DNA of 64,000 nucleotides from Herminiimonas contaminans (lineage in GTDB: Bacteria; Pseudomonadota; Gammaproteobacteria; Burkholderiales; Burkholderiaceae_D). The position numbers and the translations under genes are program-made. The stretch spans positions 1-64,000 of the forward strand of contig NZ_JADOEL010000016.1 in the NCBI RefSeq assembly GCF_015645465.1. Direction: 5' to 3'. Below are positions 1-64,000 of this stretch, one piece after another (the first letter of the stretch is position 1; each line of letters begins with the position of its first letter). Under the pieces are notes generated by a model. That model did no database searches. It saw only the letters and a program-made list of their open reading frames with translations, and was not told where the DNA came from.

Positions 1-64
1 CTCGTTCTGTGACCTGTTTGACTGCTTCAATCTTGAATTCTTCTGTATATCGCTTTGCACTCAT
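1..64 (-). CDS. IS3-family transposase OrfA, N-terminal fragment (cut by window edge)
   Basis: Starting from an ATG at 64-62, the minus strand translates as MSAKRYTEEFKIEAVKQ followed by VTER, the typical N terminus of the helix-turn-helix OrfA protein of IS3-family elements. A strong ribosome binding site (GGAGG) lies just upstream at about 69-73. Only about 21 codons are inside the window. OrfA binds the element ends and, by programmed frameshifting with OrfB, makes the transposase; that part is family knowledge and cannot be seen here. Confidence 0.75.
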   Translation of the reverse strand, partial: MSAKRYTEEFKIEAVKQVTER

Positions 65-127
65 AACACCTCCGTTAACCTATAAATTTATAGGCTCAGA
101 TGTGTCTAGTAAAGCCGGGGCGATTCA
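1..127 (-). mobile_element. End of an IS3-family insertion sequence (partial)
   Basis: The first 127 bases read on the minus strand as the left end of an IS3-family element. From 127 leftwards the sequence starts TGAATCGCCCCGGCTTTACT, which begins with TG and has the GC-rich block followed by TTTACTAGACA seen at ends of this family. It is followed by a short AT-rich stretch, a ribosome binding site and an orfA start. The rest of the element lies outside the window, so the second inverted repeat and target duplication cannot be checked. The boundary at 127 is inferred from where the plus-strand DUF6680-like reading frame resumes. Confidence 0.75.
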
Positions 128-644
128 CACAATTGCAGACGGGCTCATTATCGCCGCAACATTGCTAAGCCCAGTTATTGCTGTGCAGGTAACACGTTTT
201 CTCGATGATCGAAATGAAGTTCGAGGACGTAAACTGAGCATTTTCAAAACGCTTATGGCGACTAGGGCATACAACGTGTCTTGGGCTCATGTCGAAGCAC
301 TGAATCGTATTGATCTTGAATTTGAAAAACAAAAAAGAAAAGAAAAAGAGGTCATTGATGCTTGGAAGGCGTATCACGACTTGCTTAATAACGACCAATT
401 GAGTGCAGATCAGTGGGCGACTCGGCGGGTTGATTTACTGGTGGAATTGCTTCATAAAATGGCAATCGTTCTTAAGTACGATTTTGACAAAACGCATATA
501 AAAAATTCATCATATGCTCCTCGCATACACTCAGATATTGATGCTCAACAAGCTGAGATACGCAAAAAGACAATTGAACTATTAGCGGGGCAGCGTTCAT
601 TGCCAATAGAGGTAACGAGTCTTCGAGATAACAAGAATAGTTAG
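128..644 (+). pseudogene. DUF6680-like protein, 5' end displaced by the IS insertion
   Basis: The frame from 128 encodes about 171 residues beginning TIADGLIIAATLLSPVIAV, a single hydrophobic segment followed by a charged, mostly helical domain. This resembles DUF6680 proteins, whose function I do not know. The open frame extends back to an ATG at 9, but those first 40 codons are the antisense of the IS end and its orfA, so they are not the native start. Family members normally start only a few residues before the hydrophobic stretch, so little may be lost. A chimeric protein starting inside the IS is possible, but nothing proves it is made. The gene is therefore treated as disrupted. It is somewhat AT-richer than its neighbours. 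Confidence 0.6.
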
Positions 645-696
645 ATTTTAGTTTCCATGCTCAAATGTGGACATGCGCTTCCTGAGGCAGCTTCTT

Positions 697-969
697 TTAT
701 TTGTTTCCAGCCTGAGGCTTAACCCATTCAATCAGCCAGCCGCTGGGAGCAATCCAGTCCGGCAGACGCGCATCTTTGCTGGCGATGAGGCTGGCACGCA
801 GTACGATTTTGAGTGTGTACATGTCGATGATTTCGCCCGTCGCCGGATTGCTGAGTGCGCTGACGAAGGTTTGGAATGTCTTTTGGCATTCATCGACTGA
901 CCCCATGGTCAGCAAGTCGCCGATACCGCCTTTTTGCTGACCGTTTTCCCACGCGAATAGTGCGTACAT
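697..969 (-). CDS. Small conserved hypothetical protein (90 aa)
   Basis: A 90-residue soluble protein beginning MYALFAWENGQQKGG and ending in a Trp/Pro-rich stretch (WIAPSGWLIEWVKPQ). I do not recognise a family. It has no signal peptide, membrane segment or cysteine motif. It starts 15 bases after the GNAT gene on the same strand and looks like the third gene of the Nudix-GNAT operon. The coding look is supported by its tight spacing; function is unknown. Confidence 0.6.
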   Translation of the reverse strand: MYALFAWENGQQKGGIGDLLTMGSVDECQKTFQTFVSALSNPATGEIIDMYTLKIVLRASLIASKDARLPDWIAPSGWLIEWVKPQAGNK

Positions 970-984
970 AGTGTGCTTTCTGTT

Positions 985-1536
985 TTAGCGCTGTTCACTG
1001 AATTGCGTTTGCATGATGATGGCGTCAGCGTCATGCGTTGCGATAGCAGCGAAGAAGTCTTTGAGGCGTGCGATTTCGGTGTAGCCGCTGTCCTGGTAGA
1101 TCTTGTGCGCTCCTGTCCATTCGGCACTCAGTAGCAGGATGGAGCCGCGCAGTTGCGCCAGTTCCGTGCGCAACATGTGCACGGATTGCTGGAAGAATTT
1201 TTTGCCGAGTCCGCTGCCACGGTATTCGCGTGCAACTGTCATCGATGAAATGTAGAGCTGGCTGCCGTTGGACCTATGCGTGTCTTTGATGTCATGGCCC
1301 AGTGCGAAAGCTGATTCCTGCAAGCTACCGTCGCTGTCCCATAGTTCCGAGCACAGATAGCCGGTCGCTAGGTCACTGTCATTCACCAGTACCAGGAAGC
1401 CGGCAGGGAAGTGCTGCATGCGTTCCAGCATCACACTTTTGTCTTCCTGTATGCGTTGATGGAAACCGTCGTCTTCCAGTTCCATGATGCGGTCTATGTC
1501 GTCATGCCGCGCCGCGCGTATGTTCAGCTTATGCAT
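985..1536 (-). CDS. GNAT-family N-acetyltransferase
   Basis: A 183-residue single-domain GNAT protein. The acetyl-CoA-binding segment is visible at about residues 101-114 (VAREYRGSGLGKKF, the R/Q-x-x-G-x-G/A pyrophosphate loop) after the beta strand QLYISSM. The C-terminal part (AHKIYQDSGYTEIARLKDFF) matches the usual final strand-helix region. The substrate cannot be told from sequence. Its start overlaps the upstream Nudix gene by 8 bases, so the two are probably translated together; Nudix-GNAT neighbours often act on small metabolites, but that is only suggestive. Confidence 0.8.
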   Translation of the reverse strand: MHKLNIRAARHDDIDRIMELEDDGFHQRIQEDKSVMLERMQHFPAGFLVLVNDSDLATGYLCSELWDSDGSLQESAFALGHDIKDTHRSNGSQLYISSMTVAREYRGSGLGKKFFQQSVHMLRTELAQLRGSILLLSAEWTGAHKIYQDSGYTEIARLKDFFAAIATHDADAIIMQTQFSEQR

Positions 1537-1984
1537 CTGTAGTGTCGCTGGCCTGCAGCATGGTTATCAGGCCTTCCGGCCAGACTTGCTCTGTGGTTTG
1601 CTCCAGTTCTGCGCGTGACCACCAGTGATGTGCGGTCATGCACTCGACTTCTGTATCGGTCCAGCCGCTTTTTGATAATTGCGTGTCCGTGACGCGGATA
1701 CGGAAGTAGCGCTCGTCTTCATTTACGTATTCGCCATTCGGCAGTTGCAGTATCAACTGACGTTGGGCAATCTGCGGTCCGACTTCCGTCACTTGTATTC
1801 CGGTCTCTTCCCATAGTTCCCGGATAGCTGCCGCTTCAAAGCTTTCGTCGCCTTCGACGCCACCTCCAGGCGTGGCCCAGTAACTTTGTCCGGCCAACGC
1901 GCCTTTCTTGTGTTCGAAGTAGAACAACAGGACGCGATCGTCAGGATCGGTAATCAGCAAGCGAGAGGCGGGGCGTAAACGCAC
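1529..1984 (-). CDS. Nudix hydrolase
   Basis: A 151-residue protein with a full Nudix box at residues 41-63 (G-x5-E-x7-R-E-L-x-E-E-x-G-I, seen as GVEGDESFEAAAIRELWEE followed by TGI), which binds the metal that activates hydrolysis of nucleoside-diphosphate-linked substrates. The start codon is GTG at 1984; no better in-frame ATG lies upstream and the N terminus MRLRPASRLLITDP fits the family. It is the first gene of a minus-strand group with the GNAT protein and a small unknown protein. The substrate is not predictable. Confidence 0.85.
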   Translation of the reverse strand: MRLRPASRLLITDPDDRVLLFYFEHKKGALAGQSYWATPGGGVEGDESFEAAAIRELWEETGIQVTEVGPQIAQRQLILQLPNGEYVNEDERYFRIRVTDTQLSKSGWTDTEVECMTAHHWWSRAELEQTTEQVWPEGLITMLQASDTTDA

Positions 1985-2119
1985 GGTTACACGAGTAGTC
2001 AGAAATTAAAAACGGAATGCTGAGGGGAGTGTGCAGTGGCAGATGGCTGTGCGTGCTTGCAGGCGATGCAAGTTCCCCCGGCCGGACGCATATTGTATAT
2101 GTGTCCGGCTTTGCAGGTA

Positions 2120-2791
2120 TCAGGCTTCGCTGGCCAGTTCAGCGAGGGAGGCGATCAGGTCGCTGAAACGTTGACCCTGGATCATGATGTGCTGGCGCAG
2201 CAGTTCGGCTGCGAGTTCACCTTTGCCTTCGATGATGGCGTCGACTACCGCACCATGTTCGTCGAACGAAGCGGTGACGCGATTGCGCACACGCAATTGC
2301 AGGCGGCGGTAAGGACGTAGGCGACGTTGCAGCACGCGTGCCTGTTCCTCCAGGAAGGCATTCTTGCTGCCTATATAAATCTGCCGGTGGAATTCTTCAT
2401 TCTTGTAAAAGTAGGCGTCGGAATCGGCTTCGTCCCTGGCTTCCTTGCAGGCCAGATGGGTCGCTTTCAAAACAGCGTGTTCCGCAGGGCTCATACGACG
2501 GGCGGCCAGGCGGGCGCACATGGCTTCCAGCTCCGCCATGACTTCAAACATTTCTATCAGTTGCTGCGGTCCGATCTCGGCCACGATGGCACCACGGCGC
2601 GGACGGATCACGATGATGCCCATGGAAGCCAGCTGGATCAGGGCTTCGCGTATAGGCGTGCGGGATACGCCGAATTTCTCGGCGAGCACGGTTTCGTCGA
2701 GATGCTGCCCGGGTTTGAGGGTCCCGACGGCAATCATTTCTTCGATTTGCTCACGCAAGGTTTCTGATCGCGTTTGAGTGGTGTCGGTCAT
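2120..2791 (-). CDS. mdcY: GntR-family (FCD subgroup) regulator of malonate genes, MdcY-like
   Basis: A 223-residue regulator with an N-terminal winged helix-turn-helix (LDETVLAEKFGVSRTPIREA, about residues 32-51) and a C-terminal all-helical FCD ligand domain with metal-binding histidine spacing (EEFHRQIY ... HGAVVDAI ... LRQHI). The ATG at 2791 (MTDTTQTRSE) is preferred to an in-frame GTG at 2809. It is divergent from mdcA, the arrangement described for the malonate repressor MdcY in Acinetobacter, and a 12-base palindrome lies between them at 2871-2882. It is likely to repress the mdc operon unless malonate or a derivative is bound; identity as MdcY is inferred from family and position. 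Confidence 0.8.
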   Translation of the reverse strand: MTDTTQTRSETLREQIEEMIAVGTLKPGQHLDETVLAEKFGVSRTPIREALIQLASMGIIVIRPRRGAIVAEIGPQQLIEMFEVMAELEAMCARLAARRMSPAEHAVLKATHLACKEARDEADSDAYFYKNEEFHRQIYIGSKNAFLEEQARVLQRRLRPYRRLQLRVRNRVTASFDEHGAVVDAIIEGKGELAAELLRQHIMIQGQRFSDLIASLAELASEA

Positions 2792-2870
2792 GTTTTCTGT
2801 GTATCTCACAATCTAATCTTGTAGTTTTGAGTACAATTTTACGCTTGACAATGTATGCATATCGTACGAT

Positions 2871-2882
2871 CTTGTATACAAG
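2871..2882. promoter_or_regulatory. Perfect palindrome CTTGTATACAAG, candidate MdcY operator
   Basis: The 12 bases form an exact inverted repeat with the core TTGTATACAA, as expected for GntR/FCD operators and very close to the ATTGTATACAAT site I recall for MdcY. A second, imperfect copy TTGAGTACAA is at 2827-2836. Both lie between the divergent mdcY and mdcA starts. A TTGACA at 2845-2850 may be part of the mdcA promoter, but a well-spaced -10 is not clear. Confidence 0.65.
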
Positions 2883-2982
2883 AATAAACCATAAAAACAT
2901 TTAGTTGAAAAATATCTCCATTGTAACTACGGGAGAGACATGGCATCACATCACAGGTCCGTCTTTGTTGGGAGAAACGTAA

Positions 2983-4650
2983 ATGCAAGGTAGTAAGCGC
3001 GAGTGGGATCATCGCCAGAAGAACCGCGATGCGCGACTGGCAAGAGCCGCCGGAAAACTGGGCGCCGCGCTCAGTGGCAAGCTGGTACCGGCCGAGCGCA
3101 TGGTCGAGTTGCTGCATAGCGTGATCGAATCCGGTGACCGCGTCTGCCTCGAAGGCAATAACCAGAAGCAGGCTGATTTCCTCGCAGCTGCTTTGTGCCA
3201 GCTGGATCCGGCGCAGGTACATGACCTGCACATGTTGCAGTCGGTGCTGGCCTTACCCGAACATCTGGATCTGTTCGAGAAGGGCATCGCCTCCAAGCTG
3301 GACTTCTCTTTCTCCGGACCACAAGGCGCGCAACTCGCGCGTCTGGTAGCCGCCGGGAAAATCAATATCGGCGCGATCCATACTTATCTGGAATTGTTTG
3401 GTCGTTACTTCATCGACCTGACGCCGCGTGTGGCTTTGATCGCAGCACAGGCAGCGGATCGTCACGGGAATTTATATACCGGGCCGAATACCGAAGACAC
3501 ACCTGCCATCGTCGAAGCAACTGCGTTCAAGAACGGCATCGTGATTGCACAAGTCAATGAAATCGTTGATGTGTTACCACGCGTGGACGTACCTGCGGAC
3601 TGGGTGGATTTCGTAGTGCAGGCACCGACACCGCATTACATCGAACCTTTGTTCACACGCGATCCTGCATTGATTTCTGAAGTGCAGGTTCTGATGGCGA
3701 TGATGGCGATCAAGGGCATCTATGCCGAGTACGGTGTGGAGCGCATCAATCACGGCATCGGTTTCGATACTGCAGCGATCGAACTGATCCTGCCGACCTA
3801 TGCCGAGTCGTTGGGATTGCGCGGCAAGATAGGGCGCAACTGGGCGTTGAATCCGCATCCGGCGCTGATCCCTGCAATCGAAGCGGGCTTTGTCGAATCA
3901 GTGCATTCCTTTGGTTCCGAGCTGGGCATGGAGCGTTATATCGAATCGCGTCCGGATGTGTTCTTTGTCGGACGTGACGGTTCCATGCGCAGCAATCGTG
4001 CGATGTGCCAGGTGGCCGGACACTATGCGTGCGATATGTTTATCGGTTCCACCTTGCAGATAGATTTGCAGGGTAATTCATCGACTGCGACGCTGGGACG
4101 CATCGCTGGTTTTGGTGGTGCGCCGAATATGGGTTCCGATGCGCGTGGCCGCCGTCATTCCAGCCCCGCGTGGCTGAAGGCTGGGCAGCAAGCGCAGCAA
4201 GGCAAGAAGAAAATGCCGCGCGGACAAAAGTTGGTGGTGCAAATGGTCGAGACCTTCCGCGAGCATATGCAACCGGCATTCGTCGAAGAACTCGATGCAT
4301 GGCAACTGGCCGAACAAGCCAAGCTGGATATCCCGCCGGTCATGATTTACGGCGACGATGTCACGCACATCCTGACCGAAGAAGGCATCGCCAATCTGTT
4401 GTTGTGCCGGAGCGAAGAAGAACGCGAACAAGCCATACGTGGCGTCGCTGGCTATACCGCAGTCGGCATGGCGCGTGATCGCAAGATGGTGGAAAACCTG
4501 CGCGATCGTGGCGTCATCCTGCGTGCTGAAGATATGGGCATAGACAAGCGCATGGCGACCCGTGATTTGCTCGCGGCCAAGAATATGAAAGACCTGGTAC
4601 GCGCATCCGGTGGTTTGTACGCGCCACCCAAGCGTTTCAGAAACTGGTAG
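2983..4650 (+). CDS. mdcA: Malonate decarboxylase alpha subunit (malonyl/acetyl-S-ACP transferase)
   Basis: A 555-residue protein, the expected size for MdcA, beginning MQGSKREWDHRQKNRDARLA. MdcA moves the acyl carrier protein thiol from acetate to malonate, giving malonyl-S-ACP for decarboxylation in the cytoplasm. Recognisable blocks include ALIAAQAADRHGNLYTGPN, the INHGIGFDTAAIELILP segment, and the C-terminal GMARDRKMVENLRDRGVI. A ribosome binding site (GGGAGAAA) precedes the ATG. It is first in a seven-gene operon, 8 bases ahead of mdcC, and downstream of the MdcY-type palindrome. Confidence 0.95.
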   Translation: MQGSKREWDHRQKNRDARLARAAGKLGAALSGKLVPAERMVELLHSVIESGDRVCLEGNNQKQADFLAAALCQLDPAQVHDLHMLQSVLALPEHLDLFEKGIASKLDFSFSGPQGAQLARLVAAGKINIGAIHTYLELFGRYFIDLTPRVALIAAQAADRHGNLYTGPNTEDTPAIVEATAFKNGIVIAQVNEIVDVLPRVDVPADWVDFVVQAPTPHYIEPLFTRDPALISEVQVLMAMMAIKGIYAEYGVERINHGIGFDTAAIELILPTYAESLGLRGKIGRNWALNPHPALIPAIEAGFVESVHSFGSELGMERYIESRPDVFFVGRDGSMRSNRAMCQVAGHYACDMFIGSTLQIDLQGNSSTATLGRIAGFGGAPNMGSDARGRRHSSPAWLKAGQQAQQGKKKMPRGQKLVVQMVETFREHMQPAFVEELDAWQLAEQAKLDIPPVMIYGDDVTHILTEEGIANLLLCRSEEEREQAIRGVAGYTAVGMARDRKMVENLRDRGVILRAEDMGIDKRMATRDLLAAKNMKDLVRASGGLYAPPKRFRNW

Positions 4651-4658
4651 GACTGGAT

Positions 4659-4973
4659 ATGGAAACTTTGAATTTTCGTTTTGAAAAAGGCCGCAAGCGC
4701 CTGACATCGCAAGCCAATATGGTGGGCGTTGTCAGCTCCGGCAATCTGGAAGTGTTGATCGAATCAGCGGACCTGAATGGTGGCTGTGAAGTTGAAATCA
4801 AAACGGCAGCGGTCGGTTTCGGTGCGATCTGGCAGGCGGTGATTTCCGACTTTGATGCGCGCTGGTCGCTGCAGGATGTACGCATACTGATCAACGATGC
4901 GGGCGCAACTCCGGCGGTGGTCAGCCTGCGTCTGGATCAGGCGGTGGAATCGGTAATGGGAGCGTCAGCATGA
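4659..4973 (+). CDS. mdcC: Malonate decarboxylase acyl carrier protein (delta subunit)
   Basis: A 104-residue acyl carrier protein specific to biotin-independent malonate decarboxylase. It carries a 2'-(5''-triphosphoribosyl)-3'-dephospho-CoA group on a serine; the segment VGVVSSGNLEVL contains the expected attachment serine (Ser27 in the SGN motif). The carrier is distinct from fatty-acid ACP. It sits between mdcA and mdcD, and its stop codon overlaps the mdcD start (ATGA), pointing to coupled translation. Confidence 0.93.
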   Translation: METLNFRFEKGRKRLTSQANMVGVVSSGNLEVLIESADLNGGCEVEIKTAAVGFGAIWQAVISDFDARWSLQDVRILINDAGATPAVVSLRLDQAVESVMGASA

Positions 4974-5869
4974 TTAGTTATCTGGAAGCGAATGCACGTC
5001 AGCGCATACACACATTGCTGGATGCAGCATCGTTTGAAGAAATCCTGCCGCCCAGCTTGCACATCGTCAGTCCGCATCTGGCGCAGCTGGATACACCGGC
5101 CTCATTTGATGACGGCATCGTTATCGGTCGCGGTACTTTGCAGGGACGTAAAGTATTGGCCGCAGCGCAGGAAGGCGGCTTCATGGGCGGCGCAGTGGGC
5201 GAGGTGCATGGTGCAAAACTGGTGGGCTTGCTGAAGCGTGCTGTGGCTGAAGGTGTGGATGGCGTGATCCTGTTGCTGGAAACCGGTGGCGTACGTTTGC
5301 ATGAAGCGAATGCCGGTCTGATTGCTGTCTCTGAAGTCATGCGTGCCGTACTGGATACGCGCGCCGCGAATATTCCGGTGATCGTACTGGTCGGGGGCGC
5401 CAACGGTTGTTTCGGCGGCATGGGCATTGTTGCTTGCTGTGCGAATGACATCCTGATGTCGGAAGAGGGCAGGCTGGCGATGTCGGGGCCGGAAGTGATA
5501 GAAACCACACACGGTGTTGAAGAGTTTGATTCACGTGATCGTGCTTTGGTATGGCGCACTACCGGCGGCAAGCATAGATATTTGCTGGGTGATTGCAGCG
5601 CGGTTTTGCCGGACGATATCGGCGCTTTCCGCCAGGCCGCATTGGATACCTTGCTGCGTTATCAAAAAACGTCGGCAGAATTAACTTTGGAAGACCTTGA
5701 AGCTGAACACAGTTTGCTGACTCATCGCTTGCAAGACTTTGGCAATTTCTCTGAGCCTATGGATATCTGGTCGCGCCTGGGGGTGACTGAGCCTGAGATC
5801 CTGCCCATGCTGGAAGCACCAGCCTTCATGCAGAAAGTTGCGGGCAAGCGCGCGGGAGAACAGCAATGA
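4970..5869 (+). CDS. mdcD: Malonate decarboxylase beta subunit
   Basis: A 299-residue member of the crotonase-like carboxyltransferase fold that pairs with MdcE to decarboxylate malonyl-S-ACP to acetyl-S-ACP and CO2. Typical blocks are visible: GGFMGGAVGEVHGAKL, GVILLLETGGVRLHEANAGL, and the oxyanion-forming segment VGGANGCFGGMGIVA. It overlaps mdcC by 4 bases and mdcE by 4 bases, as expected for a heteromeric enzyme made from one transcript. Confidence 0.94.
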   Translation: MISYLEANARQRIHTLLDAASFEEILPPSLHIVSPHLAQLDTPASFDDGIVIGRGTLQGRKVLAAAQEGGFMGGAVGEVHGAKLVGLLKRAVAEGVDGVILLLETGGVRLHEANAGLIAVSEVMRAVLDTRAANIPVIVLVGGANGCFGGMGIVACCANDILMSEEGRLAMSGPEVIETTHGVEEFDSRDRALVWRTTGGKHRYLLGDCSAVLPDDIGAFRQAALDTLLRYQKTSAELTLEDLEAEHSLLTHRLQDFGNFSEPMDIWSRLGVTEPEILPMLEAPAFMQKVAGKRAGEQQ

Positions 5870-6582
5870 AATGGCAGACACTCGCATCACAACTCTTCCC
5901 GCAAGGGCATGACATCGTTGAGCGCGATTACTTCTTGCGCGGTACTGCCAAGGTAGGCGAACAGACTGTTGCTGTTATCGGTACGACCGGACATACACCT
6001 ATCGGTGTTGAGATTGCTTTGGCTCAGGCGAATGCCATTCTCGACACCATGCGCAATTTCCCAGGACGGCCATTGGTGATCTTGGTGGATACCCAGGGCC
6101 AGCGCCTGCGTTATCGCGATGAGATGCTGGGCATCAATCGTTATATGGCGCATTTGGGCAAGTGTATAGACGTTGCACGCAGACGTGGCCACAAAGTAAT
6201 AGGCCTGGTGTATGACCAGGCGCTGTCGGGTGGTTTCATCACCAGCGGCTTGATGGCGGATGCGTGCTATGCGCTGCCGGAAGCAGAGATACGCGTGATG
6301 GGACTGGCGGCGATGGCGCGTATTACCAAGGTGCCGCTGGAACGCCTGACCGAGCTGGCAGTAGCCAATCCGGTGTTTGCGCCGGGCGCAGAGAATTACC
6401 TGAACATGGGTGGGGTGGAAGCGATCTGGCAAGGTGATCTGGAGTCTTGCCTGGTGCGGGCACTACAGCAGGCCGACAGCATCGATCATCGCAGCGCGCG
6501 CGGTCTGGAACGGGGCGGACGCAAGATGTCATTAGCAGTCACCCAGTTCGTGCTGGGAGAGCGCGATGTTTTACCGACATAA
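5866..6582 (+). CDS. mdcE: Malonate decarboxylase gamma subunit
   Basis: A 238-residue subunit forming the decarboxylase active site together with MdcD. Family blocks seen are PLVILVDTQGQRLRYRDEML, GHKVIGLVYDQALSGGFI and MGLAAMARITKVPLERL. Its start overlaps the mdcD stop (ATGA), and its last 17 bases overlap mdcG, so the entire operon seems tightly coupled. Confidence 0.94.
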   Translation: MKWQTLASQLFPQGHDIVERDYFLRGTAKVGEQTVAVIGTTGHTPIGVEIALAQANAILDTMRNFPGRPLVILVDTQGQRLRYRDEMLGINRYMAHLGKCIDVARRRGHKVIGLVYDQALSGGFITSGLMADACYALPEAEIRVMGLAAMARITKVPLERLTELAVANPVFAPGAENYLNMGGVEAIWQGDLESCLVRALQQADSIDHRSARGLERGGRKMSLAVTQFVLGERDVLPT

Positions 6583-7237
6583 CCGGATCTGGTTGAGCAG
6601 CAAAGGCTGGCAGCACGCATGTGCTGCGGTGGATGCTGTGCATCTGTCCGACTTGCAACACTGGGCAGAAAATGATTGGCCGCTGGTCGTGCGTCGCAGT
6701 GACGTCGGGCATGAAGTTGAGACCATAGCCGTGGGTTTGGCACTGCCGCCGGCGGCACACGGCGGCAAGAAGATACGGATACCCTTGTCGGTACATCCGG
6801 CTGATATTGCGCGTCATGAAGCTCCCTTGCTGTTTGCAAATGCAGCCAGCGCCTTGCCTGTTGTATGGCTGCCAGCGTTCACAGCCTTGTCGCATGAGTT
6901 GATCACTGCGCAACTGGAGTTTCGTTTGTATGGTTCACTCGCTTTGCAGGCAATGACGGGTTTACCTTACCTGACGGCGACATCTGATATCGACGTCCTG
7001 TTCTATCCGTCTACCCATGCACAATTGCAGCAAGGTTTGCACCTGCTGACGAAGTACGCGCAAAGTCTGCCACTGGATGGTGAAATCGTTTTCCCGTCCG
7101 GACATGCGGTGGCGTGGAAGGAATGGGCAGCAGCGGTCAAGAGCCCCGATAAGGTGAAAGTCATGGTGAAGAGTATGCGTACCGTGAGTTTGCTGGATGT
7201 GTCAGCTTTGTTGTCCGGACTGGAAGAGCTATCGTGA
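6566..7237 (+). CDS. mdcG: Malonate decarboxylase holo-ACP synthase (phosphoribosyl-dephospho-CoA transferase)
   Basis: A 223-residue nucleotidyltransferase-type enzyme that transfers the phosphoribosyl-dephospho-CoA prosthetic group to the MdcC serine. The segment YGSLALQAMTGLPYLTATSD followed by IDVLFYP contains the G-S ... D-x-D arrangement of nucleotidyltransferases, with the D-I-D pair at about residues 139-141. The ATG at 6566 has a GGGAGAG site just upstream and lies inside the end of mdcE. Its stop overlaps the GTG start of mdcB. Confidence 0.9.
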   Translation: MFYRHNRIWLSSKGWQHACAAVDAVHLSDLQHWAENDWPLVVRRSDVGHEVETIAVGLALPPAAHGGKKIRIPLSVHPADIARHEAPLLFANAASALPVVWLPAFTALSHELITAQLEFRLYGSLALQAMTGLPYLTATSDIDVLFYPSTHAQLQQGLHLLTKYAQSLPLDGEIVFPSGHAVAWKEWAAAVKSPDKVKVMVKSMRTVSLLDVSALLSGLEELS

Positions 7238-8145
7238 AACGTTCAGCTTTACCAAGATCAAGTGTCTACGGCTCTGCCACGCAAATAGTCGAGTCCGTCA
7301 GCCCGTCGCTGCGCAATTTTTGCTGGCAGACGGCGATATGCGCGATACGCAGCCTGCATGCAGAACTGGTGCTGTATCCAAAACCGGGTCTGGTTTCGAC
7401 TATAGACAATGGCAGCCATAGTGATATGGATGCGGACTTATTTATGCGCAGTCTGTTTTCCTTACGACATTACTTCAGGGACATGGCGCATGCGGGTAGT
7501 GAGGCAGTGACTTTTGACGGTTTGAAAGACTTGGGCTTGCAAGCGGAGCGTCGTATGCTGGCCGCGACCGGTGGCATCAATACGCATAGAGGTGCGATCT
7601 TTTCGCTCGGCATGCTATGTGCGGCAGCAGGATACTGCCATGCGCAGGCTGTCGTGCTGACACCTGAAAATTTGCGGTATGTGATCCGGCAGCAGTGGGG
7701 CGTGGCCTTGCATGATCATGCTAGTCCCTCGGTCGCCAAACTCTCCAATGGCATACGGGTGACTCACTTGTATGCAGTCAGTGGTGCACGCAGCGAGGGT
7801 GCGCAAGCCTTTCCTGCTGTCTTTGAAATCGGCTTGCCGCAATTGCTGCAATCATTGCGGCGGGGACGTGATGCATCGGATGCGCAAGTCGACGCCTTGT
7901 TCGCACTGATGGCGCAAATGACGGATACCAATATTTATCATCGCGGCGGCAGAGCGGGGGCCGCACTGGTTCGCCTGGCTGCACAGGACTTCATGCAATT
8001 GGGGGGCACTGGGCATCCGGACTGGCGCAGCACGGCACTGGCCTGTCATCGCTTATTCGTCGACCGGAATCTGTCACCCGGTGGCGCAGCGGATATGCTG
8101 GCTGCGAGCTGGCTGGTGTATCAACTCACGGATACGGTTGTATAG
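7234..8145 (+). CDS. mdcB: Triphosphoribosyl-dephospho-CoA synthase
   Basis: A 303-residue CitG/MdcB-family protein that makes the prosthetic-group precursor from ATP and dephospho-CoA. The family block ELVLYPKPGLVSTIDNGSHS followed by DMDADLFMRS is clear, as are RRMLAATGGINTHRGAIFSL and TNIYHRGG. The start is GTG in a GTGA overlap with the mdcG stop and a GGAAGAG site just upstream. With MdcG it forms the maturation module of the enzyme. Confidence 0.92.
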   Translation: MKRSALPRSSVYGSATQIVESVSPSLRNFCWQTAICAIRSLHAELVLYPKPGLVSTIDNGSHSDMDADLFMRSLFSLRHYFRDMAHAGSEAVTFDGLKDLGLQAERRMLAATGGINTHRGAIFSLGMLCAAAGYCHAQAVVLTPENLRYVIRQQWGVALHDHASPSVAKLSNGIRVTHLYAVSGARSEGAQAFPAVFEIGLPQLLQSLRRGRDASDAQVDALFALMAQMTDTNIYHRGGRAGAALVRLAAQDFMQLGGTGHPDWRSTALACHRLFVDRNLSPGGAADMLAASWLVYQLTDTVV

Positions 8146-8174
8146 CGATAGCCGGGTTTGTATACTGGGTTCCC

Positions 8175-9122
8175 ATGATGAATCGCGTCGCTATTTTGTG
8201 TTCCGGCCAGGCAGGCCAGCATGCCGGTATGTTCGATCTCGCGCGCGAAGATGTGCGTGTCGCGCAATTGCTGCAAGCATGGCCGCTGGAAGAGCTATGC
8301 TTGCATCCTTTGCAGGAAATCCTGGCGGATGAAAAACTTTTGTTCGCCAACCCGATCGCACAACCGCTGGTTGTCGCCTCCATTCTCGCTACCTGGGAAG
8401 CAGTCAAAAACATTATCCCCAAACCTGTCGTCGTCGCTGGCTACAGCATAGGCGAGTTGGCGTCTTGGGCAGTGGCCGGTGCGCTCAGCGCCGAAGAAGC
8501 GATCAGGCTGGCCGCCTTGCGTGCGAACTTGCTGCAGGGATGCATCGCTGCAGATCATCCGCAAGTCATGCTGGCAATCTCTCTCTCGCAATCTCTGGTA
8601 CAAATGTCGGAGATCCAGCCTTTGCTGGACGCACACGGTTTTTACATGGCGATCGAGGTTGCTGACGATGCGGTAATTGCCGGTGGTTTGCTGAAACAGG
8701 CTGATGCGCTGGAAGCGGCGATTAGCAATGCAGGCGGCAAGGTCACGCGCCTGCCGATAGAGATCGCATCACATACTCCGTGGATGCAGGCTGCAGTGCA
8801 AGCATTTGAGACCGCAATTGCAAGTAGTGGCATCAAGGCTCCGTTGTTTCCGGTGCTGGCAGGCATTTCCGGTGCACGCTTGCTGGATAAAAATGCCGCG
8901 GCCGGTAATTTGTCGCGCCAGCTGGCTGAGCCTATACGCTGGCAGGCAGTGATGGATAGCCTGGAAGAAGCCGGAGTGACGATGGCTCTGGAACTGGGGC
9001 CGGGCGCTGCGTTGGCGCGTATGCTGAAGACACGTCATCCACATATTCAATGTCGTTCTGTCGCGGAGTTTCGTTCTTTGTCAGGGATCAGGAAATGGGT
9101 CGAGCAATATGCTGATGCATGA
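8175..9122 (+). CDS. mdcH: Malonate decarboxylase epsilon subunit (malonyl-CoA:ACP transacylase)
   Basis: A 315-residue FabD-like acyltransferase which primes the MdcC carrier with malonyl from malonyl-CoA. The nucleophile motif is GYSIGE (Ser91, the G-x-S-x-G elbow) and the N-terminal CSGQAGQHAGM matches the GQGxQ motif of acyltransferases; the SHTPWM segment holds the likely catalytic histidine. It is the last mdc gene, 29 bases after mdcB, and converges with bluB only 7 bases away with no clear terminator. No mdcL/mdcM or mdcF transporter gene follows. Confidence 0.92.
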   Translation: MMNRVAILCSGQAGQHAGMFDLAREDVRVAQLLQAWPLEELCLHPLQEILADEKLLFANPIAQPLVVASILATWEAVKNIIPKPVVVAGYSIGELASWAVAGALSAEEAIRLAALRANLLQGCIAADHPQVMLAISLSQSLVQMSEIQPLLDAHGFYMAIEVADDAVIAGGLLKQADALEAAISNAGGKVTRLPIEIASHTPWMQAAVQAFETAIASSGIKAPLFPVLAGISGARLLDKNAAAGNLSRQLAEPIRWQAVMDSLEEAGVTMALELGPGAALARMLKTRHPHIQCRSVAEFRSLSGIRKWVEQYADA

Positions 9123-9128
9123 GTCGGC

Positions 9129-9773
9129 TTAATCACCCCAGGAATTTTCAAAACATATATCGGCGAGCGCCTTGCGCTTATCCCAGGCTTCGATTTCCAG
9201 CATAGGTGCCGGATAAAATTCCGCCGTGTGACCCAGGCACAAAATGGCGATAGGCTGACTGCCTTCCGGCATCTTGCACAATTGGCGCAATGTTTCCGGA
9301 TCGAACAGCGATACCCAGCCCATGGCGATCCCTTCAGCTCGCGCTGCCAGCCACATATTCTGTATCGCGCAACTGGCAGAAGCCAGGTCCATCTCCGGCA
9401 TGGTGCGGCGGCCAAAGATGTATTTCTCGCGATGATCGGTCAGGCCGACGACCAGCACTTCGGCGCAGGACAAAATGCCTTCCACTTTCAGGCGCATGAA
9501 TTCATGTGAACGTTGTTCGAGCGCATCTGCCGTGGCCAGGCGTTCGGTTTCCACATGCTGCTGTATGGCGCGGCGTAATTCTGTGTCCGTGATGCGTATG
9601 AAACGCCAGGGTTGCATCAGGCCGACGCTGGGTGCCATGTGCGCCGCCTGGATGAAACGCTCCAGTTGTCCTGCTTCCAGCGGCGTCGGCAGGAAGTGAC
9701 GCATGTCACGCCGTTCGCGTATCGCTTTGTAGACGGATGCAATCTCTGCATCGGAAAACTTGTTGGGATTCAT
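9129..9773 (-). CDS. bluB: 5,6-dimethylbenzimidazole synthase
   Basis: A 214-residue flavin-destructase of the nitroreductase fold. BluB cuts FMNH2 with oxygen to make the lower ligand of vitamin B12. The FMN-contact blocks RERRDMRHFLPTPL and HMAPSVGLMQPWRFI and the C-terminal GWVSLFDP segment fit the BluB branch rather than general nitroreductases. The gene stands alone, convergent with mdcH, and no other cobalamin genes are within the window. Confidence 0.85.
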   Translation of the reverse strand: MNPNKFSDAEIASVYKAIRERRDMRHFLPTPLEAGQLERFIQAAHMAPSVGLMQPWRFIRITDTELRRAIQQHVETERLATADALEQRSHEFMRLKVEGILSCAEVLVVGLTDHREKYIFGRRTMPEMDLASASCAIQNMWLAARAEGIAMGWVSLFDPETLRQLCKMPEGSQPIAILCLGHTAEFYPAPMLEIEAWDKRKALADICFENSWGD

Positions 9774-9832
9774 ATCTTCTCTGGAGTGCCGGGTCTGCCC
9801 TTAGCTTAACCGGGGATGGCCGCGCGGGGAAT

Positions 9833-9862
9833 AAAAAAAGCCGCTTCATGGAAGCGGCTTTT
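9833..9862 (-). terminator. Rho-independent terminator of rpmB-rpmG
   Basis: Inverted repeat AAAAGCCGCTTC / GAAGCGGCTTTT (9836-9847 and 9851-9862), with a three-base loop and followed on the minus strand by a run of T. It sits just after the rpmG stop codon. Confidence 0.85.
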
Positions 9863-9881
9863 CTGCGAAACATAAGATCGA

Positions 9882-10049
9882 TTACTTGATCTTGGTTTCT
9901 TTGTATTCAACGTGCTTACGAACTTTTGGGTCGAACTTGATGATCGACATTTTTTCCGGAGTTGTACGCTTGTTTTTAGTCGTGGTGTAGAAGTGACCCG
10001 TGCCTGCGGTCGATTCCAGCTTGATTTTGTCGCGGCCTGATTTCGCCAT
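9882..10049 (-). CDS. rpmG: 50S ribosomal protein L33
   Basis: A 55-residue basic protein ([20 protein letters not shown] at the start, [11 protein letters not shown] at the end) matching bacterial L33 of the large ribosomal subunit. It lacks the two CxxC pairs of the zinc-binding form, so it is the zinc-independent type. It follows rpmB after 22 bases on the same strand, the usual rpmB-rpmG pair, and is closed by a strong terminator. Confidence 0.95.
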
Positions 10050-10071
10050 GATAATTCCTTTATTCTGCTAG

Positions 10072-10308
10072 TTAGACTTTTTCGCCACGAGCGCGCATAT
10101 CAGCCAAAACAGCATCGATGCCGATTTTGTCGATTACACGCAAACCGGCGTTGGACAGACGCAGGGAAACCCAGCGATTCTCGGACTCAACGAAAATACG
10201 GCGATTTTGCAAGTTAGGCAAAAAACGACGTTTCGTTTTGTTGTTTGCATGGGAAACATTGTTGCCGACCATCGGCCCCTTCCCAGTGACTTGGCAGACA
10301 CGTGCCAT
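10072..10308 (-). CDS. rpmB: 50S ribosomal protein L28
   Basis: A 78-residue protein starting [20 protein letters not shown], the standard N terminus of L28. The ATG at 10308 has an AGGAG site directly upstream; the longer open frame to 10416 is not part of the gene. It is cotranscribed with rpmG. Confidence 0.96.
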
Positions 10309-10541
10309 ATTTGTGCTCCTAAAGATTTCCGGAATTGGAAAAAACGAGAGTATAGCCAAAAATTCGCATTTATTCAATGACTTGCGTGAAATAATTGTGT
10401 CTTTGTGTATTCTCAATATTTAACAATTTGAGAGTGGGCAAGTAACAAGTCATGTCACCTCTGGGAAATGCGGGTTTACAGAGGGTCAGCGGGTTGTGGC
10501 GGGGAGGCTGTTTGGCTGCCTATGATGTTCAGTAGCCAGGT

Positions 10542-11228
10542 TTATAGCTGTCCATGTTCGGCAAAAGAGTAGATGTTTTTACCACCAATGACGAAATGAT
10601 CGAGGACCCGTACGTCTATCAGGGCCAGCGCCTGTTTCAGGGCTTGCGTGAGGCTGTGGTCGGCAAGGCTGGGTTCGGGTGAGCCGGATGGATGGTTGTG
10701 CGCCAGCAGCACACTGGCGGCGTTATGCGTAAGCGCCTCTTTCACGATTTCGCGCGGATAGACACTGGTGTGGGTGAGGGTGCCACGGAATAATTCTTCG
10801 CAGGCGATCAGGCGATTCTTGACGTCGAGGAAGAGAACGACAAAGGCTTCATGTTTCTTGCTGCCCAGGAGGAGCTGCAGATATTTCTTCACGGATTGCG
10901 GCGAATTCAATGCAATGCCGATTTGCAATTCTTCACTCAGCGCACGACGGGTGAGTTCCAGTACTGCTTGCAACTGAGCGTACTTGGCCGGACCCAGCCC
11001 GTTTAGCTTGCAAAAGTCGGTCATGCTGGCGGAAAACAGTTCATGCAGCGAGCCGAAGTGCCAGAGCATGTCGCGTGCGAGATCGACGGCACTTTTACCG
11101 GCTACGCCTAGTCGCAGGAAGATCGCCAAAAGCTCTGCGTCCGATAAGATAGCCGCGCCGTGCCTGATCAGGCGCTCCCTTGGTCGGTCTTGCTCAGGCC
11201 AGTCTGTAATTGCCAAAATTGCCTCCAT
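10542..11228 (-). CDS. radC: RadC family JAB/MPN-domain protein
   Basis: A 228-residue protein with an N-terminal helix-hairpin-helix-like part ([20 protein letters not shown], then [15 protein letters not shown]) and a C-terminal JAMM metal-binding domain with the H-x-H-P-S-G ... P-S-x-x-D signature ([17 protein letters not shown]). The ATG at 11228 ([18 protein letters not shown]) is the family start; the open frame reaches a TTG at 11252. The historic link to DNA repair is doubtful and the true activity is unsettled. Divergent from fkpB. Confidence 0.9.
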
Positions 11229-11319
11229 CTGGAAAGGAATATGGGATTTCAATTATCAGAGGGTCGGAATGCGCAAGGTGGCTTAAAATAGCGCTAGTCG
11301 CGTAACCCGGATTTTTCCC

Positions 11320-11775
11320 ATGTCTAAGCAATCACAGCCTGTCGTTACGGAAACTGCATACCTGACTTTGCACTACCGCCTTGCTTCCAGCGAGGGGGAG
11401 GATATCGTCAGTACCTTTGCAGAAAACCCGGCGACCTTGCAATTGGGGCAGGGACAACTGGCACCGTTCCTCGAAGCCTGCCTGCTGGGTTTGCCGGAAG
11501 GCACCCACCAGACATTTGATTTGCCGCCGGAACGTGCTTTTGGCCCGCGCAATCCGGAATTGCTGCAGCGCCTGTCGCGCAACGTGCTGGATAAGAATTC
11601 CTTGCCGGGTGACGATTATGTGATCGGCGACTTGGTTGAGTTTGCAGCGCCCAGCGGTGGCAAGTTTGCCGGGGTCTTGCGTGATATCGATGAAGAAACC
11701 GCCTTGTTCGATTTCAATCATCCGCTGGCAGGACAAACGCTGCAGTTTGAAGTGAAGATCATAGGCATACTATAA
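11320..11775 (+). CDS. fkpB: FKBP-type peptidyl-prolyl isomerase (SlpA/FkpB type)
   Basis: A 151-residue protein with a split FKBP domain around an IF (insert-in-flap) chaperone domain: N part TLHYRLASSEGEDIVSTF, insert with PPERAFGPRNPELLQRL, then the closing strand LAGQTLQFEVKIIGIL. It is predicted to be a cytoplasmic prolyl isomerase and chaperone. It is directly followed by ispH, the same gene pair as in Escherichia coli, and is probably cotranscribed with it. Confidence 0.9.
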   Translation: MSKQSQPVVTETAYLTLHYRLASSEGEDIVSTFAENPATLQLGQGQLAPFLEACLLGLPEGTHQTFDLPPERAFGPRNPELLQRLSRNVLDKNSLPGDDYVIGDLVEFAAPSGGKFAGVLRDIDEETALFDFNHPLAGQTLQFEVKIIGIL

Positions 11776-11857
11776 AGTGAGTCGTTAAGTCCGATATGGG
11801 CATGCGATTATTAACCGGTCCTTGCAGGTGCAAAGACCGGGGCATCAAAGGATAAAG

Positions 11858-12787
11858 ATGGATACCGAAATTTTACTGGCTCAGCCCCGCGGTTTTTGCG
11901 CAGGTGTTGATCGTGCGATTGAAATCGTGGAGCGTGCACTGACTGAGTTCGGTGCGCCGATTTATGTGCGCCACGAGATTGTGCATAACGCTTATGTGGT
12001 GACCGATCTGCGCAACAAGGGCGCGATCTTTATTGAAGAGCTGGATGATGTGCCAGCTGGCAATACCGTCGTTTTTTCCGCGCATGGCGTATCCAAGGCA
12101 GTGCAGGCAGAAGCCGAGAAGCGCGGCCTGCGCGTATTCGATGCGACTTGCCCGCTGGTGACCAAGGTTCATATAGAAGTGGAAAAAATGCGTCGTGATG
12201 GTCGCGAAATCATCATGATTGGCCACGACGGTCATCCTGAAGTCGAAGGCACCATGGGCCAGATCGAAGACGGTATGCATCTGGTGGAAACTGTTGAAGA
12301 TGTAGAAAAGTTGCAGGTGCGCAATCCGGACATGATCTCCTATGTCACGCAAACCACCTTGTCGATAGACGATACGGCTGATGTGATTGCTGCATTGAAG
12401 GAGCGTTTCCCGAACATCTCGGAACCGAAGAAGGCAGACATTTGCTATGCCACCACCAACCGTCAGGAAGCCGTGAAGTTCATGGCGCCGCAGGTGGACA
12501 TGGTGCTGGTGGTCGGTAGCCCGAACAGCTCCAACTCCAACCGTCTGCGTGAAGTCGCCGAGAAGCGCGGCGTCCCGGCTTACATGGTCGACAATGCATC
12601 GCAAATCGATCCGGACTGGGTACGTGGCAAGCGCCGCATTGGCCTGACCGCCGGTGCTTCGGCGCCGGAAGTACTGGTGCAGGCTGTGATTGACCGCCTG
12701 AAAGAGTGTGGCGCGCAAAGCGTGCGTACACTGGAAGGCGTGGAAGAAAACGTGACCTTCCCGTTGCCCAAGGGCTTGAAGCGTTAA
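11858..12787 (+). CDS. ispH: 4-hydroxy-3-methylbut-2-enyl diphosphate reductase
   Basis: A 309-residue iron-sulfur enzyme of the last step of the methylerythritol phosphate route to isoprenoids. The three cluster cysteines are at positions 14 ([12 protein letters not shown]), 98 ([10 protein letters not shown]) and 196 ([11 protein letters not shown]). ATG 11858 has an AAAGGATAAAG site and is preferred to an in-frame ATG at 11822. Follows fkpB. Confidence 0.97.
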
Positions 12788-12845
12788 TTACTGATTTGTC
12801 TTTAGCATCTGCGGATAAATTGGATGATGGCGGCCGGGCATTCGG

Positions 12846-12851
12846 TATAAT
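12846..12851 (+). promoter_or_regulatory. -10 box (TATAAT) for the liv leader transcript
   Basis: A perfect TATAAT lies 71 bases before the leader peptide start. The best upstream hexamer (TTGGAT, 12820-12825) is 20 bases away, longer than usual, so the -35 element is uncertain. A tight stem-loop (CGTTTGCAGC / GCTGCAAACG, 12870-12891) would form near the 5' end of this transcript. Confidence 0.45.
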
Positions 12852-12921
12852 CGCCGCCAGCTTCTTCATCGTTTGCAGCCAGCTGCAAACGTTTATCCAG
12901 AGACGAACCGGAGACAATAAG

Positions 12922-12981
12922 ATGATGATTCCTGCCCTAATTTCACCGATCATGACGATCATCATTCGTCCTTCCGAATAA
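12922..12981 (+). CDS. Isoleucine-rich leader peptide of the liv operon (19 aa)
   Basis: A short open frame encodes MMIPALISPIMTIIIRPSE: six isoleucines and one leucine in 19 residues, including three consecutive Ile codons (13-15). A purine-rich stretch (CGGAGACAATAAG) precedes the two ATG codons. It is followed 16 bases after its stop by a GC hairpin and T-run (12998-13036), and then by livH. This is the layout of a translation-coupled attenuator that would sense charged tRNA-Ile. No antiterminator pairing was identified by eye, so the switching mechanism is inferred. Confidence 0.65.
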   Translation: MMIPALISPIMTIIIRPSE

Positions 12982-12997
12982 ACAGCTGTATACCGCG

Positions 12998-13036
12998 CGG
13001 CACCTTCGATTTGAATCAGGGTGCCGTTTTTGTTTT
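12998..13036 (+). terminator. Hairpin plus T-run between leader peptide and livH (candidate attenuator)
   Basis: Arms CGGCACC (12998-13004) and GGTGCCG (13020-13026) can pair, with an inner GATT/AATC helix, followed by TTTTTGTTTT. It lies between the Ile-rich peptide and the transporter operon, so it would act as a conditional terminator rather than an end-of-operon one; it could also simply end the short transcript. Confidence 0.75.
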
Positions 13037-13139
13037 ATCTGGAATGATTTTTGCGACGGCTATTTGGTTAGAGCGGGCTGGCACAGTGTCCGGTAGTCGC
13101 AAACGATGGAACACCATCCTTTAAGAGAGTAGTCAAAAC

Positions 13140-14069
13140 ATGGATATTTTCATCCAGCAAATTATTAATGGCCTGGTGCTGGGCAGCATGTATGCGCTGG
13201 TCGCACTCGGCTACACGATGGTGTATGGCGTACTCAACCTGATCAATTTTGCGCATGGTGATGTGCTGATGGTCGGTGCGATGGCAGGACTGACCATCCT
13301 GAAGATGCTCAATACCGTGGCACCGGACCTGCCCGGTATCGTCAAACTGATTATCGCCATCCTCGGTGCAATCCCGGTTTGTGTCGCGGTGAATGTGTTG
13401 ATCGAACGCGTTGCTTACAGACGTTTGCGTAATGCGCCACGTCTGGCGCCGCTGATTACCGCGATCGGTGTCTCCATCCTGCTGCAGACGCTGGCCATGA
13501 TGATCTGGGGACGTAGCCCGATTCCATTCCCGCAGGAAATGCCGACCGAGCCGTTGCATATCATGGGCGCGCTGATTTCGCCGACCCAGGTCATGTTGCT
13601 GATCCTGGCGGCGGTGGCGATGGGCTTGCTGGTCTTATTGATCGAAAAAACCAAGATGGGCCGGGCCATGCGTGCGACTTCTGAAAACCCGCGCGTTGCT
13701 GGCTTGATGGGCGTGGATTCCAATCGCGTGATTGTGATGACCTTTGCGATAGGCGCCGTGCTGGCGGCGATCGCTGGCGTGATGTGGGCCGCCAACTATT
13801 CATCGGCGCAATTCGCGATGGGTTTTGTGCCGGGCTTGAAAGCATTCTCGGCAGCGGTACTGGGCGGCATCGGCAATATCTATGGTGCGATGCTGGGCGG
13901 CATCCTGCTCGGCCTGATAGAAAGCCTGGGCGCTGGTTATATTGGCGACCTGACTGGTGGCTTCCTCGGCAGCCACTATCAGGATATCTTTGCCTTCGTG
14001 GTTCTGATTATCGTGCTTACGCTGCGACCGTCCGGCATCATGGGCGAACGTGTGCCTGACCGCGCGTAA
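13140..14069 (+). CDS. livH: Branched-chain amino acid ABC transporter permease LivH
   Basis: A 309-residue integral membrane protein of the LivH family: MDIFIQQIINGLVLGSMYAL followed by VALGYTMVYGVLNLINFAHG, the typical first two membrane segments, and the cytoplasmic coupling motif in the second half (AMRATSENPRVAGLMGVD, the EAA-like loop). With LivM it forms the membrane channel of a HAAT-type uptake system for leucine, isoleucine and valine or similar substrates. First structural gene after the leader peptide and hairpin; livM follows after 9 bases. Confidence 0.93.
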   Translation: MDIFIQQIINGLVLGSMYALVALGYTMVYGVLNLINFAHGDVLMVGAMAGLTILKMLNTVAPDLPGIVKLIIAILGAIPVCVAVNVLIERVAYRRLRNAPRLAPLITAIGVSILLQTLAMMIWGRSPIPFPQEMPTEPLHIMGALISPTQVMLLILAAVAMGLLVLLIEKTKMGRAMRATSENPRVAGLMGVDSNRVIVMTFAIGAVLAAIAGVMWAANYSSAQFAMGFVPGLKAFSAAVLGGIGNIYGAMLGGILLGLIESLGAGYIGDLTGGFLGSHYQDIFAFVVLIIVLTLRPSGIMGERVPDRA

Positions 14070-14078
14070 GGAGGGCAT

Positions 14079-15293
14079 ATGGCAAATTATTTCGATACCA
14101 AAAACAATCCGCGCAAAGCCTATACCGGTTTGCTGGTAATACTCGCGATTGCGCTAATCTTCCCCTTCATTGCGCAGAACTTCGGTAACTCGTGGGTACG
14201 CATCATGGACTTTGCGCTGCTCTACATCATGCTGGCGCTGGGTCTGAACGTTGTTGTCGGCTTTGCCGGTCTGCTCGATCTGGGCTATATCGCTTTCTAT
14301 GCGATCGGTGCTTACCTGACTGCGTTGCTGGCGTCGCCGCAGTTCGCGGTCGTGCTCGAATCCTTCGTTAATCAATACCCGCCGATAGGTGAAGCCTTGC
14401 TGTGGGTATTCGGCCCCGAGATTGCGCAGAACGGTATCCATCTGTCACTGTGGGCGATCGTGCCGCTGGCGGCGCTGGTTGCTGGTTTCTTTGGTGCCTT
14501 GCTGGGTGCGCCTACGCTGAAGCTGCGTGGTGACTATCTCGCGATCGTGACGCTGGGCTTCGGTGAAATCATCCGTATCTTCATGAATAACCTGAACGGT
14601 CCGGTGAATATCACCAATGGTCCGCAAGGGATCAACATGATCGACCCGATTCGCATCTTCGGCGTCTCGCTCAATGGCGAAGCAGGTTCGCGTGCGACGG
14701 TGATGATAGGCGATTACGCGATGCCTTCGGTGAATGCCTATTACTTTCTGTTTCTATTCCTGTGTATCGCGATTATTTTCATCTCGGTGCGTCTGCAGAA
14801 TTCACGCCTGGGTCGCGCCTTCGTGGCGATCCGCGAAGATGAAATCGCCGCCAAGGCGATGGGCATCAATACGCGTAACGTGAAGTTGCTGGCCTTTGCG
14901 ATGGGGGCATCGTTTGGTGGTGTGGCTGGTGCAATGTTCGCAGCCTTCCAGGGCTTTGTTTCGCCTGAGTCCTTCTCTCTGACAGAATCGATAGCGGTAC
15001 TGGCGATGGTGGTGTTGGGCGGCATGGGACATATTCCGGGCGTGGTATTGGGCGGCATCATCCTCGCCGCTTTGCCTGAAGTTCTGCGCCATGTGGTCGA
15101 ACCGCTGCAGAAGAGCTTGTTCGGTGAGGTGCTGATCGATGCCGAAGTCTTGCGCCAGTTGTTGTATGGCCTGGCGATGGTTTTGATCATGCTGTATCGT
15201 CCTGCCGGTTTGTGGCCTTCTCCCAAGAGCGAAGATAGGCCTACCGCGGATAACGATACCGCGAAGAAATCCACCGATGTCGTGGCGGTTTAA
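14079..15293 (+). CDS. livM: Branched-chain amino acid ABC transporter permease LivM
   Basis: A 404-residue multi-spanning permease. Family features: LGLNVVVGFAGLLDLGYIAF, the coupling loop SRLGRAFVAIREDEIAAKAM followed by GINTRNVKLLAFA, and AVLAMVVLGGMGHIPGVVLG. It pairs with LivH. A strong AAGGAGGG site lies just before the ATG. The hydrophilic C-terminal tail (about residues 380-404) is of no known function. Confidence 0.93.
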   Translation: MANYFDTKNNPRKAYTGLLVILAIALIFPFIAQNFGNSWVRIMDFALLYIMLALGLNVVVGFAGLLDLGYIAFYAIGAYLTALLASPQFAVVLESFVNQYPPIGEALLWVFGPEIAQNGIHLSLWAIVPLAALVAGFFGALLGAPTLKLRGDYLAIVTLGFGEIIRIFMNNLNGPVNITNGPQGINMIDPIRIFGVSLNGEAGSRATVMIGDYAMPSVNAYYFLFLFLCIAIIFISVRLQNSRLGRAFVAIREDEIAAKAMGINTRNVKLLAFAMGASFGGVAGAMFAAFQGFVSPESFSLTESIAVLAMVVLGGMGHIPGVVLGGIILAALPEVLRHVVEPLQKSLFGEVLIDAEVLRQLLYGLAMVLIMLYRPAGLWPSPKSEDRPTADNDTAKKSTDVVAV

Positions 15294-15303
15294 AGAGGGT
15301 GCC

Positions 15304-16074
15304 ATGAACGAACAAATTATTTTAAATATCGCTGGTGTCAGCAAACGCTTCGGTGGTTTGCAGGCATTGTCAGACGTCAACATCAAGATCCTGCAAGGCC
15401 AGATCTATGGTTTGATCGGGCCTAACGGTGCCGGTAAAACCACTTTCTTTAACGTGATCACTGGCCTGTATCAGGCCGACACTGGCAGCTTCGAACTGGC
15501 GGGCAAACCGTACTCACCGTCCGCGCCACACAAGGTTGCCAAGGCCGGTATCGCCCGTACCTTTCAAAACATACGCCTGTTTGGTGAAATGACCGCGCTT
15601 GAAAACGTCATGATAGGACGCCATGTGCGCACACATCAGGGCTTGTTCGGTGCCGTGTTTCATCACAAGGCGGCGCGTCGTGAAGAAGCGGAGATACGGC
15701 AGCGTGCGATGGAGTTGCTGGAGTTTGTCGGCATCGGGCAATTCGCTGAACGCACGGCGCGCAATTTATCGTATGGCGACCAGCGTCGTCTCGAAATTGC
15801 ACGTGCGCTGGCGACCGATCCGCAATTGCTGGCGCTGGATGAACCTGCTGCAGGCATGAATGCAACCGAGAAGCTGGGCTTGCGTGATTTGCTGGTCAAG
15901 ATCAAGGCCGAAGGTAAAACCATTTTGCTGATCGAACATGACGTCAAACTGATGATGGGTTTGTGCGACCGCATCACGGTGCTGGATTATGGCAAGCCGA
16001 TTGCAGAGGGTGTACCGGCTGAGGTGCAAAAAAATCCGGCCGTGATTGAAGCATATCTGGGAGGTTCGCACTGA
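15304..16074 (+). CDS. livG: Branched-chain amino acid ABC transporter ATPase LivG
   Basis: A 256-residue ATP-binding subunit. Walker A is GPNGAGKTT at about residues 40-48, the ABC signature is the LivG-type LSYGDQRRLEIARAL, and Walker B is LLALDEPAAGM. The ATG at 15304 (MNEQIILNIAGVSKRFGG) follows an AGAGGG site; the open frame upstream belongs to the livM tail region. Its stop shares a base with the livF start. Confidence 0.94.
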   Translation: MNEQIILNIAGVSKRFGGLQALSDVNIKILQGQIYGLIGPNGAGKTTFFNVITGLYQADTGSFELAGKPYSPSAPHKVAKAGIARTFQNIRLFGEMTALENVMIGRHVRTHQGLFGAVFHHKAARREEAEIRQRAMELLEFVGIGQFAERTARNLSYGDQRRLEIARALATDPQLLALDEPAAGMNATEKLGLRDLLVKIKAEGKTILLIEHDVKLMMGLCDRITVLDYGKPIAEGVPAEVQKNPAVIEAYLGGSH

Positions 16075-16799
16075 TGGCGGATACCGTACTGAAAATTAGC
16101 GGACTCAAGGTTGCCTATGGCGGCATCGAAGCCGTCAAAGGCGTAGACCTCGAAGTTCGTAAAGGTGAGATGATCACGCTGATCGGTGCAAACGGCGCGG
16201 GCAAGACCACGACGCTGAAGGCCATCACCGGCACCTTGCCGAACTGCCGCGTGGAAGGGCATATCGAATACGCCGGTCATCCGATCAAGGGTTTGCATTC
16301 GTTTGAACTGGTACGCAAACGACTGGCGATGGTGCCGGAAGGACGTGGTGTATTCACGCGCATGTCTATCCAGGAAAACCTGCTGATGGGTGCGTTCACG
16401 CGTGATGACAAGGATGGCATAGCAGCGGATATAGAGCGCTGGTACGGCGTATTCCCGCGCCTGAAGGAGCGTGCCACGCAAATGGCCGGTACCTTGTCCG
16501 GTGGCGAGCAGCAAATGCTGGCGATGGCGCGTGCCTTGATGAGCCATCCGGAGCTGCTATTGCTGGATGAACCGTCTATGGGTTTGTCACCGATCATGGT
16601 CGAGAAGATCTTTGAAGTCATCCGTACCGTATCCGCACAAGGCATCACCATTCTTCTGGTCGAGCAAAACGCCAAGCTGGCCTTGCAGGCAGCGAATCGT
16701 GCGTATGTGATGGAATCTGGTCTGGTGACCATGCAGGGCGATGCACAGCAAATGCTCAACGACCCCAAGGTCAAGGCCGCGTATCTGGGCGAAGCCTGA
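16074..16799 (+). CDS. livF: Branched-chain amino acid ABC transporter ATPase LivF
   Basis: A 241-residue ATP-binding subunit with Walker A GANGAGKTT, signature LSGGEQQMLAMARAL and Walker B LLLLDEPSMGLSP. It dimerises with LivG to drive uptake. It is the last gene of the liv operon here; no periplasmic binding protein (livK/livJ) is found on either side, so the recognition subunit must be encoded elsewhere. A compound stem-loop without a T-run follows at 16839-16876. Confidence 0.94.
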   Translation: MADTVLKISGLKVAYGGIEAVKGVDLEVRKGEMITLIGANGAGKTTTLKAITGTLPNCRVEGHIEYAGHPIKGLHSFELVRKRLAMVPEGRGVFTRMSIQENLLMGAFTRDDKDGIAADIERWYGVFPRLKERATQMAGTLSGGEQQMLAMARALMSHPELLLLDEPSMGLSPIMVEKIFEVIRTVSAQGITILLVEQNAKLALQAANRAYVMESGLVTMQGDAQQMLNDPKVKAAYLGEA

Positions 16800-16838
16800 T
16801 TTCGGCCTTACGCTTTTCAGTTTTTCTTCCTAATATAA

Positions 16839-16876
16839 GGCACAGCCAGTGCGTATTAACGCATGCTAACTGTGCC
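16839..16876. other. Compound stem-loop after livF
   Basis: Outer arms GGCACAG (16839-16845) and CTGTGCC (16870-16876) enclose an inner hairpin TGCGT/ACGCA with an ATTA loop. There is no T-run after it, so it is not a standard terminator; it may stabilise the livF 3' end or act with Rho. The rest of 16800-17046 shows nothing I can name. Confidence 0.4.
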
Positions 16877-17046
16877 TGCGCAGTGGCTGTCCGGCTACAA
16901 AAATCACAATTGCTTAGAAATCGAAATCCGTAAACATGTTTAAATTTCCTGCTGAGATATCGATGATCTGATCAGGCAAAAACCTGGCTAAAAGCAGCCG
17001 TACTGATCTCATCATCCTGCTTCATTATTTTGATTAGGGAGTCGTC

Positions 17047-17739
17047 ATGAAACGATACGGTGCGGAGTTCTTCGGAACCTTTTGGCTGGTATTGGGTGGT
17101 TGCGGTAGTGCGGTACTGGCCGCAGCCTTTCCCCATGTCGGTATAGGCTTGCTGGGCGTAGCCGCCGCCTTTGGCCTGACTGTGCTGACCATGGCTTTTG
17201 CGATCGGCCATATCTCTGGCTGTCATCTGAATCCGGCAGTTTCCATCGGCCTGTGGGCAGGCGGACGCTTCCCGGCCAATCAACTGCTTCCCTATATCGT
17301 TGCGCAAGTGCTGGGTGGCATCGTCGCGGGTGGTGTGCTCTACGTGATTGCCAGTGGCGCTGCCGGTTTTGACGTCGCGCAGGGCTTTGCTTCCAATGGC
17401 TACGGCGAGCATTCACCGGGCAAGTACTCGTTGCTGGCAGCACTGGTGTGCGAAGTGGTGATGACGATGTTCTTCCTGCTGGTGATCCTGGGCGCGACGG
17501 ACAAGCGTGCGCCAACAGGTTTCGCTCCGATTCCTATCGGCCTCGCACTTACCCTGATCCACCTGATTTCAATCCCGGTTACCAATACTTCGGTTAATCC
17601 GGCGCGCAGTACCGGTGTTGCACTCTACGTGGGTGACTGGGCGCTCGGTCAGCTCTGGTTGTTCTGGGTTGCTCCCATCATAGGTGCTGTGTTGGGCGCG
17701 CTGATCTATCGCTGGATAGGTGACGAGCAGCCTGCCTGA
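17047..17739 (+). CDS. aqpZ: Aquaporin Z
   Basis: A 230-residue six-helix channel for water. Both pore motifs are present: the first NPA at residues 62-64 ([10 protein letters not shown]) and the second as NPARS ([11 protein letters not shown]). The selectivity-filter residues expected of AqpZ (Phe in [11 protein letters not shown], His in [11 protein letters not shown], Arg in NPAR) are visible. An inner-membrane protein. It stands alone with a good terminator after it. Confidence 0.95.
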
Positions 17740-17818
17740 AGATAATCCGGCCGTTTGCATCTGGTCGGTATCGAATTAAACCAGCATCCCTCTTTGGGGT
17801 GTACAGATTGCCATTTAG

Positions 17819-17849
17819 GAGCGCTTCGGCTTAGAAGCGCTCTTTTTTT
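17819..17849 (+). terminator. Rho-independent terminator after aqpZ
   Basis: Arms GAGCGCTTC (17819-17827) and GAAGCGCTC (17834-17842) with a six-base loop, followed by seven T. Confidence 0.9.
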
Positions 17850-18196
17850 GTGCATTTGCTTTGCGTGCCACGGATGGGCGCACGGAAAAGATGCGTCCTG
17901 GCAATGGCAGGCAGGTTACGTCTTCCAAATTGTTGCCTATCTTATTTGTTGCAAGTGACATGGCACTCATCGGTTACTGCATCTTTCTGCATATTTTTGA
18001 TAACTGGCACCAAGATTGCTTAAAGGGGAATGATCAGTAAATTTATGCAGGTTCGCTGCTAAGCAGTTTGATCGTTATTTTTCAACCCTTGACAAATGTT
18101 TTTATGGGGCTTACCTTACGCCTGAATCTGACATGTCAGTGATAGACATGCGAATTTGAAGGGCCAAGAAGTTCTATAACTACATCGGAGATATTT
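17850..18196 (+). other. Gene-free stretch before the MFS transporter
   Basis: No coding region is evident. Near its end it holds a promoter-like pair, TTGACA at 18089-18094 and TACCTT at 18112-18117 (17-base spacer), then an exact 12-base palindrome CTGACATGTCAG at 18128-18139 that would overlap the start of transcription. The ribosome binding site is CGGAGAT just before the ATG at 18197. Confidence 0.5.
18128..18139. promoter_or_regulatory. Perfect 12-bp palindrome, candidate operator of the MFS/GGT operon
   Basis: CTGACATGTCAG is an exact inverted repeat positioned about 11 bases after a candidate -10 box and 58 bases before the MFS gene. The nearby GntR-family regulator at 21292-21990 is a candidate to bind it, since such proteins use short palindromes. 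This is inferred from position alone. Confidence 0.4.
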
Positions 18197-19522
18197 ATGA
18201 ATCGCATCAGCACAACCAGCTCGAGTTTGTCGAGCAGCACCAGGTGGTGGCAGCTTTGTTTTGGCGTAGTCGCCATGATGGCCATCTCGAGTCCGCAGTA
18301 TGTATGGGCTTTGTTTACGACCGAGTTGACGACTTTGCTCAATGCGTCGTTGACTGAAGTGCAGGTCACTTTCGCGATCCTGATCGTGGCGCAGACCTTC
18401 CTGTCGCCGTTCCAGGGTTTTCTGATCGACAAGTTCGGTCCGCGTATGTTGCTGTCGGCTGGCGCGATTCTGACGGCTTTGAGCTGGGTGCTGGCTGCTT
18501 CGGCGACCAGCGTCTGGGGTTTGTACTTTAGCTATGGCCTGTTGGGCGGCGTCGGTACCGGCATTATTTATGTCGGCGTCATCGGCCTGATGGTGCAGTG
18601 GTTCCCTGAGAAACGCGGCTTTGCGGTTGGTATGGTGGCAGCGGGTTATGGCTTTGGCGCGATCATGACGACCTTTGCGATTTCCAGCAGCATCAAGAGC
18701 TCCGGTGTTTCCAGCACCCTGATGACCTTTGGTCTGATCATCGGTGTGGTGGGCTTCCTGGCGGCGCAAGGTATGCGTCGTCCGAAAGCAGATGAAGTTG
18801 TGGAGCTGGCCGTGCGTCACAAAGCCAGCGATGCGAACAAGGAATCCAAGTACAGCTATAAATCGAGCCAGATGTTGAAGAAACCAGTGTTCTGGCTGAT
18901 GTTCATCATGATGACCATGATGTCGACTTCGGGCTTGATGGTGATCTCGCAAATGGGTGCGTTTGCCAAAGACTTCGGTGTGCACGACGCGATGGTATTC
19001 GGTATGGCTGCCTTGCCGCTGGCGTTGACGATCGACCGTTTTGCGAATGGCTTGACCCGTCCGTTCTTCGGTTGGGTATCGGATCGCATCGGTCGTGAAA
19101 ACACCATGTTTATCGCCTTCGGTATGGAAGGTGTGGCGATGACCTTGTGGTTGATGACTACGGATAATCCGGTGTTGTTTGTGTTGCTGTCGGGTGTTGT
19201 ATTTTTTGGCTGGGGTGAAATTTTCTCGCTGTTCCCGTCTATCCTGACGGACACATTTGGCACCAAACATGCGACCACCAACTATGGTTTCCTGTATATG
19301 GCGCAAGGTGTGGGTTCGGTGCTGGGCGGCCCGCTGGCTGCGATGATGCATGAAGCAACCGGTTCGTGGACACCAGTGTTTATGACGGTGATCGGTATGG
19401 ATTTCATGACAGCTTTCCTGGCCTTGATCATCCTCAAGCCTATGCGTCGCAAGTTCCTGGCCAATACGCCACAGGAAATGGAAATGAATAGCGCAGCTGC
19501 TCCTGCGACTGCGTTGAAGTAA
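18197..19522 (+). CDS. MFS transporter, oxalate/formate antiporter (OxlT)-like
   Basis: A 441-residue major facilitator with 12 predicted membrane segments. The DKFGPR motif between helices 2 and 3 (LIDKFGPRMLLSAGA) and the related DRIGREN loop in the second half are the MFS signature loops. Overall pattern (SSPQYVWALFTTELTTLLNA, GVGTGIIYVGVIG, WFPEKRGFAVGM) resembles the OxlT group that exchanges oxalate or other small carboxylates for formate. The substrate is not certain; the downstream amidohydrolase-like gene suggests a small dicarboxylate or its amide. Inner membrane. Confidence 0.8.
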   Translation: MNRISTTSSSLSSSTRWWQLCFGVVAMMAISSPQYVWALFTTELTTLLNASLTEVQVTFAILIVAQTFLSPFQGFLIDKFGPRMLLSAGAILTALSWVLAASATSVWGLYFSYGLLGGVGTGIIYVGVIGLMVQWFPEKRGFAVGMVAAGYGFGAIMTTFAISSSIKSSGVSSTLMTFGLIIGVVGFLAAQGMRRPKADEVVELAVRHKASDANKESKYSYKSSQMLKKPVFWLMFIMMTMMSTSGLMVISQMGAFAKDFGVHDAMVFGMAALPLALTIDRFANGLTRPFFGWVSDRIGRENTMFIAFGMEGVAMTLWLMTTDNPVLFVLLSGVVFFGWGEIFSLFPSILTDTFGTKHATTNYGFLYMAQGVGSVLGGPLAAMMHEATGSWTPVFMTVIGMDFMTAFLALIILKPMRRKFLANTPQEMEMNSAAAPATALK

Positions 19523-19528
19523 TACCGG

Positions 19529-19563
19529 TTTTCCGGAACCAGGGTGGTATCGGTTCCGGAAAA
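19529..19563. repeat. Inverted repeat after the MFS gene
   Basis: Arms TTTTCCGGAACC (19529-19540) and GGTTCCGGAAAA (19552-19563) form a 12-base stem. It starts soon after the MFS stop codon and precedes a second hairpin. It lacks a long T-run, so it may slow or protect rather than end transcripts. Confidence 0.55.
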
Positions 19564-19573
19564 ACGTTTAGGG

Positions 19574-19607
19574 ATTGCCCGGAGTTCGCCGGGCAATGCT
19601 GTTTTTA
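19574..19607 (+). terminator. Terminator-like hairpin between MFS and GGT-like genes
   Basis: Arms ATTGCCCGG (19574-19582) and CCGGGCAAT (19589-19597), then GCTGTTTTTATTT. It lies only 23 bases before the next gene start, so it may reduce rather than abolish readthrough. Confidence 0.6.
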
Positions 19608-19629
19608 TTTATCGATTCAGAAGGTTTTT

Positions 19630-21225
19630 ATGCTCAATACTACCCACGCAACACGTGGCATGGCAGTTGCGCCGCACTCATTGGCTGCACAGGCAGCACT
19701 ATCAGTCTTGCAGGATGGCGGTAACGCCATTGAAGCGATGGTCGCGGCAGCGTCGACGATTGCAGTTGTTTATCCCCACATGAACGGCATAGGCGGTGAC
19801 GGTTTCTGGGTGGTGTCGGAACCGGGCAAACCGGTGGTAGCGATTGAGGCTTGCGGCGTAGTTGGCGCGGGCGTCTCGCTGGATTATTACAAAGAACGCA
19901 AGCTGGACACGATTCCTATGCGTGGCCCGGTAGCAGCAAATACCATGGCAGGCACAGTCGGTGGCTGGCAGGAAGCATTGAACATCAGCGCAGGCTGGGG
20001 CGGTAAACTGGCTTTGAACCGCTTGCTGGGTGATGCGATTCATTACGCAGAACAAGGCATTCCGGTCACGCCATCGCAATATGCGAGCACTTCCGTCAAG
20101 CTGCCGGAACTGGTGAATCAGCCCGGCTTTGCCGATACCTTCCTGGTCGATGGCAAGGCACCTGCAGCAGGCAGCCGCTTCGTGCAAAAACGCATGGGCA
20201 AAACCTTGCGTACGCTGGCGGAACAAGGCCTGGATAGTTTCTATCGTGGCGAGCTGGCAAAAGAAATCGCAGCTGATCTGGCAGAAGTAGGTTGCCCGAT
20301 CACCTTGCAGGATTTGAATAGCTATCACGCACGCACCGGCGTGCCTATGCATCTCAAGCATAGCCTCGGCGATGTCTACAATACCGCGCCGCCTACACAA
20401 GGTGTGATCTCACTGGCGATCATCGGTATCCTCGACCGCCTGAATATCGGCCAGTACAAGGAAGACAGCCTGGAATACATCCACCTGGTGGTGGAAGCGA
20501 CCAAGCAGGCGTTTGCCATCCGTGACCGTTATGTGATTGATCCGGCGTACATGACCATTGATCCGCAAAGCATCTTGACCGATGAATTCCTCGCACCTTA
20601 CGTTGCCAAGGTTCGCCTCGATAGAGCCTTGCCATGGGGCCAGGGTAAAGGGCCAGGCGATACAATCTGGATGGGTGTGATTGATGGCGAAGGACGTGCG
20701 GTTTCCTTCATCCAGAGTATCTATCACGAGTTCGGCAGCGGTGTGGTTCTGCCTCGTACCGGTATCAACTGGCAAAACCGTGGTTGCTCATTCTCGCTGG
20801 ATCCGCAGCACCTGAACGTACTGGCACCGGGCAAGAAGCCTTTCCATACGCTCAATCCTGCACTAGCACGTTTGAAGGATGGTCGCACCATGGTGTACGG
20901 CACCATGGGTGGCGATGGACAGCCGCAAACACAGGCAGCGGTATTCACCCGTTACGCAGTGTTCGGGCAGGCAGTGCAGCAGGCGATTACCGCACCGCGC
21001 TGGTTGCTGGGCCGGACCTGGGGCCAGAGCTCGGATTCACTCAAGCTGGAAAGCCGCTTCGCACCGGAAATCATCGATGGCTTGCGCAAGCTCGGCCATG
21101 AAGTCGATGTGATCGGCGAGTTCGATGAAATGGTAGGTCACGCTGCTGCCATCGTGCGTGACGCAGACGGCATCTTTGCCGGTGGTTTCGATCCACGCAG
21201 CAATGGTACTGCTGCCGGTTTCTAA
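19630..21225 (+). CDS. Gamma-glutamyltransferase-family Ntn hydrolase, oxamate amidohydrolase (HpxW)-like
   Basis: A 531-residue proenzyme of the gamma-glutamyltransferase fold that cleaves itself before a threonine. The nucleophile is likely Thr345 in GPGDTIWMGVIDGEGRAVSF. There is no signal peptide, unlike periplasmic glutathione hydrolases, so it should act in the cytoplasm. N-terminal blocks (MAVAPHSLAAQAALSVL, VVYPHMNGIGGDGFWVV) remind me of HpxW of Klebsiella, which turns oxamate into oxalate and ammonia. Directly after an OxlT-like carrier this makes sense chemically, but the substrate is inferred. A glutathione or cephalosporin-type substrate cannot be excluded. Confidence 0.7.
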   Translation: MLNTTHATRGMAVAPHSLAAQAALSVLQDGGNAIEAMVAAASTIAVVYPHMNGIGGDGFWVVSEPGKPVVAIEACGVVGAGVSLDYYKERKLDTIPMRGPVAANTMAGTVGGWQEALNISAGWGGKLALNRLLGDAIHYAEQGIPVTPSQYASTSVKLPELVNQPGFADTFLVDGKAPAAGSRFVQKRMGKTLRTLAEQGLDSFYRGELAKEIAADLAEVGCPITLQDLNSYHARTGVPMHLKHSLGDVYNTAPPTQGVISLAIIGILDRLNIGQYKEDSLEYIHLVVEATKQAFAIRDRYVIDPAYMTIDPQSILTDEFLAPYVAKVRLDRALPWGQGKGPGDTIWMGVIDGEGRAVSFIQSIYHEFGSGVVLPRTGINWQNRGCSFSLDPQHLNVLAPGKKPFHTLNPALARLKDGRTMVYGTMGGDGQPQTQAAVFTRYAVFGQAVQQAITAPRWLLGRTWGQSSDSLKLESRFAPEIIDGLRKLGHEVDVIGEFDEMVGHAAAIVRDADGIFAGGFDPRSNGTAAGF

Positions 21226-21240
21226 GCTGACTGTCATGTA

Positions 21241-21278
21241 AAAAAGCGCAGGCTGATTGCTCAGCCTGCGCTTTTTTT
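21241..21278. terminator. Bidirectional terminator between the GGT-like gene and the GntR gene
   Basis: Sixteen-base arms (21241-21256 and 21261-21276) of AAAAAGCGCAGGCTGA and its complement around a TTGC loop, with T-runs in both directions. It serves the two convergent genes. Confidence 0.92.
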
Positions 21279-21291
21279 ATGGGCGTTGCGC

Positions 21292-21990
21292 TTACAGCCC
21301 ACCCATAAATTGCAGGGTTTTACGTGTGTACTCTTCGACGTAATCGATCAGCTTGTCCGACGCATCACGCGCGCCAGCTTCATCGTTGGCAGCAATCGCA
21401 CGCGCGATACCCGCGTGTAATTGCGATACGCGTTGCAGGTCGCCGAAGCGTTTGAAGTGCAAATACCAGAAGCGGCGCGTTTGCGCTTCTATCGGGCCTA
21501 TCGCATACGATACGTATTTGTTTTGCGCAGTCTCTATGCAAAGCGAATTGAATTCACGGTCTGTTTCGATAAAGACATTGCCGTCATTTTGCCGGGCCGC
21601 ACGGTCGAATTCGTCCGCCAGTTTCAGGAAGACTTCGCGCTGGTCTTCCATCGCCAGACGTGCTGCGCGTCCCGCGATGATTTTTTCCAGTTCGCGCCGC
21701 ACTTCTATCATGTTCAACTGATCGGACAGGTCGATATCGGAAACGATGACGCCGGAACGTGGCAGGATCTTTACGTTGCCTTCGATGGCGAGGCGCTGCA
21801 AGGCTTCGCGCAAGGGCGTGCGGCCAAAACCGAGCGAGCGGTTCAGCGCTTTTTCGGAAATCTTGCTGCCCGGCGGCAGCTTCAGCGTCACGATCATCTC
21901 TTCCAGGATGCGGTAGGCCATTTGCGCCTGGTTCTCCCCGTTCCCCTCCATCTCGGACTGTAAGGCTTTTACTTGTTCTTCCGTGATCAT
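21292..21990 (-). CDS. GntR-family (FCD) transcriptional regulator
   Basis: A 232-residue regulator with an N-terminal winged helix (ISEKALNRSLGFGRTPLREA, about residues 42-61) and a C-terminal FCD helical ligand domain. ATG 21990 has an AAAGG site upstream. It converges with the GGT-like gene and is the only regulator near the MFS/GGT pair, so it may control them. Just before its start lies a CGAATATTCG palindrome (22010-22019) that could be an autoregulatory site; it does not resemble CTGACATGTCAG, which weakens a single-regulon model. Confidence 0.85.
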   Translation of the reverse strand: MITEEQVKALQSEMEGNGENQAQMAYRILEEMIVTLKLPPGSKISEKALNRSLGFGRTPLREALQRLAIEGNVKILPRSGVIVSDIDLSDQLNMIEVRRELEKIIAGRAARLAMEDQREVFLKLADEFDRAARQNDGNVFIETDREFNSLCIETAQNKYVSYAIGPIEAQTRRFWYLHFKRFGDLQRVSQLHAGIARAIAANDEAGARDASDKLIDYVEEYTRKTLQFMGGL

Positions 21991-22205
21991 TGCTCAACCT
22001 TTGAAATAGCGAATATTCGAAGTAAATCAGTATTCTAAAGCGCGCCGCAAAGGCTTATTCCATGCCGCGCTTACGCGGGGATTGAAGCATTTTGCATGCC
22101 GGGTTGTGCGAATTATACGATTCGTCCTGCCAGTAATTCCAATTTTCTTTGTTTGCCCCGGAAGAGCATTCCTGGCACTGCACTGCGAAAATGGTCCGGC
22201 CATAC

Positions 22206-22242
22206 AAAAAGCCCGCTTCATTTGCATGAAACGGGCTTTTTC
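22206..22242. terminator. Rho-independent terminator after the glycine-zipper lipoprotein
   Basis: AAAAAGCCCG ... CGGGCTTTTT arms (22206-22215 and 22232-22241), extended by TTCAT/ATGAA around a TTGC loop, with T-runs in both directions. It ends the minus-strand gene at 22259. The rest of 21991-22258 shows no gene. Confidence 0.85.
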
Positions 22243-22258
22243 CTTGGGAAGGAGGTGC

Positions 22259-22789
22259 TTAGTAGCGGTAAATCTGGTTGTTTTCGATATGGACGCGTTC
22301 GCCGACTTGCAGGCCATTCGGATTTTGCAGGTTGAAGGTCTGGAAACCGCCGTTATCAAGACGGACATTTACCTGGAAATACTGCTGTGCTGGTGTGCTA
22401 TTACGTTCTATCTGGTTACCCAGCAGGGCGCCGCCTATCAGGCCCGCCGCAGTTGCCACTGCGCGACCACCTCCTTTGCCGACCTGGTTACCCAGGACGC
22501 CGCCGATGGCACCACCGGCCAGCGCACCGCCGCCGCTGCCTTCACTGCGGACTTGCATAGGCTGGATCGAGTCGACGATGCCAGTGCCTTTGTAATAGCC
22601 CTGGTTGTAGCCCTGATTCGGATATTGTTGTTGCGGATAGCTTGCAGCCGGGTAACCCTGCGCCGGGTAAGTCGCTTGCGGATAAGCCGGATATTGGCGC
22701 ACGTTATCGTTAGGGTAGTAGGTCGTACAGCCGCCGAGCACGGTGGTGGCAAGGATGGCGAGGACGATGGCTGTTTTATTTGTTTTCAT
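22259..22789 (-). CDS. Glycine-zipper 2TM lipoprotein (SlyB / Rickettsia 17-kDa type)
   Basis: A 176-residue outer-membrane-type lipoprotein. The signal peptide ends in a lipobox (TTVLGGC, Cys21). A Tyr/Pro/Gln-rich linker (about residues 23-66) follows, then the glycine-zipper domain (GGALAGGAIGGVLGNQVGKG followed by GGRAVATAAGLIGGALLGNQ), and a C-terminal beta domain (VNVRLDNGGFQTFNL ... VHIENNQIYRY). Such proteins are linked to envelope stability. It is transcribed alone, divergent from the rhodanese gene. Confidence 0.88.
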   Translation of the reverse strand: MKTNKTAIVLAILATTVLGGCTTYYPNDNVRQYPAYPQATYPAQGYPAASYPQQQYPNQGYNQGYYKGTGIVDSIQPMQVRSEGSGGGALAGGAIGGVLGNQVGKGGGRAVATAAGLIGGALLGNQIERNSTPAQQYFQVNVRLDNGGFQTFNLQNPNGLQVGERVHIENNQIYRY

Positions 22790-23176
22790 GATGACTCCAA
22801 GGGTAATTCTGTACTAAAGGACAATATTAGTCGGGAATTAAATATGGCGCTGGCCCTTTGTTGAATTACCTTACGCGCTGCGTCCTACCTGTAAATCCCG
22901 ATTGCTTCAGTAGACCTCATTCCGGGGTGAAAGTGCTACTGAAACTGTGTAAATGGATGCGCTTATTTGTAACAAATAATGTATGGCTGCTGCCTGTAGA
23001 CGCTTGTCATCATTTCATTCAAGTCGTGTCATCGCACCAAATCACCGCAGCGAAATTCTCATAATCAAGCGCGTTTTTATTCGTTTGTCGCGTATTTGCT
23101 TTCTTATATTCTGATTGCACGAATTCAGATACGGCCATCAATGATGGCTGTAAGCAGTCAAGCAAAGGAAAACGAA
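22790..23176. promoter_or_regulatory. Divergent control region between lipoprotein and rhodanese genes
   Basis: A 387-base non-coding stretch. It holds a 17-base inverted repeat, TTATTTGT-A-ACAAATAA, at 22963-22979, and a small hairpin GCCATC-AAT-GATGGC at 23134-23148 in the presumed leader of the rhodanese gene. AT-rich hexamers (CATAAT near 23059, TATATT near 23105) could be -10 boxes, but no convincing -35 partner was found. The rhodanese ribosome binding site is AAAGGAAAA at about 23164-23172. Confidence 0.45.
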
Positions 23177-23644
23177 ATGAGTGTATCGCTCCAATCTGCA
23201 GCCGCAGCCCACACATATGAAAAAGAGGATGGTTTAGCACCGGTTTCCGAACTGTTGTCTAAAGACGGCGTGTCGCCGCAACTCGCATGGCAGCTTTTTT
23301 CCAGCGGCAAAGCCGTGCTGGTAGATGTGCGTACCGCGGAAGAACGTGCCTTTGTCGGTTATGTGCCTGACAGCGTCCACGTGGCATGGGCCACCGGTAC
23401 CAGCCTGACACGCAACCCGCGCTTCGTGCGCGAACTCGAAGCCAAAACCGGCAAGGATAAAACCGTACTGTTGCTGTGCCGCAGCGGCAAACGTTCAGCG
23501 CTGGCAGCAGAAGCTGCACAGAAAGCAGGCTTCACCCAGGTCTTCAATGTGCTCGAAGGTTTTGAAGGTGAGCTGGATGAGCAGCAGCATCGTGGTGGCA
23601 GTGATGGCTGGCGCTATCACCAGCTACCGTGGGTACAAGCTTGA
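23177..23644 (+). CDS. Rhodanese-like domain protein of the encapsulin cluster
   Basis: A 155-residue single rhodanese domain (sulfurtransferase). The active-site loop is LLCRSGKRS with catalytic Cys101, and the N-terminal part has the usual LVDVRTAEERAFVGYVPDS. Rhodaneses carry sulfur as a Cys persulfide between donors and acceptors. The ATG at 23177 (MSVSLQSAAAAHTYEKEDG) with an AAAGG site is chosen over earlier in-frame TTG/ATG codons. It lies two genes upstream of the encapsulin shell and cysteine desulfurase; rhodaneses are reported among common neighbours of family 2A encapsulins, so it may hand sulfur to or take sulfur from the compartment. Confidence 0.85.
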   Translation: MSVSLQSAAAAHTYEKEDGLAPVSELLSKDGVSPQLAWQLFSSGKAVLVDVRTAEERAFVGYVPDSVHVAWATGTSLTRNPRFVRELEAKTGKDKTVLLLCRSGKRSALAAEAAQKAGFTQVFNVLEGFEGELDEQQHRGGSDGWRYHQLPWVQA

Positions 23645-23663
23645 TTGCCTGACTCGGTACACG

Positions 23664-23933
23664 ATGAGCAAGTTGTGTGTGTCATTGGGTCTGGCGGTGC
23701 GGCAATTGCGTGAAGCCCATGGCTGGTCGCAGGAAGCGCTGGCAGAAAAAGCGCAATTGAATCGTTCCTATGTCGGTGAAGTCGAGCGCGGCAAAACAAT
23801 ACCATCACTGATCACGCTGGACAAACTGGCCAGTGCGCTCGGCCTGAAAGTATCCGATTTGCTGCTGCATTGCGAACGCATCAGCGGCTTGCAGGCGGTC
23901 TACAAACTCAACTTGGCGGCTATAGCATGTTGA
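23664..23933 (+). CDS. Small XRE-family helix-turn-helix regulator
   Basis: An 89-residue protein that is almost entirely a Cro/C1-type helix-turn-helix (LGLAVRQLREAHGWSQEALA followed by EKAQLNRSYVGEVERGKTIP, about residues 8-47). The ATG at 23664 follows the rhodanese stop by 19 bases. It contains three cysteines (5, 70 and 89), two flanking the end of the DNA-binding fold, unusual for so short a regulator. Likely a local regulator of the rhodanese-encapsulin-desulfurase genes; no experimental link is visible. Confidence 0.82.
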   Translation: MSKLCVSLGLAVRQLREAHGWSQEALAEKAQLNRSYVGEVERGKTIPSLITLDKLASALGLKVSDLLLHCERISGLQAVYKLNLAAIAC

Positions 23934-23955
23934 GGCCAGGTCGAATCCCGCCGAC

Positions 23956-23970
23956 ACTCAGCGCCTGAGT
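23956..23970. repeat. Small inverted repeat before the encapsulin gene
   Basis: ACTCAG-CGC-CTGAGT, a six-base stem in the 112-base gap between the XRE gene and the shell gene. No T-run follows, so it could be an operator half-site pair or an mRNA hairpin that sets the shell gene apart from the regulator in expression. Confidence 0.35.
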
Positions 23971-24045
23971 CGTGCGGTTTCACTGTTACGTCTAACTCTT
24001 ACTTTTGCATCACTCCTTATTCATCTCTAATTATCGGAAATTCTC

Positions 24046-24978
24046 ATGGCAGATACTTCTTCATCACAAGTGGCGTTGGGCGACAATGCAGCGCGCCAGT
24101 TAGCGAATGCAACCAAAACCGTTCCGCAGTTATCGATCATCTCGCCACGCTGGCTGACGCATTTGCTGCAATGGGTGCCGGTTGAAGCAGGTATCTATCG
24201 TGTGAACCAGGTTAAAAATCCTGAGTCGATCAAAGTAACCTGCACCTCGCGTGAAGAAGAAAACCAGTTGCCGCGTACCTTCGTCGATTACGAAGAGGCA
24301 CCTCGCGAACATTATCTGAATGCCGTCAGCACCATCCTCGACGTGCATACCCGTGTCTCCGATCTGTACAGCAGTCCGCACGACCAGATCAAGGAACAAC
24401 TGCGCCTGACCATAGAAACCATCAAGGAAAATCAGGAAAGCGAACTCATCAACAATCCAGACTACGGCCTGCTGGCGCAAGTAACGGATGAGCAGCGCAT
24501 CTTCCCGTTGACTGGCGCACCGACGCCGGATGACCTGGATGAATTGCTGACCAAAGTCTGGAAAGAGCCTGCATTTTTCCTTGCGCATCCATTGACGATT
24601 GCCGCCTTTGGTCGCGAAGCGACGCGTCGCGGCACACCTCCACCGACAGTCAGCCTGTTCGGTTCACAATTCATCACATGGCGCGGCGTCCCGCTGATCC
24701 CCTCGGACAAAGTGCCGGTCGCGGATGGCAAGAGCAAAATTATCCTGCTGCGCGTAGGCGATAAACGCCAGGGCGTGGTTGGTTTGTTCCAGCCTGGTTT
24801 GCCGGGCGAACAAAGCCCGGGCTTGTCGGTACGCTTCATGGGTATCAACGGCCAGGCCATCGCTTCTTACCTGATCTCCTTGTACTGCTCTCTGGCGGTG
24901 TTGACACCTGATGCGCTGGCCGTATTGGATGATGTGGAAATTAATAAATACCACGACTATCCGGACACCTACCGCTAA
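24046..24978 (+). CDS. Family 2A encapsulin nanocompartment shell protein
   Basis: A 310-residue HK97-fold shell protein of the SrpI-like family 2A group. Its N-terminal arm and body (SIISPRWLTHLLQWVPVEAG followed by IYRVNQVK; LPRTFVDYEEAPREHYLNAV followed by STILDVHTRVSDLY; and C-terminal NKYHDYPDTYR) match this family as I know it. There is no cyclic-nucleotide-binding insertion, which excludes family 2B. Many copies assemble into an icosahedral shell in the cytoplasm that encloses a cargo enzyme. The cargo is almost surely the cysteine desulfurase that starts 9 bases downstream. The compartment type is linked in published work to storage of elemental sulfur. Confidence 0.9.
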   Translation: MADTSSSQVALGDNAARQLANATKTVPQLSIISPRWLTHLLQWVPVEAGIYRVNQVKNPESIKVTCTSREEENQLPRTFVDYEEAPREHYLNAVSTILDVHTRVSDLYSSPHDQIKEQLRLTIETIKENQESELINNPDYGLLAQVTDEQRIFPLTGAPTPDDLDELLTKVWKEPAFFLAHPLTIAAFGREATRRGTPPPTVSLFGSQFITWRGVPLIPSDKVPVADGKSKIILLRVGDKRQGVVGLFQPGLPGEQSPGLSVRFMGINGQAIASYLISLYCSLAVLTPDALAVLDDVEINKYHDYPDTYR

Positions 24979-24987
24979 GTCGCGACC

Positions 24988-26937
24988 ATGAGTAACACAT
25001 CCCTTCCTGCGCAACTTCCGCCTGGCGGTGAAGCGCCTATAGATCCGGCCGTGCTGGCGCGGATGGCGAGCGCCTTCTTTTCGGCTTTGCCGAATCAGGG
25101 TACGCCACCCCTGCCTGGTGTACAGGCCCCGCTCAATCTCGCACCGCCAGGTTCGCCACTCGCCAGTCCGGCAGGCCTGGGGCCGTCGGTGCCGGGTACG
25201 CCTATCCCGCAAGGGCAGATCCCGGGCACTAACTTGTTGCCTGCTTCGCCTGCGCAATTGCCATCATTGGCTAATCGCGCGCCTGCATTATTGCCACATG
25301 CGAGCGCACCTAACGGTGTGCCGGATACGGTGATCAGCACCTTGCCAGCGTATGAACCACGTCTGGGCGGAGCGGTACTCGGGGTGCCGCAAGCGGCACC
25401 TGATGACAGCGCAGCACCGTACTACTTCCTGCAGCAAGGACAAGCTGTGGCAGGCGAACGCGATAACGGTACTGGGTCAGTAGACATCCTTGATCAGCTG
25501 GCGCAGCAGCCTTTTGCTGCGCCAGTCGTCAGTGACATACCGAAATCGCAAGCTGCTGTGCCAGTCACTCAGCCTTCAACCGAGCCTAAGTACTACTTCG
25601 TTGATTCAGTCGTCTTACCTAGTGGTTACGTCACGCCAGCGAAAGCACATCCACATGGTGGTACGCAAGCGATAGGCATTCCGCAAGCAGATCAGAGTCT
25701 TCATCCTGCATTTGATGTACATGCAGTGCGCCGGGACTTTCCGATCTTGCAGGAACGTGTCAACGGTAGACAACTAGTCTGGTTTGACAATGCCGCGACC
25801 ACGCACAAACCGCAATCTGTCATAGACCGTATCGCTTACTTCTACGAACACGAAAATTCAAATATTCATCGTGCCGCACATGAGCTGGCAGCGCGCGCCA
25901 CCGATGCCTATGAAGGTGCACGACAACGTGTGAAACACTTCATCAATGCGCCGGATGTGAATGAAGTCATTTTCGTGCGTGGAACGACGGAAGCAATCAA
26001 CCTGGTAGCGAAAAGCTGGGGTGGGCAACATGTGGGTGAGGGCGATGAAATCATCGTCAGTAATCTCGAGCACCACGCCAACATCGTACCGTGGCAACAA
26101 CTCGCTGCGGCCAAAGGCGCGAAGCTGCGCGTCATCCCGGTCGATGATAACGGTCAGGTCATTCTGTCCGAATATCAAAAGCTGCTGAACGACAGAACCA
26201 AAATTGTCGCCGTCACGCAAGTATCGAACGCATTGGGTACCGTGGTCCCGGTGAAAGAGATCGTCGCACTGGCACACCGTGCCGGAGCCAAGGCTCTGGT
26301 CGATGGCGCGCAATCGATTTCGCACATGCGAGTAGATGTGCAGGACATCGGAGCTGACTTCTTTGTATTCTCCGGACACAAGGTATTTGGTCCGACCGGC
26401 ATAGGTGTGGTCTGGGGCAAACGGGAAATATTGGAAGACATGCCACCATGGCAGGGTGGCGGCAACATGATTGCCGATGTCACCTTTGAAAAAACCGTAT
26501 TCCAGCCTATACCCAACAAGTTTGAAGCGGGTACCGGCAACATCGCGGATGCGGTTGGGCTGGGCGCGGCGATCGATTACGTCAACAAAATTGGTATTGA
26601 AAACATTGCGCGCTACGAACACGAGTTACTGGTCTACGGCATGCAAAAACTGGGAGCCATCCCCGGCGTGCGCCTGATAGGTACGGCAGCGGACAAAGCC
26701 AGCGTCATGTCCTTTGTGTTGCAGGGCTACACCACTGAAGAAGTCGGTCATGCGCTGAACGATGAAGGTATCGCAGTACGTACCGGACATCATTGCGCAC
26801 AACCGATCCTGCGTCGCTTCGGGGTGGAAACGACAGTGCGACCATCACTGGCTTTCTACAATACCTATGATGAAATCGACAGGTTAGTCGCAGTGGTAAC
26901 GCGACTGGCATCGCAGCGCACACTGGTGACCAGATAG
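24988..26937 (+). CDS. SufS-type cysteine desulfurase with N-terminal cargo-loading extension
   Basis: A 649-residue protein in two parts. Residues 1-240 are rich in Pro, Ala, Gly and Gln with no predictable fold, the disordered targeting domain of family 2A encapsulin cargo. It contains two similar aromatic segments, APYYFL (144-148) and PKYYFVDS (200-207). Residues 243-649 form a PLP-dependent class V aminotransferase domain: start DVHAVRRDFPIL, PLP lysine Lys465 in FSGHKVFGPTG, and catalytic Cys603 in RTGHHCAQP. It removes sulfur from cysteine to give alanine and a persulfide. It follows the shell gene by 9 bases and is surely cotranslated. Normal SufS is about 400 residues, so the extra ~240 are specific to cargo function. 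Confidence 0.93.
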   Translation: MSNTSLPAQLPPGGEAPIDPAVLARMASAFFSALPNQGTPPLPGVQAPLNLAPPGSPLASPAGLGPSVPGTPIPQGQIPGTNLLPASPAQLPSLANRAPALLPHASAPNGVPDTVISTLPAYEPRLGGAVLGVPQAAPDDSAAPYYFLQQGQAVAGERDNGTGSVDILDQLAQQPFAAPVVSDIPKSQAAVPVTQPSTEPKYYFVDSVVLPSGYVTPAKAHPHGGTQAIGIPQADQSLHPAFDVHAVRRDFPILQERVNGRQLVWFDNAATTHKPQSVIDRIAYFYEHENSNIHRAAHELAARATDAYEGARQRVKHFINAPDVNEVIFVRGTTEAINLVAKSWGGQHVGEGDEIIVSNLEHHANIVPWQQLAAAKGAKLRVIPVDDNGQVILSEYQKLLNDRTKIVAVTQVSNALGTVVPVKEIVALAHRAGAKALVDGAQSISHMRVDVQDIGADFFVFSGHKVFGPTGIGVVWGKREILEDMPPWQGGGNMIADVTFEKTVFQPIPNKFEAGTGNIADAVGLGAAIDYVNKIGIENIARYEHELLVYGMQKLGAIPGVRLIGTAADKASVMSFVLQGYTTEEVGHALNDEGIAVRTGHHCAQPILRRFGVETTVRPSLAFYNTYDEIDRLVAVVTRLASQRTLVTR

Positions 26938-27156
26938 TTTCCAGCTTCAGTGCTGAATGGCAGTTGGGTTATCGGCAGATAGCGTTTTATCTCGTCGATG
27001 GTTCAGCTGCCTTTTTTTATTGGTCGCTGACCTCCAGAGACGGTACATCGCGGCTTTCCCTGATTTTCGTTATCATCTGTCCATAGCTCGTTGATATTTA
27101 GCGACGCAGCGTCAGGCATTTTCTCCCATCACAGCGATATCTTCAGGAGCCTATCC

Positions 27157-27786
27157 TTGGACGGATCAAGCAAAGCACATCAGATTTCAGACCTCGCAGA
27201 ACTGGAGCGTATATACGGCCAGCCTATGGCTGCTTCGATACGCAAAGAAATCGACTACATCCATCCGCATTACCAGGCCTTCATCGAAGCTGCGCCATTT
27301 GCGGTGCTGGCAACCAGCGGCCCGGATGGGCTGGATGCATCGCCGCGCGGTGACCCGGCTGGGTTCATCCATGTACAGGATGAGAAAACATTGTTGCTAC
27401 CGGATCGTCGCGGTAACAATCGCATAGACAGCCTGCGCAACATCATCAGCGACCCACGTGTGGCAATCATCTTCCTGATCCCGGGCATAGGCGAAACAGT
27501 CAGGGTCAATGGTCGCGCCAGCATCCACAACGATCCTGCTTTGCTTGAACGCTTTGCGATAGAGGGCAAGGTGCCGCACACGGTCTTAAAAATAGCAGTC
27601 GAAGCCGTCTTCTTCCAATGCTCACGCGCGATCTTGCGTTCTGGTTTGTGGAAAGCGGAGCAACAGATAGAGCGTAGTTCTTTGCCTAGCCTCGGTACTA
27701 TCTTGAGCGATCTGAGTGGATCAGAGATAGACGGTGAGAAGTACGATGCGGACTTGCCGCAGCGTTTGAAGACGTCGATTTACTGA
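27157..27786 (+). CDS. PNPOx-like FMN-binding flavoprotein (MSMEG_1061-type)
   Basis: About 209 residues with the pyridoxamine-phosphate-oxidase split-barrel pattern: IEAAPFAVLATSGPDGLDAS followed by PRGDPAGFIHV, then LLLPDRRGNNRIDSLRNI and VRVNGRASI. The start is taken as TTG at 27157 because AGGAG lies 7 bases upstream and the family begins near there; the frame is open back to a TTG at 27091 without a ribosome binding site. The substrate is unknown; members are FMN- or heme-binding oxidoreductases. It is 219 bases after the desulfurase and overlaps the next gene by one base. Confidence 0.8.
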   Translation: MDGSSKAHQISDLAELERIYGQPMAASIRKEIDYIHPHYQAFIEAAPFAVLATSGPDGLDASPRGDPAGFIHVQDEKTLLLPDRRGNNRIDSLRNIISDPRVAIIFLIPGIGETVRVNGRASIHNDPALLERFAIEGKVPHTVLKIAVEAVFFQCSRAILRSGLWKAEQQIERSSLPSLGTILSDLSGSEIDGEKYDADLPQRLKTSIY

Positions 27787-28127
27787 TGAATACTAAGAAT
27801 GAAGTGGTTTGTGCTCGTATCAGGCTCAAACCGGATAGCCTGCCACTGGTGCGTGAGTGGGCTGCATACATCGCAGCACATAGGGAAGAAGCTTTGCGGA
27901 CGCTGGAGGCAGAGGGTGTCGTGATCGAATCGGTTTTTCTGGATACGGTTGAGGGCGTTGACTACTTGGTCTACTACATGCGTGCGCCGTCTTTGAAAAA
28001 GGCGGAGGTAGTCGCAGTCAAATCATTGGCTGACGTTGATCTATATCATCAGAATTTTAAAAAGACGACATGGGAAAAAGTCTCCCGATTGGAATTGCTG
28101 GTTGATCTTGATCGTAGCAATACATAA
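27786..28127 (+). CDS. DUF6176 family protein
   Basis: A 113-residue soluble protein (KPDSLPLVREWAAYIAAHRE, then VESVFLDTVEGVDYLVYYMR with one residue differing) that I match to DUF6176, a small alpha/beta domain of unknown function. The ATG overlaps the flavoprotein stop (TGATG), so both are translated from one mRNA. No catalytic motif is evident. Confidence 0.7.
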   Translation: MNTKNEVVCARIRLKPDSLPLVREWAAYIAAHREEALRTLEAEGVVIESVFLDTVEGVDYLVYYMRAPSLKKAEVVAVKSLADVDLYHQNFKKTTWEKVSRLELLVDLDRSNT

Positions 28128-28193
28128 TATTTCTCGTGCTTTTACGAGTTGTGCCTTGCGAATGCACATTCAGTCGGTTCATCGCTTGCATGG

Positions 28194-28628
28194 TCATGTA
28201 ACGGATATTTTTTTTCGTAGCCGCGTTATAAGGAAGAAACATATCAGGAGCAGCGTCAGTGGACCTAGTGGGACAAAAAGAGCCATTAAGTGATTTCGAA
28301 GGTCCAAGACAGAAAAGACAGAATCAATCAACAAGTAGATGGATAGCATTGCGCCAGCGATTATCCCGATACGCACATGCAAAGGAATTCCAAACGCTGC
28401 ATATCGTTCTATCCAGAACACCATTAAACCAAGAGTGGTTAAGCCATAGCCACCTCCGACAACAATGGCCCAAAACGGAATGCCTAGTAAGATAGAAGGG
28501 TTGCGCAGTAAGGTTTGGATAGCAATAGACGAAAAAATGCCCCAGAGCAGTATCTGAAATGCACAAAGGACAACTGCTGCTGTAATCAGAGCGCCTTTTT
28601 GAAGTCCAGAATATCTGTAGTAAGCCAT
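28194..28628 (-). CDS. Hypothetical four-helix membrane protein (144 aa)
   Basis: A 144-residue protein with four hydrophobic segments (about residues 13-35, 47-69, 82-102 and 112-135) separated by short loops and ending in a basic tail (TRLRKKISVT). I do not recognise a family. Its base composition is more AT-rich than the flanking genes, and it sits next to a gene-free stretch and a tRNA, which hints at acquired DNA, though no integrase or other mark is seen. Confidence 0.55.
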   Translation of the reverse strand: MAYYRYSGLQKGALITAAVVLCAFQILLWGIFSSIAIQTLLRNPSILLGIPFWAIVVGGGYGLTTLGLMVFWIERYAAFGIPLHVRIGIIAGAMLSIYLLIDSVFSVLDLRNHLMALFVPLGPLTLLLICFFLITRLRKKISVT

Positions 28629-29083
28629 GTCCTGTCAGATCACATTTAGTTAATTAAATACCGCGTATCAATCACCTTCACGCGAGGATAGCAGGATAGA
28701 GGTCAGCCACAGAAGATAGCCTTAGCATCTTGCATCGCAGATGCTGGTTTGTCGGTGCCCGTTGAGTTGAAGTGTGAATTCAACATCTCATTTATGTGCT
28801 AGCGCTTCGACCTTCTTGGTAGCAATCAGGATGTCTGTAGTACGCGACTTACCCTAGTGAACTTCTTTCTGTAGGTCTCTTGCGGGGTCGTGGGAACGCG
28901 TTTAGTGAACTGGTAGACGCCGTCACTGCGTGACAGATGTTTGATCATAATTGTTAGTGATTTTCCAAGTTGAAGTTGCACGATGTAGCCCTATTCGGAA
29001 TTCGTGTATCACAACTTGTTTCACAGTTTCATGATCAATCTGCATGTATGTCTTTGATTAACAAAGAATCTTCGTCGGTGTTA
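28629..29083. other. 455-bp stretch without a gene beside tRNA-Arg
   Basis: No open frame with protein-like content, no terminator with T-run and no recognisable mobile element. One imperfect hairpin (GTTGAA ... TTCAAC at 28766-28784) is present. A frame over 28970-29209 is only the tRNA region read on the wrong strand. Confidence 0.5.
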
Positions 29084-29158
29084 TGGTCCCGCCGACAGGA
29101 ATCGAACCTGTATCTAGCGCTTAGGAGGCACTCGTTCTATCCATTGAACTACGGCGAG
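29084..29158 (-). tRNA. tRNA-Arg (anticodon CCU)
   Basis: Minus-strand cloverleaf of 75 bases including an encoded CCA. Acceptor arms CTCGCCG and CGGCGGG pair with one G-U; the anticodon stem AGTGC/GCGCT holds loop CTCCTAA, giving anticodon CCT for AGG codons; T arm ACAGG-TTCGATT-CCTGT is standard. The discriminator is A. Confidence 0.95.
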
Positions 29159-29319
29159 ACGCTTGAAAGTGAGCAACACTTTGCCACTTCCGACCGCGAT
29201 TATAGCTGACGATATGGCAAAGAATAGCGGGAATGCTGCCGCTATCGGTACAATGCGGTCTTCATTCTTTTAATTGGTCGCCCGCAATCGCGCGGCAGAC
29301 CTTATACCTTCAGGCATTT

Positions 29320-31224
29320 ATGGCAGTCATTTCACTCTCGAACGCGCAGCTCGCGTTCGGTCACGTCCCTTTGCTCGATCACGCGGAGTTTTCCCTTGAA
29401 ACCACGGAACGCGTAGGTTTGATCGGTCGCAACGGCACCGGTAAGTCCTCACTGCTGAAAATCATCGCTGGTCGTTCCAAGCTGGACGATGGCTTGTTTG
29501 TCATGCAACAAGGGATCAAGATTGCCTACGTTGAGCAGGAGCCGCATTTCTCGCCTGAGATGTCGGTGTTCGATGCGGTGGCGTCGGGCATGGGCGATAT
29601 GCAGGCTTTGCTGGCGGAGTACGATGCGCTGACCGGCCAATTCGGTGGTGATAACGATGATGCGCTGATGGAGCGCATGCATGAGATCCAGCTGAAGCTG
29701 GACGCAGCGGACGCCTGGAACCTGACGAATAAGGTCGAAGCGACGCTGGACCGCCTGAATCTGGTGAAAGATGCGTTGATGGGTACGTTGTCCGGCGGTA
29801 TGCAAAAGCGCGTGGCGCTGGCTTGTGCGCTGGTGAGCGTGCCTGACGTGCTGCTGCTGGATGAGCCGACCAACCATCTGGATTTCACTTCCATCATGTG
29901 GCTGGAAGGTTTGCTGCGCGATTTCAAAGGCAGTGTCTTGTTCATCACCCATGATCGTAGTTTCCTGGATAACGTGGCGACCCGCATCATCGAACTGGAT
30001 CGCGGTCGCTTGCTGTCGTTCCCGGGTAACTTCAGTGCCTATCAGGTGCGTAAAGCAGAGCAACTGGAAATCGAAGAAGTTGAAAACGCCAAGTTCGATA
30101 AATTCCTGGCGCAGGAAGAGGTCTGGATACGTAAAGGCGTGCAAGCCCGTCGTACCCGCGATGAAGGTCGCGTGCGTCGTCTGGAAGCTTTGCGTCTGGT
30201 GCGCAGTGCGCGTCGTGAACAGCAAGGGCAAGTCAAGCTGGACGTGTCGTCCGGTGATCGTTCAGGCAAGATCGTCGCCGAGCTGGAAAATATCAACAAG
30301 AGCTACGGTGACAAAGTCATCGTGCGCGACTTCAGTGCGACTTTGCTGCGTGGTGACAAGATAGGCCTGATCGGTTTGAACGGTGCAGGCAAGACTACCT
30401 TGCTGAAAATGATTTTGGGTGAGGAAGAGCCGGACTCGGGTACCGTCAAACAAGGTACCAAGCTGCAGATTGCATACTTCGATCAGATGCGCGCGCAATT
30501 GAATGAAGACGCCAGCCTGGCCGATACGATCGCGCCGGGTAGTGATTGGGTGGAGATCAATGGTCAGCGTAAACACGTGATGACTTACCTCAACGACTTC
30601 CTGTTTGCACCTGAACGTGCGCGTTCGCCGGTCAAGTCTTTGTCGGGCGGTGAGCGTAACCGCTTGCTGCTGGCGCGTTTGTTCGCCAAACCAGCCAATG
30701 TGCTGGTGCTGGATGAACCGACCAACGATCTGGATATCGATACGCTGGAGTTGCTGGAAGAATTATTGGAAGACTACAAAGGCACTGTGTTCCTGGTCAG
30801 CCACGATAGAACCTTCCTAGATAACGTCGTGACTGAGGTCATCGTCGCGGAAGGCAATGGCTTGTGGCGCGAATATATCGGTGGCTATAGCGACTGGGAA
30901 CGTGTGCGTCCGGCTGCTATTCCGGCCGGTGCACCGAAGCCGGTGGCCAAGGCTGAAGTTAAAGTGGAAGCAGCGCCGGTCGCCGCGCCTGCTGCCAAGC
31001 AAAAGAAACTGAGCTACAAGGAACAGCGCGAGATGGAAGCGTTACCAGCTTTGATCGCGAAACTCGAAGAAGAACAAAAAGCGATTACCGAGAAACTGGC
31101 CGACGCCAGCCTGTACACGCAGCAACCGGATGAAGTGAAACGGCTGAATCAGCGTTTTACTGAAATTGATGGCTTGTTGCTGGAAGCGCTGGAGAAGTGG
31201 GAAGCCATCGAAGCGCGTAGCTAA
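29320..31224 (+). CDS. uup: ABC-F family ATPase Uup
   Basis: A 634-residue soluble protein with two ABC ATPase domains and no membrane part. First Walker A GRNGTGKSS and signature LSGGMQKRVALA; second GLNGAGKTT and LSGGERNRLLLA; each with a DEPTN Walker B. The C-terminal coiled-coil domain (LSYKEQREMEALPALIAKLE, about residues 580-630) is the Uup feature that binds nucleic acid. ABC-F proteins act on the ribosome; Uup also affects transposon precise excision. ATG 29320 (MAVISLSNAQLAFG) is chosen over the longer open frame. Confidence 0.92.
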   Translation: MAVISLSNAQLAFGHVPLLDHAEFSLETTERVGLIGRNGTGKSSLLKIIAGRSKLDDGLFVMQQGIKIAYVEQEPHFSPEMSVFDAVASGMGDMQALLAEYDALTGQFGGDNDDALMERMHEIQLKLDAADAWNLTNKVEATLDRLNLVKDALMGTLSGGMQKRVALACALVSVPDVLLLDEPTNHLDFTSIMWLEGLLRDFKGSVLFITHDRSFLDNVATRIIELDRGRLLSFPGNFSAYQVRKAEQLEIEEVENAKFDKFLAQEEVWIRKGVQARRTRDEGRVRRLEALRLVRSARREQQGQVKLDVSSGDRSGKIVAELENINKSYGDKVIVRDFSATLLRGDKIGLIGLNGAGKTTLLKMILGEEEPDSGTVKQGTKLQIAYFDQMRAQLNEDASLADTIAPGSDWVEINGQRKHVMTYLNDFLFAPERARSPVKSLSGGERNRLLLARLFAKPANVLVLDEPTNDLDIDTLELLEELLEDYKGTVFLVSHDRTFLDNVVTEVIVAEGNGLWREYIGGYSDWERVRPAAIPAGAPKPVAKAEVKVEAAPVAAPAAKQKKLSYKEQREMEALPALIAKLEEEQKAITEKLADASLYTQQPDEVKRLNQRFTEIDGLLLEALEKWEAIEARS

Positions 31225-31234
31225 TGAGGCTCAG

Positions 31235-31267
31235 CTGCCTGTTGTCCGCGCGATGGGCAACAGGCAG
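31235..31267. terminator. Stem-loop between convergent uup and sirB1-like genes
   Basis: Arms CTGCCTGTTG (31235-31244) and CAACAGGCAG (31258-31267). It lies between two convergent stops; there is no T-run on either side, so termination efficiency is unclear. Confidence 0.5.
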
Positions 31268-31285
31268 TAGCAGTGTTGTGATGTT

Positions 31286-32125
31286 TTAATTCAGGCGACT
31301 GATGTCGTCACGCAGTTTCGGGAATTGCGCTCGCAGTTCCGCCGTATCCATCGCGTAAGGCCGGTGTTTGACATAGGCTTCCAGGTCCTGCAAGGCTGCT
31401 AGCGGACATTCCAGATGCAAGTAGGCTATGCCTCTGTCACGTCGCTCGGCAATTTCATGCGGCAATAAAATCAACAGTCTTTCCTGTACTTCCAGCAAAC
31501 GTTGCCAGCGTTCCTGCTGCATGAAGAGCGTCTTCAGGTTGCGCAACATGCGTACCAGGATGTCACGCGGGCTGGCGGCATCGAGGTAGGCGGTGAGCTG
31601 GAAATCATCAGGGAAATCTTGCTGCATGATGTAAGGCTCGACCCGTTCCTCCAATTCTTCGCGCGACAGGCTGGCACCGTTGAATGGGTCCAGTACAACC
31701 TGGCCGGATTGCACTGCCAGTTTCATCAGGAAGTGACCGGGAAAGGAAATGCCTTGTACATCCAGATCGATTTGCTGCGCCAGTTCCATATACAGAACGG
31801 CGAGTGAGATCGGAATGCCGCGTCGCGTATCGATTACGCGGTGCAGATAACTGTTGTCGGGGTTGTAGTAATCGTTGACATTGCCGCTGAAGCCCAGCTC
31901 ATTATAAAAATAATGATTCAGCATACGCAGTTTTTGCAGTGTCGATGCGTCGTCCGGCAAACGTTGTTTCAGTTTGACAGCAAGCGTATCGACTTCCGCT
32001 TGCGATGCGGCCAAATCAAGATTCGGCTCGGCATCCTGTGCAATGGCGAGTGCAGCTTCGAACAAGGGAATGCTGTCGTCCTGCTGCACCAGCGTGGAGA
32101 AATACTCTAGAGATTGGATCGTCAT
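31286..32125 (-). CDS. SirB1 family protein (transglutaminase-like with TPR)
   Basis: A 279-residue protein: transglutaminase-like N-terminal part (LRMLNHYFYNELGFSGNVND followed by YYNPDNSYLHRVIDTRRGIP, with ISLAVLYMELA and GISFPGHFLMKL), then a tetratricopeptide-like tail (QQERWQRLLEVQERLLILLP ... RDRGIAYLHLECPLAALQDL). In other bacteria this family lies near prfA/prmC; here it does not. No enzymatic activity is established. Confidence 0.85.
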   Translation of the reverse strand: MTIQSLEYFSTLVQQDDSIPLFEAALAIAQDAEPNLDLAASQAEVDTLAVKLKQRLPDDASTLQKLRMLNHYFYNELGFSGNVNDYYNPDNSYLHRVIDTRRGIPISLAVLYMELAQQIDLDVQGISFPGHFLMKLAVQSGQVVLDPFNGASLSREELEERVEPYIMQQDFPDDFQLTAYLDAASPRDILVRMLRNLKTLFMQQERWQRLLEVQERLLILLPHEIAERRDRGIAYLHLECPLAALQDLEAYVKHRPYAMDTAELRAQFPKLRDDISRLN

Positions 32126-32194
32126 ATGCCTCCATCATAGCGATGATGCCGTGATTGTGCAGACCTTCGTTCCGACTCTGGCGATGAGTGTGGA

Positions 32195-33745
32195 TTAACG
32201 CGCGATGCGCTTGAAATCCCGAAAGCGAAATCCCATGGCTAATAATGCGCCGAAATAGCTGATTCCGCACGCTGCCATGACAATTAATAATGCGCCTATC
32301 CGTATAAATGGTGTGGCATGCAGGGCTACCCAGTCGAACTGACCGGCGGTCCAGAGCGCCACGCCAGCCATCAGGAAGAGTGCACCGCTGAGGCGGATAA
32401 AGAAAGTACGCCAGCCGGGCAGGGCGTTGTAAATGCCGCGGCGTTTCAGGCCCCAGTACAGGAAGCCTGCGTTCAGGCAAGCACCCAGTCCGATCGACAG
32501 CGCCAGGCCGGCATGGGCGATCCATGGCACGAAGATCATGTTCATCAATTGCGTCGCAATCAGTACGCCGATGGCAATCTTGACCGGGGTTTTGATATTT
32601 TGCTGTGCGTAAAAGCCAGGCGCCAGGATTTTCACCAGGATCAGGCCGATCAGGCCGACACCGTAAGCGACCAGTGCGCGCGATGTCATCTCGACCGACA
32701 GTTCATTGAATTTGCCGTAATGGAAGAGTGTCGCTGTCAGCGGTTCCGAGATGGTGGCCAGGCCGACCGCGCATGGCAGCGCCAGCAGGAAAGTCAGGCG
32801 CAGGCCCCAGTCCAACAAGGATGAGTATTCTTCGGTATTGCCTTCGAAGTTGGCTTTCGACAGGCTAGGCAACAGGATGGTACCCAGTGCTACACCCAGC
32901 AGTGCCGTCGGGAATTCCATCAGGCGATCTGCATAGGAGAGCCAGGACACGCTGCCGCTTTCGAGGCGCGATGCGATATTGGTATTAATCATCAGGCTGA
33001 TCTGCGCGGCCGAAACGGCAAATACGGCGGGACCCATTTTGCTCAGCACCTTGCGCACACCGGCATCACCGAGACTGGCGAAAGGATTGCGCGAAATGCG
33101 CGGTAGCATGCCTATCTTCAGCAGAGCAGGGATCTGGATCGCCATCTGCAACACGCCACCGACGATGACGGCGATCGCCATTGCATAGATAGGCTGTTCC
33201 AGATGTGGTGCGAGGAACAGAGTCGCCACGATGAAGGACAGATTCAGCAAAACAGGTGTAAACGCGGGTATCTTGAATTCGCGCCAGGTATTCAGGATGC
33301 CGCCACTGAGCGCGACAAAGGCCATGAAGCCGATGTATGGGAACATCACGCGCGTCATCCAGACCGATGCGTCGAAGATCTCGGACTTGGCTTTCAGCCC
33401 GGTCGCGATCAGGTAAACAATAAATGGTGAGGCGATGACGCCTATCAGGCAGGTTAGCAGCATGGTCCAGATCAGGACTGTTGCTACATGGTCAACCAGG
33501 CTTTTGGTTGCTTCTTCACCTTTCTGGCTTTTGTATTCCGCCAGGATGGGGACGAAGGCCTGCGAAAACGCACCTTCAGCGAATAAGCGACGCAGCAGGT
33601 TGGGGATGCGGAATGCGATATTGAACGCATCGGTATAGGCGGATGCGCCAAATGCACGGGCAAACAGGATCTCGCGGATCAGTCCTGTCACACGAGAAAC
33701 CATCGTCATGCCGGAGACCGCCGCAAGCGTTTTGTGCAAGTTCAT
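32195..33745 (-). CDS. murJ: Lipid II flippase MurJ
   Basis: A 516-residue inner-membrane protein with about 14 helices of the MOP fold that flips lipid-linked peptidoglycan precursor to the periplasm. It starts MNLHKTLAAVSGMTMVSRVT followed by GLIREILFARAFGAS, with the conserved charged residues of the central cavity, and ADRLMEFPTALLGVALGTIL later. ATG 33745. It diverges from rpsT, the usual neighbour pair in betaproteobacteria. Confidence 0.95.
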   Translation of the reverse strand: MNLHKTLAAVSGMTMVSRVTGLIREILFARAFGASAYTDAFNIAFRIPNLLRRLFAEGAFSQAFVPILAEYKSQKGEEATKSLVDHVATVLIWTMLLTCLIGVIASPFIVYLIATGLKAKSEIFDASVWMTRVMFPYIGFMAFVALSGGILNTWREFKIPAFTPVLLNLSFIVATLFLAPHLEQPIYAMAIAVIVGGVLQMAIQIPALLKIGMLPRISRNPFASLGDAGVRKVLSKMGPAVFAVSAAQISLMINTNIASRLESGSVSWLSYADRLMEFPTALLGVALGTILLPSLSKANFEGNTEEYSSLLDWGLRLTFLLALPCAVGLATISEPLTATLFHYGKFNELSVEMTSRALVAYGVGLIGLILVKILAPGFYAQQNIKTPVKIAIGVLIATQLMNMIFVPWIAHAGLALSIGLGACLNAGFLYWGLKRRGIYNALPGWRTFFIRLSGALFLMAGVALWTAGQFDWVALHATPFIRIGALLIVMAACGISYFGALLAMGFRFRDFKRIAR

Positions 33746-33965
33746 GGAGCGGAATTATATCTGTTCAAGGTGAAACGATGGTGCATAGGAGGCCTGCATA
33801 TAAGAGATAGCGCTTAGTACGTGCCGGCATGGGATAATTCCGTGCACGGCGATATTTATTAATATTCCTGCATCCCAGCCAGCACGTTTAAAAATGTTGT
33901 TAAATAAACACATTTTCGCGATTGCAGTCAGCTTGCAACAATCTTGCAAGGGAGTCAGCATCTAT

Positions 33966-33994
33966 TTGCCTGATTAGGAAAATACGGCTATAAT
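33966..33994 (+). promoter_or_regulatory. Promoter of rpsT
   Basis: TTGCCT (33966-33971), 17-base spacer, TATAAT (33989-33994), about 80 bases before the ATG. It lies in the 328-base gap between murJ and rpsT; nothing else was recognised in that gap. Confidence 0.75.
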
Positions 33995-34073
33995 CTGCAG
34001 CTTCACAGAATTCTGTCTCACTAACATGCGTGTTTGCGAATGCGCGTAGACCTGTTTTTAGGAAATAATATTC

Positions 34074-34337
34074 ATGGCAAATACCGCACAAGCACGCAAA
34101 CGCGCTCGTCAAGCAGTTAAGCAAAACGCTCACAATTCCAGCCAGCGTTCCACGCTGCGTACAGCTGTTAAAGCTGTTCGTAAGGCAATTGAAGCGGGCG
34201 ACAAAGCTGCTGCAGCGCAAGTTTTCCTGGCTTCCGTGTCGACCATCGACCGTATCGCTGACAAGAAAATCATCCACAAAAACAAAGCAGCACGTCATAA
34301 AAGCCGCCTCGCAGCTGCTTTGAAAGCGCTGGCTTAA
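34074..34337 (+). CDS. rpsT: 30S ribosomal protein S20
   Basis: An 87-residue very basic, helical protein ([20 protein letters not shown] at the start, [18 protein letters not shown] at the end) matching S20, which binds 16S rRNA early in small-subunit assembly. A GGAAATAAT site precedes the ATG. Closed by a strong terminator. Confidence 0.97.
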
Positions 34338-34382
34338 TCGTTTTTGTCGGCTGCGCCCCGGCGCAGCACTGAGCAAGACATT

Positions 34383-34418
34383 AAAAACCCCGCACGATTC
34401 AGGTCGTGCGGGGTTTTT
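34383..34418. terminator. Bidirectional terminator between rpsT and the DUF192 gene
   Basis: Fifteen-base arms AAAAACCCCGCACGA (34383-34397) and TCGTGCGGGGTTTTT (34404-34418) with a six-base loop; shared by convergent genes. Confidence 0.93.
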
Positions 34419-34432
34419 GCTTGTCTGCTTGA

Positions 34433-34888
34433 TTAGTGCAGTTTAGGCAGGCCTTCTATGACGCTGCCCGGTTTCAGGTTCTTGTGCTTGAACCAGCCTT
34501 CATTCATTTCCAGTGCATACGGCACTGGTTTTTTCGAGCAGTGCGAATCCAGGGTTTGCGGCTTCATATCTTCAATATTCACGATCTTGCCGTCGGCATC
34601 AATAAAGGCGACGGACAAGGGGATCAGGGTATTTTTCATCCACATGCAGACGCCGGCCGGTGCGCCGAACAGGAACACCATGCCTTCATTTGGTCCCATG
34701 CTGGCGCGGTTCATCAAACCTTGCTGACGTTCGGCTTCATTCGATGCGACCTCGGCTTTGATGATATTCATCCCTGCGGTTAATGAAATGACTGGGAATT
34801 TTTTGTCTTGCTGCGCGTAGCTAACGCTTGCGGCGAGGGTGGTCGCGCACGCAATGGCGATCGCGCAAGTGCTGAGGAATTTATTCAT
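34433..34888 (-). CDS. DUF192 family periplasmic protein
   Basis: A 151-residue protein with a signal peptide (MNKFLSTCAIAIACATTLAA, cleavage probably after VSYA) and a DUF192 beta domain: EAERQQGLMNRASMGPNEGM followed by VFLFG, CMWMKNTLIPLSVAFIDADG and ALEMNEGWF. The family's function is not established. It is predicted to be exported to the periplasm. Confidence 0.85.
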   Translation of the reverse strand: MNKFLSTCAIAIACATTLAASVSYAQQDKKFPVISLTAGMNIIKAEVASNEAERQQGLMNRASMGPNEGMVFLFGAPAGVCMWMKNTLIPLSVAFIDADGKIVNIEDMKPQTLDSHCSKKPVPYALEMNEGWFKHKNLKPGSVIEGLPKLH

Positions 34889-34994
34889 GGGGCGGATTGA
34901 GTAAGTAATAAAGCTAAGAGGTGATGTGGGGCAGTGTAAATGAAAAAGAGAAAAGCGCGTGCCATGTCTGCTACGAGAACTCTGCTTGGATGAT

Positions 34995-35558
34995 TTAGCC
35001 CAGGCCTAGTTCCTTGACTGAAATCTCGCGCCATTCACCCGGCCATAATGGATGGCTCTCCAGCGATACCGGTCCGATGGCAATGCGCACCAGGCGCAAA
35101 GTCGGATAACCGACCGCACCTGTCATACGCCGTACTTGCCGGTTTTTACCTTCTGACAGTGTGATGGTCAGCCAACTGGTGGGTGCGTTGGCGCGCTCAC
35201 GTATCGGCGGATTGCGTGGCCACAACCAATCGGGTTCTGCTACGCGTTTGACTACACATGCGCGCGTGACGAAATCGCCGAGATCGAGTGGTGCGCGCAA
35301 GCGCTCCAGTGCATCGTTATCGGGTATGCCTTCAACCTGTACCAGATAAGTTTTGGTGTGCTCTCTATCCGGGTGGCTGATCGCGTGTTGCAGCTTGCCG
35401 TCGTCAGTCAGTAGCAACAAGCCTTCGCTGTCAGCATCCAGTCGTCCGGCAGGATAAATGTCCGGTATGTCGATGTGGTCGGCCAGTGATTTGCGCGTAG
35501 GGTGCGGCGAAAACTGGCACATGGTCTGGAAGGGCTTGTTAAACAGAATCAGGGGCAT
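34995..35558 (-). CDS. rRNA large subunit pseudouridine synthase, RluE type
   Basis: A 187-residue RsuA/RluE-family enzyme without an S4 domain. The catalytic aspartate lies in the motif YPAGRLDADSEGLLLLTDDG (Asp40), and SEGKNRQVRRMTGAVGYPTL is the second family block. In E. coli RluE makes pseudouridine 2457 in 23S rRNA; this protein is the best match by size and layout. Confidence 0.87.
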   Translation of the reverse strand: MPLILFNKPFQTMCQFSPHPTRKSLADHIDIPDIYPAGRLDADSEGLLLLTDDGKLQHAISHPDREHTKTYLVQVEGIPDNDALERLRAPLDLGDFVTRACVVKRVAEPDWLWPRNPPIRERANAPTSWLTITLSEGKNRQVRRMTGAVGYPTLRLVRIAIGPVSLESHPLWPGEWREISVKELGLG

Positions 35559-35881
35559 GATGAAGTTGCGGTGACGTGGTGACGACTGAATTGCGATGGT
35601 AAAGAGATTTTGTCGAACGCGATATCAAAGTATTGCAAAAATATCGCAACGAAATAAGGTGCAGAAATATTTTCGGAGTGTTGCAAATTTGTCGCGCGGC
35701 GTGAAACCGGCGCTGCAACTGTATCCCATATATATGGGAGAAATGATTTTGCGTGCGAAAGTCGCTACGCAGTTATATGCGAGATAAAGCGCTTGCGATT
35801 AAGTTAAAACGTCGTAAAGATCGTCATAAAAAGACAATAAAAAACCCCGCCGAAGCGGGGTTTTTCGCAAGTCCTTAAGAA
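35559..35881. other. AT-rich intergenic region with a 16-bp palindrome
   Basis: No convincing gene. It contains the exact palindrome TCCCATATATATGGGA (35724-35739) and, nearer the cold-shock gene, a strong terminator. A 63-codon frame on the plus strand has no protein-like character. Confidence 0.5.
35840..35865 (-). terminator. Terminator of the cold-shock gene
   Basis: Arms AAAACCCCGC (35841-35850) and GCGGGGTTTT (35855-35864) around a CGAA tetraloop; T-run on the minus strand (AAAAAA at about 35838-35844 on the plus strand). Confidence 0.9.
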
Positions 35882-36085
35882 TTAAGGAGCTTGAATGTTG
35901 GAAGCTTGCTTGCCTTTAGGGCCTTGCGTGACTTCGAACTGAACTTTCTGACCTTCTTTGAGGGTCTTGAAGCCGTTCATTTGGATTGCGGAAAAGTGTG
36001 CAAACAAATCCTCACCGCCGTCGTCCGGGGTGATAAAGCCGAAGCCTTTGGAGTCGTTGAACCACTTGACGGTACCTGTTGCCAT
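35882..36085 (-). CDS. Cold-shock protein, CspA family
   Basis: A 67-residue OB-fold RNA chaperone: [20 protein letters not shown] with RNP1 (KGFGFI) and RNP2 (DLFAHF). It binds single-stranded RNA and DNA. A long 5' leader on the minus strand (about 125 bases) is typical for this family. Which paralog it is cannot be told. Confidence 0.95.
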
Positions 36086-36179
36086 AAAAAGCGTCTTTCT
36101 AATATAGACTTAATCACACGAGCCGCAAAAGAAAGAAGCCTCGTTTACGTTGCCCCTCCTAAAACCTGCTCACTTCGTA

Positions 36180-36246
36180 TTGACAAGCCATTGTTGTCAA
36201 GCATGTCAATAAGATTCATTCTTTACGCAAAAAATACAAAAGTCAA
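36180..36246 (-). promoter_or_regulatory. Promoter and leader hairpin of the cold-shock gene
   Basis: On the minus strand TTGACT (36246-36241) is followed after 17 bases by AAGAAT (36223-36218). The start of the transcript would carry TTGACAA/TTGTCAA inverted arms (36180-36186 and 36194-36200), able to form a hairpin in the 5' leader. The rest of the gap to clpS is AT-rich and holds the clpS promoter. Confidence 0.55.
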
Positions 36247-36386
36247 GCGCTTTTCGTGAGGCCTGGAAAACTTTATTTTCAGGGGGAAAGTGGGTGACTC
36301 TTGAATTCTTACGTTTGATCGTCATCTGCGTATTCAGAAGAAAACGCGTAATATTAAATTAATTTGTTTCTCTGTTCTTCTGGGCA

Positions 36387-36414
36387 TTGTGCACACGGTC
36401 GAACGTATTAGAAT
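36387..36414 (+). promoter_or_regulatory. clpS promoter placing the transcript start at the ATG
   Basis: TTGTGC (36387-36392), 16-base spacer, TAGAAT (36409-36414). The clpS ATG begins at 36421, seven bases after the -10, and no Shine-Dalgarno sequence lies between, so the mRNA may be leaderless. Confidence 0.5.
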
Positions 36415-36420
36415 AGACCT

Positions 36421-36729
36421 ATGGCAATTAAGCATGACGATGGTACGGTCCTTATGCGGCAAGAGCAAAAACTCAAGCCGCCGTCTATGTATCAGGTGTT
36501 ATTGCTGAATGATGACTACACGCCGATGGAATTCGTCGTGATGATTCTTCAGGAATACTTTAGTAAAGATCGTGAGACAGCAACGCAAATCATGCTCATG
36601 GTTCACCGCGACGGAAAAGGTATTTGTGGCGTGTATCCGAAAGATATCGCGTCTACGAAAGTTGAGCTGGTTTTGAACCACGCCCGAAAAGCGGGGCATC
36701 CCCTGCAGTGCGTGATGGAGGAAGTATGA
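36421..36729 (+). CDS. clpS: ATP-dependent Clp protease adaptor ClpS
   Basis: A 102-residue adaptor that holds proteins with destabilising N-terminal residues (Leu, Phe, Trp, Tyr) and hands them to ClpA. Conserved pocket segments [20 protein letters not shown] and [15 protein letters not shown] are present, including the N-D and the H-x-x-G-x-G/A parts. Overlaps clpA by 4 bases (ATGA). Confidence 0.96.
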
Positions 36730-39029
36730 TTGCGCAGGAATTAGAAGTCAGTTTGCATATGGCGTTTGTCGAAGCAAGACAGGCGCGTCATGAGTTTATT
36801 ACCGTCGAGCATTTGCTCCTTGCACTGCTGGATAATCCATCAGCTGCCGAGGTTCTGCGTGCTTGTGCGGTCAATATTGAAGACCTGCGTAAAACGTTGA
36901 CCAATTTTATTGGCGACAATACGCCTACGGTGCCTGGCGCCGCTGAGGTCGATACCCAACCTACACTTGGTTTCCAACGCGTGATTCAACGCGCGATCAT
37001 GCATGTCCAGTCTGCTTCCAACGGCAAGAAGGAAGTGACAGGCGCAAACGTGCTGGTTGCCATCTTTGGCGAAAAAGATTCACACGCTGTTTATTACTTG
37101 CACCAGCAAGGTGTGACACGTCTCGACGTAGTCAATTTCATTTCGCACGGCGTGCGCAAGGATCAACAAAGCGATGCGCAAAAAGCACCTGAAGGTGCCG
37201 AGGATGCGCCGTCGGCTGAAGGACAGCAAAAAGAAAGTGCGCTGGATCAGTTCACGCAAAATCTGAACAAGATGGCGAGCGAAGGCAAGATCGATCCGCT
37301 GATCGGCCGCGAAGGCGAGGTCGAGCGCGTGATCCAAACCTTGTGCCGTCGTCGCAAAAACAATCCGCTGCTGGTAGGTGAAGCTGGTGTCGGCAAAACC
37401 GCAATTGCGGAAGGCTTGGCATGGCGCATCACGCAAGGCGATGTCCCTGAAGTCTTGCAGAACGCTGTCGTCTATTCACTGGACATGGGCGCTTTGCTGG
37501 CTGGTACCAAATATCGCGGTGACTTCGAGCAACGCCTGAAAGCAGTGCTCAAGCAACTGAAAGATAACCCTAACGGCATCCTGTTCATCGACGAAATCCA
37601 CACCATCATCGGTGCGGGTTCGGCTTCGGGCGGCACGCTGGACGCATCTAACTTGCTGAAACCGGCTTTGTCGAATGGTCAGTTGAAATGCATAGGCGCG
37701 ACTACCTTTACCGAATTCCGCGGTGTCTTTGAAAAAGACCATGCCTTGTCACGTCGTTTCCAAAAGATCGATGTGAACGAGCCTACCGTCGAACAAACCA
37801 TACAGATTCTGCGTGGCTTGAAATCGCGTTTCGAAGAACATCATGGCGTGAAGTATTCGGCCTCGGCGCTGACTTCAGCAGCTGAGTTGGCAGCACGCTT
37901 TATTAACGACCGTCACTTGCCGGACAAGGCAATCGACGTGATCGATGAGGCGGGTGCAGCACAACGCATCCTGCCGAAGTCCAAGCAAAAGAAAACCATC
38001 GGCAAATCCGAGATCGAGGACATCATTTCCAAGATCGCGCGTATTCCTGCGCAAACGGTCAATCAGGATGATCGATCCAAGTTGCAGACCATAGAGCGCG
38101 ATCTGAAGAATGTCGTGTTTGGTCAGGATCCTGCGTTGGAAGCGTTGGGTTCGGCGATCAAGGTCGCACGCGCTGGCCTGGGTAAAGCAGACAAGCCTAT
38201 CGGCTCCTTCCTGTTCTCCGGTCCTACCGGTGTCGGTAAAACCGAAGCAGCGAAACAGCTGGCTTTCCTGATGGGCATAGACCTGATTCGTTTCGATATG
38301 TCCGAGTATATGGAACGTCATGCGGTCAGCCGCCTGATCGGTGCGCCGCCGGGTTATGTCGGTTTCGATCAGGGTGGTTTGCTGACCGAAGCGATTACCA
38401 AGAAGCCGCATGCAGTCTTGCTGCTGGATGAAATCGAAAAGGCACATCCGGATATTTTCAATATCCTGTTGCAAGTGATGGATCACGGCACTCTGACTGA
38501 TAACAATGGTCGTAAAGCGGATTTCCGCAATGTGATCATCATCATGACGACGAATGCTGGTGCTGAAAGCCTGCAGAAACGTACTATCGGTTTCACCGAG
38601 AAGAAAGAAACCGGCGACGAGATGGCGGATATCAAGCGCATGTTTACGCCTGAATTCCGCAATCGCCTGGATGCCATCATCAGCTTCCGTGCACTGGATG
38701 AAGAAATCATCCTGCGTGTGGTTGATAAATTCCTGATGCAGCTGGAAGAGCAACTGCACGAGAAGAAAGTAGAAGCCATCTTCACCGAGAAGCTGCGTAC
38801 TTTCCTCGCGAAGAAAGGATTTGATCCGCTGATGGGTGCACGTCCGATGTCGCGTCTGATCCAGGACATGATACGCAAAGCACTGGCTGATGAGTTGCTG
38901 TTCGGTCGCCTGGTCACTGGTGGCAAGGTCACGGTTGATCTGGACGATAACGATCAGATCAAGCTGGACTTCAGTGAAGGTGATACGGCTCCTCCGGCGG
39001 CAACACCGGAAACAGTCGAAGTCGAATAA
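36726..39029 (+). CDS. clpA: ATP-dependent Clp protease ATPase subunit ClpA
   Basis: A 767-residue AAA+ unfoldase. Order: N domain (1-145), first AAA module with Walker A GEAGVGKT (218-225), second AAA module with [11 protein letters not shown] (around 500), the IGF loop for ClpP docking ([10 protein letters not shown]), and the C-terminal small domain. ATG 36726 ([14 protein letters not shown]) is the family start and overlaps the clpS stop. Together with ClpS and ClpP (not in this window) it degrades N-degron substrates. Confidence 0.96.
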
Positions 39030-39046
39030 GCACTGCTTGCACGATA

Positions 39047-39081
39047 AAAAAGCCCGAACCACTCAGTGGTTCGGGCTTTTT
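39047..39081. terminator. Bidirectional terminator between clpA and pyrD
   Basis: Long arms AAAAAGCCCGAACCACT (39047-39063) and the complementary AGTGGTTCGGGCTTTTT (39065-39081), closing on a short loop, with T-runs on both strands. Confidence 0.93.
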
Positions 39082-39127
39082 AATTTTGTGCGCGAGGATG
39101 CGCTGATTTAAATCAGGCGATCTGTCC

Positions 39128-40165
39128 TCAGGCGTGCAAGGCAGCGGCGCATTCCTTGACCAGCGCCGGGCCACGATAAATCAGGCCGGTATACAGTTGA
39201 ACCAAGGAAGCGCCCGCGGCAACCTTTGCTTGCGCATCGCTTCCTGACAGGATGCCGCCTACGCCTATGATAGGCAGCGCATCACCGAGCTCGCTCTTGA
39301 GTGCACGTATGACTTTATTTGACGCTTCGAATACTGGCGCGCCGGACAAGCCACCGGTTTCCTGGGCATGTTTCAGATTCTTGACCGCGTCGCGGCTGAC
39401 GGTTGTATTCGTCGCGATAACGCCATCCATCTTGTGACGCAACAAGGCTTGCGCGATCGTCTGGATTTGTTCCAGCTCCATATCAGGTGCGATTTTCAAG
39501 GCAATCGGGACGTAGCGCTTGTGTTGGTCGGACAGGCGTTGCTGTGCTTCTTTCAGTTGCGATAGCAAGGCGTCCAGTTCGGATGCTCCTTGCAACTGAC
39601 GCAGGTTTTTGGTGTTGGGCGATGAGATGTTGACCGTCACGTAGCTGGCGTATGGGTACACCTTCTCCAGGCAGATCAGGTAATCATCGACTGCGCGCTC
39701 GATCGGTGTATCGGCGTTCTTGCCGATGTTCAGGCCAAGTACACCTTCCTTGTTTTGATAAAACTTCGAAGCCCTGACGTTGGCAACGAAAGCATCTGCG
39801 CCGCCATTGTTGAAGCCCATGCGGTTGATGATGGCGTTTGCCTGCGGCAGGCGGAACATGCGTGGCATCGCGTTGCCAGGTTGTGCGCGTGGAGTGACGG
39901 TGCCGACTTCGATCGAACCGAATCCCAGCGTCGCCAGGCCATCGATATAGGTGCCGTCCTTGTCCAGGCCAGCAGCCAGGCCGACTGGATTCGGAAAAGT
40001 GATGCCCATTACGGTACGTGGATCGTGCGCTGGTTTGACGATGGACGAAGTCAGGCCCAGTGCAGCGGCGCGGCGCAGTGCTGGCAGGGTCAGGTTGTGG
40101 GCGGCTTCCGGATCGATGGCGAACAGGAAAGGGCGCGCGAGGGCGTAGAGAAGTTTGTCGGACAC
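39128..40165 (-). CDS. pyrD: Dihydroorotate dehydrogenase (quinone), class 2
   Basis: A 345-residue FMN enzyme of pyrimidine synthesis that passes electrons to quinone at the inner membrane. It starts [20 protein letters not shown] (membrane-contact helix of class 2), then [19 protein letters not shown], the active-site [14 protein letters not shown] (catalytic Ser) and [16 protein letters not shown] plus IGVGGILSG for FMN phosphate. The start codon is GTG at 40165. Confidence 0.95.
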
Positions 40166-40245
40166 GGTAAGGATCAGGTTGGTAGATCAAAGGGCTGGTC
40201 AACTGGGCGCAGGCATGCGAGCAGCTGATTTGCGAACCCTGTATT

Positions 40246-40995
40246 TTACCGCGTGGACGAGGGATCGACGAGCGGAAGCGGGACCCATTCGCCTTGTTGC
40301 AAGGCTTCCAGCGGCTGGAAATTGGTTTTATAGGACATTTTCGGGCTTTCCTTGATCCAGTAGCCCAGATAGATGTAGGGCATCTGCAGCGCCTGCGCCT
40401 GGGCGATTTGCCACAGGATGTTGTAGGTGCCGTAGGAAGCGTTTTGTGGTGCCGGATCGTAGAAGGTGTAGACCGACGACAAACCGTCGTCCAGCACGTC
40501 GATGATGCTGACCATGCGTAGCGTGCCGTCGTCTTCGCGGAATTCCACCAGGCGTGTGTTGACTTTGCTTTGCAACAGGAACTGCGCGTATTGCTCGCGG
40601 CTGTCCTGGTCCATGCCGCCACCAGCATGCCGTGCGGTCTGATAGCGCAGATACAGGTCGTAGTGTTCGGCCAGATAGGTCAGCTTGGTGACGGACGTTT
40701 GCAAATCACTATGTTTGGTCTGCGCGCGGCGTTGGCTGCGGTTCGGTACGAATTCCGCGACTTTGATGCGCACTGGGGTGCAAGCCTGGCAGCCGTCACA
40801 GTAGGGGCGATAGGTGAAGATGCCGCTACGACGGAAACCGTTCTTGACCAGTTCGGAATAAACGTCAGCGTTGATCAGGTGGGAAGGAGTGGCGACTTGT
40901 GAGCGCGCCTGCCGTCCATCCAGATAGCTGCACGGGTAGGGTGCAGTTGCGTAGAACTGGAGCGTGGAGAACGGTAATTCCTTAGGGTGCGTCAT
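40246..40995 (-). CDS. bpt: Aspartate/glutamate leucyltransferase (Bpt/ATE type)
   Basis: A 249-residue aminoacyl-tRNA-protein transferase. It moves leucine from Leu-tRNA to proteins starting with Asp or Glu, creating substrates for ClpS. The conserved Cys-containing N-terminal motif ([12 protein letters not shown], then [20 protein letters not shown]) and the C-terminal GNAT-like half ([20 protein letters not shown] then [20 protein letters not shown]) are clear. It lies between pyrD and aat on the same strand. Confidence 0.92.
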
Positions 40996-41010
40996 GATTG
41001 CGTACTTAGT

Positions 41011-41055
41011 TAAGTTCCGAATTCGCGCGTTCCGAATTCGTAAGTTCCGAGTTCG
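41011..41055. repeat. Three 15-bp tandem repeats between bpt and aat
   Basis: GTTCCGAATTCG-like units begin at 41014, 41029 and 41044, exactly 15 bases apart; copies one and three are preceded by TAA, and the third has one change (GAGTTCG). Non-coding, in the 110-base gap between the aat stop and the bpt start. Confidence 0.75.
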
Positions 41056-41105
41056 CGACTTCGTCGGCTAAATCAATATCAGACAGCTGTTCTAACAATA
41101 ATACT

Positions 41106-41840
41106 TCAGGAGTTCGGAAACAATGCAATTGGCTGCCAATCTTTTATTTGCGGGCCGCCTGCAACCTGGCGCAAGCGTGAAATAAATTCCGTACGTGCGA
41201 TCGGTGCTGCACCCAACGAGGCCAAATGCGCGGTCTCTTGCTGGCAGTCTATCATCGAAACCCCATGCTTACCCAGGAAGTGTACGAGGTAGCTCAATGC
41301 AATCTTGGATGCATCGGGTACCCGTGCAAACATGGACTCGCCATAGAACATATGTCCTATGCTGACGCCGTAAGCGCCACCGACCAGTTTCCCTTCCAGC
41401 CACAGTTCGGATGAATGTGCATAACCCAGCTTATGCAGACCGACATAACCGGCAACGATTTCATCAGAGATCCAGGTGCCGCCTTCGCCATCACGTGGCT
41501 CCGCGCAAGCACGCATGACTTCTTCAAATGCGTGATCGAAGCGGATTTCCCAACGGCCATCGTGACTGTTGATGCTGCGCTGGATTTGTTTGAGTTTCTT
41601 TTTAAGGCTGTGTGAGATCTTGAAGTCTTTGACGAACAAGACCATGCGCGGGTCTGTGCTCCACCAAAGTATGGGCTGGCCTTCCGAGAACCACGGGAAA
41701 ATCCCGTTGCGATAAGCCTCCAGCAAACGCCCCGGGGACAGGTCGGCACCCGCCGCCAGTAAGCCAGCTGCGCCATCTGCTTCCGTTAAGGCGCTGGAAA
41801 CATTCGGGAACGGATCATCCGCTTCCAGCCATGGAATCAT
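41106..41840 (-). CDS. aat: Leucyl/phenylalanyl-tRNA-protein transferase
   Basis: A 244-residue enzyme that adds Leu or Phe to proteins with N-terminal Lys or Arg, marking them for ClpS-ClpAP. Family blocks: [20 protein letters not shown] followed by [20 protein letters not shown], then [20 protein letters not shown] followed by AHSSELW, and [18 protein letters not shown]. It is upstream of bpt on the same strand, so both tRNA-protein transferases are probably one operon with pyrD. Confidence 0.95.
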
Positions 41841-41954
41841 GCGGCTTCCCTGTTTTGGCTCATTGCTTCGTTCATTTTTGGTGCGTTATCCGTGTTTCTT
41901 TGGGGTAAGTAAATATTATCTTTAAAAATCAATGCTTTATAAAAATCACCAAAA

Positions 41955-41970
41955 TGGAACGATTTTTGCT
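41955..41970 (+). promoter_or_regulatory. Sigma-54 type promoter of amtB
   Basis: TGGAAC-GATTT-TTGCT matches TGGCAC-N5-TTGCW, with GG (41956-41957) and GC (41968-41969) exactly 10 bases apart. It lies 52 bases before the amtB ATG. TGGTGCG half-sites at 41879-41885 and TGGTGC at 41975-41980 resemble parts of NtrC sites. This indicates nitrogen control through RpoN and NtrC. Confidence 0.75.
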
Positions 41971-42021
41971 TTTATGGTGCGTTCGATTATCCGCTACGCA
42001 CACATATTGGGAGATTTTTGC

Positions 42022-43224
42022 ATGGATGCACTCAAACACGGCACAGACGCATTATTCATCATGCTCGGTGCTGTCATGGTCCTGGCTATGCACGCCGGTT
42101 TTGCTTTTCTTGAGCTGGGGACAGTGCGCAAGAAAAACCAGGTCAATGCTTTGGTCAAAATATTAGTCGATTTTGCTGTTTCGACCATCGCCTATTTTTT
42201 TGTTGGTTACAGCATTGCGTATGGCGTGAGCTTTTTTGGCAGTGCCGAAGTGCTGACTGAGCGTAACGGATATGAACTGGTCAAATTCTTTTTCTTGCTG
42301 ACGTTTGCCGCTGCGATCCCGGCGATTATTTCGGGCGGCATTGCTGAGCGTGCGCGCTTCCATCCACAGTTATTGGCGACCGCTTTAATCGTTGGTGTGG
42401 TGTATCCATTTTTTGAAGGCATCGCATGGAATCAGCACTTCGGCATACAAGCCTGGCTGAACAGTACTTTCGGTGCCAACTTCCATGATTTCGCCGGTTC
42501 CATCGTGGTGCATGCGGTGGGTGGCTGGATCGCTTTGCCTGCAGTGCTACTGCTGGGTGCGCGTCGCGGACGTTATACCAAGGAAGGCACGATCGCTGCG
42601 CATCCACCGTCCAGCATTCCTTTCCTCGCGCTGGGCGCATGGATACTGACAGTGGGCTGGTTTGGTTTCAATGTGATGAGTGCGCAGACCATGGAGCAGA
42701 TGAATGGCCTGGTTGCAGTGAACTCATTAATGGCGATGGTGGGCGGTACGTTGGCTGCATTCCTGGCTGGTAAAAACGATCCGGGCTATGTGCACAACGG
42801 ACCATTGGCGGGTCTGGTCGCTGTATGCGCAGGTTCTAACGTGATGCATCCGCTGGGTGCCTTGATAACAGGCGCTATCGCTGGTTTTATTTTTGTCTGG
42901 GCTTTTGCGCTGACACAAAATAAATGGAAGATCGATGATGTGTTGGGTGTCTGGCCTTTGCATGGCTTGTGCGGCGCATGGGGTGGTCTGGCAGCTGGTA
43001 TCTTTGGTTTGAAATCACTGGGCGGCCTGGGTGGCGTTTCCTTCATGTCGCAACTGATCGGAACCGGCCTGGGTATTTCGATTGCACTGGCTGGTGGCTT
43101 CCTGATTTATGGCGCGTTGAAAATGACGGTAGGCATACGCCTTGATCCGGAGCAGGAATTCAATGGTGCTGATTTGTCGATACATAATGTCAGTGCGACA
43201 CCGGAGCGCGAAACGTATTGGTGA
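42022..43224 (+). CDS. amtB: Ammonium transporter
   Basis: A 400-residue membrane channel of the Amt family with 11 predicted helices. The pore histidine pair is His164 (VVHAVGGW) and His314 (PLHGLCGAW). ATG 42022 follows a GGGAG site; the longer open frame starts upstream of the promoter, so it is not used. No cleavable signal peptide is seen, and the C-terminal tail carries GIRLDPEQEFNGADLSIHN, the region that binds PII proteins. No glnK adjoins it, unlike the usual glnK-amtB pair. Confidence 0.93.
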   Translation: MDALKHGTDALFIMLGAVMVLAMHAGFAFLELGTVRKKNQVNALVKILVDFAVSTIAYFFVGYSIAYGVSFFGSAEVLTERNGYELVKFFFLLTFAAAIPAIISGGIAERARFHPQLLATALIVGVVYPFFEGIAWNQHFGIQAWLNSTFGANFHDFAGSIVVHAVGGWIALPAVLLLGARRGRYTKEGTIAAHPPSSIPFLALGAWILTVGWFGFNVMSAQTMEQMNGLVAVNSLMAMVGGTLAAFLAGKNDPGYVHNGPLAGLVAVCAGSNVMHPLGALITGAIAGFIFVWAFALTQNKWKIDDVLGVWPLHGLCGAWGGLAAGIFGLKSLGGLGGVSFMSQLIGTGLGISIALAGGFLIYGALKMTVGIRLDPEQEFNGADLSIHNVSATPERETYW

Positions 43225-43253
43225 TGAAGCAGGGAATAAAAATCATCGTTAAG

Positions 43254-43290
43254 AAAATGGCGACTCATTTAGTGTGAGTCGCCATTTTTG
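43254..43290. terminator. Terminator after amtB
   Basis: Arms AAAATGGCGACTCA (43254-43267) and TGAGTCGCCATTTT (43275-43288) with a seven-base loop and T-run; shared with the convergent Nudix gene. Confidence 0.9.
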
Positions 43291-43307
43291 TTTGCGCGCG
43301 AAATCAA

Positions 43308-43895
43308 TCATGTATGAGTAAATGCTTCCGGACTCAACATGGGTTTCAGTATGTCCATCGTGTGGAAACCATAAGAGCCGCCATTCTTACGGTTGGCATA
43401 ATCCTGCAGGAAAAATTGCAGGGTGTGGTGCACGGTAGGGAAGGCGATGTCTTCCCATGGGATATCTTCCGGCGCGAATAATTTGACTTCCAGGCTTTCA
43501 ATTCCCGCTTCGAAATTCAGGTCGAGCAGCGTGGCGCGGTAAAACATATGCACCTGATGTACATGCGGCACATTCAATAAAGAAAACAATTCATGCAGGT
43601 GGATATTTGCGCCAGCTTCCTCTGTGGTTTCGCGGATTGCAGCGTTGCTGGTGGTTTCATTGTTTTCCATGAAGCCGGCCGGGAGCGTCCAGTAACCGAG
43701 GCGTGGTTCGATCGCGCGCTTGCATAACAGTATGCGCATGTCACCGTCTTCATCCCAGACCGGGATGGAGCCTAATACCATCTTGGGGTTCTGGTAATGG
43801 ATGGTGCCGCAACTGCTGCATACATAACGTGGACGGTTGTCACCCTCGGGAATCAATAAGGTTACTGGGTGCGCGCACTCGGAACAAAATTTCAT
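43308..43895 (-). CDS. Nudix hydrolase with N-terminal zinc ribbon
   Basis: A 195-residue protein: zinc ribbon at the N terminus (CSEC and CSSC pairs, residues 4-7 and about 29-32), then a Nudix domain with box [20 protein letters not shown] followed by AGANI. This layout is shared with NADH-pyrophosphatase-like (NudC-related) and other ADP-ribose hydrolases, but the NudC-specific SQPWPFPxS motif is missing. ATG 43895 ([12 protein letters not shown]) with an AAGGA-type site nearby is preferred to the longer frame. Confidence 0.87.
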
Positions 43896-43994
43896 AAGGA
43901 TTACAAATCGTTGAAAAGCCTGGTTATCCGGATCATTGCAGACATGATTACAAGGTGAGCAGTGTATCACTGCATAAAGAAGCTGCAATTAAGA

Positions 43995-44023
43995 TTGCTT
44001 TGCTCGGCGATACCCTATATAAT
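43995..44023 (+). promoter_or_regulatory. Promoter of the initiator tRNA gene
   Basis: TTGCTT (43995-44000), 17-base spacer and perfect TATAAT (44018-44023), 14 bases before the mature tRNA 5' end. Confidence 0.8.
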
Positions 44024-44036
44024 TCATATCTTCAGA

Positions 44037-44113
<77 letters not shown>

Positions 44114-44278
44114 AAGTCTTACAAGTCTTATCAAATCCCGCCCATCATTACATCTCCTCTAAAACGGGCGTCGGATAGCAGTATCAACTGGTTCTCTAAC
44201 CGGACAATCGATTCCAAAGATGATTGTCGTTGAATATAATTTCTGCACATTGCAACTAAACAGTCGTAAATATCGTAA

Positions 44279-45238
44279 ATGAATATTGCTGAGGCGAAGA
44301 AGGTCCTCGAAACAGCGCTACTTTGCGCTCACGAGCCCCTGTCCATAAACGACATGAAGAAGCTTTTTGTCGAAACGGGCGAGACTGACGGACAGATAGG
44401 CACAGATGAAATCAAGCAAATGCTTGAAGAGTTGCGTGACGACTGGATAGATAAGGGCATCGAAGTAGTCAGTCTGTCGACTGGCTGGCGCTTCCAGAGC
44501 CGTCCGGAGATGAAGATCTATCTGGAGCGTCTGAATCCTGAAAAGCCGCCGAAGTATTCGCGTGCGACACTGGAGACGTTGGCCATCATTACCTATCGCC
44601 AGCCGGTTACGCGCGGCGATATTGAAGAAATCCGTGGTGTCACGGTCAATTCGCAAACCATCAAGATGCTGGAAGACCGTGGCTGGATAGAATCCATCGG
44701 TCATCGCGACGTACCTGGTCGCCCGGCCTTGTTTGCGACAACCAAACATTTCCTTGATGATCTCGGCCTGACTTCGCTGGATCAATTGCCGCCTCTGCAG
44801 CAAGTAGAGAAGGGCGATATGCAAGGTAGTGCCTTGCTCGAGATGCAAGGGCTGGAAGCAGAATTGCAAGAACATCTGGATCAGACCGCGATCGATTTCG
44901 CTGGTGCTGATGCCGCCAACGCTGAAGTCGCTACAGAAGTGACAGCGGAAGCCGTCGCGACCGAGGTCGTGGCTGAGGCTGATATAGATACAGCAGAGAT
45001 TGAATCAGTTGCTACTGAAACAGTCGAAGCTGAAGTAACCGATGCTGAAGAAGTCGAAACTGTCGCCGCAGAGCAGGCAGAAGGCGCTGAGGAAGCGGTA
45101 ACAGAACCAACAGAATTGAATCCTTCGGAATCCGAAGCAGTTATTCCTACCGACGCAGCAGCGCCTGACTTGACGGTCGTTGACGACCCGAGTGAGCACA
45201 ACCAAGAATTGAATAATGAATCGCCCAACGAAAAATAA
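44279..45238 (+). CDS. scpB: Segregation and condensation protein ScpB with acidic tail
   Basis: A 319-residue protein. Residues 1-185 are the ScpB winged-helix domains ([60 protein letters not shown]), the kleisin-partner subunit of the SMC complex for chromosome compaction. Residues about 205-319 form a low-complexity acidic tail with repeated A-T-E-V/A-V-A-E units, longer than standard ScpB (about 180-200 residues). The last 23 bases overlap the rluB start. Confidence 0.93.
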
Positions 45239-46826
45239 TACTTCTGATGCATCTGGTCATGATGCGTCTCCATCTGAGCATGCCGGTGAGCAGGCTCCTG
45301 CTGCGGCAGAAGGCAGTGGTACGAAACCCGTAAAACGTGGTTTGCGCGGCCCGCGTACATTGCGTCGCGCCCGTAATACGCCGCGTGAAACCAATGAGTC
45401 AACAGGCGTAAAAGCAGATGGCGTCGAAGTTGCACAAAATGCAGAGCAAGGCGCAGCGCCAGTTTCTGATGAGGCGCGTAAAGAACGTCCTGCTAATCGC
45501 CGTGGCGAGCGCCCACATGGTGCAAAAGGTGGTGCCAAGCAGCAAGGTCGCGGCAAGTCCGCTGGCGCACAACGTGGCGGCAAGCCACATGGCAAGGCAG
45601 ATAATGCCGACGACGTATTTTCCTTTGTTACTTCGGATGATTTTGACTCGCTGGCGTCGGAAGACAGTGCTGGTGGCAAACGTCGCCATGAACAAAAAAC
45701 CGTACGCCGCGATTTGACCGCGGACGACGATGCACCGAAATTGCATAAAGTACTGGCAGAAGCCGGTCTCGGTTCGCGTCGTGATATGGAAGAATTGATT
45801 ATTGCCGGTCGTGTCTCGGTCAATGGCGAGCCTGCCCATATCGGTCAGCGTATCTTGCCGACCGACCAGGTGCGTATTAATGGCAAGCTGATCCAGCGCA
45901 AAGTAAGCAAGAAACCGCCGCGCGTACTGGTGTATCACAAGCCTGCCGGTGAAATCGTCAGCATGAACGATCCGGAAGGTCGCCCATCCGTATTTGATCG
46001 TCTGCCTTCGATGAAGGCGGCAAAATGGCTGGCCGTTGGTCGTCTCGATTTCAATACCGAAGGTTTGCTGCTGTTTACTACTTCCGGTGATCTGGCGAAC
46101 CGCCTGATGCATCCACGTTACGGCATCGATCGTGAATACGCAGTGCGTACGCTGGGTGAGCTGGAAGAAGGCATGCGTCAGAAATTGCTGGCTGGCGTTG
46201 AGCTGGAAGATGGCATGGCGCAATTCTCCAAAATCGCTGATGGCGGTGGTGAAGGCGTCAATAAATGGTACCGCGTGACCATCGGTGAAGGCCGTAACCG
46301 CGAAGTGCGTCGTATGTTTGAAGCGATCGGCCTGACCGTATCGCGTCTGATCCGCACTCGCTATGGTTTGCTGACCTTGCCGAAAAACCTCAAGCGCGGT
46401 CGCTGGGAAGAAATGGAAGAGCACGCAGTGCGCGGTTTGCTCGCACTCAGTGGTCTCGACAAGAATGCAGGTGAAGCAGGCTCATCCAATAAAGGGCGCT
46501 CCGGCAATAGCGGTGAGCGCGTAAACGGTAACCGTGCGCCGCGCAACGAAGCCGGACTCGGTCAGTCACGTGGCCCAGGTCAGTGGCAGGGTGCCGGACA
46601 GAACGCAGGGCAGGGCCGTACACAAGGACAAAATCCAGGCAAGCCTAACCGCCAGGGGCAGCAACGTAGCCGCCAGCCAGATCCATTACAAACATCGTTG
46701 GGTTTTCCAGGCATGGGCCAGCCGCGTCGTGGCAACGGACCGCATCGTGGTCCGGGCGGTGGTAACGGTCCCGGCCGTGGTGGCAATGGCCCACAAGGCG
46801 GCCAGCGTCGTCGCTCCAAAGTGTAA
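45216..46826 (+). CDS. rluB: 23S rRNA pseudouridine synthase RluB with long low-complexity extensions
   Basis: A 536-residue protein. Residues 1-170 are basic, Gly/Lys/Arg-rich and disordered; about 176-230 is an S4 RNA-binding domain ([20 protein letters not shown]); then the RsuA-type catalytic domain with Asp278 in [17 protein letters not shown] and [16 protein letters not shown]. Residues about 430-536 are rich in Gly, Asn, Gln and Arg. It makes pseudouridine 2605 (E. coli numbering) in 23S rRNA. It overlaps scpB, the common scpB-rluB pair. Confidence 0.93.
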
Positions 46827-46930
46827 TTAATTTACTTTTTGTCTCGTTCCATGGCACGTCGTTTGACGAGCCGGATTTAAAAAAGACTGATTTGTTAGCT
46901 GTCCGATGGGGCGCCGCGGGGATTCCAACA

Positions 46931-46959
46931 TTGCGGTGCACCAGCTAATCGACTATAAT
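46931..46959 (+). promoter_or_regulatory. Promoter of the rimP-nusA-infB operon leader
   Basis: TTGCGG (46931-46936), 17-base spacer, TATAAT (46954-46959), 170 bases before the rimP start. Confidence 0.7.
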
Positions 46960-46982
46960 TCGGCAGTTAACGAAGGTCGCCA

Positions 46983-47060
46983 GCCAAAAAATTATGTTTT
47001 TGGCATTGAATTCGGTGGTCAGAATGATAAAAAAGATGGGCAGATGCCCATTTTTTTTTT
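46983..47060 (+). terminator. Leader hairpins and terminator ahead of rimP (candidate attenuator or small RNA end)
   Basis: A first hairpin GCCAAAAA/TTTTTGGC (46983-46990 and 46997-47004) is followed by ATGGGCA-GA-TGCCCAT (47036-47051) and ten T (47051-47060). A transcript from the promoter at 46954 would be about 95 bases if ended here. It lies 68 bases before rimP. Confidence 0.7.
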
Positions 47061-47128
47061 GTTAAACAGTTTGCATTGTTGTATTCAATTTCGACCTGGT
47101 CGTGATTGACGTTATTCGGAGAATTCTT

Positions 47129-49170
<2,042 letters not shown>

Positions 49171-49220
49171 TCCCCGAAGCTTGAATTTCATCTAACGCGT
49201 TACATAGAAAAGAGGACTGA

Positions 49221-52037
49221 ATGGCGAGTAACAATGTAGCCCAATTTGCCACCGAGCTGAAGATGCCAGCAGACGTATTGCTCACGCAACTGCGGGATGC
49301 TGGCGTCGAGAAAAGCTCAACGTCCGACGAATTATCCAAGGCCGACAAGGACAAGCTCCTTGACCACCTGCGCCGCGCGCATGGTGTTGCACCAGACGGT
49401 GAGAAGAAAAAAATCACACTGACCCGTAAAGAAACGACTGAAATCAAGCAAGCGGATGCCACCGGCAAATCGCGCACGATCCAGGTCGAAGTGCGTAAAA
49501 AACGGACTTTCGTAAAACGTGACGAATCCACGCCTGAAGAAGCACCAGTTAAAGCCGCTGCACCTGTCATCGATGAAGCTGAAGTTGAACGTCGTGCTGA
49601 AGAAGCGCGTCGCCAGGCGGAGCTGATTGCGCGTCAGGAAGCAGACCTGCGCGAAAAACAAGAGCGCCTGGCCAAGCTGGAAGCGGAAAAAGAAGCCCAG
49701 GCGCAAGCGTTGAAACAAGCTGAACAAGCTGAAGCAGAAGCACGCAAGGCAGACGCAGCCAAACCACCGGTAGAAGCGAAAGCGGACGAATCGGCACAGG
49801 AAGAGAAAAAACGCGTCGCGGCTGAAGAGAGCAAAAAGAAAGCAGCACAGGCAGCAAAAGATGCAGCCAAGGAAGCGAACGAAAAAGCCGTAGCGACCGA
49901 AGCTGCGCGTAAAGCAGTGGCCGATGAAGTAGCGCAGATCAAAGCCATGATGAATGCGCCACGTCGCGCCATCAAAGCGCCTGAGCCTTCAGCACCGGCC
50001 GCAGCGAAACCTGCTGAAGGTACTTTGCACAAACCTGCTGATAAAAAAGCCGGTGAGAAAAAAGACGAGAAAAAACCAGCGGTAGCGGCAGACAAGAAGT
50101 CGATCAAATCGGCGAATGTCTCGTCCACCTGGCAAGATGACGCGAAAAAACGCGGTGCTGGTATCAAAACCCGTGGCAATACAGCGGGTGGCCGTGATGG
50201 CTGGCGTGCAGGCCCTAAAGGTCGCCGTCCTTCGCATCACGAAGAGCGCGAAAGCAATTTCCAGGCTCCAACCGAAGCGATCGTAAAAGACGTGCACGTA
50301 CCGGAAACGATTACCGTTGCCGAACTCGCGCACAAAATGTCGGTCAAGGCATCCGAAGTCATCAAGCATTTGATGAAACTCGGTCAGATGTGCACCATCA
50401 ACCAGGTTCTCGATCAGGAAACAGCAATGATTCTGGTCGAAGAAATGGGCCACACCGCGCACGCTGCCAAGCTGGATGATCCGGAAGCATTGCTGGAACA
50501 AGGCGCTGAACAGGTGAATGCCGAAGCCTTGCCACGCGCCCCGGTTGTGACCGTTATGGGTCACGTCGATCACGGTAAAACATCGTTGCTGGACTACATC
50601 CGTCGTGCTAAGGTTGCATCCGGCGAAGCGGGCGGCATTACCCAGCACATCGGTGCATACCACGTGGAAACACCGCGCGGCATGATTACCTTCCTCGATA
50701 CACCGGGCCATGAAGCATTTACGGCAATGCGTGCACGCGGTGCGAAAGCAACCGATATCGTGATTCTGGTGGTAGCAGCTGACGACGGCGTGATGCCGCA
50801 AACCAAGGAAGCGATTGCGCATGCGAAAGCAGCGGGCGTGCCTTTGGTGGTTGCTATCAACAAAATTGATAAACCGGCTGCCAATGCAGATCGCGTTACT
50901 CAAGAACTGATCGCAGAACAAGTTGTGCCGGAAGAATACGGTGGCGATTCGCCTTTCGTTCCTGTCTCGGCAAAAACCGGCCAGGGCATAGATGCCTTGC
51001 TCGAACAAGTATTGCTGCAAGCTGAAGTGCTGGAATTGACAGCACCAGTAGACGCACCTGCACGTGGTCTGGTGGTTGAAGCCAAACTCGATAAAGGTCG
51101 TGGTCCGGTCGCTACTATCCTGGTGCAGTCCGGTACCTTGAAGCGTGGCGATGTCGTGCTGGCAGGTTCGGCCTACGGTCGCGTGCGTGCGATGCTGGAT
51201 GAAAACGGCAAGAGCATTACCGAAGCAGGTCCTTCGATTCCTGTAGAGATCCAGGGTCTGACCGAAGTACCGAACGCCGGTGAAGAAGTCATGGTTATGG
51301 CTGACGAACGCAAAGCGCGTGAAATCGGTCTGTTCCGTCAAGGTAAATTCCGCGACGTGAAACTGGCGAAACAGCAGGCAGCGAAACTGGAAAACATGTT
51401 CGAGAACATGGGCGAAGGCGAAGTCAAAAACCTGCCTATGATTATCAAAACCGACGTACAAGGTTCGCAGGAAGCACTGGTTGGTTCCTTGCAGAAACTG
51501 TCGACCAGCGAAGTGCGTGTGCAGGTTGTGCATGCAGCGGTGGGTGGTATTTCCGAATCCGACGTCAACCTCGCGGTTGCCTCGAAAGCGGTCATCATCG
51601 GCTTTAATACCCGTGCAGATGCACAGGCACGCAAACTGGCAGAGGCCAACGGCGTTGACATTCGTTACTACAACATCATTTACGATGCCGTAGACGAAAT
51701 CAAAGCGGCGATGTCGGGCATGCTGGCACCAGAGAAGCGCGAACAGTCCCTGGGTCTGGTCGAGATTCGTCAGGTTATCCTGGTCAGCAAAGTCGGCGCG
51801 ATTGCCGGTTGCTACGTACTCGAAGGCCTGGTGCGACGCGGTTCGTCGGTACGCTTGCTGCGCGACAACGTTGTGGTCTGGACAGGCGAACTGGATTCGT
51901 TGAAACGCTTCAAGGACGATGCAAAAGAAGTCAAAGCTGGCTTCGAATGTGGTCTGACCCTGAAAAACTTCAACGACATCAAAGAAGGCGATCAACTCGA
52001 AGTCTTCGAAGTCCAGGAAATCGCGCGTACACTGTAA
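49221..52037 (+). CDS. infB: Translation initiation factor IF-2
   Basis: A 938-residue GTPase that positions initiator tRNA. N-terminal IF2N domain ([20 protein letters not shown]), a long charged coiled-coil region of Glu, Lys and Ala (about 110-300), a second IF2N domain ([20 protein letters not shown]), then the G domain with [15 protein letters not shown] and NKID, and domains II-IV. ATG at 49221 has an AGAGGA site. Internal start codons for shorter IF-2 forms are known elsewhere but were not evaluated. Confidence 0.97.
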
Positions 52038-52081
52038 AGTACCTGCCGGGAGGGGATATTTCCCTTCCATGTATCACTTGA

Positions 52082-52125
52082 TCGCATCGGCTGGCTTTGT
52101 TGCTAGCCGATGCGAAATTATTTTT
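52082..52125 (+). terminator. Hairpin between infB and rbfA
   Basis: Arms TCGCATCGGCT (52082-52092) and AGCCGATGCGA (52105-52115) followed by AATTATTTTT. Partial terminator within the operon; rbfA follows 30 bases later. Confidence 0.65.
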
Positions 52126-52154
52126 GCAGCACCGTTTTATCGTTAGAATAGTTT

Positions 52155-52541
52155 ATGGCCAAACACAGTAAATCCATCCCCGGACGCGGCTTGCGCGTCG
52201 CAGACCAGATCCAGCGCGATCTGTCTGAAATCATCGCGTTCGAGTTGAAAGACCCGCGCGTAGGGATGGTCACGATTACCGAAGTCCAGGTCACACCGGA
52301 TTACGCCCATGCAAAAGTGTTCTTCACCATGCTGAGCGACAAGAAGGATGACATCAAGAACACGGTGTCGGGTTTGACTGCCGCCTCCGGTTTCATCCGT
52401 GGCCAGCTCGGTCGTCGCCTGACCATACATACTTTGCCGGAACTGCATTTCGTGCACGATACCTCGACTTCACGCGGGATAGAAATGTCCAAGCTGATCG
52501 ATGAAGCCAATGCCAGCCGTGCCAAGGATGCGGAAGACTGA
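52155..52541 (+). CDS. rbfA: 30S ribosome-binding factor RbfA
   Basis: A 128-residue KH-fold protein for late 30S assembly and cold adaptation: [40 protein letters not shown] followed by AKVFFTML, and [20 protein letters not shown]. Standard length and position between infB and truB. Confidence 0.96.
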
Positions 52542-52665
52542 TCTTCTGCTCCTGACTGTCCGTGTACATGCATAGGGCAGTCTCTCTTTTCATATTCTGT
52601 GGTCCGTTCCGGCGCGATGCCTGTAGCGGCCCTGACTTAGCTAAACGCATACCTGCTGATCCATC

Positions 52666-53610
52666 ATGGCGACAAATCACATCAAGAAAAAGCGTGTGCC
52701 GGTTCACGGCGTACTGCTGCTCGATAAACAAGTTGGTGTCTCCAGCAATGATGCATTGATCAAGGCGAAGTGGCTGTTGAGCGCGCTGAAAGCAGGGCAT
52801 ACCGGTACGCTGGATCCGTTTGCAACTGGACTGTTGCCTTTGTGTTTTGGCGAGGCCACCAAGTTTGCGCAAGACTTGCTGGATGCCGACAAGACTTACG
52901 AAACCGTAGTCCATCTCGGCATCACCACCAATACCGGTGACACTGAAGGTGAAGTACTCGAAACCAAACCGGTTGATATCACGCGTGAACAAATTGACGC
53001 GGTGCTGGCGCAATTCCGTGGCGACATCATGCAAGTGCCGCCTATGTACTCTGCGCTCAAACGCGACGGCAAGCCTTTGTACGAATATGCGCGCGCCGGG
53101 ATTACGCTGGAACGTGAAGCGCGTCCGGTGACCATTCATTTACTGGAATTCGTAACTTACCAGGCACCTTTCCTGACCTTGCGCGTGCAGTGCAGCAAGG
53201 GTACTTACATCCGTGCATTGGGCGAAGACATAGGTGCAGCTTTGGGTTGTGGCGCGCACCTGAATGCCTTGCGGCGGATACAGGTAGGCGATCTATTTAT
53301 CGATAGAGCAATAACGATAGAACAACTGATCGCAACCGAAGAGGGCGCGCGTAGCGCATTGCTGGCTCCGGTTGATGCCTTGCTGACATCTTTCCCTGCG
53401 CTGTATCTGTCGGAAGAACTGGCGCGCCGTTTCCTGCATGGCCAGCGCCTGGCGCTGGGTAAGGAAAATGTTGTTATCCCGGCGCAGGAGGGACGGGTAC
53501 GTGTCTATCGTGACGCGGATAAGGCCTTGCTCGGCACCGGCCTGTTGCAGGAATACAGCATATTGGCACCTGAAAGATTGATCTCTACCAATCAAAACGT
53601 CCCGGCCTGA
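52666..53610 (+). CDS. truB: tRNA pseudouridine-55 synthase
   Basis: A 314-residue enzyme that modifies U55 in the T loop of tRNAs. Catalytic Asp50 in AGHTGTLDPFATGLLPLCFG; also DADKTYETVVHLGITTNTGD, DGKPLYEYAR and CSKGTYIRALGEDIG. Follows rbfA after 124 bases. Confidence 0.96.
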   Translation: MATNHIKKKRVPVHGVLLLDKQVGVSSNDALIKAKWLLSALKAGHTGTLDPFATGLLPLCFGEATKFAQDLLDADKTYETVVHLGITTNTGDTEGEVLETKPVDITREQIDAVLAQFRGDIMQVPPMYSALKRDGKPLYEYARAGITLEREARPVTIHLLEFVTYQAPFLTLRVQCSKGTYIRALGEDIGAALGCGAHLNALRRIQVGDLFIDRAITIEQLIATEEGARSALLAPVDALLTSFPALYLSEELARRFLHGQRLALGKENVVIPAQEGRVRVYRDADKALLGTGLLQEYSILAPERLISTNQNVPA

Positions 53611-53741
53611 CGCGGATTTTCAGCCGATTCCGGGCGATCTGTTTCTATTTTCTTAACGTGGCAGCGTCATCAATCTGTCACATAAAACGCAGCAAGCCAT
53701 TGAAATATCAAGGGTTTCCCGGAATCGAACGGGGCTTGCTG

Positions 53742-53750
53742 TGCTATAAT
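53742..53750 (+). promoter_or_regulatory. Extended -10 promoter of typA
   Basis: TGCTATAAT, a perfect extended -10 element, 46 bases before the ATG; no clear -35 is needed for such promoters and none is seen. Confidence 0.6.
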
Positions 53751-53795
53751 CTGCGGCTTTCCAAATTCAGCACCACCCAACCGTAAAAAACGACT

Positions 53796-55634
53796 ATGTC
53801 AAACTCAAAACGCGCTATTCGTAACATTGCCATCATCGCTCACGTTGATCACGGCAAAACCACGCTTGTTGACCAATTATTGCGTCAGTCAGGCACTTTC
53901 CGTGACAACCAGCAGGTTGATGCACGCGTGATGGACTCGAACGACATCGAAAAAGAACGTGGTATCACGATTCTGTCGAAGAACTGCGCGGTTGAGTACA
54001 AAGGCACACACATCAACATCGTTGATACCCCAGGCCACGCCGACTTCGGTGGTGAAGTGGAACGTGTACTGTCGATGGTAGACAGCGTATTGCTGCTGGT
54101 GGATGCGCAAGAAGGCCCGATGCCACAAACGCGTTTCGTTACGCGTAAAGCACTGGCACTCGGCCTGAAACCTATCGTTGTGTTGAACAAAATTGACCGT
54201 CCGGGCGCACGCGCTGAATGGGCGATCAACGCAACCTTCGAATTGTTTGACAAACTGGGCGCAACCGAAGAACAACTCGATTTCCCTATCGTTTATGCAT
54301 CCGGCCTGAACGGCTATGCTGGCCTGACCCCGGACGTACGCGGTGGCGACATGGAACCATTGTTCGACGCGATCCTGGAACACGTTCCAGCGCGTGAAGA
54401 TGATCCTGATGCACCTCTGCAACTGCAAATCACCTCGCTCGAATACTCGTCCTACGTCGGTAAAATCGGCGTTGGCCGTATCCTGGCTGGCCGTATCAAA
54501 GGCGGTCAAGACGTAGTCTGGATGAATGGTCCTGAAGACAAACCAACCAAAGCACGTATCAACCAGGTTCTGACTTTCAAAGGTCTGGATCGCGTACTGG
54601 TAGACGAAGCACTGGCAGGCGACATCGTCCTGATCAACGGTATCGAAGAAATCGGCATCGGTTCCACCATCTCGTCGCAAGACAACCCGGTTGGCTTGCC
54701 TATGTTGAAGGTCGACGAACCAACCCTGACCATGAACTTCATGGTTAACAGCTCGCCATTGGCTGGTCGCGAAGGTAAATTCGTGACCACACGTCAAATC
54801 CGCGATCGCCTGGAAAAAGAATTGAAAGCCAACATGGCGCTGCGCGTCGTGCAATCGGAAAACGATGATTCGACCTACGAAGTGTCGGGTCGCGGCGAAT
54901 TGCATCTGACCATCCTGATCGAAAACATGCGTCGCGAAGGCTTCGAGCTGGCAGTATCGCGTCCACGCGTAGTGTTCAAAATGGTAGACGGCGTACGTCA
55001 CGAGCCATATGAAAATCTGACCGTTGACGTCGAAGAAACCCATCAAGGTGGTGTGATGGAAGAACTCGGTCGTCGTCGTGGTGACCTGCAAAACATGGAA
55101 CCGGACGGCAAAGGTCGTGTACGTCTGGAATACCATATTCCTGCACGCGGCCTGATCGGCTTCCAGGGCGAATTCATGACATTGACACGCGGTACCGGCT
55201 TGATGAGCCACGTGTTTGATGACTACGCACCAGTTGACGCTTCCAAAGGCGACCTGGGTGGCCGTCGCAACGGTGTGCTGATCTCGCAGGATGACGGCGC
55301 AGCAGTTGCATACGCAATCTGGAAACTGCAAGATCGCGGCCGTATGTTTGTGAACCACAACGATCCGGTCTACGAAGGCATGATCATCGGTATCCACTCG
55401 CGTGATAACGATCTGGTCGTCAATCCGATCAAAGGTAAGCAACTGACCAACGTTCGTTCGTCCGGTACAGATGAAGCGGTACGCCTGGTACCACCTATCG
55501 AAATGTCGCTCGAATACGCTGTTGAATTCATCGACGACGACGAATTGGTTGAAGTCACACCGAAGAGCATTCGTCTGCGCAAACGCTTCCTGAAAGAGCA
55601 CGAGCGTAAAAAAGCAGGCCGTGACGCTGCGTAA
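53796..55634 (+). CDS. typA: Ribosome-associated GTPase TypA/BipA
   Basis: A 612-residue translational GTPase: P-loop AHVDHGKTT (about residues 15-23), switch region [41 protein letters not shown], followed by domains II, III, V and the BipA-specific C-terminal domain. It takes part in ribosome assembly and low-temperature or stress growth. Confidence 0.97.
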
Positions 55635-55672
55635 TAACTGAGTACGCGTTTCGTCACCGAAGCGCTGCCCAG

Positions 55673-55710
55673 AAAAGCCCGCTGATTCCCTGGATCAGCG
55701 GGCTTTTTTT
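55673..55710 (+). terminator. Terminator after typA
   Basis: Arms AAAAGCCCGCTGAT (55673-55686) and ATCAGCGGGCTTTT (55694-55707), seven-base loop and T-run. Confidence 0.92.
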
Positions 55711-55800
55711 CGCCTGTCATTCGCAAGGCGGATGAGGGGGTTGTTGTATGGATTCCATAAATTACGAGGATGCTTGCAACAACTTCGATCGTTCAAATAT

Positions 55801-55820
55801 AATTGAGAATAATTCCCATT
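55801..55820. promoter_or_regulatory. Fur-box-like site upstream of the ECF sigma gene
   Basis: AATTGAGAATAATTCCCATT closely resembles the Fur consensus (GATAATGATAATCATTATC), with TGAGAATAATTC the typical core. It lies 33 bases before the sigma factor ATG, as expected for iron repression of a FecI-type gene. Confidence 0.75.
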
Positions 55821-55852
55821 TATATTTGGAGTGCTTCGCAGCAGCTCACCGC

Positions 55853-56359
55853 ATGTCAACAGCCGATAACCCTGTGCCGACTATTGAAGTCCTCTACAGC
55901 GATCATCACGGATGGCTGCAGGGTTGGTTGCGTCGCAAGCTGGGTGACTCCTTTGCTGCGGCTGATTTGGCGCAGGATACTTTCGTCAGTGTGATTACGA
56001 CCGGCACCGCTGCTGACATCCGTGAACCACGTCCTTTCCTGACTACTATCGCGCGTCGCCTGATGGCACATCGCCATCGTCGCCAGTTGCTGGAAGAAAG
56101 CTATCTGCAGGCGCTGGCTGCAATGCCGGAAGAGTTGCAGCCTTCACCAGAAACACAGTTGCTGGCGCTGGAGGCAGTCAAGCAGATAGACGACGCGCTT
56201 GATGGTCTGGCAGCCAAGGTCAGGGAAGCCTTCCTGCTGGCGCATCTGGAAGAGCTGAGCTACGCGCAGATCGCGGAACGTCTGAAAGTTTCTGCCAGCT
56301 CGGTTAAACAATATCTGTCGCTGGCCAATCGCCAGTGCCTGTTTGCGATTGCGGCCTGA
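55853..56359 (+). CDS. FecI-type ECF RNA polymerase sigma factor
   Basis: A 168-residue extracytoplasmic-function sigma factor. Region 2 at the start (VLYSDHHGWLQGWLRRKLGD followed by SFAAADLAQDTFVSVIT) and region 4 at the end (LSYAQIAERLKVSASSVKQY). ATG at 55853 (MSTADNPVPTIEVL) is chosen since an earlier in-frame ATG at 55748 would put the Fur-like site inside the gene. It should be released when the receptor downstream binds its ligand, then transcribe the receptor gene. Stop is 4 bases before the anti-sigma gene. Confidence 0.88.
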   Translation: MSTADNPVPTIEVLYSDHHGWLQGWLRRKLGDSFAAADLAQDTFVSVITTGTAADIREPRPFLTTIARRLMAHRHRRQLLEESYLQALAAMPEELQPSPETQLLALEAVKQIDDALDGLAAKVREAFLLAHLEELSYAQIAERLKVSASSVKQYLSLANRQCLFAIAA

Positions 56360-56363
56360 CCCC

Positions 56364-57380
56364 ATGACGTCCGTCAACATTGCCGTCAATACGTGCAAGA
56401 CGCCGCCACTGGCCCATGGCCGGGCGATCAGCGAGGATACGGCGAATGCCGCCGCTGATTGGATCACCTTGCTGATGTCGGGTGAGGCAACGGAAGATGA
56501 TAGGCGTCGCTGGCTGCAATGGCGCAAGGACCAACCGGATCATGAATTGGCGTGGCAACACATAGAAGCAGTCACCGGTCGTTTCAAATCATTGCCGACG
56601 CAGGCCGCCTATCAAAGCTTATCTCCGCTCGCGCAATCAGCACTTGCAGCACCGAAGCGCCGTAAAGCCATCCGTACCTTGTTGTGGTTTGGTGCAGTTG
56701 GCATGACGGGCACACTCGCTACCCGCACGCAAACCTGGCAACAAACAGTCGCCGACTACCGCACCGCAACCGGCGAGCAGCGCAGCCTGACGCTGGATGA
56801 CGGCACGCGCATCACGCTCAATACCGCCAGCGCCATCAACGTGCGCTTCGATCACAAGCAACGTCTGGTGCGATTGATCAGTGGCGAGATGATGATCACC
56901 ACCGGCCACGCCGGAGGAGAGGCCCGTCCTTTCATCATAGAAACGGCAGAAGGCAAGGTCCGTGCACTGGGTACTGAATTCACCGTGCGTCAGCGTGATG
57001 GCAGTACGACAGTGACCGTACTCGAGAGCAAGGTCGAAGTTACACCTGTGTACGCAAGCAGGTATCTGCTCAATGCCGGAAAGGGTATCACCTTCACGCG
57101 TGACGGCTTGGGTGAGCTAGTCAGCATAGACGCGCAGTCGGCCGCATGGATGCGACAACAGATCATTGCAGATAACGTGCGCCTGGCTGACTTCGTGGCG
57201 GACCTGAGTCGTTATCGCGCCGGTGTCATGCGTTGTGACCCCGCAGTTGCCGATTTGCGTTTCTCCGGTGTGTTCCCGCTAGGTGATACCGACCGTATCC
57301 TCGCTATGCTCCCGAATACCCTGCCGATCCAGGTGCGTACCCGTACGCGCTATTGGGTGACGTTGGAGGCGGCGACATAA
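56364..57380 (+). CDS. FecR-type anti-sigma factor / signal transducer
   Basis: A 338-residue inner-membrane protein. N-terminal DUF4880-like cytoplasmic part with a cluster of Trp (AADWITLLMSGEATEDDRRR followed by WLQWRKDQPDHELAWQHIEA), one membrane segment (about 103-120, LLWFGAVGMTGTLATR), and a periplasmic FecR domain (GEQRSLTLDDGTRITLNTAS; VRALGTEFTVRQRDGSTTVT followed by VLESKVEV). It senses the receptor plug and controls the sigma factor made just upstream. Confidence 0.92.
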   Translation: MTSVNIAVNTCKTPPLAHGRAISEDTANAAADWITLLMSGEATEDDRRRWLQWRKDQPDHELAWQHIEAVTGRFKSLPTQAAYQSLSPLAQSALAAPKRRKAIRTLLWFGAVGMTGTLATRTQTWQQTVADYRTATGEQRSLTLDDGTRITLNTASAINVRFDHKQRLVRLISGEMMITTGHAGGEARPFIIETAEGKVRALGTEFTVRQRDGSTTVTVLESKVEVTPVYASRYLLNAGKGITFTRDGLGELVSIDAQSAAWMRQQIIADNVRLADFVADLSRYRAGVMRCDPAVADLRFSGVFPLGDTDRILAMLPNTLPIQVRTRTRYWVTLEAAT

Positions 57381-57507
57381 GTGCTGCTATAAACGACGTT
57401 TTAAATATTTTTAATTATTTTCATCTTGGTTCTGCCCGATTTTGATTTTCAAGGCACCTACAAGTATGGGCTTCATTTTTAGCAATCCAACTTGAGGGGA
57501 AAACGGC

Positions 57508-60009
57508 ATGCCTGCCTATGAGTATCAAAAGGGACACATCGCGCCATCCAGCCGTGCGACTCATCCTGCCTATCCATTATTTGCGATACGACCAGTAGCG
57601 CATGCCGTCGCGCTGGCGCTGTGCAGCTTTGCCTTATATGCGGTTGCGCCGCAGCAGGCACTGGCGCAGACAGGCAACGCACAGACTGCGTCGGAACGCC
57701 AGACCTACAATATCCCCGCTGGTCCGCTGGCTACTGCCTTGCGCAGCCTTGCCAGTACTGCGAATGTAGCGCTGAGCTTCACTGCAGAGCAGACTAATGG
57801 CAAGACCAGCAATGCCGTGCGCGGACAATTTACGCCGCAGGGCGCATTTACTGTCTTGTTGTCGAATACCGGTTTGCAAGCGGTGCAGCTGGATAGTGGT
57901 GGTTATGTGTTGCGTACCGTCACCGTGCCAAGTGCCGATGCCGTGTTGCCTGCAGTGACGGTGCGTGACGCTGGCGCTACAGAGAGTGCTACCGGTCCGG
58001 TACGTGGTTATGTGGCCAGCCGCAGTGCAACCGGCACCAAGACCGACACAGCTATTATCGAAACACCCCAATCCATTTCGATCGTGACTTCAGATTTTAT
58101 TGAAGCGACCGGAGCCATACGTCTCAAGGATGCGCTGGCTTATACGCCGGGTATCAATGTCTCGCCCTGGGGTTCTGACTCGCGTTTTGACTGGACCATT
58201 ATTCGCGGTTTTGATGCGCAAACACCAGGCTATTACCTGGATGGTATGCAACTACGAAATAACAATGGCTGGGCGATCTGGCAAACCGAGAATTATGGGA
58301 CTGAACGGATAGAGGTTTTACGTGGCCCGTCATCCGTGTTGTATGGTCAGACGGGACCAGGTGGCATGATCAATGTCGTTAGCAAGCGTCCGACTGCAGA
58401 ACCGATACGTGAATTGCAAGTGCAGTTAGGTGATAACTCGCGGCGGCAGGTAGCAGGTGATTTTTCTGGTGCTTTGGATGAGCAGGGTAAGGTGCTGTAT
58501 CGTGTTACTGGCCTGGTGCGTGACGCCAAGCTGGAGGGTAGTGGTCTGCCAAATGACCGGGCCTATATTGCGCCGTCGCTGACCTGGCGTCCGAACAGCG
58601 ATACCTCACTCACGGTGCTGTCACACTATTTGCGTATCCGCGATGGCAGCTCCTATGGCAGCTTCCCGCAGGTAGGAACCCTGTTACCGAATCCTAATGG
58701 TCAGTTCAATCCCAAGACTTATGTGGGGGAGCCGGGCTTCGATCATTTCAAGCAGGATCAGTGGATGCTTGGCTACCTGCTGGAACATAAGCTGAATGAC
58801 ACCTGGACGCTGCGCCAGAATGCGCGCTATGGGGTGATCGATGTTGATTATCGACAGGTGTATAACGAGAGCGATTTTGCGCTTGTAAATCCGGGTGTGC
58901 CCAGCGATCCAGCGAACTTCCGTTTGCTCAAACGATTCCCTTTCGGCAGCAAGGAAAATGCAAAGCTGTTCGCTATCGATAATCAGGCGCAGGCCAAGGT
59001 CAAGCTGGGAGACTGGCAGCATACTTTCTTGTTCGGTATCGACTACCAGAGTTCGCGTAACTACCAGCGTACCTATAACAGCGGTACGGTATCGCCTATA
59101 GATGGATACGCTCCGGTATATACGAATGATGTCGTACCAGGAGATCCGTGGTTTGACGCACAAACCAAGTTGACGCAGACGGGTTTCTATCTGCAGGATC
59201 AGATTAAATGGGGGAACTGGGCTGCCACTCTCGGTGGTCGCTATGATAGTGCTGCCGCCAAGGTTGGCAGTTATATAGATGGATCAAATACCTCAGTTTC
59301 CGAACATAAATTTACCAGTCGTGCGGGTCTGGTCTATTTGCACCCAAGCGGCTTTGCACCTTACTTCAGTTATTCCGAATCATTCTCTCCTACTGCGACT
59401 ATCGATCCGGTGACCAACTCGCCGTTGAAACCGGAGACTGGTCGTCAGTACGAAGTAGGTGCGCGTTATCAGCCGGTCGGTAGCAAGAATAGATACAGCG
59501 CTGCCGTCTTTGAGTTGCGTCGTCAGAATTACATCACTTACACGCCTGATTACTTGCCTAAACAAACCGGTGAAATACTGGTTCGTGGCCTGGAACTAGA
59601 GGCCGCCTTTCAGCCGATACAGCACATGAACATCGTGACTGCCTATACCTACACACCGAAAGCGGTGGTAACTGCGAGCAGCACGCCGAGCGAAATCGGC
59701 AAGCAAATGCAGGCGGTATCCAGGGACCAGCTCTCAGTGTGGTCTGATTACCGCTTTACTTCAGGGATCAAGGTGGGCTTAGGTGCGCGCTACACAGGTT
59801 CCAACTATGGCTATCAGGAATCAGCAGCGGCCAAGTTACCGGCGTACACCATACTTGATGGTCTGGTGGCATATGACTTCCAGCGTTGGAGCCTGGCCTT
59901 GAATATGCGTAACCTGAGCAATAAGACTTTCATCAGCAATTGCAGTGCTGGTAGTTGCCGTTATGGAGAATTACGCAAAATCATAGCGACTGCGACCTAT
60001 CGTTGGTAA
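57508..60009 (+). CDS. TonB-dependent siderophore receptor with STN signalling domain (FecA/FpvA/FoxA type)
   Basis: An 833-residue outer-membrane receptor. A long N-region and signal peptide end near residue 54 (AVAPQQALAQ). The STN domain (about 65-118, YNIPAGPLATALRSLASTAN followed by VALSF) signals to the FecR-like protein. The plug (about 160-280; IETPQSISIVTSDFIEATGA) and a 22-strand barrel end in ATATYRW, the aromatic C terminus. Order sigma, anti-sigma, receptor makes a cell-surface signalling unit. Probably ferric-siderophore uptake (FhuA-like patterns), ligand unknown. A GAGGGG site precedes ATG 57508. Confidence 0.92.
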   Translation: MPAYEYQKGHIAPSSRATHPAYPLFAIRPVAHAVALALCSFALYAVAPQQALAQTGNAQTASERQTYNIPAGPLATALRSLASTANVALSFTAEQTNGKTSNAVRGQFTPQGAFTVLLSNTGLQAVQLDSGGYVLRTVTVPSADAVLPAVTVRDAGATESATGPVRGYVASRSATGTKTDTAIIETPQSISIVTSDFIEATGAIRLKDALAYTPGINVSPWGSDSRFDWTIIRGFDAQTPGYYLDGMQLRNNNGWAIWQTENYGTERIEVLRGPSSVLYGQTGPGGMINVVSKRPTAEPIRELQVQLGDNSRRQVAGDFSGALDEQGKVLYRVTGLVRDAKLEGSGLPNDRAYIAPSLTWRPNSDTSLTVLSHYLRIRDGSSYGSFPQVGTLLPNPNGQFNPKTYVGEPGFDHFKQDQWMLGYLLEHKLNDTWTLRQNARYGVIDVDYRQVYNESDFALVNPGVPSDPANFRLLKRFPFGSKENAKLFAIDNQAQAKVKLGDWQHTFLFGIDYQSSRNYQRTYNSGTVSPIDGYAPVYTNDVVPGDPWFDAQTKLTQTGFYLQDQIKWGNWAATLGGRYDSAAAKVGSYIDGSNTSVSEHKFTSRAGLVYLHPSGFAPYFSYSESFSPTATIDPVTNSPLKPETGRQYEVGARYQPVGSKNRYSAAVFELRRQNYITYTPDYLPKQTGEILVRGLELEAAFQPIQHMNIVTAYTYTPKAVVTASSTPSEIGKQMQAVSRDQLSVWSDYRFTSGIKVGLGARYTGSNYGYQESAAAKLPAYTILDGLVAYDFQRWSLALNMRNLSNKTFISNCSAGSCRYGELRKIIATATYRW

Positions 60010-60014
60010 GCAAG

Positions 60015-60049
60015 ACCCTGCTGCGCCCTGATGCGGCGCGCAGCAGGGT
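60015..60049. terminator. Stem-loop between the receptor and aminotransferase genes
   Basis: Arms ACCCTGCTGCGC (60015-60026) and GCGCAGCAGGGT (60038-60049). It lies between convergent stop codons; there is no T-run. Confidence 0.55.
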
Positions 60050-60052
60050 ACT

Positions 60053-61372
60053 TCATTTCATCGCCTTAAGGATGTCCGCTATGCTGCCAAACATGACATC
60101 TATTTGTGCCTTGTTGATGATCAGCGGTGGCGACAGCGCCACGATGTCACCGGTAACGCGTGTCAGCAAATCCTTATCCCAAAACGCTTTAGTGAATAAT
60201 TCATAAGCACGCGCACCCGGTTTGCCAGGGATGCTTTCCAGTTCTATGCCAGCGACCAGGCCCAGGTTGCGTATGTCTTTCACGTGGGGCAAACCTCGCA
60301 GGCTGTGCGCCGCTTCTTCAAAGTAGGGAGTCAGTTCGGCAGCGCGCTGGAATAATTGCTCTTCCTTGTATACTTTCAAGGTCGCGATCGCAGCGGCTGC
60401 TGCCAGCGGATGGCCGGAGTAGGTGTAGCCGTGGAAGAGTTCTATGCTGTCGGCAGGTGCCATTTGCATGAAGCAGTCATGTATCTCCTGCTTCACGATG
60501 ACGGCGCCCATAGGCACTGCTGCGTTCGTCAGTGCTTTCGCACAGACGATCATGTCGGGCTGGACGCTGAAGTAGTCGGCCCCGAAGGCTGTACCCAGCC
60601 TGCCAAAGCCGGTAATGACTTCGTCGAAGATCAGCAGGATGCCGTGCTTGTCGCAGATGGCACGGATTTTTTCCAGATAGCCTTGCGGTGGCAGGATTAC
60701 GCCGGTCGAACCTTGTAGCGGCTCGACGATGACGGCGGCGACGGTGGATGGATCATGCAGCGCTAAGAGGCGTTGTTCCAGCTCATCCGCCATTTCCGCA
60801 CCGTGCAGCGGCAGGCCGCGCGAGTAAGCATTTTTTTCGATGTTGAGCGGATGACGCAGGTGATCCGCTGCCAGGCCGGGGCCGAATTGTTTGCGATTGC
60901 CAGCGATACCGCCGACTGCGATGCCGCCGAAACCGACACCGTGATAGCCACGTTCACGGCCTATCAGGCGGGTGCGACCGGCATCGCCTCGGATGCGGTG
61001 GTAGGCCAGCGCTATCTTTAGTGCAGTATCCACACCTTCCGAACCGTCGTTACAGAAGAAGACGCGGTTCAGACCTGCGGGCGCTATCTCGGCCAGCGCA
61101 CTGGCTGCTTCAAATGCAAGCGGATGTCCAATCTGGAATAGCGGTGCATAGTCCATTTGCGCGGCCTGCTGCTGGATGGCGGCCGTGATTTTGGGATGGC
61201 CGTGTCCGGCATTGACGCACCATAAACCTGAGGTGCCATCCAGTATCTGCCGTCCGTCATCGCTGGTGTAGTACATGCCGGACGCAGCGACCAGCATGCG
61301 TGGCCGGGCCTTGAACTGGCGATTGGCGGTGAAAGGCATCCACAAATGAGAGGTATCCAGCGACTGCGTCAT
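60053..61372 (-). CDS. Omega-amino acid (beta-alanine)-pyruvate aminotransferase
   Basis: A 439-residue class III PLP aminotransferase. Features: SHLWMPFTANRQFKARPRML, DGTSGLWCVNAGHGHPKITA, NDGSEGVDTALKIA, LIFDEVITGFGRLGTAFGAD, and the PLP-lysine region CAKALTNAAVPMGAV (lysine after CA). This pattern (SLWC-NAGH, VP-MGAV, LFHGYTYSGHP) matches the beta-alanine/omega-amino acid type, which makes malonate semialdehyde from beta-alanine. Other amine substrates are possible. It is convergent with the receptor gene. Confidence 0.87.
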   Translation of the reverse strand: MTQSLDTSHLWMPFTANRQFKARPRMLVAASGMYYTSDDGRQILDGTSGLWCVNAGHGHPKITAAIQQQAAQMDYAPLFQIGHPLAFEAASALAEIAPAGLNRVFFCNDGSEGVDTALKIALAYHRIRGDAGRTRLIGRERGYHGVGFGGIAVGGIAGNRKQFGPGLAADHLRHPLNIEKNAYSRGLPLHGAEMADELEQRLLALHDPSTVAAVIVEPLQGSTGVILPPQGYLEKIRAICDKHGILLIFDEVITGFGRLGTAFGADYFSVQPDMIVCAKALTNAAVPMGAVIVKQEIHDCFMQMAPADSIELFHGYTYSGHPLAAAAAIATLKVYKEEQLFQRAAELTPYFEEAAHSLRGLPHVKDIRNLGLVAGIELESIPGKPGARAYELFTKAFWDKDLLTRVTGDIVALSPPLIINKAQIDVMFGSIADILKAMK

Positions 61373-61451
61373 ATGCCGTGCTTTCAGTAAGGAGTTACAG
61401 CAATATTAGTACGTTTGCTGCGAGCACGGAAGATGGTCGGGCAGAGGACAT

Positions 61452-61910
61452 TTATTTGCGGGCGATGCGTTTTAGCAGGCGCATGAAGCTGCCGACTACA
61501 GGGAGTTTTTCGTACAGTTCTTCTGCCGCATCCCAGTAATCACGGTGGTAGCTGACGCGGCCGTCGGGTGCGAAGCGGAAGTGGGTCGCGCCGCGTATGC
61601 GTTGTTCTTCGCGCGCATAGCGTCGCATGTGGAACAGGAACTCCCAGGTCATGAACGCACTATCACCTTGCAATACCGTCGAGGTGATGACGAAGCGCGG
61701 GTTTTCGACCTGCGTGAACATGTGCACAAAGAGCGGCATGATGTCGGCCAGGCCGCGTACTTCGTTGAATGGGTCCTTGAAGTAGGCATCTGGTGCGTAG
61801 ACCCGCTCGAGCTGTTCTTGCGCGGAAGCGACCGTCAGCGTTTCAAAGAAATGCACGACACGCTGCATATCAGCTGCGTAACTCAGTTCGCTGGTGGTGC
61901 CGTCATTCAT
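61452..61910 (-). CDS. NTF2-like (SnoaL-type) domain protein
   Basis: A 152-residue protein with the cone-shaped NTF2 fold pattern: VVHFFETLTVASAQEQLERV followed by YAPDAYFKDPFNEVRGLADI, then the sheet strands FVITSTVLQGDSAFMTWEFL and HRDYWDAAEELYEKLPVVGS. The family includes enzymes and binding proteins; no specific role can be read. Start ATG at 61910 overlaps the SDR stop by 4 bases, so both are translationally coupled. Confidence 0.8.
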   Translation of the reverse strand: MNDGTTSELSYAADMQRVVHFFETLTVASAQEQLERVYAPDAYFKDPFNEVRGLADIMPLFVHMFTQVENPRFVITSTVLQGDSAFMTWEFLFHMRRYAREEQRIRGATHFRFAPDGRVSYHRDYWDAAEELYEKLPVVGSFMRLLKRIARK

Positions 61911-62674
61911 AGTCCGGTTCCTTTATGGATGATCCAGAAGTACAGGCGATAAGGCAGCATGCGCAGTACGCGCAGCACATTACTCAGGCGCTTCGGAAAG
62001 TGTATATGGAATTCGCCGCGCTCCATGCCGCGCACAATTTCACGTGCTGCATCGGGCGCTTTCATCAGCGCTGGCATGGGGAAGTCGTTACCGGCGGTCA
62101 ACGCCGTTGCAACAAAGCCGGGATTGATCATGTAGACACCTATGCCGCGCGGCCGCAAATCGAGGTATAGCGATTCGCACAGATTAATCAGCGCGGCCTT
62201 GCTCGGGCCGTAGATCAATGCCTTCGGCAAGCCGCTGTAACCAGCGACGGACGAGACTATGCCTATGCTGCCGTGCCCTTGTGTCAGCAGGCCGGGCAGC
62301 ACGACATCCAGGCAATTCAGCGGGCCATGCAAATTGAGCTCCAGCATGTTTCTGGCGATGGCGAGGTCGAAGTTGTCGGCGCGCATTTCGTTATAAGAAC
62401 CAGCGACGATCAGTACCATGTCCACGCCTTGCCATTCCATGGCTATCTGCGCATAGGCCGCCTGCACACTGGCAGGATCGGTGAGATCCAATCCGGCGAC
62501 TACGGAGCGCGGATGGAAATTCGCAACTGCCTGCAGCAAGTCGACGCGCCGGGCGGAGAGTGCAACGCGCGCACCTCGTTGCAGTAATAGCTTGGCCGTT
62601 TCTGCCCCTATGCCGCTGGATGCGCCTATGATCCATACGCGTTGTCCGGCCCAGTTGCTAATGACGGGATTCAT
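61907..62674 (-). CDS. Short-chain dehydrogenase/reductase
   Basis: A 255-residue SDR: cofactor motif GASSGIGAETAKLLLQRG (residues 17-34), strand LIVAGSYNE (NAG-type site altered to VAG), active-site tyrosine and lysine in ALIYGPSKAALI, and a C-terminal basic/hydrophobic tail (VLRMLPYRLYFWIIHKG). NAD(P)-dependent; substrate unknown. In the cluster described in the findings such SDRs occur next to NTF2, DUF3833 and MFS genes. The replaced N-A-G is an SDR variation. Confidence 0.87.
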   Translation of the reverse strand: MNPVISNWAGQRVWIIGASSGIGAETAKLLLQRGARVALSARRVDLLQAVANFHPRSVVAGLDLTDPASVQAAYAQIAMEWQGVDMVLIVAGSYNEMRADNFDLAIARNMLELNLHGPLNCLDVVLPGLLTQGHGSIGIVSSVAGYSGLPKALIYGPSKAALINLCESLYLDLRPRGIGVYMINPGFVATALTAGNDFPMPALMKAPDAAREIVRGMERGEFHIHFPKRLSNVLRVLRMLPYRLYFWIIHKGTGL

Positions 62675-62717
62675 TTTGTTCTCCCTGGTGGCGAGTGGTT
62701 AGAACGCACTAATAGTT

Positions 62718-63254
62718 TCATGGACGTTTGGTGAATGAGAGCGTGACCTGTCCCAATGCAAAGCCAAATTTGCTCATCGCTGCGCGATTTAGCATGACGC
62801 GATCGTCCATTTGATACATCCAGTCATCAAAATTGACTTCATATACTTTGCCATCCACCGGCAGCGCCAGCACATAGTTCCAGTGCAGAGTATTGCCTGC
62901 GGTGACGCCGACTGCTTCACCGACCACATCCGGTGCAGTACCGATAAAGCGGTTGGCCGCGACTTTACGCAGCGTCCAGACGCGTTTTTGTTTGCTGCCG
63001 TCCGAGTAGGTGAAGTCTTCGTCCAGCGTGCCGATATTGCCTTCCCATTTGCAGCGCATGACGACTGTGAAGCGCTTGATGACTTTGCCTGACCTGTCCT
63101 GGAACATGCCCCATGCATCCAGCGTGCCGTTGAAGTATTGCTGCAAGTCCAGTGTTGGTCGCTCGTTGGCATAGTCGGCGATATTGCTGTGGCTGGCGCA
63201 GGATGAGAGCAGCACCAGAGATAGTACTGCGCAGAATTTTTTCCAGTGTTTCAT
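62718..63254 (-). CDS. DUF3833 family lipoprotein
   Basis: A 178-residue predicted lipoprotein with lipobox LSSC (Cys19) and mature domain TLDLQQYFNGTLDAWGMFQD followed by RSGKVIKRFTV, typical of DUF3833. The ATG at 63254 (MKHWKKFCAVLS) is preferred to the open frame that starts upstream. Family function is unknown, but in many proteobacteria it lies in a stress-linked group with SDR, NTF2-like and MFS genes. Confidence 0.85.
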   Translation of the reverse strand: MKHWKKFCAVLSLVLLSSCASHSNIADYANERPTLDLQQYFNGTLDAWGMFQDRSGKVIKRFTVVMRCKWEGNIGTLDEDFTYSDGSKQKRVWTLRKVAANRFIGTAPDVVGEAVGVTAGNTLHWNYVLALPVDGKVYEVNFDDWMYQMDDRVMLNRAAMSKFGFALGQVTLSFTKRP

Positions 63255-63279
63255 GTTGGTCTCCTTGATTCGTTCCGCT

Positions 63280-64000
63280 TTATATGTCGCGCAATGGCGC
63301 ACGCCACAGGATGGCTGCGGCGCCGAGCTTCAGTGCGCAGGGCAGCAGTGCATAGCCGACGGCGAGTGCATGCGCCCCTGCGCTGTTGACCACGCCGGGT
63401 ACATAGCCGAGTTGCTGCAGCAAGGGCAGCGAAATGCCCGCCGCCAGCGCCAGGTTCATTTTGGTGGCCCAGCTCCATGCGCCGAAGTAAGCCCCTTCAC
63501 GCTGGCCGCTGTGTCCGGCCTGATGGATAACGGCTGCCAGCAATGCGGGCGGCAAGGCCAGATCGGCGCCCAGTGTTAAACCGGACAATATGCAAATCAG
63601 GCCGAAGGGCAGGGCAGCACCTGCCGACAAGCCATAGGCCCAGACAAATGCCACGGCTGCAAGCAGCATCGCCAACAGCCAGATGCGCGCTTCACCGTGT
63701 CGTTTGGCGAGCGCTACCCATAGCGGCATGGAACAGGCCGCAGCAACAAAGTAGAGCATCAGGAACAGACCGGCGTACTGTGGGAGTTGCAGCTGGTCTT
63801 TGGCGTAGAACAGGAAAAGGGTAGCGGGTATCGCGGCGGCAATGCCGTTTACGATCAGCACTGCGAACAGCCAGCGAAAGCGTAGCGTCTGGAACGGCGT
63901 CAGCATCATGCGCCAGTTGTGATGCTGCGATGGCTGGCGAGCTGGTTCAGGTGCCAGCTTCAGTAAGACGGCACTGCATAGCAACAGGCTGATGATGAAA
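63280..64000 (-). CDS. MFS_2 (GPH-like) transporter, partial at window edge
   Basis: The C-terminal ~240 residues of a membrane transporter with at least six hydrophobic segments; the frame is open through the window end, so the N-terminal half lies outside. Blocks such as FLMLYFVAAACSMPLWVALA followed by KRHGEARIWL, and FGAWSWATKMNLALAAGISL, fit the MFS_2/glycoside-pentoside-hexuronide-cation symporter branch. The substrate is unknown. It is upstream of the DUF3833 gene on the same strand, 25 bases apart. Confidence 0.8.
   Translation of the reverse strand, partial: FIISLLLCSAVLLKLAPEPARQPSQHHNWRMMLTPFQTLRFRWLFAVLIVNGIAAAIPATLFLFYAKDQLQLPQYAGLFLMLYFVAAACSMPLWVALAKRHGEARIWLLAMLLAAVAFVWAYGLSAGAALPFGLICILSGLTLGADLALPPALLAAVIHQAGHSGQREGAYFGAWSWATKMNLALAAGISLPLLQQLGYVPGVVNSAGAHALAVGYALLPCALKLGAAAILWRAPLRDI

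Follow-up and report, generated by a model that had tools for sequence, protein, structure and literature searches.

A Family 2A desulfurase encapsulin operon in Herminiimonas contaminans with two predicted promoters and a candidate regulator of its own

The gene cluster and its products

The stretch of DNA analysed here, hereafter the window, comprises 64,000 nucleotides of Herminiimonas contaminans (assembly GCF_015645465.1, contig NZ_JADOEL010000016.1, positions 1 to 64,000). It carries a genuine gene cluster for a protein-shell compartment that packages a cysteine desulfurase, a type of compartment that is already known. The initial annotation had placed four plus-strand genes here, and the re-derived coordinates and strands all agree with it, as does the distance of nine bases from the stop of the shell gene to the start of the desulfurase gene. 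The coding features are the following:

23177-23644, plus strand: single-domain rhodanese, 155 aa (PF00581, 57.9 bits, cut-off 22.2)
23664-23933, plus strand: XRE regulator, 89 aa (HTH_3, 63.3 bits, cut-off 23)
24046-24978, plus strand: Family 2A encapsulin shell protein, 310 aa (NF041162; PDB 8t6r)
24988-26937, plus strand: encapsulated cysteine desulfurase, 649 aa (NF041166; class V aminotransferase domain at residues 264-633)
25054-25083, 25414-25437 and 25591-25608, plus strand: motifs in the N-terminal part (about 240 aa) of the desulfurase
26380-26382, plus strand: Lys465 of the desulfurase
26794-26796, plus strand: Cys603 of the desulfurase

The shell protein matches NF041162 with 523.2 bits (cut-off 380) over residues 11-305 of 310, and it also exceeds the cut-off of the related 2B model (418 bits, cut-off 400), through the shared part only. 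No other Pfam domain, the cNMP domain included, was found in the 310 residues, and the closest solved shell is PDB 8t6r (559 bits over residues 3-310). The curated models thus place the protein in Family 2A, as had been claimed, and not outside the encapsulins, the outcome which the initial annotation itself had named as speaking against its reading.

The desulfurase scores 944.3 bits against NF041166 (cut-off 800) and has the SufS-type catalytic residues that were predicted for it, the PLP lysine Lys465 in SGHK and Cys603 in RTGHHC, the latter being the sole cysteine of the cargo. In its N-terminal tail both published targeting motifs are recognisable, together with KYYFVDS, a second YYF motif; at least two such motifs occur in 16 of the 69 cargoes that passed the anchor filter (out of 94), a count that depends on the regular expressions used. 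The earlier assignment of a desulfurase cargo with a long targeting tail and a link to sulfur was therefore right, and it already stands in the available text of PMC8346489 and PMC8049743. The rhodanese has its catalytic cysteine, Cys101, in CRSGKRS, again as named beforehand. It is the only cysteine of the protein and is kept in 90/90 homologues, Lys105 in 87/90. PDB 8w14 matches the rhodanese with 196 bits; assignment to GlpE was rejected (29.4 bits, cut-off 102). A rhodanese as sulfur partner has already been suggested, and the part of PMC8346489 consulted names both rhodanese and serine acetyltransferase as enriched accessory genes.

Gene order was compared over 100 shell loci. Since a desulfurase match lies directly downstream of the shell in 97 of them and a rhodanese match upstream in 90, the order is beyond chance; at the three loci without a downstream desulfurase (L025, L095, L120) the contig stops just behind the shell. 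All locus counts given here are raw and ignore kinship, and the sample is narrow: 80 loci from the named collection were taken as the closest shells, and the named loci come from Burkholderiales genera. Short loci (L002-L021) were excluded as lying at the same places as L102-L120, and with them L021, on the second small contig of G088, of which no lengthier copy exists.

At 76/100 loci the genes run rhodanese, serine acetyltransferase, XRE, shell. The window departs from this five-gene arrangement, widespread among the relatives sampled: the acetyltransferase gene is absent from the window and from three same-genus relatives, which together form a clade of four, and is retained at another locus of the genus (L112). 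An EpsC-type gene 48 kb downstream was considered as a relocated copy and not taken as such, because it is 52-56% identical to three shell-linked serine acetyltransferases and stands first in a taurine/sulfonate-type operon. The initial annotation mentioned neither this missing gene nor the two promoters and the operator described below.

Predicted promoters and candidate operators

Two promoters can be proposed for the cluster, P1 before the rhodanese gene and P2 before the shell gene:

23051-23087, plus strand: sulfur box of P1, CysB-like, consensus about CGTTTTTCnTnTTTnnGAAnnnnnTTTTTATTCGTTTG, upstream of the rhodanese gene
23107-23112, plus strand: -10 hexamer of P1, TATTCT, 21 bases after TTTATTCGTT
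23134-23160, plus strand: candidate XRE operator at P1 in degenerate form, with the palindrome GCCATCAATGATGGC followed by GGCTGTAAGC
23913-23933, plus strand: candidate operator at P2, TTGGCGGCTATAGCATGTTGA, overlapping the last codons and the stop of xre
23930-23958, plus strand: putative P2 promoter, with -35 TTGAGG (23930-23935), a 17-bp spacer and -10-like GACACT (23953-23958)

The CysB-like box precedes the rhodanese gene at 87/90 loci, and its profile includes TA...T at a fixed spacing. In the own genome the best match to this profile scores 28.8 bits. The four matches ranking next are individually weak (E 0.14-0.34); two of them precede an EpsC/taurine-type operon and cysTW (E 0.14 and 0.34), and the other two are not sulfur-related, one lying inside nadA and one before a DUF1223-like gene. 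The sixth, near a chemotaxis gene, is likewise non-sulfur (these three gene names were read from translations). The palindrome of the candidate operator is present at P1 in 60 of 87 loci, namely 59 of the 79 with XRE, 20 of which fail, and one of the eight without; in 32 of the 60 it sits at one common place over the deduced start. In the window this candidate operator is below the threshold (score -1.6 vs 5.3), while a clear site is found in the same genus at L112.

At P2, TTGRYGGCTATAGC[A/C]TGTTGA stands before the shell gene at 83/83 loci with XRE and at 1/17 loci without, the exception being L096, where no XRE was detected. It makes up the last codons of xre in 63 loci and lies outside the xre frame in 20. 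Where it is in frame, the isoleucine codon of the tail is ATA in 63/63 cases, against 15 of the 340 other isoleucine codons of xre. Third positions are frozen in four of the six tail codons, whereas third positions do vary at 17 near-invariant columns of the HTH (62 of the 63 tailed regulators passed the anchor for this comparison). A -10-like xAxAxT follows the site by 17-18 bp in 81/83 loci (spacer 17 in 65, 18 in 16); 26 other offsets tested gave two matches in total. An earlier count had used an offset picked to fit A2, A4 and T6, and the figures given here come from repeating it without choice of offset. The first base of the -10-like element is never T in the 83 loci, the palindrome is centred at about -42.5, and the site adjoins and overlaps the -35 hexamer.

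A wider XRE regulon was searched for and rejected. In the own genome the P2 site occurs exactly only once, at the shell locus; no copy has one or two mismatches and eight have three. The reversed control pattern gave two matches. Over 100 genomes, GNCTATAGCNNGTTGA is found in 12, nine times at XRE-shell loci and three times elsewhere (G043, G047, G084), the latter being within background because the reversed control gave 26 matches. Three genomes with XRE (G017, G046, G059) carry variant sites that GNCTATAGCNNGTTGA misses, and TTTATTCNTT, the short pattern by itself, shows little enrichment (38 matches vs 31 in the control).

The XRE regulator and its putative role

Among 100 genomes, 13 matches to the window XRE reach at least 67 bits, all of them at shell loci and in 12 of the 20 shell genomes, and the next-best match outside shell loci has 47.9 bits. 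As eight of the 20 shell genomes are without it, XRE is not needed for the compartment. Of the 100 shell loci 83 have it, and even a search of 3669 frames with the family profile at E 10 found none at the remaining 17. In the wider class, 19/369 genomes matched at E 1e-15, including the own genome (134.5 bits), the others reaching at most 71.6 bits; none of the 27 XRE loci fetched there has a shell gene in the flanking sequence taken along, at most 1.5 kb to each side.

The protein is made up of an HTH domain with a single long helix at its end, and neither a sensor nor a ligand domain was found in it. By family profile its nearest solved relatives are C.AhdI (70.5 bits) and C.BclI (65.5 bits); by fold ClgR comes first and these two C proteins rank third and sixth. 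C proteins are a class reported as activator-repressors in the consulted part of PMC3695507. The window protein may function in the manner of a C protein, yet it is not classed as one: it has the small XRE fold close to theirs, and its neighbours are the rhodanese, shell and desulfurase genes instead of restriction-modification genes.

We consider it probable that the cluster is a desulfurase encapsulin operon of Family 2A, expressed from two promoters, in which XRE acts as a C-protein-like damper of P1 and activator of P2. P1, with its CysB-like box, would be switched on in sulfur limitation from a start near 23119. XRE would bind GGCTATAGCC-type palindromes as C proteins of restriction-modification systems do, with binding predicted to be centred on GGCTATAGC, within 23900-23965 at P2 and within 23045-23165 at P1. 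It would damp P1 at its start site and activate P2, placed in the 3' end of xre, from about -42, with a transcript starting near 23965, so that shell and cargo would be expressed after rhodanese and regulator. In this organism the shell would form around the desulfurase by way of the motifs that the cargo carries in its N-terminal tail. This enzyme would convert cysteine to alanine and either a persulfide or sulfane sulfur, with the rhodanese carrying sulfur to or from it. The more specific proposal of a relay switch, in which a CysB-type P1 turns on the sulfur enzymes and XRE, and XRE then turns on shell and cargo through an operator in its own last codons and P1 off, has in our judgement about an even chance. 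If true, XRE would to our knowledge be the first transcription factor found to be dedicated to an encapsulin.

Many of the small XRE proteins act as repressors, and the window XRE could be a plain local one, blocking the polymerase beside the P2 -35 as at P1, its loss or inactivation opening both promoters. The abutting and overlapping of the -35 hexamer by the P2 site and the position of the P1 sites over the deduced start would suit such a role. We regard it as somewhat unlikely, as the centre at about -42.5 and a -10 element never beginning with T fit an activator-dependent promoter, the profile search puts dual C proteins nearest among the solved structures, and XRE is without a ligand domain. 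That the published system accounts for everything here, the operon being a Family 2A desulfurase encapsulin operon of the ordinary sort and XRE its housekeeping autoregulator, seems unlikely: all enzymes do fit published families, and PMC8346489, in the part consulted, counts both rhodanese and serine acetyltransferase among the enriched partners, but no description of a dedicated regulator and its two sites was found in the literature searched.

It is distinctly improbable that a factor other than XRE binds the P2 element, or that this element acts as RNA, its link with XRE reflecting shared ancestry only. The raw counts ignore kinship and only 17 loci are without XRE, which leaves room for this explanation; against it, one palindrome is common to P1 and P2 and missing from 7/8 and 16/17 loci without XRE, and three of the latter without the site belong to genera that also have XRE-bearing members with it (L042 Duganella, L053 Ottowia, L099 Acidovorax). 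Furthermore, the element has no Rfam match at E 1 and the bases from the site to the -10 vary freely. Hardly credible, finally, is a sulfur sensor made of the conserved C-terminal cysteine (LAAIAC-stop), and it was rejected. A terminal cysteine is found in 52 of 84 regulators at shell loci and in 0/17 XRE proteins elsewhere, but in 20 loci the conserved DNA lies out of frame, next to regulators that have no LAAIAC tail, the last residue can be C, G, S or R, and third positions of the tail codons are frozen. Tail conservation tracks the DNA site: as the site is in frame at 63 loci and outside at 20, the cysteine reflects that site and not a sensor. The suggestion of the initial annotation that the regulator responds to sulfur state is thus unsupported as worded, there being no sensor domain and the terminal cysteine being explained by the DNA site. 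Judging from sequence, sulfur state may enter instead through the CysB-like box at the rhodanese promoter, a weaker inference.

For the preferred reading, with XRE acting on both promoters, the compartment, the cargo and the rhodanese link are published, and control by a small regulator with probable sites, one inside the end of its own gene, is apparently new. When cells build a nanocompartment is poorly known, and a dedicated regulator with a conserved candidate site in 83 loci gives a handle on the timing of the desulfurase compartment and links it tentatively to sulfur-limitation promoters. The case also carries a warning, as a conserved protein tail ending in cysteine beside sulfur genes proved to be a DNA site.

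Comparison with known systems

SrpI-CyD of S. elongatus (PDB 6x8m, 6x8t; PMC8049743, in the part consulted) has the same shell family (484 bits) and cargo family, with adjacent shell and cargo genes as in the window. The window cargo has LARMASAFFS and AAPYYFLQQ where LARLANEFFS and AASPYYFLDG were published for S. elongatus (PMC8049743, same part), and it differs in its second YYF motif, KYYFVDS. The window further adds the rhodanese and XRE genes; the words regulator and rhodanese are absent from the main text of PMC8049743. With the operons surveyed in PMC8346489, as far as its available text goes, the window shares the rhodanese as an enriched accessory gene, whereas it has lost the serine acetyltransferase gene, and the dedicated regulator and two-promoter layout are features of the window for which no counterpart was found in that text.

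The C proteins C.AhdI and C.BclI have a small XRE fold like that of the window regulator, which in contrast to them is flanked by neither restriction nor methylase genes, has two candidate sites, at two promoters some 0.8 kb from each other, and has a compartment operon as its putative target. In the CysB literature consulted in part, the CysB consensus is called very weak. The centre of the P1 box is about 50 bp upstream of the deduced start, which is where CysB sites lie, and boxes like it precede cysTW and a taurine/sulfonate-type operon. It is a shared promoter element on which CysB may act.

The encapsulin cluster and its gene order

The four genes of the initial annotation were found at the positions it had assigned, and its 310-aa protein, named there as an encapsulin that a family search could refute, is indeed a Family 2A shell:

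23177-23644, plus strand, rhodanese (PF00581, Pfam)
23664-23933, plus strand, XRE regulator (HTH_3, Pfam)
24046-24978, plus strand, Family 2A encapsulin shell (NF041162, NCBIfam; 523 bits, cut-off 380)
24988-26937, plus strand, Family 2A cargo cysteine desulfurase, CyD (NF041166, NCBIfam; 944 bits, cut-off 800)

The shell's match to PDB 8t6r, from Acinetobacter, scores 559 bits and spans residues 3-310; its match to SrpI (6x8m) scores 484 bits. Cys101 of the rhodanese and Lys465 and Cys603 of the desulfurase, also claimed earlier, were confirmed on the sequence; each protein has a single cysteine, Cys101 and the catalytic Cys603 (the only one in 649 residues), and 48 of the 69 cargo homologues scanned have one cysteine from the FDNAAT motif onward. 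Judged by their families, the desulfurase of this organism would form persulfide inside the shell with the rhodanese as its partner.

The compartment itself is already known, and elemental sulfur is reportedly stored in Family 2A desulfurase particles. In published work, 1281 Family 2A operons carry desulfurases, serine acetyltransferases (SAT) and rhodaneses being the most enriched accessory genes (PMC8346489), the compartment is induced by sulfur starvation, and the cargo, with two cargo motifs, is loaded via its N-terminal domain (PMC8049743). Both published motifs are present in the window cargo, together with an additional YYF motif.

There is one shell gene in the own genome, and one was found in 20 of the 100 genomes searched (own genome counted). 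The 100 loci compared comprise the window, the best 80 contig-search matches listed and 19 loci from relatives' genomes; since the best 80 listed shells are 85-93% identical, this is a close sample, and those with names belong to Burkholderiales genera. The gene order across relatives, singled out for comparison by the initial annotation, is most often one that includes SAT.

Gene orders at 100 shell loci, read from profile matches
rhodanese-SAT-XRE-shell: 76/100 (desulfurase visible downstream in 74)
rhodanese-SAT-shell-CyD: 8/100, including L075, where XRE overlaps the shell frame (counted as XRE+ in site statistics)
SAT-shell-CyD: 6/100
rhodanese-XRE-shell-CyD: 4/100 (window and genomes G001, G002, G011)
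other orders: 6/100

The desulfurase adjoins the shell downstream in 97/100 loci. The window is a clade variant lacking the acetyltransferase gene, which is absent from the cluster in its clade and retained there in the same-genus genome G008 (L112); as tested on L112, SAT is an EpsC-type serine O-acetyltransferase (NF041874, 162 bits, cut-off 150). In the own genome CysE exceeds its cut-off, and 48 kb downstream (C16:71865) lies a second EpsC-type gene, the first in a taurine/sulfonate-type operon (L175:3415-8339, same contig) with a TauD-like dioxygenase and an SsuA-like binding protein, both below curated cut-offs, and ABC genes. The cargo gene is followed at 27157-28124 by genes for a flavoprotein of the PPOX type (TIGR04025, 277 bits, cut-off 170) and a DUF6176 protein; among the loci fetched, only three same-genus relatives also have the flavoprotein at this place.

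The regulator and the site at the end of its gene

The XRE regulator is dedicated to shell loci: 13 matches of at least 67 bits in 12 of the 100 genomes all adjoin a shell gene, the next-best match, away from shell loci, reaching 47.9 bits. Its recognition-helix residues are nearly invariant, and the AlphaFold2 model, a confident one, has five helices, the final one long (mean pLDDT 91.9, last block 67). A tandem pair of XRE genes precedes the shell at L109:5264-5927, with the tail DNA (GTCTATAGCATGTTGA) behind the first of them, out of reading frame.

The candidate operator overlaps the xre 3' end at P2, the predicted promoter upstream of the shell:

23930-23935, plus strand, predicted P2 -35, TTGAGG
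23953-23958, plus strand, predicted P2 -10, GACACT

The site exceeds the 99.5th percentile of shuffles in 83/83 XRE+ versus 1/17 XRE- loci (Fisher P 1.3e-17, relatedness ignored). A family-profile search of the 17 XRE- loci, covering 3669 frames, found no XRE at E 10. The XRE- loci L042 (Duganella), L053 (Ottowia) and L099 (Acidovorax) lack the site, and their genera also include XRE+ members that carry it. The sole XRE- locus with a site, L096 (5300-6010), has no detectable XRE, perhaps through recent loss.

The commonest tail DNA is TTG-GCG-GCT-ATA-GC[A/C]-TGT-TGA, and the exact Cys terminus occurs in 52/84 regulators at shell loci. Judged from sequence comparison, conservation at the xre tail is a constraint on the DNA, because tail-like DNA lies in the xre frame in 63 loci and outside it in 20 (near-identical DNA follows the stop codon or lies farther downstream where regulators are shorter), ATA encodes the tail Ile in 63/63 cases but only 15/340 of the remaining Ile residues of xre, and third-position entropy in 62 tailed regulators is 0 in four of six tail codons (0.3 and 1.0 in the other two). 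The same measure is 0.46-1.4 in 17 near-invariant HTH columns. Behind the site, xAxAxT follows with a spacer of 17 in 65/83 loci and 18 in 16/83, with two matches in total at 26 other offsets tested; the -10-like hexamer is usually GACACT, never with T as first base.

The predicted upstream promoter

P1, predicted upstream of the rhodanese, has a profile of TTTTTATTCGTTTG followed by TA...T at fixed spacing, found in 87/90 rhodanese upstream regions at the 99th percentile of shuffles (L053, L062 and L064 are missed).

P1 box matches in the own genome (CysT, CysW and EpsC names tested by model; others read from translations)
1, window: 28.8 bits
2, EpsC/TauD-type operon: 13.8 bits, E 0.14
3, DUF1223-like gene: 13.5 bits
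4, within nadA: 13.2 bits
5, cysTW (L212:1501-1551, gene direction): 12.6 bits, E 0.34
6, near chemotaxis gene: 10.3 bits
7, one further site: 7.9 bits

The weak boxes of the EpsC operon and cysTW are gene-oriented and end about 55 bases upstream of the first-Met start. According to one source, CysB binds approximately 50-60 bp upstream of transcription starts, has a consensus described as very weak and is induced by N-acetylserine, derived from O-acetylserine (PMC11329422). The window box is centred about 50 bp upstream of the deduced start, and a CysB role is putative. The P2 palindrome recurs downstream of the P1 -10 in 60/87 loci (99th percentile of shuffles), i.e., 59/79 XRE+ versus 1/8 XRE- loci (P 0.00095, relatedness ignored); the copy is degenerate in the window's clade.

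Comparison with C proteins

The main alternative is that XRE is a simple repressor at both P1 and P2. In 32/60 loci the P1 palindrome begins at one common position and is centred approximately on the deduced start; that of P2 is centred at about -42.5 relative to its deduced start, the class II activator position. The layout resembles that of C-protein sites and by analogy suggests instead that XRE would repress P1 in part and activate P2, so that shell and cargo would be expressed after rhodanese and regulator. No prior description of this dedicated regulator and its two sites was found in the open-access literature searched, which does not prove its absence.

The best solved relatives of XRE by profile are C.AhdI and C.BclI (70.5 and 65.5 bits), and the fold ranking places ClgR first, C.AhdI third and C.BclI sixth. 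C proteins are described as activating from a left site and repressing from a right one (PMC3695507); the layout at shell loci is similar, but divided between two promoters.
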